A DNA stretch of 37,437 bases, taken from contig RDXH01000006.1 in the NCBI GenBank assembly GCA_004292745.1, forward strand, positions 1 through 37,437, written 5' to 3'. Made by a program: the position numbers and the translations under genes. Position 1 is the first letter of the stretch, and every line of letters begins with the position of its first letter. The notes beneath the pieces are model-generated. The model saw only the letters and a program-made list of their open reading frames with translations, ran no database searches and was not told where the DNA came from. The DNA comes from Oscillatoriales cyanobacterium. Its GTDB lineage: Bacteria; Cyanobacteriota; Cyanobacteriia; Cyanobacteriales; Microcoleaceae. Below, piece after piece: positions 1 through 37,437 of the stretch.

Positions 1-13
1 TTTGAGATTGTGA

Positions 14-95
14 ACAGATGGAATCCTCACCTCACACGCCTTTCATCCCACACTAACCGAGGCGGTATAGTGTGGGGATTCCCGTCTGTCTAGCT
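14..95. other. Long imperfect hairpin upstream of serA, possible structured RNA or element end
   Basis: The first 343 bases hold no convincing gene. Positions 14-95 form a nested inverted repeat: an outer arm ACAGA-GGAATCC pairs with GGATTCC-TCTGT, and an inner arm CCACACTA pairs with TAGTGTGG around a loop. It could be the end of a mobile element, a structured leader, or the terminator of a gene left of the window. The rest of the stretch up to serA shows nothing further that I can name. Confidence 0.4.
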
Positions 96-343
96 AAAAT
101 TTATTATAACCCGAAAAGACTTGCTAGCTAAGCAGTTCGGGGATTTGAAGGCGGTTTGAGAGTGCGATCGACCACAAACCTAAAATATTTCAAGCAAAAA
201 CGACCTGTCTCGACCAAATACATATACAATTCAAACTGCACAAAGCCAAAATAAAGCTCAGCAGTAAGATACTGCTCCCAGTCTTAGCCTTTACTTTGAG
301 CTCGCTGGGCCTATTTTTACTGAATTCCACTCAATTGCTTGCT

Positions 344-1927
344 ATGCCTAAAGTTTTAGTATCCGATCCGATCGACCAAGCCGGAATTGATATCCTGTCT
401 CAAGTCGCTCAAGTTGATGTCAACACAGGTTTGTCAGCAGCAGAACTGGTACGAATTATTCCAGAATACGACGCTTTAATGATTCGTTCTGGCACCCAAG
501 TTACCAAAGAAATCATCGAAGCCGGCAACTTACTCAAAATCATCGGCCGCGCCGGAGTCGGCGTAGACAACGTAGATGTACCCGCCGCCACTCGCAAAGG
601 AATTGTAGTCGTCAATTCTCCCGAAGGTAACACGATCGCCGCCGCCGAACACGCGATCGCCATGATGCTCTCCATGTCCCGCCACATTCCAGAAGCCAAC
701 GCATCTGTCAAAAGTGGTAAATGGGAACGCAATCGCTTCATCGGCGTAGAAGTTTACAAAAAAACCCTCGGTATCGTCGGTTTGGGCAAAATCGGCTCCC
801 ACTTCGCCGCCTCCGCCAAAGCAATGGGCATGAAGCTGCTGGCCTACGATCCATTCATTTCCGCCGAAAGAGCCGAACAGTTGGGCTGTCGCTTAGTAGA
901 ACTCGAATTGCTGATGCGCGAATCCGACTACATCACCCTGCACATTCCCAAAACCCCGGAAACCAAGCACCTAATTAACGCTGAAGTGCTGTCGAAAATG
1001 AAGCCTACGGCCCGCATCATTAACTGCGCCAGAGGTGGCATCATCGACGAAGCAGCCCTCGCTGAAGCCATAAAAGAAGGGAAGATTGCCGGCGCTGCGA
1101 TCGACGTTTACGAACACGAGCCCCTGGAAGCTGATTCTCCTCTGCGGAGTGTGGGCCAAAACATCGTGCTCACACCCCACTTGGGCGCATCGACAGCCGA
1201 AGCTCAGGTGAATGTGGCGATCGACGTCGCCGAACAAATTCGTGATGTACTGTTAGGATTGCCCGCGCGATCGGCTGTTAACATACCAGGAATTTTCCCA
1301 GATTCGATCGAAAAACTCAAACCATACCTGCAACTCGCCGAAACCCTAGGCAACCTCGTCAGCCAGCTAGCCGGCGGCCGAGTCGATTACCTCAACGTCC
1401 AACTCCAAGGCGAATTAGCAAATAACCAAAGCCAGCCCGTAGTCGTCGCCGCCCTCAAAGGACTCCTCTCCCAAGCCCTCAGAGAGCGCGTTAACTACGT
1501 CAACGCCAGCATCGAAGCCAAAGAACGCGGAATTCGCGTCGTCGAAACCAGAGACGCCTCCATTCGCGACTACACAGGCTCTCTGCACCTGATGGCGAAG
1601 GGAACCCTGGGCGAACACACCGTCACTGGTGCTGTCCTCGGCGAAAACGAAATTCGGATTACCAGCGTGGACGATTTCCCCGTCAACGTTTCCCCGACTC
1701 ACCATATGTTATTTACCTTGCACCGCGATATGCCGGGAATTATTGGCAAAATTGGTTCTCAGTTGGGCAGTTTTAATGTCAATATTGCCAGTATGCAGGT
1801 CGGCCGTAAAATCGTGCGCGGTGACGCGGTGATGGTTCTGAGCCTCGATGACCCTCTACCAGAGGGGATTTTGGCTGAAATCATCAAAGTTCCAGGAATT
1901 CGGGATGCTTACACGGTAAATCTTTGA
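344..1927 (+). CDS. serA: D-3-phosphoglycerate dehydrogenase
   Basis: Catalyses NAD-dependent oxidation of 3-phosphoglycerate to 3-phosphohydroxypyruvate, the first step of serine synthesis, in the cytoplasm. I use the ATG at 344 (MPKVLVSDPID), giving 528 residues, the usual length of the long SerA form; an in-frame TTG at 296 would add 16 residues unlike the family. Visible are the N-terminal substrate domain, the nucleotide-binding GLGKIG at about residues 146-151, the catalytic Arg in NCARGG (about 230) and His in LTPHLGAST (about 279), an intervening ASB-type domain (about 320-450), and a C-terminal ACT domain from about 455 (FTLHRDMPGIIGKIG). The ACT domain suggests amino acid (serine) feedback. 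It stands alone, with a repeat element directly downstream. Function is very secure by family motifs. Confidence 0.97.
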   Translation: MPKVLVSDPIDQAGIDILSQVAQVDVNTGLSAAELVRIIPEYDALMIRSGTQVTKEIIEAGNLLKIIGRAGVGVDNVDVPAATRKGIVVVNSPEGNTIAAAEHAIAMMLSMSRHIPEANASVKSGKWERNRFIGVEVYKKTLGIVGLGKIGSHFAASAKAMGMKLLAYDPFISAERAEQLGCRLVELELLMRESDYITLHIPKTPETKHLINAEVLSKMKPTARIINCARGGIIDEAALAEAIKEGKIAGAAIDVYEHEPLEADSPLRSVGQNIVLTPHLGASTAEAQVNVAIDVAEQIRDVLLGLPARSAVNIPGIFPDSIEKLKPYLQLAETLGNLVSQLAGGRVDYLNVQLQGELANNQSQPVVVAALKGLLSQALRERVNYVNASIEAKERGIRVVETRDASIRDYTGSLHLMAKGTLGEHTVTGAVLGENEIRITSVDDFPVNVSPTHHMLFTLHRDMPGIIGKIGSQLGSFNVNIASMQVGRKIVRGDAVMVLSLDDPLPEGILAEIIKVPGIRDAYTVNL

Positions 1928-1973
1928 GGTATTTTAGATTTTAGGTTTTGAATTGGGGGACTGATCCCGCCCC

Positions 1974-2169
1974 ATTGGTGTCAACTTAACGTCAAACCCA
2001 GTCAGAGACTGCTGTTTGACTATTAAGCCTAGATCCCCCCTAGCCCCCCTTAAGAAGGGGGGGACAAGAGTCTTCTCAAAGTCCCCCTTCTTAAGGGGGA
2101 TGCGAGGGGGATCTAGACTCAGGTAAAAACCAGATTTCTCAGGGCTTTCAGGCTTAAGTTGACACCAAT
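1974..2169. mobile_element. MITE-like element, copy 1, with 10-bp flanking duplication
   Basis: About 196 bp bounded by perfect 16-bp terminal inverted repeats ATTGGTGTCAACTTAA. The interior is also self-complementary (C-runs paired with G-runs around CTTAAG), so the whole unit could fold into a rod. It encodes nothing plausible. GATCCCGCCC occurs directly on both sides (1963-1972 and 2170-2179), as expected for a target-site duplication. Related copies lie at 20011-20231 and 33199-33399. It fills most of the serA-prmA gap (1928-2264); the rest is short AATCTAAAAT-type repeats. Confidence 0.75.
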
Positions 2170-2264
2170 GATCCCGCCCTTGCTCCCAATCTAAAATCTC
2201 AAATCGCAAGTTCTCAGTCTCTCTCCCCCAATCTACAATCTAAAATCTCCAATCTAAAATCCTT

Positions 2265-3155
2265 ATGGCACATAGCTGGTGGGAAATTCGAGTTCTTTGC
2301 GATCCGGCGTTGGAAGATATCATCTTCTGGCGCTTGGAAATGTTCGGCTGTCAGGGAAGTGTCAGCGAGATGAAAAGTAATTCTTGTCTGATGTCGGCTT
2401 ACCTCCCGGAAGAAAAGGCGGGATTGTTGGATTTGGCCGCCCTGTCGCTGTGGCTGCGCCAAGATGCCCTGTGCGCGGGTTTGCCTTTACCAGCGATGCA
2501 GTGGGATTTGATTGAGGAAGAGGATTGGGGCAGCACTTGGAAGCAGCATTGGCAGCCTCAAGAAATTGGCGATCGCTTTTTAGTTTATCCCGCTTGGCTA
2601 CCAATACCGCATAATCCCGATCGCATCATTTTACGTTTAGATCCCGGTGTCGCTTTCGGTACCGGTGCCCACGCCACCACTCAGCTTTGTCTGGAGTCGC
2701 TGGAAATGCGCCTCGGTTTTGATGACAAAGAGTGTGTAGTTGCCGATATTGGCTGCGGATCTGGTATTTTGTCGATCGGCGCTGTTTTATTGGGCGCCAC
2801 AAAAGTTTATGCTCTGGATACAGATCCTTTGGCCGTGCGATCGACCATTAGCAACAGACAACTCAACCGCGTTAACCCGCAGCAGTTGGTTTCAGAACTT
2901 GGCAGTGTCGATCGGCTAAAAGAAATGGTAAATGAACCTTTAGATGGTTTCATGTGCAATATTTTAGCAGAAGTAATCATTGATTTAATCCCGCAATTCA
3001 CTGAAATTAGCAAACCAACTACTTGGGGAGTTCTCAGTGGCATTTTACTCGAACAAGCTAAACCAATTGCTGATACTCTCGAACAGCACGGCTGGATTGT
3101 CGCTACTCTGTGGAAGCGCCAAGATTGGTGTTGTTTCAATATTCGGCGCAGTTAA
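2265..3155 (+). CDS. prmA: Ribosomal protein L11 methyltransferase
   Basis: SAM-dependent methyltransferase that trimethylates ribosomal protein L11. The 296-residue length and layout match PrmA: an N-terminal L11-recognition domain ([20 protein letters not shown]), a linker, then the catalytic domain. Signatures are [19 protein letters not shown] before the SAM site, [11 protein letters not shown] (about residues 160-170, motif I), ALDTDPLAV (acidic residue for the ribose) and CNILAEVI, the PrmA form of motif IV. The ATG at 2265 gives the expected start; no strong ribosome-binding site precedes it. It is convergent with the giant kinase gene. Nothing suggests loss of function. Confidence 0.95.
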
Positions 3156-3198
3156 CAATCTCAGATTTTTGATTAGGAATTGAGGTTTGCTGTCCTAT

Positions 3199-3263
3199 TA
3201 TAGCAACCGCCAAGGTGGTTAAGGCATTTATCTGATCGTTCCCTGAGCGGAGTCGAAGGGTTC
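3199..3263. repeat. Partial copy of the AGCAACCGCCAA / CTGAGCG-AGTCGAAG repeat
   Basis: Starts ATAGCAACCGCCAAGGTGGTT and continues to CCTGAGCGGAGTCGAAGGG. The same two blocks occur in the same order at 7775-7830 inside the kinase gene. This copy lies between prmA and the convergent kinase gene and appears to lack the right-hand inverted half. Confidence 0.6.
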
Positions 3264-3320
3264 ATATCATTTCCGGTAGCATTGGACTCTATATCATAAG
3301 GAGTGTAATCGGAATTGATA

Positions 3321-6300
3321 TTAATTCAAAGGCAGCGCGATCGCAAATTCCGTCCCTTCACCCACCACCGAATCACAACTCAGCTTACCAGCGTGGGTTT
3401 CTTCCACAATTTGCCGGCTGATAGACAACCCCAACCCCGTACCCTTTCCAACACCTTTAGTCGTGAATAAATGGTCAAATATTTTCGACTTGATCTCCAG
3501 CGACATCCCTTGACCATTATCTTTGATTTTAATCACCACACTCTGGTTATCCTCAGAGACATGAGTCATAATCGCGATCGTATTCGGTAAAGCCTCAATC
3601 TCATCATAAGTCCGGTCTTGATTCGATTCCTCAAAACAGTCGATCGCATTTGCCAACAAATTCATAAAAACCTGATTCAGTTGCCCAAAATAACATTTAA
3701 CTGGCGGAATATATCCGTACTCCTTAATAATTTTAATCGCAGGGCGAGTATCTTTAGCCTTCAGGCGATACTGCAAAATCAGCAAAGTGCTATCGATACC
3801 CTCATGAATATTTGCTGACACCTTAGTCGCACTATCAGCACGGGAAAAAGTACGGAGAGACGTGCTAATATTACGGATACGATCTGTACCAGATTTCATC
3901 GATAAAAGCATTTTCGGCAAATCTTCCATCAAATATTCTAAATCAATATCCGATGCTTTATCCTCTAATTCATCTCCACAATTCGGAAATTTTTCCTGGT
4001 AAAGATGCAAATAATCAATCAAATCCAAGCTAGCCTCAGCAGCAGCATCAACATTACCAGAAATAAAACCGAGCGGATTGTTAATTTCGTGAGCCACCCC
4101 TGCAATCAAGTTGCCCAAAGCAGACATCTTTTCGCTTTGAATTAGTTGTAATTGTGCCTGTTGCAGTTCATTTAATGATTTTTCTAACTGTTGAGATTTC
4201 TCTTGCTCCCGCGCGTATAAAACAGCATTTTCTACCGCAATAGCAACTTGAGAAACCAATACTTTGAATACTTCAACCCTCTCCGCTGTAAAAGCTCCTA
4301 CCGTCAAAGCATTTTCTAGATAAATAATTCCCCGCCGCTGAGATTGATAAATAATCGGCAAACATAGGATTGATTTTGGTTGATATTTCTGAATGTAAGC
4401 ATCCGCATTAAAAGGTGCGGTGACAGTCGCATTGTCTAAAACCAAAGGCTTTTGAGTGCGCTGTACATAATTGATTACAGAAAGCGGTACATCTTGATAA
4501 TTTTCTACTGGAATAGACGGTGAAAGAGTCTCTTGAGTCTGAGCAGAAGTACCCATAGCTTCTATACAGAGGATATCATTTTTCAGCAACATCACTACTA
4601 CTTTTTGAGCCGCCGCATTTTCTAACAAAATATTGATCAACTTAGTCAATAACTTATCGAGTACAATTTCACTGGTAATAGCTTGAGAAGCTTTGACAAA
4701 AGCGCTCAAATCTAAGAAATTGCCTAAACTATTACTCGTCGTATTTCCAGTGGTAGTGCGGGTAACATCGAGGCTTCGGGTTTCTGCGGTGCGGGTTTGT
4801 GTTACCAAGAAAGGATGTATAGACTCTAAGTGTTTAACTTTCGCTATAGCTCCCCAGTGGATGTAGCCGTAATATGCTTTAGTTAGATATGCTTGAGAAA
4901 TTATTTGTTTCCCCAGAGATAGATAGAATTCTCCGGCTAATTCATAGGCTAATGCTTCCTCTTGAATATAACCGTTTTTGGCAGAACCTGCAATTGCGCG
5001 ATCGTACAAATCCATCGCTTGGCTATCATACCCCAAAACTCGCGCTTGTTCCGCTGCTACCAAGTCGTACTTGTGTTGATAATTCATCGGAGCATGAAAA
5101 GCCCATTTTTTCATCTTTTTTTGGAGCTGCTCAACTTTTTTCAAAAATTGCTTTTGCTCCTTTTTACTAGCTTCTGGATACAAAGCAAGCAGGCTGAGAG
5201 AGTAGTATAATTTATTGACAGCAATCACATAAAATCCGGCTGCAACATCTTCATGTTTCTCAAATAACCTGGAATTTTCTACGGCTTGGACATAGTTTCC
5301 GAATGTGAAGTTCAGCATTGTCTTGGCATTATACGCCAAAATAACTAAAAGAAATATTTTATATTCTATCAAAATGGGAAGCGTTTTGAACTCATTAAAG
5401 CTGTCGCCGACTAAATAGCATGGATCTACTGATTTCCCGCGCAAATTGATCGCTGTTTGTCTCTCTATACTGATATAATCAGAGCAACCTTCTTGTTTAA
5501 TTTTTTGCAGTAGTTTTATATATTTACCTGTCTCCTCTTCAACCAAATCGAGAGACTCTCCCGCCCACAGTTTATAAGAGCAATATATACATAGAGAATA
5601 ACCCGCATATTCTAACTCTCCACTTTCCATGCCGATTTTAAAACCTTCCATGAGATAGCCTAATCCTGACTTAAGTTCGGCTTTCTGGTGTGCTATCAAA
5701 AAACTAAAGACTTCATAAACTCTACTTTTGATCGAACCGAATGGAAATTTATCTAGCAGCCTAATTGCCAGTTGACCGAATTGGTATCCCAAATTAATAT
5801 TCCCTAGCCTGCATAGCACTACGCCATAATAAACGTAGCCGACACTAGAATAAGGGGAATTGCCATATTCCAGGCACAGCTTGACCATCGTAAATGCCAG
5901 CAGCGGTACCAGTTGGGGCTTGATATGAAAAGCAGTGCCGAGAATCCCTGATAAAATTCGCATGGCTGCTTGTCGATTGAGATCGGTCATTTCTGGCAAG
6001 TTAGCTAAATCGTCAATTCGCTTAATTCCCAAGCTCAGTTTTGTGTCGATCGTTCCTACCATAGTGTTTAGCGAGTTGGGATTTTCAGGAAAAGAAATAC
6101 CTAACAGTTTCAGCACTTTCAGTCCTATACTTAGTGCTTCGACAAGTTTGCTATCTTGAACATTATAAGACTGGATTTGAACTTCATAAGCATTTACTTT
6201 TTCTAATATAGTTTTGGCTCGATTCAGGATGATATCGACTAATTCTTTTGATTTTTCATGGTTAATATTTAAGTATTCAGTTTCTGCTCTTGACTCGTAA

Positions 6301-8867
6301 ATTGCTAACGTTAAGTCATACTGACTTTCCCAACAATCCGCTGGTAATAATCCCATAGCAACCCGCAAATATCTAACAGCAGCTTCATAAGCATTAGCCG
6401 CTTTTGCCTTACGTCCCGCAGTTAAATTTAATCGTGCCAAATCAATTTTTTCTGCCTGCTGGCTAATCGTATCAATTCCGACATTCAATTGATTGACAAT
6501 ATCAAAAATGTTTTCTTCGAGCTTTTCTGCTGGAGTATTCTGTAACAGTAATTGACCTATTTTTAAATGGGTTGATTGCTTTTGGTCTTCGGGAATTAGC
6601 GAATAGGCGGCTTGCTGGACGCGATCGTGCAAAAATCTGTAACTAACCCGCGAGGTATCTAATTTCAGATTAATTGATTCCGATTTGTCGAAAACTAAAG
6701 GAATGCGATAAGCATCACTTAAAGGCAGAATCAACCCTGCTTGCAAAGCAGAATCCAGTTCAGTGGCTGTAGTATTAGCTGACGCTTCGCTAACAAGTGA
6801 AATCACATCAAGAGCGAATTTATCGCCCACACAAGCTGCTAATTTTAATACTTCTTGCGTGGCTGCGGGGAGCTTTTCAATCCGACTGGCTACCAGTTCC
6901 ACCACACTTTTATCGGTGATGCCAATGGCTTGAATTTCATCGATACTCCAATTCCATCCCCCTTTACCTTCCAGGGGACTAAAGTCAAATTTCAAAAGAT
7001 TGTCTTGATAAAGTGCTTGGAGTAGCTGCGTCAAGAAAAAAGGATTACCGCCTGTTTTATTGCAGATCAACTCTGCTAGATTTTTTACTTTTTCGGTGCT
7101 GTTGTTAAGTGCTTCAGCGACTAACTCAGTCACGTTTTCTAAATCCAGCGGTTGCAGCACAATATTGTTAACAACCGTACCCGTTTTTTCAATCTCTTCT
7201 ACAGTTTGAATTAAAGGGTGAGTCGGACTAACTTCGTTATCTCGATAAGCACCGATTAGCAACAAATATTGCTGGTCAGGGTCAGCGATCAGTGTTTGCA
7301 TTAACTTTAAGGTTGCTGAATCTGCCCACTGCAAATCGTCTAAAAAAATCACTAGCGGGTGTTCTTTTTGGGCGAAGACGCGAATAAATTCTTTGAATAC
7401 CCGATTGAATCGATTTTGCGATTCTACAGGGCCTAGTTCTGGTACTTCCGGCTGTTTGCCAACTATCAATTCAACTTCTGGAATTACATCGGCAATTACT
7501 TTACCATCTGTTCCTAAAGCTGTTAAAATTTTAGTATGCCATGTTTCTATAGCAGCAGCACTTTCAGTTAGCAACTGGCGTAGCAGCGAGTTAAATGCTT
7601 GGATTAATGATGCGTAGGGAATATTGCGTTTTAATTGGTCGAATTTGCCACTGATGAAGTAACCTTTTGAGCGAGTAATTGGCTTGCTAACTTCATTGAC
7701 AACTGCTGATTTGCCGATACCAGAATAACCCGAAACTAGCATCAATTCGCTTTGGGAATGGGCCGGTTTTTCTGTATAGCAACCGCCAATGTGGTTAGGA
7801 TACTTCCGGTCACTGAGCGTAGTCGAAGTGGGCATTTCGACTACGCTCAATGACCAAAGAGCCTTGGCGACTGCTGTATTTTGGTTGGGCGGCAATAAAG
7901 ATTCGGCTGAATGTGTCCCTACACGTTCAAATGCTGCTAATAGTTCGTTGACTTGTTGTTCTCTACCGTACAATTTTTGAGGAATTAATAACTGACTGAG
8001 AATATCTAAGCGTCCGGGAGTAAAGTCTGAAATTTGGTTGTTTGTGTCTAACTGATGCAAGCAAATTTCTAAATCTGCCAATAATCCGGCCGCACTTTGA
8101 TATCTGTGTTCGGCATTTTTGGACATCAATTTCATCACTATTTCTGAGATGATTTGGGGAATTTCAGGATTAATTTGATGTGGTGAAATTGCTTGAAATG
8201 CGATGTGGCTATAAACTATTTCTAAGGGATCACTACTGGCGAAAGGCAATGTACCTGTTAGCATTTCATACAAGCTAATTCCGAGGGAATAAAAGTCGGT
8301 GCGGTAGTCGAGGGTGCGATTCATTCTCCCGGTTTGTTCGGGTGACATATAGGCTAATGTGCCTTCGACGGAGTTGGGATTGTTAAATTGGGGGTTTTCT
8401 TTGTTGAGTTTTGTCGCAATACCGAAGTCTGTAAGTTTGACTTGCTTTGTTTGGGAGTTGATGATGATGTTGCTGGGCTTGATATCTTTGTGAATAATCT
8501 GATTTTGGTGGAGGTATTCTAGGGCTTTAGTAATTTGGATGGCAATGTTTAAAATTGCTTGTGGAGTCAATGTCTCTGTTTCCAGCAGTTTTCCGAGAGA
8601 TTCCCCACCAAAATCTTCTAAAACCAGTCCTAATCGGTGTTCAAAGCTTTGGATACTGATGGTTTTGACGATTTGTTCGCTATCTAAATTCTGGCGGATT
8701 TGATATTCGTGTTTGAGGCGGGTAATTGCTTCGAGTGTCGGATATTCGGCTTTCAGAAGTTTAAGAATTGTTACGGATTGGTTTATCAACGTTTGGCCGC
8801 GATAGATAATTGTTTCGATGCCTTCATGGAGAGTAGAATTTATTTGGTATTCTGAAAGGCTTAGCAT
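3321..8867 (-). CDS. Giant hybrid signalling protein: Ser/Thr kinase - AAA-type ATPase - GAF - histidine kinase
   Basis: A 1848-residue sensor of a family common in filamentous cyanobacteria. Domains in order: an N-terminal eukaryotic-type kinase (about 8-270) with HKDIKPSN near residue 126, DFG and GTLAYMSPEQ; a PknK/MalT-like AAA ATPase with Walker A SGYSGIGKS (about 380) and Walker B VIFLDDLQWAD (about 505-513); a long helical, TPR-like middle (about 820-1380); a GAF domain (about 1405-1550); a coiled coil; and a histidine kinase with H-box AGVAHEINNP (about 1588-1597), N-box NQVFMNLLANAID, DNGQGMS and GLGLSISRQIVEE. It has no receiver domain or membrane segment, so it is probably soluble and signals to a separate regulator. 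The glycine-rich loop is poorly conserved. A repeat has inserted in frame in the kinase-ATPase linker (7774-7879). The input signal is unknown. Confidence 0.93.
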   Translation of the reverse strand: MLSLSEYQINSTLHEGIETIIYRGQTLINQSVTILKLLKAEYPTLEAITRLKHEYQIRQNLDSEQIVKTISIQSFEHRLGLVLEDFGGESLGKLLETETLTPQAILNIAIQITKALEYLHQNQIIHKDIKPSNIIINSQTKQVKLTDFGIATKLNKENPQFNNPNSVEGTLAYMSPEQTGRMNRTLDYRTDFYSLGISLYEMLTGTLPFASSDPLEIVYSHIAFQAISPHQINPEIPQIISEIVMKLMSKNAEHRYQSAAGLLADLEICLHQLDTNNQISDFTPGRLDILSQLLIPQKLYGREQQVNELLAAFERVGTHSAESLLPPNQNTAVAKALWSLSVVEMPTSTTLSDRKYPNHIGGCYTEKPAHSQSELMLVSGYSGIGKSAVVNEVSKPITRSKGYFISGKFDQLKRNIPYASLIQAFNSLLRQLLTESAAAIETWHTKILTALGTDGKVIADVIPEVELIVGKQPEVPELGPVESQNRFNRVFKEFIRVFAQKEHPLVIFLDDLQWADSATLKLMQTLIADPDQQYLLLIGAYRDNEVSPTHPLIQTVEEIEKTGTVVNNIVLQPLDLENVTELVAEALNNSTEKVKNLAELICNKTGGNPFFLTQLLQALYQDNLLKFDFSPLEGKGGWNWSIDEIQAIGITDKSVVELVASRIEKLPAATQEVLKLAACVGDKFALDVISLVSEASANTTATELDSALQAGLILPLSDAYRIPLVFDKSESINLKLDTSRVSYRFLHDRVQQAAYSLIPEDQKQSTHLKIGQLLLQNTPAEKLEENIFDIVNQLNVGIDTISQQAEKIDLARLNLTAGRKAKAANAYEAAVRYLRVAMGLLPADCWESQYDLTLAIYESRAETEYLNINHEKSKELVDIILNRAKTILEKVNAYEVQIQSYNVQDSKLVEALSIGLKVLKLLGISFPENPNSLNTMVGTIDTKLSLGIKRIDDLANLPEMTDLNRQAAMRILSGILGTAFHIKPQLVPLLAFTMVKLCLEYGNSPYSSVGYVYYGVVLCRLGNINLGYQFGQLAIRLLDKFPFGSIKSRVYEVFSFLIAHQKAELKSGLGYLMEGFKIGMESGELEYAGYSLCIYCSYKLWAGESLDLVEEETGKYIKLLQKIKQEGCSDYISIERQTAINLRGKSVDPCYLVGDSFNEFKTLPILIEYKIFLLVILAYNAKTMLNFTFGNYVQAVENSRLFEKHEDVAAGFYVIAVNKLYYSLSLLALYPEASKKEQKQFLKKVEQLQKKMKKWAFHAPMNYQHKYDLVAAEQARVLGYDSQAMDLYDRAIAGSAKNGYIQEEALAYELAGEFYLSLGKQIISQAYLTKAYYGYIHWGAIAKVKHLESIHPFLVTQTRTAETRSLDVTRTTTGNTTSNSLGNFLDLSAFVKASQAITSEIVLDKLLTKLINILLENAAAQKVVVMLLKNDILCIEAMGTSAQTQETLSPSIPVENYQDVPLSVINYVQRTQKPLVLDNATVTAPFNADAYIQKYQPKSILCLPIIYQSQRRGIIYLENALTVGAFTAERVEVFKVLVSQVAIAVENAVLYAREQEKSQQLEKSLNELQQAQLQLIQSEKMSALGNLIAGVAHEINNPLGFISGNVDAAAEASLDLIDYLHLYQEKFPNCGDELEDKASDIDLEYLMEDLPKMLLSMKSGTDRIRNISTSLRTFSRADSATKVSANIHEGIDSTLLILQYRLKAKDTRPAIKIIKEYGYIPPVKCYFGQLNQVFMNLLANAIDCFEESNQDRTYDEIEALPNTIAIMTHVSEDNQSVVIKIKDNGQGMSLEIKSKIFDHLFTTKGVGKGTGLGLSISRQIVEETHAGKLSCDSVVGEGTEFAIALPLN
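7774..7879. repeat. Palindromic repeat inserted in frame within the giant kinase gene
   Basis: The unit begins TATAGCAACCGCCAA and ends TTGGCGACTGCTGTA, roughly inverted ends. Its centre has TTGAGCGTAGTCGAAA-like arms facing each other (ACTGAGCGTAGTCGAAG and TTTCGACTACGCTCAAT). It adds about 35 residues, including MPTSTTLSDRKYPNHIG, just before the Walker A segment without breaking the frame. Related intergenic sequence is at 3199-3263, and the core also occurs at 9028-9060. Confidence 0.7.
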
Positions 8868-9027
8868 AGGTTTGTTTAAAAATTAATTGGATCTAATTCA
8901 ACCTAGAGTAGCGCTAATTTAGTTAATATTTATGTGATATAGATCGCAGTTTATTATGCCACAGGTCACAAATAATATTAAATCCGGCAGCATCGAAATT
9001 AATATTGCCGATAGCGGTTGGTGTTCT

Positions 9028-9060
9028 TCGACCCTTCGACCCTTCGACTACGCTCAGGAA
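9028..9060. repeat. CTGAGCGTAGTCGAAG repeat with tandem TTCGACCC units
   Basis: CTTCGACTACGCTCAG preceded by repeated TTCGACCC units. It is the reverse orientation of the core found at 3243-3260 and 7812-7830. It supplies the stop codon of the membrane protein gene that ends at 9054. The rest of the gap 8868-9053 shows nothing else I can name. Confidence 0.6.
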
Positions 9061-9647
9061 CCACGGAAATGATAAACTAAAGAACGAACGTAAAAAAATA
9101 GTGATCCAATTAAGTAAAAACAATTCACCAAAATCAACAATCCTTTGCCAACATAAGAGTGAACAAAACCAAAAACGCGAAAAGTTGACAGCAGCACTAA
9201 CAACATTTCAATAAAAGAAACAATTGACCCGTAGTGATTCCGATCCCAATAAGAAAACGGACTGATAAAACGGTAATTACTAAATGGAAAAAAGTGTCTG
9301 TGAGCATCGTCATTATGCACCGGCCAATCTCCTAGAGAGTGCAGAATCATGCTCAAAAACAGAATTTGGATGCTTTCCCAGCCAAAGTAATAAGCAATTA
9401 CCCAGCCGATCGCCGCCAGAGGGATAGAATGAAACAGAGCCACAATATTCTGGACAAAAGGCTCATAATATGCTTGCGACCAGATTGTCGCGGACGGTAA
9501 ACGAGCAATGTATTTCGCCCAAAAGTAAAATAAAAATATGGGGATGTCGGGCAAGATTCCGCCGATCGCAATAATTAGATTAGCTTGCGGCAGTTGCGGT
9601 TTGCCGAGAATTGCCAGATTGATAATCGCGTGGCTGGGAGTCTTCAT
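9054..9647 (-). CDS. Membrane-bound YdjM/DUF457-like putative hydrolase
   Basis: A 197-residue integral membrane protein with about four or five hydrophobic segments. The N-terminal MKTPSHAIINLAILG and the internal HSLGDWPVHNDDAHRHFFPF (about residues 103-122) followed by FISPFSYWD match the general pattern of the YdjM/DUF457 family, described as membrane-associated metal-dependent hydrolase-like. The His and Asp residues would be the metal ligands, but no substrate is established for this branch. The ATG at 9645-9647 is the natural start. The C-terminus ends on the stop of a CTGAGCG repeat, so the last residues may be set by repeat insertion. The neighbouring genes give no functional hint. 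Confidence 0.6.
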   Translation of the reverse strand: MKTPSHAIINLAILGKPQLPQANLIIAIGGILPDIPIFLFYFWAKYIARLPSATIWSQAYYEPFVQNIVALFHSIPLAAIGWVIAYYFGWESIQILFLSMILHSLGDWPVHNDDAHRHFFPFSNYRFISPFSYWDRNHYGSIVSFIEMLLVLLSTFRVFGFVHSYVGKGLLILVNCFYLIGSLFFYVRSLVYHFRGS

Positions 9648-9671
9648 GATTGACGGTTAAATCTGTTGGGA

Positions 9672-9737
9672 GGGTGAAGCATTTGGAGATAAAACACTCT
9701 TGTTTTCAACATAAACTGTCGCCCAAATGCTTCACCC
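9672..9737. repeat. Palindromic element GGGTGAAGCATTTGG ... CCAAATGCTTCACCC
   Basis: Two perfect 15-base inverted arms (9672-9686 and 9723-9737) separated by about 36 bases, in the gap between thioredoxin and the membrane protein gene (both -). It is probably a dispersed cyanobacterial repeat. It could also act as a transcriptional barrier downstream of the thioredoxin gene. Confidence 0.6.
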
Positions 9738-9770
9738 CTACACTCATTGTGATACTCTCTTACTACGAAC

Positions 9771-10926
<1,156 letters not shown>

Positions 10927-10950
10927 GATTTGATTTTTTTTGTCGGAGAT

Positions 10951-10981
10951 ATCGCACAGGCTTTCGGGCCTGTGCCACGAT
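10951..10981. repeat. GCACAGGC/GCCTGTGC palindrome, copy 1; possible fabG terminator
   Basis: GCACAGGC (10954-10961) pairs perfectly with GCCTGTGC (10968-10975) around a six-base loop, flanked by ATC and GAT. A related copy is at 18926-18955, so it is a dispersed repeat. Its place just after fabG suggests a terminator role, though there is no T-run after it. Confidence 0.5.
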
Positions 10982-11095
10982 GAAGGTGGATATCTGCGGT
11001 TGAATTTTGAGGGCGATCGATCGGCGATATCGAGTGAATAACCTGACTAAAATGAGTTTAGCTTTGCGGTGGGATTTGAACGTTTTCAATAAGAA

Positions 11096-11551
11096 TTACT
11101 TTAAAGCCCCGCGTAACTGACTGAGGACTTTTTTGTATTTGCCAATGCGTTGAAAATCTGCCTCTGTCGGATTGGAAATGCGACGAAGATCGAGGTTGTG
11201 AGTAACATCGGCGATTTTGACTCGCAAGGCGATCGGGTTGGCCATCACCCGCTCTAAATAAGCTGCATAAGGTTCTCCTTCTATTTTGGTAATTGCGCCG
11301 ATCGCGTTTACTATAAGTTCAGGAAAACCTTCGCTTCTGAGTTCGTCAAGTGTCAGTTCGGAATCTTCCACCGCATCGTGGAGAACCCCTAGGATTTTCT
11401 CCTCTAGAGAATTGACATTTTTCATCACAAATAGCGGATGATCTATATAGGAATTGCCTGCCTTATCTAGCTGCCCTTCATGAGCTTTGACGCCGATCGC
11501 GATCGCTCGTTCTAGTAACGATTCGTAGTCTGAATTCGTATTTGACCACAT
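11096..11551 (-). CDS. HD-domain hydrolase resembling the (p)ppGpp hydrolase domain of SpoT/MESH1
   Basis: A roughly 151-residue stand-alone HD-superfamily protein. The pattern HEGQLDKAGNSYIDHP, VLHDAVED (His58-Asp59 as the HD pair) and KIADVTHNLD matches the hydrolase half of RelA/SpoT proteins and small alarmone hydrolases. No synthetase or TGS/ACT domain is present. It may degrade (p)ppGpp or another nucleotide; the substrate is inferred from family only. I choose ATG 11551 (MWSNTNSDY); a GTG at 11587 would add 12 residues. Neither start has a clear ribosome-binding site. It lies alone between fabG (convergent) and an RNA-binding protein gene on the same strand. Confidence 0.75.
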   Translation of the reverse strand: MWSNTNSDYESLLERAIAIGVKAHEGQLDKAGNSYIDHPLFVMKNVNSLEEKILGVLHDAVEDSELTLDELRSEGFPELIVNAIGAITKIEGEPYAAYLERVMANPIALRVKIADVTHNLDLRRISNPTEADFQRIGKYKKVLSQLRGALK

Positions 11552-11591
11552 AGCCAAGAATTTTTTTATTACTGGTTTTAAATACACAAAA

Positions 11592-11627
11592 ATAAACGCA
11601 GATAAATTTATGGTTCTCTGCGTTTAT
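11592..11627. repeat. ATAAACGCAGA ... TCTGCGTTTAT inverted repeat
   Basis: Perfect 11-base arms (11592-11602, 11617-11627) around 14 bases, just upstream of the HD hydrolase gene on -. It is a typical small cyanobacterial dispersed palindrome and may lie in the leader of that gene. The rest of 11628-11857 shows nothing I can name. Confidence 0.5.
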
Positions 11628-11857
11628 CGGTGTAGGTTCGGTCTGTGAACAAAGGACGATCGCCTCTAGTCAATAAACTAATAGCTATTGCAACTCAGTT
11701 AATAGACACAATTAAACATAAAATTATCATCGCGAGACTCGCTATGGCCGAAGGAAGCAATCGTTTAGTTTGAGATTGCCTGACTTCGTTCAGTTTTGAA
11801 AGTTTATGTATCTCTGGCTACTTAGAGCGATCGCCAATCCTGTGACTCAGCCTGGGA

Positions 11858-12166
11858 TTAGTAACGACGATTGAAGCCACCGCCGCCACCGGAGCGGCCG
11901 CCACCGCCACCAGGTCCACGATCTTCGCGGGGCTTGGCTTTGTTAACTTTTAGATCGCGGCCCATCCACTCAGCGCCATCAAGCGCTTCGATCGCGGCTG
12001 TTTCTTCTGCCTCTGTTCCCATTTCCACAAAGGCGAAACCGCGCATTTTGCCAGTTTCGCGGTCTGTCGGTAACTGAACTCTTTTAACGGTTCCGTACTC
12101 TGCAAATACGGTATTGAGGTCTTCTTGGGTAACTTGATAAGCAAGATTACCTACGTAAATCGACAT
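11858..12166 (-). CDS. rbp: Glycine-rich RRM RNA-binding protein
   Basis: A 102-residue single-RRM protein of the cyanobacterial Rbp family, which binds RNA and in studied species is often cold-induced. RNP2 is IYVGNL (residues 3-8) and RNP1 is RGFAFVEM (42-49), both with the aromatic residues that stack on RNA. From about residue 82 the tail is glycine-rich (GPGGGGGRSGGGGGF), the Rbp1-type C-terminus. About 90 bases upstream on this strand (12167-12260) lie before a TATGGT-like box and could form a regulatory leader as in Anabaena rbpA genes; that is by analogy. The leader ATTTC-AGGAGATATTTC carries a good AGGAG site. Confidence 0.92.
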   Translation of the reverse strand: MSIYVGNLAYQVTQEDLNTVFAEYGTVKRVQLPTDRETGKMRGFAFVEMGTEAEETAAIEALDGAEWMGRDLKVNKAKPREDRGPGGGGGRSGGGGGFNRRY

Positions 12167-12439
12167 GAAATATCTCCTAAATCAGATGTGGATGGAAGTT
12201 GAGATTTTCGATAGAGCCAGCCAAAGTCAAACGTGAAAGACTCATCAACAAGTGCTTTCTAGTTTACCATACCCAATCAGGTTGTGTGGAGGTTATTGCC
12301 AATTTTACCAAAATATTTTCCTAATTTCATAGGATCGGGCCCTAGCACACCCATCAATTTCTTGACCAAACCAGGCAAAATAGAACCGGATTTAGCAGTT
12401 CCCACCAGGGGAAGACCGGCTGCTACCGCTATAGATATA

Positions 12440-12536
12440 GGTGTGGGGAATGCTGACACCACCGAAGTGTGACGTTCTCCCCCGTCCCAGGCAAGCAGTA
12501 TGACGGGGGCTGGTCAAGGAAAGCTGAAAGCCTTGA
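12440..12536. other. Three consecutive stem-loops in the gene-free stretch 12167-12836
   Basis: No convincing gene exists between 12167 and 12836. Three hairpins sit in a row: GGTGT/ACACC (12440-12460), CCCCCGTC/GACGGGGG (12479-12509, perfect 8 bp) and TCAAGG/CCTTGA (12514-12536). A 61-codon reading frame on - (12277-12462) overlaps the first hairpin, but I recognise nothing in it. This could be a small structured RNA or the worn end of a transposon; strand is undecided. Confidence 0.4.
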
Positions 12537-12740
12537 TATTGTTAGATTATAAGCATGACTTATCGCCACAACGACGAGAGAACCCCCCAATCCAGCAATC
12601 CTCTGAGACCCCTTTTCATCCATCCCTCGAAAAAAACTACATTATTCTTAATAGTTTAATGCTGTCTGAAAGCCTCATAAATTCGTTCTCTAATCCGATT
12701 ACTTCGTGGTAAATCTTGATGTTTTTGCAAGCTCTGGCAG

Positions 12741-12767
12741 TGTAAACCTTACTTAGTAAGATTTACA
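12741..12767. promoter_or_regulatory. Operator-like palindrome upstream of the methyltransferase gene
   Basis: TGTAAA-C-CTTAC, TTA, GTAAG-A-TTTACA: two 12-base arms with one mismatch around a three-base centre. It sits 70-96 bases before the ATG at 12837, where a dimeric regulator could bind. I see no second copy near the desaturase gene. It has no long spacer like the dispersed repeats of this window, so an operator is more likely than a mobile palindrome. Confidence 0.45.
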
Positions 12768-12836
12768 AGTTTTTGTGTCTCTAAAATGTTGATTTTCTTG
12801 AGATAGAATAGCACCATCTTTAAAAACAGTATAAAC

Positions 12837-13970
12837 ATGAGCTCATCAACAGTCTTACAAAACATCGAAAAGCATCTCCCCATCCTGGGAAATGTACATA
12901 CCAAAAGTCCCCTTGCTTACCGAGCAACCCGCGTCGCAGTCAGTGCTGTTAACGCCGTGCAAATGGCAGTAGCAGAATCTTACATCAACGGATTAGAAGT
13001 ACCCGATTCTGTCTTGCGATCGCTTTTTGATACCTGTATGCCAGTCTTTTTTAAGTATTTTCCGTCCCTGCTTGCACCCTACGAATGGGTACTAACAGAA
13101 ACAGATCGGACTGCTGAAGGACCGCGGGATTTAATGAAACTTCAGTACGATTTGCCTCAAGCCATGCTGAATCCAATGTTAGGCGACGGGAAACTCATCT
13201 ATCCCAAATACAGCATGGGATTATGGGAAAAAGGAGCCACCAACCTCGAACAATCCCAGATCCAAATGATTGATGATGTGATTGAGAAACTCGACATCAG
13301 AGATGGCGACAATATTTTAGACTTTGGCTGCGGTTGGGGCTGCGTTCCCAATTACATCCTCTCCAAATTCCCCAATGTCAAGTTTACGGGAATTAACTTG
13401 AGTCACCACCAATGCGAATATATGCGCCGGAAGATGCAAGATCCCGAAAGCTACCTCAGCTCTGGTCGATTCACTCTCTACGAAGGAGATTTGAACGATG
13501 CCCAATTTGAGACCAAGTTTGATAAGATTTTGTCGATCGGCGTTTTTTGTCATGTCGGTAATTTAACGAAAGCTTTCCAAAAGCTCGCCTCTTTCCTGAA
13601 AGATAACGGCCGAGTTTTCATTCACATCATCACAGTCCGCACTCCCAACAATATATCCAGCGTTTACACCCACAAATACATTTTCCCCCACGGCCGTTAC
13701 TGGAAATACGATGCAGTTCCCAGCTACAACAACGACCTCAAAACCATTGAAAGATGGTATCTGAATGGATTCAATTACTCCACCACCTTTGCTAATTGGC
13801 TGAAAAACTTTGACGATTCTCAGGCGATAGTCAAAGATTTAGACTATGGCATTGACTATGCCAAATTTCGCCGAATCTGGCGGTTTTATTTGATTTGGTT
13901 TGTGGCTAATTTCGCCAGTTGCGACGGCGAATACAATGGTAATGGTCAATATTTAATGACTCATACCTAA
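12837..13970 (+). CDS. Cyclopropane-fatty-acid-synthase-like SAM methyltransferase
   Basis: A 377-residue SAM-dependent methyltransferase of the CFA synthase superfamily. SAM motif I is ILDFGCGWG (about residues 160-168), followed by FTGINLSHHQ. Ahead of it YPKYSMGLWEKGATNLEQSQ resembles the YSCGYF...L..AQ segment of CFA synthases, and the end RIWRFYLIWFVANFASCDGEYNGNGQYLM resembles their C-terminal motif. It has an N-terminal helical part of about 100 residues. The superfamily also includes mycolic acid and plant coclaurine-type N-methyltransferases, so the product may be a methylated or cyclopropanated acyl chain or another small molecule. Its convergent neighbour is a fatty acid desaturase, which favours a lipid substrate. 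A palindrome at 12741 may control it. Confidence 0.75.
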   Translation: MSSSTVLQNIEKHLPILGNVHTKSPLAYRATRVAVSAVNAVQMAVAESYINGLEVPDSVLRSLFDTCMPVFFKYFPSLLAPYEWVLTETDRTAEGPRDLMKLQYDLPQAMLNPMLGDGKLIYPKYSMGLWEKGATNLEQSQIQMIDDVIEKLDIRDGDNILDFGCGWGCVPNYILSKFPNVKFTGINLSHHQCEYMRRKMQDPESYLSSGRFTLYEGDLNDAQFETKFDKILSIGVFCHVGNLTKAFQKLASFLKDNGRVFIHIITVRTPNNISSVYTHKYIFPHGRYWKYDAVPSYNNDLKTIERWYLNGFNYSTTFANWLKNFDDSQAIVKDLDYGIDYAKFRRIWRFYLIWFVANFASCDGEYNGNGQYLMTHT

Positions 13971-14039
13971 TCGCCACTGTCTGGATTACCCGATTAGACC
14001 TCTGCCCCTGCCCCCTTGGGGGGGCTGGGGTATGCTTTA

Positions 14040-15179
14040 TTAGCCTTTTTCTGCTGGAGACATACCGCAATTGACGGACATTTCACCCAAAGAATCAGTA
14101 AAGGTAACTTCATCTTTGTAATGTCGCGGGGTTTCCATCAGCAACCGCCATGCTTCGCCAGCATTGATTAAGTTCATGCGGCCGGGATAATGAATTTGTA
14201 ACAACTCTTGCACCATCGGGTAATAGTTGGAGTTGATGCTGGGGAAAATGTGATGTTCTGTGTGGTAAGAAAAATTAAAGTGCAGTACATCGAATATTTT
14301 AGGAACTCGCAGTGAAGCACTATTAATCAGCGGGTCATTGATGCTGGTCATCCGACAACCCATATGATTAGTATAGATGTAAAACATTGCGCCGGCATGA
14401 CCAAGTGCGATCGGCAAAATGTAGGCTAGAGCAACTTTGAGCGGATTAAATTCTAGGTAGAATAATATGCTCAGATGAATTCCTAAAATTCCTAAGCACT
14501 CAAGGGCGATTGTCAATCTATCTTTAGGGCTAACTGTAAAGGCCGCGGGTACGTAATCTACTGATTTATCATTGAATAACAACACCGAGGAGACATTGCG
14601 GAAATTATGTACAAACCATGAGCCAGCCATCCCGACAATTAACCACAGCGGATTGACTTCTACTGACGGTACAAACAGATTTTGAATCCATTTTCCCCAG
14701 GTATCTGGTTGCTGGTACAGGTAGTTGCGATCGGGATCTGCTAGGGAATTTGTGTTGTTGTGGTGTACGAGGTTATGCAGATTTTTCCACTGGGTGGGTG
14801 GCATGAATAGCATACTTAATCCCAAAAAGGCGATCGGATAAGTCAGCCAAGACTTTTTTTGAACGCTACCGTGCATGAGGTCGTGGGAGCTAAATAGCAA
14901 AACTATGATACTATTGCCCATGATTACGGCTAAAGGTAGATAGAGCCCTAAAAGATAGACTGGCCATTGGTCTAGATGACTAGCAATTCCCCATCCTAGC
15001 AATACAATTCCTAGGTTGACTAAGAGTATTACTAATTTGTTGCGATCGGGTTCAAAGGCTTCTGATGGCAGAAGAGGACGCAATTTTTTAACGTATACTG
15101 AATGGTGAATTAGGGTTTCTTTGCCTAAAGTCGGCGTTGCAGTATTGTCGAGAGTATTCAGTATTTTTTCGGATTTCAT
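14040..15179 (-). CDS. Membrane fatty acid desaturase
   Basis: A 379-residue integral membrane di-iron desaturase. The three histidine boxes are HDLMH (residues 99-103), HNLVHH (135-140) and HTEHH (306-310), with hydrophobic segments at about 48-95, 105-125, 170-190 and 225-265. The third box lacks the leading glutamine of QxxHH types. It introduces a double bond into membrane acyl chains; the position cannot be told by eye. It is convergent with a CFA-synthase-like gene, 69 bases apart, across a GC-rich CCCCTTGGGGGGG hairpin that may terminate both. A nested hairpin lies about 70-145 bases upstream of its start. Confidence 0.85.
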   Translation of the reverse strand: MKSEKILNTLDNTATPTLGKETLIHHSVYVKKLRPLLPSEAFEPDRNKLVILLVNLGIVLLGWGIASHLDQWPVYLLGLYLPLAVIMGNSIIVLLFSSHDLMHGSVQKKSWLTYPIAFLGLSMLFMPPTQWKNLHNLVHHNNTNSLADPDRNYLYQQPDTWGKWIQNLFVPSVEVNPLWLIVGMAGSWFVHNFRNVSSVLLFNDKSVDYVPAAFTVSPKDRLTIALECLGILGIHLSILFYLEFNPLKVALAYILPIALGHAGAMFYIYTNHMGCRMTSINDPLINSASLRVPKIFDVLHFNFSYHTEHHIFPSINSNYYPMVQELLQIHYPGRMNLINAGEAWRLLMETPRHYKDEVTFTDSLGEMSVNCGMSPAEKG

Positions 15180-15250
15180 GCGATCGCTAAGAGTATTTTT
15201 CGATAGAACTCAATAATTTTCTAAATTTAATTATATATGAAATATTACAG

Positions 15251-15323
15251 CACTTTCAGCAACAGGCTTTCCGGTTTGTTCCACAAAAAATAATTTTTCT
15301 TGTGGAATGGGTCTGAAAGCGTG
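15251..15323. other. Nested hairpin upstream of the desaturase gene
   Basis: Outer arms CACTTTCAG / CTGAAAG-GTG and a perfect inner stem TTCCACAA (15279-15286) / TTGTGGAA (15300-15307). It lies 72-144 bases before the desaturase start on -. It could be a leader structure or a dispersed repeat. Confidence 0.4.
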
Positions 15324-15373
15324 TTTCTAAACAGTTTATTAAAAATAATTCAAGATACCAGTTATCGGAACTT

Positions 15374-15423
15374 GAACCAATAACCAATAACTAATAACCA
15401 ATAACTAATAACCAATAACTAAT
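15374..15423. repeat. Heptanucleotide tandem repeat (AACCAAT/AACTAAT)
   Basis: About seven tandem units of the AACCAAT / AACTAAT heptamer, directly after the stop of the proA-like gene. This is the STRR type of repeat typical of filamentous cyanobacteria. Confidence 0.85.
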
Positions 15424-15426
15424 ACA

Positions 15427-16692
15427 TTAAAATTGTCCGTTACCCTGAACTATTTCTTTGATTGTAGTCAGCGTATCCAAACCGATTAATCCGCGACGAT
15501 AACCTTTCTGATTTGACATTCCCAAAAATATCGCATCTCCGCGATTTTGATAGCGCCAAAACCGGGGCGAGGCATTAATAAAAGTAGATGCACTGTTGAC
15601 ATCCAGCGCAAATTGGCGACTTTCTAGATAAGATTCGGTGGCGATGCTGTCGGCGTGGCCGCTGCTGTATCGGTTGATCCACCCGATCGCACTTTCTAAA
15701 CTATCGACAACTTTAAACGCTATGGTTTTGTTCAAATAGGGTTGATTCCACTCAGATGTTTCGGCTAACTTTAAGTCGGGGAAATCTCCAACGAGTTCCG
15801 CGTCTCCCCTAATCTGAAAGCCTTTTTCTTTTAAACTGTTCCACAGTCTGACTAGGGAAGAAGGCTTTTGGTGGCGATCGATCAAAACTTTCTCGATCGC
15901 ATTTACCGGATCTGGCACACTTTGATGGCTGTCCAAAATCATCCACCTTGCCATCTCCAAACTACCCGTAGGCGACCAATAAAGGTAACAATTGCCCATT
16001 GCCGATCGCAACACAGGTGCTGTACACTGCCTTACCACTTGTTGCACCAAACTCGGTCTGCCGTAGGGAATAATTAAGTTTAGATATTGGTCTTGAGTCA
16101 CTAAGTCCCGGATCGAGACACCTCCATCGGGCGGCAATACCTGCAAACATCCTGATGGCAAACCGACTTCATCTATTGCCGACTGCAAAGCTTCCCCGAT
16201 GACTGCATTAGTGTGCCCGGTTTCGCTACCGCCTTTGAGAATCAAGCTGTTAGCACTTTTGAGACACAAACCGGCCGCGATCGCCCCCAACTCTGGAAAA
16301 GCCTCGTAAATTAGGGCGATCGCCCCTAGTGGCAGAGATTGACAATATACTTGACATCGATCGACCTGATAAGAAGCATTGATCACTCTGCCGATGGGAT
16401 CGGGCATTTCTCCGAGTCGCTGAAGAATTTGGACTGTTGTCTTAATTCTTTCGGGTGTCAACTTCAGCCACTCCACAATCAATTCGGGAATTGCCATATC
16501 CCGACTCGCTTCTAGATCCAGAGTATTGGCTTCTAAAATTTCATTTTGGCGGAGTTTCAGCGCCTGTGCCATCGCCTGCAATGCAGCGGCGCGATCTGTA
16601 CTTTTTGTCCCCGCCAACTCCAAAGAAGCTTGGTAAGCACAACGGGCGACATTTGCCGAATCGGATAAAGGTTTAGAATCGTCAATTATCAT
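15427..16692 (-). CDS. Divergent gamma-glutamyl phosphate reductase (ProA) paralogue, catalytic Cys replaced
   Basis: A 421-residue aldehyde-dehydrogenase-fold protein clearly of the ProA family: PLGAIALIYEAFPE, GLCLKSANSLILKGG, the GNC segment, a GHADSIATES motif, NASPRF and the closing GLIGLDTLTTIKEIV. ProA reduces gamma-glutamyl phosphate to glutamate semialdehyde in proline synthesis. In ordinary ProA the catalytic cysteine lies in QRPGVCNA; here the aligned segment reads SVPDPVNA, with Val263 at the Cys position and the QRPG run lost. It therefore probably lacks normal reductase activity or works differently, and a canonical proA should exist elsewhere. The start overlaps nothing and sits 4 bases after the stop of the zinc-ribbon gene, so the two are probably one transcript. 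Confidence 0.8.
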   Translation of the reverse strand: MIIDDSKPLSDSANVARCAYQASLELAGTKSTDRAAALQAMAQALKLRQNEILEANTLDLEASRDMAIPELIVEWLKLTPERIKTTVQILQRLGEMPDPIGRVINASYQVDRCQVYCQSLPLGAIALIYEAFPELGAIAAGLCLKSANSLILKGGSETGHTNAVIGEALQSAIDEVGLPSGCLQVLPPDGGVSIRDLVTQDQYLNLIIPYGRPSLVQQVVRQCTAPVLRSAMGNCYLYWSPTGSLEMARWMILDSHQSVPDPVNAIEKVLIDRHQKPSSLVRLWNSLKEKGFQIRGDAELVGDFPDLKLAETSEWNQPYLNKTIAFKVVDSLESAIGWINRYSSGHADSIATESYLESRQFALDVNSASTFINASPRFWRYQNRGDAIFLGMSNQKGYRRGLIGLDTLTTIKEIVQGNGQF

Positions 16693-16696
16693 TTAG

Positions 16697-17101
16697 CTAA
16701 CGCCTGTAAGCCAGCCAAACCATCAGCGCCGGCACCATTGCTAGTAGCACAGCAACCATTGCCCACAGAATTATATTCCTCCCTGGGGAATACAACGCCA
16801 GTGGCAACCAAATCATTAGAAGTACCAAAATCATGCCCAGGGCTAAGGGCAAGTAATGCTCTCTGAAACCCCGATGAGCTCTGTTCCATTGTTGACCTGT
16901 CCACCGCCAAGTTTGTTTGTAAGGATAGTTTGTTGATAATTGCTCGATGACGTAGCCACTTTCATCCAATACAAATATTTGCTGACAGCGGTTGCAACCA
17001 AAAGCCTCTGTCAGTATTATTGGCACTAGACGACCCCGGCGCCGACAAGGGCAGGGATAATCACCATTTAAGTCAATTTTTGGAGCTTTTTGAGATGACA
17101 C
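16697..17101 (-). CDS. Zinc-ribbon membrane protein, function unknown
   Basis: A 134-residue protein. The N-terminal part has four cysteines, Cys17, Cys19, Cys36 and Cys39 (CPC and CNRC), likely one zinc ribbon. Two membrane segments follow at about 83-103 and 108-131, in a helix-turn-helix hairpin. The start is a GTG at 17101; no in-frame ATG is near. It ends 4 bases before the ProA-like gene, which suggests co-transcription. I do not recognise a named family; the cytosolic zinc ribbon could anchor a partner at the membrane. Confidence 0.65.
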   Translation of the reverse strand: MSSQKAPKIDLNGDYPCPCRRRGRLVPIILTEAFGCNRCQQIFVLDESGYVIEQLSTNYPYKQTWRWTGQQWNRAHRGFREHYLPLALGMILVLLMIWLPLALYSPGRNIILWAMVAVLLAMVPALMVWLAYRR

Positions 17102-17360
17102 GAGCTATCGGATAACAAGAGAGTTTGTGCAAAAACAATCGTTAAGATATTAATTCCATCAAACTTTTGAATTTTGGTCGATCGAGGATTTCAACTCTTT
17201 GTTGTTAAGCCTAGTTCGATCGGCAATTTTCAGTTACAAGTTCCCAACTGAATTTTACCACTTACTTAGATATTTGGAGCAAATATTTCTATTTTTCCCA
17301 AACTTCCCTGAGTTGTGCCAAATTTTTGGTCGATCGCTTTAGTGATTGTGGCTATTAAAC

Positions 17361-17416
17361 AAAAGCCCTTCTACAATGAATCGGCTTTCCACCCAGATTT
17401 TCGGTATCGGGCTTTT
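17361..17416 (-). terminator. Putative bidirectional terminator after tRNA-Gly
   Basis: AAAAGCCC (17361-17368) pairs with GGGCTTTT (17409-17416) around about 40 bases. Read on - it follows the tRNA and ends in GGGCTTTTGTTT. Between 17102 and 17360 I see no gene or other element. Confidence 0.4.
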
Positions 17417-17432
17417 CTATTTAAAATTTAAA

Positions 17433-17504
17433 AGCGGGTGACGCGATTCGAACGCGCGACATTCACCTTGGCAAGGTGACGCTCTACCACTGAGCTACAC
17501 CCGC
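17433..17504 (-). tRNA. tRNA-Gly (anticodon GCC)
   Basis: A complete 72-base cloverleaf on -. The acceptor stem is GCGGGTG/CACCCGC, the D arm is GCTCAGTGGTAGAGC, the anticodon stem-loop is CACCTTGCCAAGGTG with anticodon GCC, and the T arm is CGCGCGTTCGAATCGCG. The discriminator is U and CCA is not encoded. A TTGACA box (17547-17552) and TATGTT (17521-17526) lie upstream with a long 20-base spacing, so the promoter is only suggestive. Confidence 0.97.
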
Positions 17505-17721
17505 ATTTCCTGCGGTATTAAACATAGTGCCTTAACTCCCTGAGTTTGTCAAGTCTTTTTCAGCAGTTTTTTTTGACAAAGCCAGTATGCAGGCCCCAGG
17601 CCCCTAGCCGCCTGAAATTTCAGCAGCCAGAATATTAACTAAATCAGTAATTGCGCTGTTTTTGGGAGCCAGCCGTCAATAGCAAGGCTAAAATCAAGCT
17701 GGAATTTGGGAGAACACTGCT

Positions 17722-17862
17722 ATGTCAGACTTAAATCGCGGAATCATGAAGTTCAAGGGAGCTGACAGCCCCATCGCGATCGCCCTTTCAGCGATCGTCA
17801 TTGCTGGCGGCATCGGCTTTCTAATCTGGTGGGCCATGCAATCGGCTTACACATTCAGCTAA
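17722..17862 (+). CDS. Small single-span membrane protein, 46 residues
   Basis: Translates to a 46-residue peptide starting MSDLNRGIMKFKGADSPIAI and ending FLIWWAMQSAYTFS. A hydrophilic N-terminus of about 16 residues is followed by one hydrophobic helix (about 17-42). The ribosome-binding site GGGAG stands 8 bases before the ATG. It resembles in build the small subunits of photosynthetic and NDH complexes, but I do not recognise it as a named one. Length, start signal and amphipathic layout support a real gene. It is followed by a possible structured RNA. Confidence 0.65.
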   Translation: MSDLNRGIMKFKGADSPIAIALSAIVIAGGIGFLIWWAMQSAYTFS

Positions 17863-17876
17863 TTTTGACCAACCAA

Positions 17877-18046
17877 GTGCGGTGAGGGTGGGCTTAGCCT
17901 GGGAGTTCGAGGTCAAAAAGGGCTAGACGCTATCGTCTAATGTACCTCCTAAAAAGATACTCAAGAACAGGCTGGCGGTTCACCCACAGTCTTAAAGGCT
18001 GCAAACAGGTTAAATAAACCCGCCCCCACCCACAAAAAAGCCCTTA
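17877..18046 (+). ncRNA. Candidate structured RNA (rod-like, 6S-RNA-like size)
   Basis: A gene-free stretch of about 170 bases with nested complementarity: AGCCTG-GTTC (17895-17908) with GAACAGGCT, GAGGT with ACCTC, and a tip AGACG/CGTCT, giving a long rod. The ends GGTGAGGGTGGGCTT and AACCCGCCCCCACC can also pair imperfectly. A second possible pairing is AAGGGCT (17918-17924) with AGCCCTT (18039-18045). The size and rod with bubbles recall 6S RNA, but I cannot confirm family or strand. Confidence 0.35.
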
Positions 18047-18125
18047 TTGATATTGCTGCAACATCTCAGATTAAACCAAGTTTTGCTAAGATGTAATAAA
18101 TAAGCTAAAAAGCAAGCAGGTAGCC

Positions 18126-18770
18126 ATGACAGCCACCTTCATTCAAAGTCAAACTTCTGGAGTTTTGCTGAAAAATATTAGTTGGCGGACTTACGAATCT
18201 CTGGTAAATGAGCTAGCAGAACAGCGGGGGATTCGTTTGACTTACGATCGCGGAACATTAGAAATTATGACTCCATCAGCACCGCATGAAGGTAACAAAC
18301 AAATTTTAGGACGTTTTGTAGAAACTGTCACCGAAGAATTGAATGTAGAAATTCGCAGCCTGGGTTCAAGAACTTGCAAACGCAAGGATTTAGAACGTGG
18401 ATTAGAACCGGATCAGTGCTACTACATTGAGAATGAGGGAATTGTCCGCAGCCTCAAGGAAATTGACTTAAATCAAGATCCGCCACCGGATTTAGTAATC
18501 GAGATTGACATCACTAGCAGTTCGATTAACCGCATGGAATTGTATGTGAGTTTGGGTGTGCCAGAGGTTTGGCGTTATGACGGTTCGCGTTTAATATTCT
18601 ATCAGTTAGAAGGTCAGGAATATGTAGAGCGAGAGGTTTCTCCTCACTTTCCTTTTTTGTCGCCCTCTGAGATTATGGGATTTGTGGAAAGGCAAAAAGA
18701 TGTGGGGGAAACGTCGATGATTCGAGGGTTTAGGCAGTGGGTGAGGACTCGGATTCAGTTAGGGGAATGA
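18126..18770 (+). CDS. Uma2-family (DUF820) PD-(D/E)XK nuclease-like protein
   Basis: A 214-residue member of the Uma2 family, hugely expanded in cyanobacteria, with a restriction-endonuclease-like fold. Signatures are YDRGTLEIMTPSAPHE, EPDQCYYI (Glu94-Asp96), and PPDLVIEIDITSSS, where Asp122 and Glu126 fit the PD-ExK core, then LGVPEVWRYDG. No biological role is established for most members; nuclease action is inferred from fold. The ATG at 18126 follows an AAGCAGG site at good distance. It is monocistronic. Such genes are often mobile and present in dozens of copies per genome. Confidence 0.88.
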   Translation: MTATFIQSQTSGVLLKNISWRTYESLVNELAEQRGIRLTYDRGTLEIMTPSAPHEGNKQILGRFVETVTEELNVEIRSLGSRTCKRKDLERGLEPDQCYYIENEGIVRSLKEIDLNQDPPPDLVIEIDITSSSINRMELYVSLGVPEVWRYDGSRLIFYQLEGQEYVEREVSPHFPFLSPSEIMGFVERQKDVGETSMIRGFRQWVRTRIQLGE

Positions 18771-18925
18771 AAGGGCGATTTATCTGTCTGAAAGCTAAAA
18801 AAATAATTTTTAGCTATAAATTCAAAAGAATACGCAGTCTTTCTTCTACCATAATTAATGTTGCTGGTTACAGGGCGATTCCCTACGGGATAGCTTCGCT
18901 TCACGATCTTTTTTGAATCGATATC

Positions 18926-18955
18926 ATCGCACAGGCGGGACGCCCGTGCCACGAT
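18926..18955. repeat. GCACAGGC-type palindrome, copy 2
   Basis: ATCGCACAGGC and GCCCGTGCCACGAT form a hairpin related to the one at 10951-10981. It lies in the 459-base gap between the Uma2 gene and rph, which also holds an ACCGGGTTT palindrome and several GCGATCGC sites but no gene. Confidence 0.55.
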
Positions 18956-19150
18956 GGAGGGGGGATTGATGAAGGGCGATCGCTCTTTTTGAGAGCGTGA
19001 GATAAAGAAGCGATCGCTTTACTCAATCTTCACCAAGAAGATTTATTATTGACTCGATGAAGGCGGACTTCGTTTGTGTAGACGCGGTTTCAACCGCCGA
19101 GTCATAAAGAAGAAAAATTTCCCCAGATTTAGTATCGCGCACTCCGACCA

Positions 19151-19216
19151 AAGAAACCGGGTTTTTACCAAATCTTTCGACTACAACGAAGTATTATCGT
19201 GAAAAACCCGGTTTCT
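19151..19216. repeat. AAGAAACCGGGTTTTT palindromic element, copy 1
   Basis: Inverted ends AGAAACCGGGTTTTT and AAAAACCCGGTTTCT around about 36 bases. It lies directly after the rph stop on -. Sister copies are at 22881-22946 and 36284-36348. The ends are conserved while the middles differ. Confidence 0.7.
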
Positions 19217-19229
19217 GGACTCCCGTGTT

Positions 19230-19949
19230 CTACTCACCCAAAGCCTGCCGCTGAGCCTCCAACAACTCCTGAATCCCGGTTTCTGCCATATCCAAAATTT
19301 GATTTAACTGACTGCGACTGAAACTTCCCTCTTCCGCAGTTCCCTGAATTTCAATAATATTCAAATCCCCATTCATTACCACATTACAATCAATTTCCGC
19401 CGCCACATCTTCCACATAATTCAAGTCTAAAAATAGCTCGTTTTCCAAAAGTCCCACAGACACGGCCGCCACTTGACGCACAAGGGGCGATCGCACCAAA
19501 TCACCTTTTTGCACCAACTTATTCAAAGCGTCAGCCACAGCCACAAACGCGCCATTAATAGAAGTCGTGCGAGTCCCCGCATCTGCCTGCAACACATCAG
19601 CATCTACAATAATGGTACGTTCGCCCAAAAGTTCCATATCCAAGCACGATCGCAAACTCCGGCCAATCAACCGCTGAATCTCTTGAGTGCGCCCCGATAA
19701 TTTCATAAATTCCCGCTCTTGTCGCTGCGGCGTAGATCCTGGTAACATTCGGTACTCCGCAGTCAGCCAACCTTTTCCGGTATTCTCCAGAAACCTCGGT
19801 ACTCCAGGCTTAATCGTAACGCTACAAAGTACCTGAGTATCGCCGCTTTTTGCTAGCACTGAACCGCTGGCAAATTTGTTGAATTCGCGATCGAAACTAA
19901 TGGGACGAAGTTGATTTGGTTGTCTACCATCGGCACGTTTTCTGGACAT
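19230..19949 (-). CDS. rph: Ribonuclease PH
   Basis: Phosphate-dependent 3'-to-5' exoribonuclease that trims tRNA precursors. The real start is the ATG at 19949 ([19 protein letters not shown]), giving 239 residues, the family length. The reading frame runs on upstream through tandem GGGAATGGGGAATT repeats and into a MITE, which would add 31 false residues. Motifs include [25 protein letters not shown], the [14 protein letters not shown] phosphate/RNA site, the active-site strand [19 protein letters not shown], and [13 protein letters not shown]. Nothing is missing. Its neighbours share no pathway with it. Confidence 0.95.
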
Positions 19950-19953
19950 AAGT

Positions 19954-20010
19954 AATTGGGAATGGGGAATTGGGAATGGGGAATGGGGAATGGGGAATTG
20001 GGAATGGGGA
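19954..20010. repeat. GGGAATGGGGAATT tandem repeat
   Basis: Several head-to-tail units of GGGAATGGGGAATT with slight variation, between rph and the adjoining MITE. On - it stays in the rph frame and encodes repeated IPHSPF-like residues, which causes false start extension. Confidence 0.85.
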
Positions 20011-20231
20011 ATTGGTGTCAACTTAACTTCTAACCCTGTCACAGACTGCTGTTTAACTATTAAACTTAGATCCCCCCGACGCCAAGAGGGCGGGCACTCT
20101 TGGCACCGCCCCTACAAGGGGGGGGGACAGGAATCTTCTCAAAGTCCCCCTTCTTAAGGGGGATTTAGGGGGATCGGGACTGGGGTAAAAACGAGATTTA
20201 TCCAGGATTTGACGATTAATTTGACACCAAT
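20011..20231. mobile_element. MITE-like element, copy 2
   Basis: About 221 bp, ends ATTGGTGTCAACTTAA and the inverse of ATTGGTGTCAAATTAA (one mismatch). The interior matches copy 1 in order: CAGACTGCTGTTT, ACTATTAA, TTAGATCCCCCC, then the CTTAAGGGGGA half. It carries an extra GC-rich insertion near 20080-20120 relative to copy 1. I see no clean flanking duplication. It lies between rph and adk. Confidence 0.7.
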
Positions 20232-20275
20232 GGGTATAGGGCATTGGTAATTGGTATTTGACTAACTAATAACAA

Positions 20276-20827
20276 CTAATTATTAACAACTTTAAGAATA
20301 TCTTGCTGCACTTGTTCAGGAGATTGGTCGCCGTTGATAATTAACAGCTTGTTGCGATACTCATAATAATCTAAAATCGGGAGAGTTTGCTCGTAGAATA
20401 AATCGAGCCGACGCTGCAAAATTTCTGGACTATCGTCCGATCGATCTCGTTCGATCGATCGACTCAACAATACCTCATTCGGAACCTTCAACCAAATCGC
20501 CCAATCTAGCTCTTGTGCCAAATCTGAGAGCAAAAAATCCAACTCCTCACCTTGAAAAGCCGTTCGCGGATAGCCCTCCAACACCCAGCCATTAAAGACA
20601 TCCCACAGCAACAATCGGCGGCGAATGAATTGAATCATCGTTGCATCGGGAACTAATTCCCCTGTCTCAACATAAGGCATCGCCAACTTGCCCAAATCTG
20701 TTTCAGAAGCAATCGCCTCCCGCAGAATATCTCCCAAAGCCAACAAAGGAATGCTCAAATTGCTACACAGTTGTTGTGCCTGAGTTCCCTTGCCTGCTCC
20801 TGGCCCTCCCAAAATTACTAATCTCAC
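20276..20827 (-). CDS. adk: Adenylate kinase, short-lid form
   Basis: Converts AMP and ATP to two ADP. The 183 residues begin with the P-loop GGPGAGKGT (residues 7-15); ALGDILREAIAS is the AMP-binding start, and EGYPRTAFQ replaces the usual DGFPRT. The lid is short (ERDRSDDSPEILQRR) and lacks zinc cysteines. EGYPR and the truncated length suggest a divergent second adenylate kinase, as cyanobacteria often have two. The ATG at 20827 starts directly on MRLVILGGPG. An orphan location with a MITE downstream; no operon is apparent. Confidence 0.85.
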   Translation of the reverse strand: MRLVILGGPGAGKGTQAQQLCSNLSIPLLALGDILREAIASETDLGKLAMPYVETGELVPDATMIQFIRRRLLLWDVFNGWVLEGYPRTAFQGEELDFLLSDLAQELDWAIWLKVPNEVLLSRSIERDRSDDSPEILQRRLDLFYEQTLPILDYYEYRNKLLIINGDQSPEQVQQDILKVVNN

Positions 20828-21052
20828 TGTCCCCTGCTCCTACCGCCGCGACATTCAAAGTTTACCTGTTCTGGAGATATCTGGCGCAAAATGGCTGCGA
20901 TCGCCACTGTCGCTAGCTTTCGATAACTGGTATATCTAGTGTGCGATCGGATTTGCGATCGGCCAAGTACACTATATATTGTTACGAAGGCTTCCGCCTC
21001 ATCAAGGTCGAAGCCGCCCTCAAGACTTAGTTGTTGATTAGATTATTGCCCT

Positions 21053-21589
21053 ATGGTTGCCCAGTTAAAAACTCCTAACCTCAATTTAACCCACAGCTTG
21101 CCCTACACTGTTGAAGGGCTGGTGCAAGTCTTTACAGGCCCGCACCGCTGCTTTTTTACAACTGTCATGGCTCAGGCGCTCCGAATTGCAGGACAGGGAA
21201 CTGCGGTACTGGCGGTGCAGTTCCTCAAAGGGGGAATTAATCAAGGACACCAGCATCCGATGCGGCTGGGGCAGAATTTAGATTGGGTGCGGTGCGATTT
21301 GCCACGCTGCATTGATAATGCTGATTTGGATGAATTGGAACTAGGTGCGATCGCCCAATTGTGGAAATACGTTCAAGAAGTTGTCCGCGAAGGCCGTTAT
21401 GCCCTAGTCATTCTCGACGAATTAAGTTTAGCAGTTAATTTGGGTTTACTTCCCGAAGCAGAAGTGCTGACATTAATTGACAATAAGCCCCATCATTTAG
21501 ATTTGATTTTTACCGGCCCATCCATGCCACAAAGTATCTTGGATATTGCCGACCAAATTACTGAAATTCGCCGCACTCAAGGACAATAA
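21053..21589 (+). CDS. CobO/BtuR-like protein with degenerate P-loop
   Basis: A 178-residue protein resembling cob(I)alamin adenosyltransferases of the BtuR/CobO type, which add the adenosyl group in vitamin B12 synthesis. Family-like segments are GLVQVFTG, AQALRIAGQG, VQFLKGGINQG, YALVILDELSLAVNLGLL and LIFTGPSMPQSILDIADQITEI. Yet the ATP-binding P-loop, normally GxGKGKTT, reads GPHRCFFTT (29-37), without the lysine. So ATP binding in the usual way is doubtful. It may be a cyanobacterial branch with another role. Start ATG 21053. A strong hairpin follows its stop. Confidence 0.65.
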   Translation: MVAQLKTPNLNLTHSLPYTVEGLVQVFTGPHRCFFTTVMAQALRIAGQGTAVLAVQFLKGGINQGHQHPMRLGQNLDWVRCDLPRCIDNADLDELELGAIAQLWKYVQEVVREGRYALVILDELSLAVNLGLLPEAEVLTLIDNKPHHLDLIFTGPSMPQSILDIADQITEIRRTQGQ

Positions 21590-21634
21590 ATTAAGTGGCG
21601 ATCGCGCCTCAAAAAAATTGTCCTCAAACCCCAT

Positions 21635-21669
21635 CTATCCCCGACATTTTCAAAAAAAGTCGGGGATAG
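21635..21669. terminator. Perfect 11-bp hairpin after the CobO-like gene
   Basis: CTATCCCCGAC (21635-21645) pairs with GTCGGGGATAG (21659-21669) around ATTTTCAAAAAAA. It lies 45 bases past the stop at 21589. There is no T-run after it, so it is a likely but not classical terminator. Confidence 0.5.
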
Positions 21670-21680
21670 ACCTAATACCA

Positions 21681-21774
21681 ATTTCATAAATATTTGCTAC
21701 AGATGCCCTTCAAAGCCCCCCCGAACTCGCGGGGGGGTTGGGGGGGTTAGTTATGTCGCACTACTTTATGAAAT
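21681..21774. repeat. ATTTCATAAA ... TTTATGAAAT MITE-like element
   Basis: Perfect 10-base inverted ends enclosing a C-run/G-run hairpin with GCCCCCCC and GGGGGGGTT. About 94 bp, different from the ATTGGTGTCAA family. A CTCTGTG-rich repeat follows (about 21791-21829) whose inverse is at about 36234-36268. The gap 21590-21940 is thus mostly repeats. Confidence 0.55.
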
Positions 21775-21940
21775 TCGTATAATCTGTCCCCTCTCTATTC
21801 TCTGTGCTCTCTGTGCCCTCTGTGGTTATTAAACAAAAAAATATTGTTAGTAACAGATATCAAATCCGCACTTCATCAGCATTGTAAAATAGAGTCAACA
21901 CTCAAAAATAAACCATCATTTCGGTACAACCGGAATTGAT

Positions 21941-22852
21941 ATGAATCTCCCCAAACAAATACCAAATTGGTCGATCGCCCCAATCTTAATTATCGGCATT
22001 TTAGCCGTCTCAACATCCTCAATTCTGATTAGACTAACCAACAGTTCAGCAAACAGTGGTGGCCTCGGTTTCAGCTTGGTACTCGCGGCCTCCCGCCTCA
22101 CTTTATCAGCCTTAATTCTGCTTCCGGCTTGGTCAAAAATTCAGTGGAATACGCTGCAACCGGGAGCTCGGCGTTATGCAGCGGCTGCTGGCTTTTGTCT
22201 CGCCCTGCACTTTGCCCTGTGGATTACCTCACTTTCTTATACTTCGATCGCAGCTTCCACCGCCCTAGTCACCACAAATCCCGTCTGGGTAGCGCTGTTG
22301 TCTCGGTTCTGGTTTGGCGAAAAACTCAGCAAATTGTCCGTAGCGGGCATTGCAGTGGCTCTGGGAGGGACGATCGCGATCGCTCTAGGTAGTGCTAGTG
22401 GTAGCAGCGGTGATGGTAGCAGCGTCATGTTGGGTAACTTCCTGGCGCTAGCAGGTTCCTGGGCTGTCAGCTTGTATTTGCTTTGTGGCCGGGAAGCTCA
22501 ACGGCGGGGATTGGGAATTGGTGGTTATGTGGCGATCGCATATACTGTAGCTGCGATCGTGCTTTTGCCTCTACCCTTAGTCTTCAAAACCAGTTATACA
22601 GACTATCCGCACATTGTATATTTTTACATTTTATTAACCGCTGCTTTGCCTCAATTAGTCGGCCACACGATTTTGAATTGGGCTGTGGTAAGGGTATCGC
22701 CAACTTTGGTAAGTCTGGCTATTTTGTTTGAACCTGTGGGCGCTAGTTGTTTGGGTTATTTGGTGTTTGGGGAAGCGCCGGGGCCGATGGTATTGGTGGG
22801 TGCTGGGGTGTTATTGTTCGGAGTTGCGATCGGCACTTTTGGAGCAAAATAG
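21941..22852 (+). CDS. EamA/DMT-family transporter
   Basis: A 303-residue membrane protein with about ten hydrophobic helices in two related EamA halves (about 12-145 and 165-300). Family marks are SSILIRLTN at the first helix, ASRLTLSALILLP, LALHFALWITSLSYTSIAASTALVTTNPVW at the end of the first half, and LVSLAILFEPVGASCLGYLVFGE in the second. Such proteins export amino acids, nucleotides or other small metabolites across the inner membrane; the substrate here is unknown. The ATG at 21941 starts a short hydrophilic tip. It is not clearly in an operon. Confidence 0.88.
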   Translation: MNLPKQIPNWSIAPILIIGILAVSTSSILIRLTNSSANSGGLGFSLVLAASRLTLSALILLPAWSKIQWNTLQPGARRYAAAAGFCLALHFALWITSLSYTSIAASTALVTTNPVWVALLSRFWFGEKLSKLSVAGIAVALGGTIAIALGSASGSSGDGSSVMLGNFLALAGSWAVSLYLLCGREAQRRGLGIGGYVAIAYTVAAIVLLPLPLVFKTSYTDYPHIVYFYILLTAALPQLVGHTILNWAVVRVSPTLVSLAILFEPVGASCLGYLVFGEAPGPMVLVGAGVLLFGVAIGTFGAK

Positions 22853-22880
22853 TTAATATAGGAATTACCCATAAATATCA

Positions 22881-22946
22881 AAGAAACCGGGTTTTTTACT
22901 AAAATACTGCACACCCTGCCTTTAACAGGTGAAAAACCCGGTTTCT
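22881..22946. repeat. AAGAAACCGGGTTTTT palindromic element, copy 2
   Basis: Ends AAGAAACCGGGTTTTT and AAAAACCCGGTTTCT with a different middle. It sits 17 bases before the start of the antitoxin-like gene at 22964, where it may influence its expression. Confidence 0.7.
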
Positions 22947-22963
22947 GCCGACCGGACTATAAT

Positions 22964-23188
22964 ATGAACAACGAATTTACTTCGAGCAAATCGGAAACTG
23001 ACTGGGAACGTTTAGACGCCATGACTGATGAAGATATTGATTTTTCTGATTGCCCTGAAATTACACCTGAAATGTTCGCTAAAGCCATAGTTCGGCGAGG
23101 TTTACCCAGCCCTAAGACTCAGGATAAAGTCACCTTACTTATTGACAGTAATTTTCCGTATCCACCAGGTTTAAAAATAGATAATTAA
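22964..23188 (+). CDS. BrnA-like antitoxin, no partner toxin visible
   Basis: A 74-residue acidic protein. DWERLDAMTDEDIDFSDCPE followed by ITPEMFAKAIVRRGL resembles the N-terminus of BrnA-type (CopG-related) antitoxins common in cyanobacteria, and KVTLLID would begin the ribbon-helix-helix strand. The C-terminus is shorter than typical RHH domains, so it may be truncated. A BrnT-like toxin would normally sit just upstream; only a palindrome is found there. The next gene starts 18 bases on, same strand. Likely orphan antitoxin. Confidence 0.6.
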   Translation: MNNEFTSSKSETDWERLDAMTDEDIDFSDCPEITPEMFAKAIVRRGLPSPKTQDKVTLLIDSNFPYPPGLKIDN

Positions 23189-23206
23189 AATGAGGTCTTG
23201 CAAACA

Positions 23207-23413
23207 ATGACTTTTAATGATGTAGTTGAAGTAGTCAAAGGTCTTTCCACGGATGAAAAACAGGAAATTCAACAGTTGTTGAACCAATATATCCGTGAAG
23301 AACGCCGCGATCAGATATATAACAACTTCAAGTTAGCGCAAGTAGAACACCAAAAAGATGAACTGAAGTTTTCCTCTAATATTAACGAACTCAGACAACT
23401 GATAGAGGAATAA
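23207..23413 (+). CDS. Putative antitoxin of a type II pair
   Basis: A 68-residue protein from ATG 23207 (MTFNDVVEVVKGLSTDEKQE); the GAGGT at 23192 suits this start better than the upstream TTG. It is mostly charged helices with a predicted leading VVKGLSTDEKQEIQQLL segment seen in antitoxins of RelE-like toxins in cyanobacteria. It ends 2 bases before the toxin start, which is typical for translational coupling. It would bind and neutralise the product of the next gene and may repress the operon. Confidence 0.7.
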   Translation: MTFNDVVEVVKGLSTDEKQEIQQLLNQYIREERRDQIYNNFKLAQVEHQKDELKFSSNINELRQLIEE

Positions 23414-23415
23414 TC

Positions 23416-23682
23416 GTGGAAGTTAGTTTTAGTTCGGCTTTCAAACGCGCCTTCAAAAAGCGCATCCAAGGCAACACAGATTTAGAGGAAAAGTTTTGGC
23501 AAAAATTGGAACTGTTTACTATATATCCTTACGATCCGATATTGAAAACACATAAACTATCCGGCAAGCTTAAGGAATTCTGGAGTTTTAGTGTAGATTA
23601 CGATGAAAGGGTATTGTTCTACTTTACAGAAGATGACAAGGCTGTGTTTGTAGATATTGGTAGTCATGATGAAGTGTATTAA
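23416..23682 (+). CDS. RelE/ParE-superfamily toxin
   Basis: An 88-residue toxin-like protein starting with GTG at 23416, two bases after the antitoxin stop, with GAGGAA upstream. The pattern HKLSGKLKEFWSFSVDYDERVLFYF...AVFVDIGSHDEVY is the RelE/YafQ-type fold: a beta sheet with conserved His near KTHKLSG, an Arg in DERVLFYF, and the terminal GSHDEVY. Such proteins cleave mRNA at the ribosome. The fold is secure; the activity (mRNA cleavage versus gyrase inhibition) is inferred. The solitary methyltransferase gene follows by 18 bases. Confidence 0.8.
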   Translation: MEVSFSSAFKRAFKKRIQGNTDLEEKFWQKLELFTIYPYDPILKTHKLSGKLKEFWSFSVDYDERVLFYFTEDDKAVFVDIGSHDEVY

Positions 23683-23700
23683 CTATTCGACTAACATATC

Positions 23701-24621
23701 ATGGGCTCTAAGAGTAACTTGGCAAAAATGAGAACAGTAGATTTATTTGCAGGCTGTGGAGGCTTATCACTCGGATTTCAAAATGCTGGATTCAATGTAG
23801 TAGCAGCTTTTGACTACTGGCTTCCAGCTATTCAAGTATATAAAGACAACTTCCAACATCCGATATTTGAGAAAGACCTATCACAACCAGATATCTGTTC
23901 ATTTATCAGTGATTTCAATCCAGATATAATCATTGGTGGGCCTCCATGCCAAGATTTTTCCAGTGCCGGCAAAAGAGATGAAAATCTTGGGAGAGCAGAT
24001 TTATCCTTAGCCTTTGCCAAGATTGTTACTAGCATTAAGCCTAGATGGTTTGTCATGGAGAATGTTGCCAGAATTCAAAAGAGCCAAATTCTAGAACAAG
24101 TTTTAGAAACATTTAGAACCAGTGGCTATGGTTTAAGTTATTCAGTTTTGAATGCCAGCTATTGTGGAGTTCCACAAGCTAGAAAACGATACTTTTTGAT
24201 TGGTCAATTGGATGGAGAAGATGGCATTTTGAATTCTTATCTAACAAAACATCAGTCTAAAACTCCTATGAATGTTTTTGAATATTTAGGTGATGATTTA
24301 GGCATTGAGTATTTTTATCGGCATCCGAGAAGCTATAAGAGAAGGGCAGTTTTCAGCATCCACGAACCTAGTCCGACAGTTCGAGGTGTGAATCGTCCAA
24401 TTCCCAAGACATACAAGAAGCATGAAGGTGATTTATGCGATATTGACGAAAGGTTACGCCCTTTGACGACTATTGAACGAAGCTATATTCAAACATTTCC
24501 TAAGACGTTTAAGTTTAAGGGAAATAAGTCTGATTTAGAACAAATGATTGGTAATGCTGTTCCTGTCAAGCTGGCTGAGTATGTCGCTGGCTGCATCCTT
24601 GAATATATTCAACAGGACTAA
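23701..24621 (+). CDS. DNA (cytosine-5-)-methyltransferase, apparently solitary
   Basis: A 306-residue C5 methyltransferase. Motif I DLFAGCGGLSLGF (14-26), motif IV GGPPCQDFSSAGKR with catalytic Cys83, motif VI ENV (Glu120), motif VIII QARKRYFLIG (from 159), a short variable region (about 175-245), motif IX RPLTTIERSYIQTFP and motif X QMIGNAVP are all present, so it should be active. The recognition site cannot be read from sequence. No restriction endonuclease gene is beside it. The start may be ATG 23701 or, nine codons later, ATG 23728 (MRTVDLFAG). It follows a toxin-antitoxin pair by 18 bases, and is visibly more AT-rich than the housekeeping genes, which suggests transfer. Confidence 0.93.
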   Translation: MGSKSNLAKMRTVDLFAGCGGLSLGFQNAGFNVVAAFDYWLPAIQVYKDNFQHPIFEKDLSQPDICSFISDFNPDIIIGGPPCQDFSSAGKRDENLGRADLSLAFAKIVTSIKPRWFVMENVARIQKSQILEQVLETFRTSGYGLSYSVLNASYCGVPQARKRYFLIGQLDGEDGILNSYLTKHQSKTPMNVFEYLGDDLGIEYFYRHPRSYKRRAVFSIHEPSPTVRGVNRPIPKTYKKHEGDLCDIDERLRPLTTIERSYIQTFPKTFKFKGNKSDLEQMIGNAVPVKLAEYVAGCILEYIQQD

Positions 24622-24672
24622 GGCAAAAGAAAACGGGTTTCTATCAAAAATCGTTGCTTTTTTTGTCTCTCA

Positions 24673-25026
24673 TCAAACACTAGCAAATTCCGTCAAAGGT
24701 CTTTTGCTAGGATGATGAAACCCCAAAACAATATCGCCCTTAGAAATTCCGGCTGCTAGTAAATCATCAACTACACATAAATTCGTTAAATCTTCTTCCA
24801 CCCAGATTTTACCATCTTTAATCCGAAGATACATCGTCATGTAGCGCAGCCGTTCTTTGCCATTCCAGCCAGAGCGAAACCAGAGATATTGATCTCGTTC
24901 TTGATCAAAGGCCAGACGATCATCTGGATCTAATTCATCTAGTGCGATCGCCCCCTGGACTTTCATCTGATAATATTCAGTCAATATCTTTTTAATTGTA
25001 TCGCGATAGTATTCTAATTTATCCAT
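24673..25026 (-). CDS. xisI: XisI-family protein, unpaired
   Basis: A 117-residue XisI (fdxN element excision controlling factor) family protein. MDKLEYYRDTIKKILTEYY, the DQERDQYLWFRSGW segment, RIKDGKIWVEEDLT and DIVLGFHHPSKRPLTEFA are typical. XisI normally pairs with XisH, a nuclease-like partner encoded just before it. No XisH reading frame occurs upstream (25027-25242), so this copy is an orphan or uses a partner elsewhere. AAGGAGG lies about 10 bases before the ATG, a strong site. It is convergent with the methyltransferase gene. Its role outside heterocyst excision is unknown. Confidence 0.85.
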   Translation of the reverse strand: MDKLEYYRDTIKKILTEYYQMKVQGAIALDELDPDDRLAFDQERDQYLWFRSGWNGKERLRYMTMYLRIKDGKIWVEEDLTNLCVVDDLLAAGISKGDIVLGFHHPSKRPLTEFASV

Positions 25027-25154
25027 TGTATGATTTCCTCCTTTTTCATTTCAACAGTCATTAATAGAAGCCGATTTTCCTTGGTAATTAATTGTATCGA
25101 CTTGCGTTGAAACAGGTTTTTGTATACGATATAATCAATTGCCAAAAACCTGTA

Positions 25155-25242
25155 GGGGCGGGTTCACAAAGAATATATAACTATGACCAACAATCTAAAT
25201 AAACCCGCCCTCTTTATTTATTTATTTATTTATTTATTTATT
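25155..25242. repeat. GGGCGGGTT/AACCCGCCC palindrome plus TTTA microsatellite
   Basis: GGGCGGGTT (25155-25163) and AACCCGCCC (25202-25210) are perfect inverted arms. A TTTA tandem repeat of about eight units (25212-25242) runs up to the stop of the glycosyltransferase gene. Together they could end transcription from that gene; the palindrome is also a dispersed type. Confidence 0.6.
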
Positions 25243-26511
25243 TTACTTTGGCAAAGGCTCCAATATTTTCTCACCACCCCTAGCCGTAACCACCGTAAAC
25301 AAAGCCTCATAATGATTTAAAGCTTCCTCAAATCCATAATTCTCAACAGCATAACTTCTACCTTGCAAACCCAGGGCTTCCAACTTAGCCGGATTCAAAT
25401 ACAAATCCTCAACCCCATCAGCTAGAGCTTGCGGATCTTCCGGTGTCACCACCACCCCGCCACCACTTTGCTGCACAGCTTTATGAGCAGTCCCAGTCTC
25501 AGGAACCGAAGCCAAAATAGCCCTGCCACTCGCCAACAGCACTTGAATTTTTGAAGGCATATTAAAATTAGTCACCCGACGCTTTTGTACCACCAAACTA
25601 ACATCAGCCGCAGCTAGCATTTCTGGCAATTTTTCTCGCGGTTCAAAGGGCAGTAACATGACATTAGTCGCTTTGTAAGTTTCGCAATCTCTTTGCAAAC
25701 GTGCCAGTGCTGTGGATTCTCCCACAATTACAAAAGCGATTTCTGGTATGTGTTTCAAACGAGCCGCTGCTTGAACAACAGTTTGCAAACCTTGAGTCAG
25801 AGCAATATTGCCCGCGTAGAGAATGACAAATTTGCCCTGGAGATTGTGAGTTTTGCGAAAGGAATTATTGTCTTTGGGTAAGGGACGGATGAAATTGACA
25901 TCAACCCAATTGGGAAGGCAAACTATTTTTTCCGGGGGTACTCCCTGAGAGTGCAATTTTTGGACAAAACCGCTGTCGATGACGCTGACTTGGCTCGCAG
26001 TGCTGTAGGCAAATTTTTCTAAGGCGTCAGCAATCTGAATTAACATCCCATTCTTTTTTACCAAACCGACGCGCACGGCTGCTTCTGAGACGATATCCTG
26101 AACGTTGAGGACGATCGGGCAACCGCGAATCCACCCGTAGAGAGCCACTGGGACGCAAATCGGCAATGGGGGCATTGTGGAGAAAATCACGTCGGGTCGA
26201 TCGCCCCTAAACGCTTGAACAGCACTAGAAATCACAAAACTACCATCTAACAGCAGTCTGTCTAGCAAACTGGGATGAGGGCCATTCACCCGCAGGTAGC
26301 TGCGCTGTATTGTCACACCGTTATGTTCTTCGGTAAGGTAGAATTTGCCGCGATATTTTTCATAAATCTGGCGCTGGGGATAGTTGGGCATTCCTGTAAC
26401 TACTCTGACTTGATGACCACGCTGAACTAGACCCTGGGCTAGTTCTGTCATCAGGGGAGCAATGCCGATCGGCTCTGGATAGTAGTTATAGGAATAAATC
26501 AGAATACGCAT
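25243..26511 (-). CDS. WcaI-type glycosyltransferase (GT4 family)
   Basis: A 422-residue GT-B glycosyltransferase. MRILIYSYNYYPEPIGIAP and PNYPQRQIYEKYRGK at the N-terminus are typical of the WcaI branch (colanic acid and related exopolysaccharides). The C-terminal Rossmann half has LYAGNIALTQGLQTVVQAA, VIVGESTALARL, and a donor site region NMPSKIQVLLASGRAILASVPETGTAHKAV. It adds a sugar to a lipid-linked repeat unit at the inner face of the membrane; donor and acceptor are unknown. It follows the RsbW-like and STAS-sugar transferase genes on -, supporting a polysaccharide function. Confidence 0.88.
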   Translation of the reverse strand: MRILIYSYNYYPEPIGIAPLMTELAQGLVQRGHQVRVVTGMPNYPQRQIYEKYRGKFYLTEEHNGVTIQRSYLRVNGPHPSLLDRLLLDGSFVISSAVQAFRGDRPDVIFSTMPPLPICVPVALYGWIRGCPIVLNVQDIVSEAAVRVGLVKKNGMLIQIADALEKFAYSTASQVSVIDSGFVQKLHSQGVPPEKIVCLPNWVDVNFIRPLPKDNNSFRKTHNLQGKFVILYAGNIALTQGLQTVVQAAARLKHIPEIAFVIVGESTALARLQRDCETYKATNVMLLPFEPREKLPEMLAAADVSLVVQKRRVTNFNMPSKIQVLLASGRAILASVPETGTAHKAVQQSGGGVVVTPEDPQALADGVEDLYLNPAKLEALGLQGRSYAVENYGFEEALNHYEALFTVVTARGGEKILEPLPK

Positions 26512-26671
26512 AATATTTCGTTTGAAGCAAATTTTCCGGCGGCCGCTAGTGGCAAGCTAGTACCCGCTTAATTCGCCTGGATTAGGTCTAGTTCCGCGTC
26601 ATAAAGTAGAGGGCGCTGCCTGGAATTTTCTAGGCTCAAAAGCAGTCGCCCTTGGTGGTTTTGAGTCATCA

Positions 26672-27109
26672 TCAGGTAATGTTTTTTCGCATCACTAGAC
26701 AGTTGCGGCGATCGTCTGTACGGATATAACGAAGCTGCTGTGTCAGCTTGTGTATAAATAGCAGTCCCCTTTCTCCTTCTTTTTCCAAGGGATCGCGCTT
26801 GTCTTGGATAATAGCGTCGAGCTTTGCTTCTAGGTCAAAGGGTTGACCCCTATCCCAAATCCTGATTTCTAAGTAATTGGGAAAAATAGTTACTTCAAGG
26901 TCGATCGGTGTCGTGGAGTGCAAGTTTTTGTGAGCATGGCGAACAGCATTTGTAAACCCTTCATTCACAATCAGGCTGCACTGCCACCCCAAATCCTCTG
27001 GTAGCAGGGGCAGGACAATATTTTCCAACCACTCCAAAACTTGTTTCAGAGCCTCCATGTCCGTTTCCACTTGAAGATGCAATTGGGCCTTTGGTTGCTG
27101 ATCTTTCAT
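26672..27109 (-). CDS. RsbW/SpoIIAB-like HATPase (anti-sigma factor type kinase)
   Basis: A 145-residue stand-alone GHKL ATPase of the HATPase_c_2 type. N-box NEGFTNAVRHAH (49-60), G1 box WDRGQPFD (85-92) and a G2-like GERGLLFI (112-119) are visible; the first glycine of G2 is altered (GE rather than GG). Such kinases phosphorylate a Ser in a STAS-domain partner and otherwise bind a sigma factor or other target. The next gene upstream, on the same strand, encodes a STAS domain fused to a sugar transferase, an obvious candidate partner. GGGGGA lies upstream of the ATG. It is separated from that gene by about 500 bases in which I see no gene. Confidence 0.85.
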   Translation of the reverse strand: MKDQQPKAQLHLQVETDMEALKQVLEWLENIVLPLLPEDLGWQCSLIVNEGFTNAVRHAHKNLHSTTPIDLEVTIFPNYLEIRIWDRGQPFDLEAKLDAIIQDKRDPLEKEGERGLLFIHKLTQQLRYIRTDDRRNCLVMRKNIT

Positions 27110-27557
27110 TTTTTTTCCCCCTGGTCGCCCCCCAGCACAACTTCAGCTACGATCAATACCAACTCAGTACAAGTAAATGTACTCAGCTTGGCTGCGACGC
27201 AAATGTTCAGCGTAGCGGTGGCGGTAGAATAAGGGGGGCAAGGTCTTGGCAACATATTAGTTAAGTCAAGCTTGAGCTGAAGAAGCCCGTTTTGCCTCAA
27301 GGTGAGCATTCCTTTCGCACCATTTACTCCTACTGGAAATGAGAGACTTTTGATACTTTAACCCGCCTGGGTAAGGCGTTTAAATAATTTTCAGTTTTGA
27401 GTTAGGAGTTTTGATTTTTCAACTGCTTTAGAAAACTTAGCAAAACCTATCCAAAGTTATCTTTAGATGGTAAATGTTTACTTCCGTTGTTTATTGACGT
27501 GATTAGTTAAAATTTTATTGATTTCTTTCATCACTTATGATAGAGCGCCTGAATTTT

Positions 27558-27597
27558 ACAAACCCCCGCTGTACCAAAAAGGTCAGCAGAGGGTTGT
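27558..27597 (-). terminator. Imperfect hairpin after the STAS-sugar transferase gene
   Basis: ACAAACCCCCGCTG and CAGCAGAGGGTTGT pair at 11 of 14 positions around about 12 bases, starting 10 bases past the stop of the gene on -. It is a possible terminator. The rest of 27110-27557 holds only small palindromes and nothing gene-like. Confidence 0.3.
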
Positions 27598-27606
27598 TCA
27601 GGCATC

Positions 27607-28614
27607 CTATACAGCGCCACTATTTTTGTTGAACAGAACAGTTATGGTTTTCACAATTAGTTTCAGGTCATACATCAGGCTCCAGTTTTCTTGGTACTTT
27701 AAATCCAAGCGGATCACATCTTCAAAATTACGCACTTGAGAGCGACCGTTAACTTGCCATTCTCCAGTCATTCCTGGTTTGACATCAAAACGCTGCCACT
27801 GAGGTACTTCATAGCGGTCAACTTCATCTGGAGTAGGGGGTCGGGTACCCACTAGACTCATTTCGCCTTTTAGTACATTCCAAAATTGTGGCAGTTCATC
27901 AAGGCTGGTTTTTCGCAATATCCGCCCGACTTTGGTAATGCGGGGGTCATTGTCATTTTTGAAAAAAGCGCCGGACGCTTGGTTTTTGATTTGAGATTTA
28001 AGGGCTTCGGCGTTGGTACACATCGAGCGAAACTTCCAAATCTGAAATCTTTTTCCCATCCAGCCACAGCGGGTTTGAGCAAAAAAGATCGGGCCTGGAT
28101 CGTTAATTGTGATGGCTGCGACTATGGGTATAAACAATATTCCTGTAATTATCAAACCTACTATGGCCCCAACGATGTCTATCAGCCGTTTTACCAACGA
28201 TCGCACAGAGGGGTGCGTAACTGGTAACTGACTGTCTGCACGGTTGTTTTCAGCGGGGGCTGTGCTAACTGGCGACGGCTCGATAGTCAGCACTTGATCT
28301 AGGCTGGTGAGAGCAAATACTGCCATCACCTGCGGCTTGAGACTCCGCAATACTAAGTCGCACTGCCGCTGTTTGGCAAATTTTAGATTGCTGACTAAGG
28401 CACCAATCCCGCTACTGTCGATGAATGTCGTGTCACTGAAGTCTAGGACAATTTTGCTGGGAACGGTGTTTTTCGAGTTTTCAGAGAAAAGTTGCTGGCA
28501 GGTTGTCTTAAAGTTTACGGCTTCAAGTACGCTTAAGCGCACAGGTATGTGAACGGAAGGAATTTCGTCCAAGTAAGTTACCCGAAAATCTGCCTCTGGG
28601 TTTTGGGTGACCAT
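27607..28614 (-). CDS. STAS domain - polyprenyl-phosphate sugar-1-phosphate transferase fusion
   Basis: A 335-residue fusion. Residues about 12-108 are an anti-sigma-antagonist-type STAS domain: [20 protein letters not shown] carries the Asp-Ser-Ser-Gly motif (Ser67/Ser68 are the likely phosphosites). A linker follows, then a WbaP/PglC-type sugar transferase (about 138-335): [19 protein letters not shown] membrane segment, [31 protein letters not shown] and [14 protein letters not shown]. The enzyme half loads the first sugar phosphate onto undecaprenyl phosphate to start a polysaccharide. The usual N-terminal membrane helices of WbaP-like enzymes are replaced by the STAS domain. The next gene on this strand encodes an RsbW-like kinase, so activity may be set by phosphorylation. 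Both domains are secure; the control is inferred. Confidence 0.9.
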
Positions 28615-28810
28615 GAAGTCCTAGTTTCAAATTTCAAGCTGATGTCTTTAGCCTATTGTGTCCTAGGCCATCCATTTTTACCAATTATTATTGTTAACAA
28701 CAGCCTAGATTTACACAAACTTTACATTTTCATCACTAACCAGGCCAGCCAAGATGTGATTCTGGCAAGCCCACACCATAGCCGTCAAGTGCGTTGGTGT
28801 CTGAAAGAGG

Positions 28811-29479
28811 TCACGAATTGTAAACGTTTTCTGACTGGGAAGTTTCGCGGCCCACCGGTTTAACCTTGGCTTTAGCTTTAGCTGCGTTGCGTTTTAGGGC
28901 TTGGAGACGGGCTTCGTATTTAGCGCGCTGCTGCTTTTTGGAAGTTTGCTCGATCAGGGTTTTTAAGGCACTACCGAGGCTTTTGTATGCGTTGGGGAGA
29001 GTATAGCCGAAGCGAGTCGCCAGGGCCAGGGCTTTTTCGTCCGCGTCTATGGCTTCTTTTAAGCTTTTCTCTCCGTTATTTTTCTGGTACAGCCTCCAGC
29101 CGGAGACGCCACACAGGGAGAGGGCTAGTACCAGCAGCAAGCCATCTTGTACCCAAAGTTCGCCGACAGCGCCACCTAAACCTATAGCGAGGGCGGCCAT
29201 TTCCCAGCCATCTCTGGGGATGGTGTCGTTTTGGATTCTGGCGACTTCGTGCCAAAATAGGAGGTTTCGCTGATCCATTGCTAGCTGTTCCCAGCGGATC
29301 AGGTCTATTTGTATTTCTACCTGATCTTTGCCTATTTCTTCGCTACGGATCAAGGCAGGATTAATTTCTATGGTTTTTTCTACTGTTACCCAACTTTGTA
29401 GTTCTGGGGGGAGTATATTTTTCAAGCGCCGGATCTCACTCATCTCGGCTCTTGCTGTGGAGGTTGCATAGGATGTCAT
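28811..29479 (-). CDS. DUF3318-like cyanobacterial membrane protein
   Basis: A 222-residue protein of a cyanobacteria-specific type (resembling DUF3318). The hydrophilic first half (SEIRRLKNILPPELQSWVTVE, then IQIDLIRWEQLAMDQRNLLFWHEVARIQ) includes HEVARI, which looks like a degenerate metalloprotease helix. Two membrane helices lie at about 93-108 and 112-130, followed by a Lys/Ala-rich coiled tail (NAAKAKAKVKP). Function is unknown. It precedes the STAS-sugar transferase gene by 196 bases on the same strand, but such genes also occur alone, so the link is weak. Confidence 0.65.
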   Translation of the reverse strand: MTSYATSTARAEMSEIRRLKNILPPELQSWVTVEKTIEINPALIRSEEIGKDQVEIQIDLIRWEQLAMDQRNLLFWHEVARIQNDTIPRDGWEMAALAIGLGGAVGELWVQDGLLLVLALSLCGVSGWRLYQKNNGEKSLKEAIDADEKALALATRFGYTLPNAYKSLGSALKTLIEQTSKKQQRAKYEARLQALKRNAAKAKAKVKPVGRETSQSENVYNS

Positions 29480-29795
29480 AGCTCCGGCCTTAAATTTTTC
29501 AAAGGGTTAATATGCTTCTATATTTTGGAGTATAGCAAACCTTTTGGACCTTATCTTCTAGCTTTCTGGCAAATATTCCTCAGCTTAGATAGTTATACAT
29601 CTGCTAAAAAGCTGGTCTTGAACAGACTCTAGAGCCTGTTACCCAATAATTATTAGAGAAGTCTATGGGAGTCCCTTGTCAAAGTTATGATTCTTAATGA
29701 TTGTTTTGACTGTCTGATGCTGAAAGTAGAATTACCATCGAGGGTCGATCGACCGTCTATACCAAATTTACTCGCTCCCAGGCGATCGACAATCA

Positions 29796-31466
29796 CTACT
29801 CAACAGTTTTCTGCTTATTTTGCATCTTATTGTTCAAAAACGGTTCAATTTCTTGTCGCAATTTCACCCAAGCCGACAAAACCTCCGGTGCCGAAGTTAT
29901 CCCTTTCTGCACCAAAACCACCCCATCTAATACCTTAGCAATACCATAGCTTCCGTTCCGCAGAGCCTCGTCTGTAAAACGCACTCCCGCCCTAACTCTA
30001 CCTCGATCGACCGGCACCTTTAAATTATTCTGCTGCAACTGCCACAAATCTAATACAGCATAATCCACATCCACCGCGTTTCCGGCTTCATCCCGCAACT
30101 TCATCACCTCTAAACGAATGATGTTCCGACGCCCAGATAGGTGAGAAACTATGTAACCACTCGTGGAAACGCTAGCATCTGGAGGAATTAACTCCATCAC
30201 AGTTTTCAAATCAGCACCATGGGCTAATTGCTCAGTCAATGATTGATAAACCACAGGATTGAAAGCATAGGGAGAAAGGAAATACAAAGCTCGATTAGGA
30301 TTAGAAGTCAAAGTAAACAATAGGGACAATCCGATACATCCCATCCAAAAGCGGTGTAGCCTTGGTTTAAATTTTTCTGAATGCTCAGACCACCACAATA
30401 TTGCAGCATAAATCAAAACAGGAACTAAACTCAAAGTATAACGAGTATTGATAGAAGTCGCTGCTTTATTTTCTACTTGCAGCAGCAGCACTAACAACGG
30501 AAAGCTAGACATCACCCAAGCTGGCCTGGAAAAAACAGGTATAAAAGCCAATGGTAGCCACAAACCCAAAACAAATCTTATTCGCCTTTCTAAACTTTCT
30601 AAATCTGCAAAAAACACTTGAATTATGATTTGAGGCTGGGTGACTATTGCCCACAGTAATTGTAGCGTCGAAGGATTTTCTATCTTGACGAATTTCTTAA
30701 AATACAAAGCCAAATAAAGTCTAGAGTTATCATTGGAAAACAGAGGCATCACAACATTAGTGATCAGCGAAACATAGCTAAAACTCAGGACACACAAAGC
30801 TATACCAGTCCGTGGATAGCGGCGGCTGACAATTAAATACGATCCAATCCCAAACAGAGTAATGCCGGTGTCTTCACGAGTTCCTAATGCTAAGGCTGCA
30901 AAAATCCAAAACACCAACCACCTTTGCTTTTCTAAGGCTAATAATAAACTAAATAAAAACAAAGGAATTTGGCAGTGTTCGTAAAAATTTCCCAGCGTTG
31001 GACCAATTACCGCATTGGCTCCATAATAGCTAGCTACGACCATTATTGACAGAGGAATAGGCAAATAATGTCTCGCTAAAAAATACAAAACTATGCCAGC
31101 AGCGGCAATTAAAGCTACTTGCAAAACTATGAGAGTAACGGAAGAGGGAAACAGGGCATAAAGTGGCATCCACAACAAAAAATCGATGACAAAATGTTGC
31201 CCTAAATGGATGTAAGATGGATAGGATAGTTCCCGATCGAGCAGAGATGCACCGGAGGCCGCGGAGGAGAGGGAACTTTGGAAGAGTTTGCCATGTACGC
31301 TATTCCAAAATACTTGATTAAATAAACCGTGATCGTAGGTAGCTAAAAAGCTATCATAGCGAATGATACTAAAAGCTAAGACAGAGATGAAAAAAATTAC
31401 TGCAATGATTATTGCTTGATGCAATCCTGTTTGATGCCGCCAGTAGTAAAGAGGTTTAAATTTCAT
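29796..31466 (-). CDS. DUF2079 polytopic membrane protein, GT-C glycosyltransferase-like
   Basis: A 556-residue membrane protein with about ten to twelve hydrophobic helices. The N-terminal stretch TYDHGLFNQVFWNSVHGKLFQSSL and HLGQHFVIDFLLWMPLYALFP, and the luminal-type acidic and Arg motifs (LGTREDTG), are typical of DUF2079, a family likened to GT-C enzymes such as ArnT/PMT that use polyprenyl-phosphate sugars. A soluble C-terminal part (about 440-556) follows. It is the third gene of a set with a GT2 and a NodB-type deacetylase, 17 bases after the deacetylase. I infer transfer of a modified sugar to a surface acceptor. The gap 29480-29795 upstream of DUF3318 shows no gene. Confidence 0.8.
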   Translation of the reverse strand: MKFKPLYYWRHQTGLHQAIIIAVIFFISVLAFSIIRYDSFLATYDHGLFNQVFWNSVHGKLFQSSLSSAASGASLLDRELSYPSYIHLGQHFVIDFLLWMPLYALFPSSVTLIVLQVALIAAAGIVLYFLARHYLPIPLSIMVVASYYGANAVIGPTLGNFYEHCQIPLFLFSLLLALEKQRWLVFWIFAALALGTREDTGITLFGIGSYLIVSRRYPRTGIALCVLSFSYVSLITNVVMPLFSNDNSRLYLALYFKKFVKIENPSTLQLLWAIVTQPQIIIQVFFADLESLERRIRFVLGLWLPLAFIPVFSRPAWVMSSFPLLVLLLQVENKAATSINTRYTLSLVPVLIYAAILWWSEHSEKFKPRLHRFWMGCIGLSLLFTLTSNPNRALYFLSPYAFNPVVYQSLTEQLAHGADLKTVMELIPPDASVSTSGYIVSHLSGRRNIIRLEVMKLRDEAGNAVDVDYAVLDLWQLQQNNLKVPVDRGRVRAGVRFTDEALRNGSYGIAKVLDGVVLVQKGITSAPEVLSAWVKLRQEIEPFLNNKMQNKQKTVE

Positions 31467-31483
31467 GTTTTTTTATCAAGTCA

Positions 31484-32266
31484 CTAATTATTAAATTTAT
31501 TAAAATTGTTTTTAAACTCGGCAATAGAAATAAATTTACCTTGATTTTTCAGCCAAATCAGATATTTTTCTAATTTGTCAATCATTTTACTACCGGAATC
31601 TTTTTTGACATAACTGGGGAGTTGAAACTGGGAAATATCAGTGAATTCCCAGGGGTGAAAGTAGATGTTTAGATAGGAGTCTGTTTCTAAGGTGAGCTTG
31701 GCTGCTAATTGTATCACTGAAAGCGGCAAGTTCTTAAAACTCAACCAAAATAGGGGAAATCGGATCGCGGGAGTAACTGAAATGGGCAAGTTGAGTAATT
31801 TATTCTTATAATATGCAGTTCTAGGTTTCAAGAGATTGTTGTATCTACCGGGGAGGTAGGTGGGATTCATGGATGAGTTGTATTCATAGCCTGCTTGTTC
31901 TATTTCTGCGTCGTCAACAGGCTGGAGTCTTGCCATCCTGAAGCCGATGACTTTAGTATTAGTTATGAATTCTAAGGTTTGCTTAGATTTTTGTAAATCA
32001 TCTACGGAAAATTGGGAATGGTAAAACCCATGGGAAGCAATTTCATGTTGTTGTGAAAGTTGCTTGATTATTTCTTGGTTGTGGAGTGCGAAGTTAGCAG
32101 TTACAAAAAATGTGGCTGCGATATCTAATTTTTCCAAAAGTGAAATAACATTGCATAACCCAGTTTTAGAAACTGCAAATTTGATATCTTCAGTGAGGGG
32201 TTGACCGTATTCTTCGGGAATGTCAAATTCTTCTATGTCAAAGCTCAATAAAATGTATTTAGTCAT
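31484..32266 (-). CDS. NodB-type polysaccharide/glycolipid deacetylase
   Basis: A 260-residue carbohydrate esterase 4-like protein. The start is ATG 32266 (MTKYILLSFDIEEFD), which overlaps the stop of the preceding GT2 gene by 8 bases, so translation is coupled. Catalytic and metal motifs are SFDIEEFD (acidic pair), SHGFYHSQF (metal His), FRMARLQ in place of the usual FRAP, GYEYNSS, and YFHPWEF with the catalytic His. These match the XrtA-locus type of deacetylase. It removes N-acetyl (or another acyl group) from a sugar; no signal peptide or membrane helix is seen, so it may act on the cytosolic side. It precedes DUF2079 by 17 bases. Confidence 0.87.
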   Translation of the reverse strand: MTKYILLSFDIEEFDIPEEYGQPLTEDIKFAVSKTGLCNVISLLEKLDIAATFFVTANFALHNQEIIKQLSQQHEIASHGFYHSQFSVDDLQKSKQTLEFITNTKVIGFRMARLQPVDDAEIEQAGYEYNSSMNPTYLPGRYNNLLKPRTAYYKNKLLNLPISVTPAIRFPLFWLSFKNLPLSVIQLAAKLTLETDSYLNIYFHPWEFTDISQFQLPSYVKKDSGSKMIDKLEKYLIWLKNQGKFISIAEFKNNFNKFNN

Positions 32267-32987
32267 AGTTACCAACGCGATTATTATAGCGAATTTTTAA
32301 CAAGCAGGAGAACATTTTGAGAGAATCTTTAATTATATTTACTTTGGAAGCTTTGGATAAATGTTGTTCGGAAATTCTCGCGGAAATTTCACCTATTGTA
32401 TATCCTTTTTTGTGTGCTAAAAACAGGAGTTCTGCATCAAAAGAAAATCCAGCTATTGTCTGTTGATTGAAGAGTTCTTGGGCGGCATCTTTTTTAAATC
32501 CTTTGAGTCCTGCCTGCATATCTCGATAGGGCAGATTGAGGATTTTGCGGGAAATAAAGTTAAATATTTGACCTGATATTTTTCTGAGTAAGGTGAGATT
32601 GCGGAAGTTGTCTTTGTCGAGGTTTCTGCAACCAATTACTACATCAAATTTTTCGAGTTTTTCTATTAAGGGTTCTAGATGCTCTAGGGAGTAAGCTAAG
32701 TCACCATCCATAAAGCAAATGCAGTCAGATTTTAGAGATTCGCTACCTTTTTTTACTGCATAGCCTTTTCCTTGACGAGGGCTGTAAGAAATTATTTGGA
32801 TATGATTTGTGGGGAATAGTTTGAGTTTATTTTCGATAATTTTTAGCGTATCATCTGTCGAGCCATCATTGACAATGATAAAATTGTATGGGTGATTTAT
32901 TTGAGAAAACTCGTAAATTCTGTCAAAGGTTTGTGCTATGCAATTTTCTTCGTTGTATACAGGCAGAATTACCGTGATTTTCATCAT
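32259..32987 (-). CDS. DPM1/ALG5-like GT2 glycosyltransferase
   Basis: A 242-residue family 2 glycosyltransferase without membrane helices. VILPVYNEE, IVNDGSTDDT, the metal-binding FMDGDLAYS, RQGKGYAVKKG, DMQAGLKGF and AGFSFDAELLFLAHKKGY are typical of polyprenyl-phosphate mannose or glucose synthases (DPM1, ALG5). It likely makes a sugar-phosphate polyprenol. ATG 32987 begins MMKITVILPVYNEE, with a second ATG one codon later. It is the first gene of a three-gene overlapping set on -. GC content is visibly low, as for the other two. Confidence 0.88.
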   Translation of the reverse strand: MMKITVILPVYNEENCIAQTFDRIYEFSQINHPYNFIIVNDGSTDDTLKIIENKLKLFPTNHIQIISYSPRQGKGYAVKKGSESLKSDCICFMDGDLAYSLEHLEPLIEKLEKFDVVIGCRNLDKDNFRNLTLLRKISGQIFNFISRKILNLPYRDMQAGLKGFKKDAAQELFNQQTIAGFSFDAELLFLAHKKGYTIGEISARISEQHLSKASKVNIIKDSLKMFSCLLKIRYNNRVGNYD

Positions 32988-33090
32988 TATTATGGAATCA
33001 AGCTTTCGCAGAAGTATCGTATCACCTTAGTACAAAAATCACAAGTAAAAAATATATAGCCTTTGGAGTGAAAGAATAGGTCCGATCGAG

Positions 33091-33135
33091 AATTGGTAAT
33101 AGGTAATTGGTAATAGGTAATTGGTAATTGGTAAT
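33091..33135. repeat. GGTAATTGGTAATA tandem repeat
   Basis: Four to five units of GGTAATTGGTAATA before a MITE, in the 657-base gap between divergent transcripts. The remainder up to 33644 contains the MITE and short ATGCCCCAT-type repeats but no gene. Confidence 0.75.
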
Positions 33136-33198
33136 GCCCTATACCCTTCCCGCATCCCCCATCCCCCCTAGGGGGTCAGGGGGGGTTCCCATGCCCCC

Positions 33199-33399
33199 AA
33201 AGCGTGTCAACTTAAGCCTGAAAGCCTTGAAAAATCTCGTTTATATCCTAGTCCAGATCCCCCTCGCATCCCCCGAATCGTTGCGGGGACTTTGATAAGA
33301 CTCCTGTCCCCCCCCTTCGATCGGGGGGCGTCAGGGTTATCTAGATTTAATAGTCAAACAACAGTCTCTGACTGGGTTTGACGTTAAGTTGACACTAAT
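33199..33399. mobile_element. MITE-like element, copy 3, inverted, with 9-bp flanking duplication
   Basis: Reverse orientation relative to copy 1. The right end is the inverse of ATTAGTGTCAACTTAACGTC and the left end reads GTGTCAACTTAAGCCTGAAAG, identical to the copy 1 right end apart from the first bases. CCATGCCCC stands on both sides (33189-33197 and 33401-33409), consistent with a target duplication. It lies in a divergent promoter region and may affect it. Confidence 0.7.
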
Positions 33400-33644
33400 G
33401 CCATGCCCCATGTCCCATACTTCGACAACGCTGGAGCTCAAATGCCCCATTACCCATTACCCAGTGCCCACCTAACTGAGAAAGGCTATATATGCTGACG
33501 ATCGCCCAATAGCTGCAAATATATCTGACGTCATGACTTTTTGACAAGACAACTCCCGCACTCTGTCAATTTTCGGCTATGGTTGTGGCCTAGGTGCGAT
33601 CGGCATAGATTTTACTATACTATTGGAATTGACCTAGCTCATCT

Positions 33645-34661
33645 TTGGAAAAAACCGCAGCAATCCTATACAATCTAAATGCAGACCCAGCTCTACTAAA
33701 CCACCTACACCACTACCTCATGAGGTCGTCATTGTCAATGGTAAATTTTTTAGTTGATAAATTGCCTGAGTATTTTCAACCGATTACCATCCGTAAAAAA
33801 CGCATTTTTCACTTTTTTCTAGCATTTTTACTCACCTTAATTAGTTATCAAGTAATCTTAGAATTAATTACAGTAGAAATTCCAATTTTTGGTTTTCACG
33901 ATATTGTTGATTTGCAAAATCCCCAAGAAATACCTCCGCGACGCCGGGACTTTCCCGGCGACTATAGCCAGCAAAAATTAGAACCTTTTTTAGAATCTTT
34001 AGTGGTCAATAACTATTGGTTTTTGTCAACCCAAGAACTTTATGATTATTTTTTAGCAACTACCCCAAAAATAGTGCCTGCTGAATATCGCGATCGCAAA
34101 AAAGTCATCATTTCATTTGACGATGGAAACAAAAGCATTTATACACACTTACTACCTATCTTAGAAAAACTAGAAAACAAATACGGTAAAAAAATTAAAG
34201 TAGTAGTATTTATTAACTCCGGCTTTTTCGGAACTCATAATTCACTAATCAAAAAAGTCAATTGTCAAGACTTGAGAGAGGGATTTAAAAAAGGCTTTTA
34301 CGATATTCAATCCCACGGACTAAATCACGAAAATTTAACCAAAATCTCCCTAGAAGCTTTAGAAAGAGAATTATCACAAGACCAAATGAGATTGAGAAAA
34401 TGTACCCAAGACTTAGACCCAAATCAAACAGTCGCATCTCACATAGCCTACCCCTTTGGTGCTGTCAACAAACAAGTTGAAAATCATGTTGGCAAATACT
34501 ACACATCAGGATATTTATACGACAGTTTAAAATTAAAACTACGCTTTTTTCCCCAGAACCCCTATCGAATTTCCCGCTTGACTATCAACAACAAACACTC
34601 CACAAAAAAACTCATCCAAATGGCTTCAGGAAACTGGCTACACCGAACTATTGGCAAGTAA
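33645..34661 (+). CDS. Second NodB-type polysaccharide deacetylase, membrane-anchored
   Basis: Up to 338 residues from a TTG at 33645; ATGs at 33720 and 33738 are alternatives and no ribosome-binding site decides. One membrane helix at about residues 55-76 is followed by a large external domain. NodB motifs are VIISFDDGNKSIY (Asp pair), IQSHGLNHENL (metal His pair) and IAYPFGAVN. The initial PIFGFHDIVD is typical of PgaB/IcaB-like deacetylases of surface poly-N-acetylglucosamine. It is anchored with the catalytic domain outside. The gene ends 36 bases before an HGSNAT-like acyltransferase gene, which suggests co-expression. Substrate unknown. Confidence 0.83.
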   Translation: MEKTAAILYNLNADPALLNHLHHYLMRSSLSMVNFLVDKLPEYFQPITIRKKRIFHFFLAFLLTLISYQVILELITVEIPIFGFHDIVDLQNPQEIPPRRRDFPGDYSQQKLEPFLESLVVNNYWFLSTQELYDYFLATTPKIVPAEYRDRKKVIISFDDGNKSIYTHLLPILEKLENKYGKKIKVVVFINSGFFGTHNSLIKKVNCQDLREGFKKGFYDIQSHGLNHENLTKISLEALERELSQDQMRLRKCTQDLDPNQTVASHIAYPFGAVNKQVENHVGKYYTSGYLYDSLKLKLRFFPQNPYRISRLTINNKHSTKKLIQMASGNWLHRTIGK

Positions 34662-34697
34662 ATTTAATGAAATATATAGTTATTAAAAATACCAGAG

Positions 34698-36185
34698 GTG
34701 AGTACATTGGAATACACAAAATCAGAGCCAAAAGACACAAAAAAAAACGAAAAAGTGTTTCCTATAGCTGCGGTTGCCAAACGCGCTGATGCCCTAGATG
34801 CACTGCGTGGCATAGCCGTTTTAGCAATGGTTTTATCAGGGACAATAGCCCGCAAAACATTACCCGCATGGATGTATCACGCCCAAGAACCGCCACCCAT
34901 CCATGCCTTCAATCCTCAACTAGCTGGACTAACTTGGGTAGATTTAGTTTTCCCCTTTTTTCTGTTTGCAATGGGGGCCGCTATACCACTTGCTTTATCT
35001 CGTCGCATTGCTAAAGGAGAGAGTATAAATAAAGTGATTAGTTCTCTTTTACAAAGAGGATTTCTCCTAGGTTCATTTGCGATATTCCTGCAACATATTC
35101 GACCCACTGTCATCGACCCCAACGAACCAGGCCCGCAAAAATGGTGGTTAGGCCTCTGTGGATTTTTAATCCTATTTTTCATGTTTCTTCGCTGGCCAAC
35201 TAAGAAGTTTTCCTGGTTGCAAAAAGTCATAACCATTGCTGCTTGGAGTGCTGGATTTTTATTTGTATCTCGGATCAAATATCCCAACGGAATTGGGTTT
35301 GATTTCAATCGTAGCGATATTATCTTAGTTGTGCTGGCAAATATGGCAGTTTTTGGATCGGTAATTTGGCTGTTTACTCGTTCAAATACCTGGTTGCGAG
35401 TGGGATTATTAGGATTGCTGTTAGCGCTACGACTATCTGCCCAAACTGATGGTTGGATTAAGTCAATTTGGCTGTATTCTCCTGCACCTTGGATTTTTCA
35501 GTTTGATTATTTGAAGTATTTGTTTGTTGTCATTCCCGGTACTATTGTCGGGGATTTGCTGTGTCGGTGGATAGAATATCATTCGCCAGAAGATGCTAGC
35601 TATTCTCACTGGAAAAAGCGGCGATATTTCTGCATCATGGTTTTGATGTTTACGATTAATTTAGTGTTGCTAGTGGGATTACAAGCTAGATTGGTGTGGC
35701 AGACGACTTTAGTAGCTTTTGTGCTGTGTTTGTCTGGTTTAGTTTTTTTGCAAAAACCAGGAAATGTTACGGAAAATTTATTAAATCGTCTTTACGAATG
35801 GGGTTTTTATTGGCTAGTTTTGGGTTTACTATTTGAGCCTTATCAAGGTGGTATCAAGAAAGATTCAGCGACAATGAGTTACTTTTTTGTAACGACTGGA
35901 ATGGCAATTTTTATGTTGATTGGCTTGACAATAATTATCGATGTGTTTCACCATAAACGCTGGTTGCAGCTATTTATTGACAATGGGGTGAATCCGATGA
36001 TTGGTTATGTGGGATTTGCGAATATTGTGTGGCCGATTCTGGTGTTAAACAACTGGGAAACTGTGATTATTGAGATGACTGCAACCGATCCATTTATGGG
36101 TTTTTTGAGGGGGTTTGGATATACGGCGATTGTGGCGTTAATTGTGGTGGTGTTTACGAGGTTTAAATTGTTTTTGAGAACGTGA
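34698..36185 (+). CDS. DUF5009/HGSNAT-like transmembrane acyltransferase
   Basis: A 495-residue membrane protein with about eleven or twelve helices. RADALDALRGIAVLAMVLSG and LTWVDLVFPFFLFAMGAAIPLALSRR closely follow the heparan-alpha-glucosaminide N-acetyltransferase family; the His in PPIHAFNPQLAGLT stands where HGSNAT has its active-site His. HGSNAT moves acetyl from cytosolic acetyl-CoA to an amino sugar on the other side of the membrane. GTG 34698 is the given start, but AGAGG lies directly before it, so TTG 34707 three codons later is at better distance. Its 36-base spacing from a deacetylase gene suggests a shared glycan substrate. Confidence 0.8.
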   Translation: MSTLEYTKSEPKDTKKNEKVFPIAAVAKRADALDALRGIAVLAMVLSGTIARKTLPAWMYHAQEPPPIHAFNPQLAGLTWVDLVFPFFLFAMGAAIPLALSRRIAKGESINKVISSLLQRGFLLGSFAIFLQHIRPTVIDPNEPGPQKWWLGLCGFLILFFMFLRWPTKKFSWLQKVITIAAWSAGFLFVSRIKYPNGIGFDFNRSDIILVVLANMAVFGSVIWLFTRSNTWLRVGLLGLLLALRLSAQTDGWIKSIWLYSPAPWIFQFDYLKYLFVVIPGTIVGDLLCRWIEYHSPEDASYSHWKKRRYFCIMVLMFTINLVLLVGLQARLVWQTTLVAFVLCLSGLVFLQKPGNVTENLLNRLYEWGFYWLVLGLLFEPYQGGIKKDSATMSYFFVTTGMAIFMLIGLTIIIDVFHHKRWLQLFIDNGVNPMIGYVGFANIVWPILVLNNWETVIIEMTATDPFMGFLRGFGYTAIVALIVVVFTRFKLFLRT

Positions 36186-36283
36186 GATAATTAAAGGGAA
36201 AGTTTATCTTCACGTCTTGTATCGGAATGATTTAACCGCAGAGAACACAGAGGACACAGAGGGAGAGAATCGGACTCTGACAG

Positions 36284-36348
36284 AGAAACCGGGTTTTTAC
36301 TGAATCTGCGAGTAAAAACGGAGTATTTTTGTAAAAAACCCGGTTTCT
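36284..36348. repeat. AGAAACCGGGTTTTT palindromic element, copy 3
   Basis: Ends AGAAACCGGGTTTTT and AAAACCCGGTTTCT with a distinct middle. Just left of it (about 36234-36268) is an ACAGAGGACACAGAGG-type repeat whose inverse occurs at 21791-21829. It lies between convergent genes. Confidence 0.7.
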
Positions 36349-36366
36349 CAACCCCGTGCGTAACTC

Positions 36367-37059
36367 CTATGGAAGTGATTTTAAAATGCCACTTTCTAAT
36401 TGATAAATTGCTGCCATGATTCCGGTTTCAGGATTTTTTAGGAGTGATATTTTGACATCTTTCAAGTAACTTACAATGTGTTCCCGCAAAATGGGTCTTT
36501 CGACTTTCACTGTGCGATCGTAATCCCATAAATCCCACATGATAATCCCGATGCCGACAATCGGATCGATTAAACTTACTCCTAATTGACTCGCAACAGT
36601 ACCGCCTGTTTTTGTGGCCATCTTGGCGGCGGCTTTTGTGGCAACTTTTGCCGTAACTTTGCTACCAATCTTGCTAGCAATCCCCAAGATTAATGGCTTG
36701 GCAACTAAATAACCGCTGCCACCCACTAATACTTTTAATGATAAATTTGAGGGGTTTCCGTTATTGCTAATTGTGGTGGCAATATCATTGAGATATTTAT
36801 CCCACTTTGCTTGAGGTATGTTATAATTATTTTGAACTACTTTGACATTTTTGCTGATTTCTGCGATATACAAATTAACGGTATCTTGAGTGATTAATTG
36901 AAATCGCATTTGAGAGTTTCTGGGAACCAAGACGCGGTTGGCAAATTCTCTTTGAAAGTCTTCGGTTAATTTTTCTGAAACAGCTTGAGAGGCTGCATTC
37001 ATATCAAATCGGTTGAGTACGGCTGATTTGAGGAAGTTGAAAGGTACGGTAAACTCCAT
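36367..37059 (-). pseudogene. Hypothetical protein, main part; probably the distal half of a frameshifted gene
   Basis: A 230-residue frame from ATG 37059. The first part is soluble (MNAASQAVSEKLTEDFQREF, then NNYNIPQAKWDKYLNDI), followed by LVAKPLILGIASKIGS, a basic repeat-like run (KVTAKVATKAAAKMATKTG), a hydrophobic segment LIDPIVGIGIIMWDLWDYD, and a helical tail. I know no family. Upstream of the ATG the same frame stays open for about 23 codons and reads DNSFLDWYFDYFNQKK, protein-like and without a start codon or ribosome-binding site. The separate 70-codon frame at 37106-37318 ends in the overlap, so I think the two are one gene broken by a single-base shift, or a read error. Confidence 0.5.
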
Positions 37060-37105
37060 CTTTTTTTGGTTGAAGTAATCGAAGTACCAATCGAGGAAAC
37101 TGTTG

Positions 37106-37318
37106 TCAACTGAAATCGTGTGGCGGCGAGACTACGACTGCTGTGGTTGCAGTATTTGTTAAGGACTTGGAAATGATAAAATTACCTAACAGGGGAATGA
37201 TGACTACCAGAATGACGATCGTCCAAATCATCGGTGTCACGGTTTTGATAAAATGAGCGATCGCCTTGAGGCGCTGTGTTTTCTGTGAATAGGTGATTTT
37301 TTCCTTGTCTTGACTCAT
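37106..37318 (-). pseudogene. Hypothetical membrane protein, N-terminal part of the same gene
   Basis: 70 codons beginning MSQDKEKITYSQKTQRLKAI, with one membrane helix (about 28-50, PMIWTIVILVVIIPLLGNF) and ending AVVVSPPHDFS. The last residues before the stop at 37106 sit in the stretch where the other frame (to 37059) becomes open. Joined, they give a membrane-anchored protein of about 315 residues. The remaining 119 bases to the window end show no gene. Confidence 0.5.
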
Positions 37319-37437
37319 GGCGATTGCTCAATTGATGGGAGGCTAGTTTCAATTATAGGCGGTGATTTGTGCGATCGTCTGAGATAATCTGGGCAAAGTT
37401 GGAACAAACTGCGTAAAACCGAGCTATCCGAAAGGCG

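Follow-up and report, generated by a model that had tools for sequence, protein, structure and literature searches.

A STAS-fused priming sugar transferase and an RsbW-like kinase encoded side by side in cyanobacteria: a putative partner-switching pair acting on an enzyme

Introduction

Partner switching has been described mainly as a means of freeing sigma factors. We wanted to investigate whether a gene pair of a cyanobacterium may use the same kind of module to control an enzyme. The pair lies in a stretch of 37,437 nucleotides of Oscillatoriales cyanobacterium (assembly GCA_004292745.1, contig RDXH01000006.1, positions 1 to 37,437 of the forward strand), which we call the window. In it, a gene for a priming sugar transferase fused to a STAS domain is followed by a gene for an RsbW-like kinase. 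An earlier note proposed that the kinase directly phosphorylates the enzyme and so switches undecaprenyl-sugar synthesis on or off without a transcription step, with a PP2C phosphatase as the missing third member. We followed this up by comparing the pair with its relatives in other genomes and with published systems.

Results

The fusion gene (27607..28614, minus strand) starts with ATG and encodes 335 residues. Pfam assigned STAS to residues 34-114 (5.6e-14) and Bac_transf to residues 142-328 (4e-67). We modelled the whole protein with AlphaFold2 from 80 sequences (mean pLDDT 83, pTM 0.67); given this pTM, we draw no inference on how the two halves lie to each other. Foldseek with the model matched the STAS fold to TM1442 (6.5e-7), SpoIIAA (3.9e-6) and RsbV (2.1e-5), and the transferase fold to PglC (2.5e-14). 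The earlier reading of the protein as a STAS-transferase fusion was therefore borne out by both domains and folds. The STAS half (residues 1-118; 28261..28614, minus strand) matched TM1442 and SpoIIAA by sequence as well, these being its nearest solved relatives, and the limits first proposed for the domain, 12-108, lie near the modelled strands and helices (approximately 11-102). The transferase half matched WbaP (8t53) at 6e-40. Its PglC/WbaP-like catalytic part (27607..28191, minus strand), with a single long helix at residues 140-171, carries a D239-E240 pair that was invariant in an alignment of 81 fusions and that we take to be the Asp-Glu catalytic dyad of small phosphoglycosyl transferases. 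The Bac_transf fold together with this pair places the fusion, a priming enzyme, in that class. Full-length WbaP carries an N-terminal multi-span membrane domain, whereas the window fusion has a STAS domain before helix 140-171 instead. This order, STAS followed by Bac_transf, is that of the all4160/XssP-type STAS-PGT fusions.

The gene that follows the fusion on this strand (26672..27109, minus) encodes a HATPase_c_2 serine kinase of 145 residues (Pfam, 7.1e-23), as had been claimed, although it begins 497 bp away. It resembles RsbW and SpoIIAB: a profile built from 10 kinases matched solved RsbW (6m36, 1.8e-11) and SpoIIAB (1til, 1.4e-4). E50 and N54, presumably the Glu and Asn of the N-box, are present. 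Across 42 distinct fusion-adjacent kinases, E50, N54, G88 and G115 were found in all 42 and D86 in 41, and we take the conserved glycines to belong to the G1 and G2 boxes. Because of the gap of 497 bp, co-transcription of the two genes is not obvious in the window genome. A scan of this gap found no promoter- or terminator-like site on the minus strand, and regional counts of such sites were at chance level. In relatives, the fusion and kinase genes often abut or overlap.

The surroundings, judged by Pfam, are of a polysaccharide type. A glycosyltransferase gene, presumably WcaI-like, lies downstream (25243..26511, minus strand), and upstream of the fusion there are a DUF3318 gene (28811..29479, minus strand), which served as a synteny marker, and genes for DUF2079, polysaccharide deacetylase and GT2 proteins. 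Among the matches listed, the closest named one for the fusion was from Microcoleus sp. EPA2 (98% identity). Elsewhere in the window we observed a gene for a protein of 1848 residues (3321-8867, minus strand) combining Ser/Thr kinase, AAA ATPase, GAF and histidine kinase domains, and a YafQ-like toxin gene with a C5 cytosine methyltransferase gene directly downstream (23416-24621, plus strand).

The DSSG motif of the fusion (residues 66-69) aligns with the DSSG of SpoIIAA. Its first serine, Ser67 (codon AGT, 28414..28416, minus strand), is the presumed phospho-acceptor; we take it to be equivalent to SpoIIAA Ser58, and in the model it starts a helix of residues 67-82. Ser67 was kept in 134 of 134 fusions. 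At the other motif positions the following residue was Cys in two fusions, Gly was replaced by Ala in one and Asp by Lys in one. In the 81-row alignment including XssP of Synechocystis, Ser67 was the sole invariant column of the STAS part; without XssP (80 rows), G71 was invariant as well. In XssP the motif reads DSAA, the serine being kept and the rest of the motif lost. Since a simple pattern also found DSSG in 14 of 19 distinct stand-alone STAS proteins, the conservation of Ser67 alone is not specific; it supports phosphorylation of this residue without proving it. Two Okeania copies (L033:5581-6579 and L037:8001-9005) have DSCG in place of DSSG, no adjoining kinase, and window-like neighbours upstream and downstream.

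We then asked how often fusion and kinase genes occur together. The relatives search returned at least 80 loci, with a fusion in 44 of the 80 best matches listed. When 388 genomes of the class were searched with a profile, 258 genomes among the matches listed reached 1e-90 or less, plain transferases included. Our set of 134 fusions consisted of those 44, of 30 search loci (one of them, L121, the window itself) and of 60 loci with flanks, mostly one per genus. A kinase gene on the same strand within 600 bp downstream was present for 43 of the 134 fusions, counting rows that are not independent, as the set includes near relatives and a duplicate genome (L066 = L194). Two loci (L030, L221) have less than 200 bp downstream, so that 43/132 is the fair figure. 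A kinase on the opposite strand at 50 bp (L199) was scored as unpaired, and L194 was dropped from the list of pairs as a duplicate of L066. In the genus set, pairing was found in 28 of 72 genera and 13 of 22 families; its 32 gaps included 23 of -32 to +20 bp, and in 13 of the 32 the genes overlapped.

As a control we used plain Bac_transf genes. None of 38 such genes in loci L073-L108 had a kinase alongside. In a wider control including the loci of the kinase search, two of 42 did (L148, L170), and there the fusion before the kinase was cut short close to the start of the contig or divided between two reading frames. Adjacency to the kinase in other cyanobacteria, which the first proposal had asked to be looked for, was found for this part of the fusions. 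Chance neighbourhood of the two genes was ruled out by the 0/38 control together with the single kinase lineage described below, and we consider it very probable that kinase and STAS half form a functional pair.

Several loci showed other arrangements of the same parts. At L170:435-1965 the STAS and transferase parts lie in overlapping open reading frames of different frame before the kinase, which may be a natural split or an assembly frameshift. In two of the 36 loci L073-L108 (L083:7385-8624, L090:7878-9013) the fusion occurs in split form, as a stand-alone STAS gene with a plain Bac_transf gene immediately after it on that strand. At L278:7553-9422 a stand-alone STAS gene, matching the fusion-STAS profile at 5e-36, lies 14 bp upstream of a fusion with its kinase, so that STAS units stand in tandem.

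The kinases next to fusions belong to one lineage. In a tree of 91 kinases all 44 fusion-adjacent ones, copies of the window locus among them, fell in one clade of 51 rows (support 95/82); as the tree was midpoint-rooted, the clade is strictly one side of a branch, in a tree whose bootstrap is not fully settled, which has some long end branches, and whose sample is skewed to fusion loci. Two of the seven other rows are L148 and L170, with their truncated or split fusions in front, and five come from genomes that carry a fusion: the second kinase of L059, the opposite-strand neighbour of a fusion in L199, L156 (G198) and L253 (G387), where the fusion sits elsewhere in the genome, and L009 (contig C167 of the window genome). 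All 23 kinases with a PP2C gene but no fusion alongside were outside the clade. We also observed a tandem kinase pair behind a single fusion (L059:8989-10182). The second kinase of the window genome on contig C167 (L274:4043-4741), which groups with the fusion-side kinases, has an N-terminal extension of approximately 100 residues; in its surroundings of 12.5 kb we found no match to STAS, Bac_transf or PP2C.

The kinases diverge more in step with the STAS half than with the enzyme. In 42 distinct pairs, the correlation of kinase distances was 0.79 with those of the STAS half and 0.71 with those of the transferase. The partial correlation was 0.55 for kinase and STAS given the transferase and 0.29 for kinase and transferase given STAS; both exceeded all of 2000 permutations, in a partial Mantel test that does not wholly remove shared ancestry.

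We wanted to see whether a PP2C phosphatase accompanies the pair. Among distinct fusions flanked on both sides by 3.5 kb or more, a PP2C (SpoIIE) gene lay within 4 kb of 10 of 40 paired fusions and of none of 58 unpaired ones (Fisher 6e-5, rows not independent; L054, L055 and L062, being near relatives, amount to roughly a single event, and L184 and L197, from one genus, likewise). In L054, L055 and L062 the order is operon-like, with fusion, kinase and PP2C on one strand, the kinase and PP2C genes overlapping by 4 bp, and the PP2C bearing PAS domains. In L184, L190, L197, L200, L202 and L280 the PP2C bears a response-regulator domain, and in L176 SpoIIE alone was found. The window itself contains no PP2C that we could find; the one weak match (2e-4) was to the protein of 1848 residues, in which Pfam lists no SpoIIE. 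The predicted third member is seen near the pair in relatives and not in the window.

Outside the window, the same genome has six SpoIIE-domain matches. One of them, on contig C72, combines a response regulator with SpoIIE, lies beside STAS and kinase genes, and was the best match in this genome for seven of seven fusion-side PP2Cs (50-61% identity; next best approximately 22-28%). On these similarities, it is the likeliest candidate for the phosphatase of the window pair in this genome. Fusion-side PP2Cs resemble those found with other kinases, and the fusion is not necessarily their target, or may not be the only one. As for sigma factors, none of nine matches in the genome was on the window contig (C70), and by eye no sigma-factor look-alike was seen among the clustered neighbours listed for fusion loci.

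Many fusions stand without an adjacent kinase. There was no same-strand kinase within 600 bp for 89 of 132 evaluable fusions, and their serine is nevertheless kept, so the switch either works in trans or has been lost there. One of the outcomes that the earlier note had named as speaking against its reading, genomes with the fusion but without any such kinase and with an unconserved serine, was found in part: an adjacent kinase is often lacking, but the serine is conserved, even in XssP. In a quick tree, unpaired fusions formed clades of 29 rows (several families, support 88) and of 22 rows (support 99); the named members of the latter are Nostocales, and the clade sits among paired fusions. 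Downstream of unpaired fusions no clear kinase relic was found in 90 stretches (best E 0.021), apart from L194, which duplicates the L066 pair, and L199, with its intact kinase on the opposite strand.

The neighbours of these copies are often those of the window. Of 104 fusion loci, 35 have the DUF3318 gene upstream; a kinase adjoins the fusion in 9 of these and not in the other 26. The glycosyltransferase lies downstream in 12 of the 104, and 11 of the 12 lack an adjacent kinase. The named unpaired loci with window-like neighbours were mostly from Nostocales, with two from Okeania. Because of these common neighbours, the window gene and the unpaired copies look like syntenic orthologues of which only one has the kinase. 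In four genomes of one family (f6), an unpaired fusion of the window type occurs together with a second fusion that has both kinase and PP2C (genomes G107, G129, G225 and G252; second fusions L197, L184, L200 and L202). At least one profile-matching kinase was present in each of 19 genomes picked for an unpaired fusion, so control in trans is possible. We also observed a fusion in the gammaproteobacterium Rhabdochromatium marinum (L065:7818-8960), beside a glycosyltransferase; no profile-matching kinase was found in that locus.

HmpU is a PP2C phosphatase. In Nostoc punctiforme it belongs, with the STAS output HmpV and the kinase HmpW, to a system controlling hormogonia, which is similar in its parts to the proposed window module. 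HmpV is a separate STAS protein, whereas the window STAS is fused. The downstream effector of HmpV is described as undefined (PMC6495340). Kinases with a PP2C directly in front, taken as HmpW-like by gene order, are far from the fusion-side clade.

STAS-transferase fusions as such are already in print. According to a review (PMC8256260, which cites Wang et al. 2007), the glycosyltransferase all4160 of Anabaena bears a STAS domain at its N-terminus, and another paper lists all4160 among the genes that heterocyst envelope polysaccharide requires (PMC4390870). Its domain order is that of the window fusion. The all4160-type copies of Nostocales, unlike the window pair, have no adjoining kinase, and all4160 itself presumably belongs to the unpaired Nostocales clade. 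Unpaired Nostocales fusions (L034, L053, L056) have DUF3318 upstream and the glycosyltransferase downstream, as in the window. XssP is reported as the priming glycosyltransferase of synechan; when it was deleted, blooms no longer formed and EPS was suppressed (PMC8205485). A plasmid search found a sugar transferase on pSYSM which, by its place, should be XssP. It is a STAS-Bac_transf fusion like that of the window (57% identity over 283 aligned positions); it differs in its DSAA motif and in that its stretch of 14.8 kb holds no profile-matching kinase. Term searches of two synechan papers (PMC8205485, PMC13125312) did not turn up any reference to a STAS or anti-sigma domain of XssP, and in the open-licence literature we found no paper linking a kinase to a STAS-fused transferase.

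Two characterized kinases are also comparable. In Vibrio fischeri, SypE phosphorylates a serine of the STAS protein SypA, and unphosphorylated SypA promotes biofilm through an unknown target (PMC8256260, PMC10120452, PMC4517449). SypA is a free STAS protein and SypE is kinase and phosphatase in one, whereas the window STAS is joined to an enzyme. The Synechocystis RsbW-type kinase Slr1861 phosphorylates the STAS protein Ssr1600 in vitro and controls SigC (PMC12329169). The STAS serines involved, S59/S60, and the partner switch resemble what is seen or proposed for the window pair; the output is a sigma factor, unlike in our proposal.

Discussion

We propose, with a probability of approximately 0.6, that fusion and kinase form a partner-switching module with an enzyme instead of a sigma factor as its output, in which kinase and STAS half together would control the transferase. 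The kinase would bind the unphosphorylated STAS half and phosphorylate Ser67, and a PP2C phosphatase would take the phosphate off again. Since enzyme and STAS half are one protein, this cycle would set the loading of the first sugar onto undecaprenyl phosphate. We predict that the unphosphorylated form is on and the phosphorylated or kinase-bound form off; this sign is taken by analogy from SypA/SypE and HmpV. The reading offered before our analysis is partly supported, by the adjacency of the genes, the one kinase lineage, the serine kept in every fusion, a correlation between kinase and STAS half beyond that with the enzyme half, and the PP2C genes near the pair in relatives.

Control could also run in the reverse direction, the fusion being a membrane-tethered anti-sigma antagonist and the kinase an anti-sigma factor, so that the STAS half, through the transferase, would report polysaccharide initiation or the state of the lipid carrier to transcription. 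Such kinases do bind sigma factors, and Slr1861 is described as an anti-SigC factor (PMC12329169); PP2C-linked kinases are the nearest rows outside the fusion-side clade, and several fusion-kinase pairs adjoin a PP2C and a stand-alone STAS gene. We find this direction unlikely, as the sigma-factor matches lie off the window contig, the clustered neighbours listed for fusion loci include no look-alike seen by eye, and fusion to an enzyme would be explained merely as an anchor or a sensor. Coupling in both directions seems to us quite unlikely. Here one kinase would serve the fusion and also a sigma factor or other STAS proteins, the pair being a node of a cyanobacterial RsbW/STAS network (a cluster of the icfG type) in which the enzyme is titrated with other outputs. 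It is favoured by the L190 and L280 pairs, which lie beside STAS and PP2C genes (L190 adding a second kinase of another lineage), by Slr1861, which phosphorylates several STAS proteins (PMC12329169), and by the unpaired fusions, which retain the serine, together with the profile-matching kinases present in all 19 genomes picked for one. The clustering of fusion-side kinases, and their divergence in step with the STAS half, argue instead for a dedicated pair.

The STAS half might, finally, be structural, acting in oligomerisation or in docking on other glycosyltransferases, with the serine as a helix cap and the kinase as inherited baggage. Many fusions do lack a neighbouring kinase, and STAS domains often have a serine in this position. 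We nevertheless regard such a role as very improbable, since a single kinase lineage accompanies the fusion over 13 families, often with overlapping reading frames, and since intact kinase residues and a co-occurring PP2C are not expected of baggage.

In summary, we return to the module with an enzyme as its output. Taken further, it may represent an old cyanobacterial class of partner switching on an enzyme, in which a kinase and a signal-fed PP2C, with PAS or response-regulator domains, would together control how far a transferase-fused STAS domain is phosphorylated. The targets of SypA and HmpV might then be priming transferases, and L083 and L090 a two-piece version of the device; we consider the chances of this wider reading to be even. 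If it is true, polysaccharide synthesis would be controlled post-translationally at its first committed step. Should the output of the window pair indeed be a priming transferase, production of a slime, sheath or bloom polysaccharide could be started or stopped without new transcription, at the step which commits undecaprenyl phosphate, and SypA and HmpV would gain a candidate class of targets. It would also give a handle on the synthesis of heterocyst envelope and of synechan, both of which involve STAS-fused transferases.
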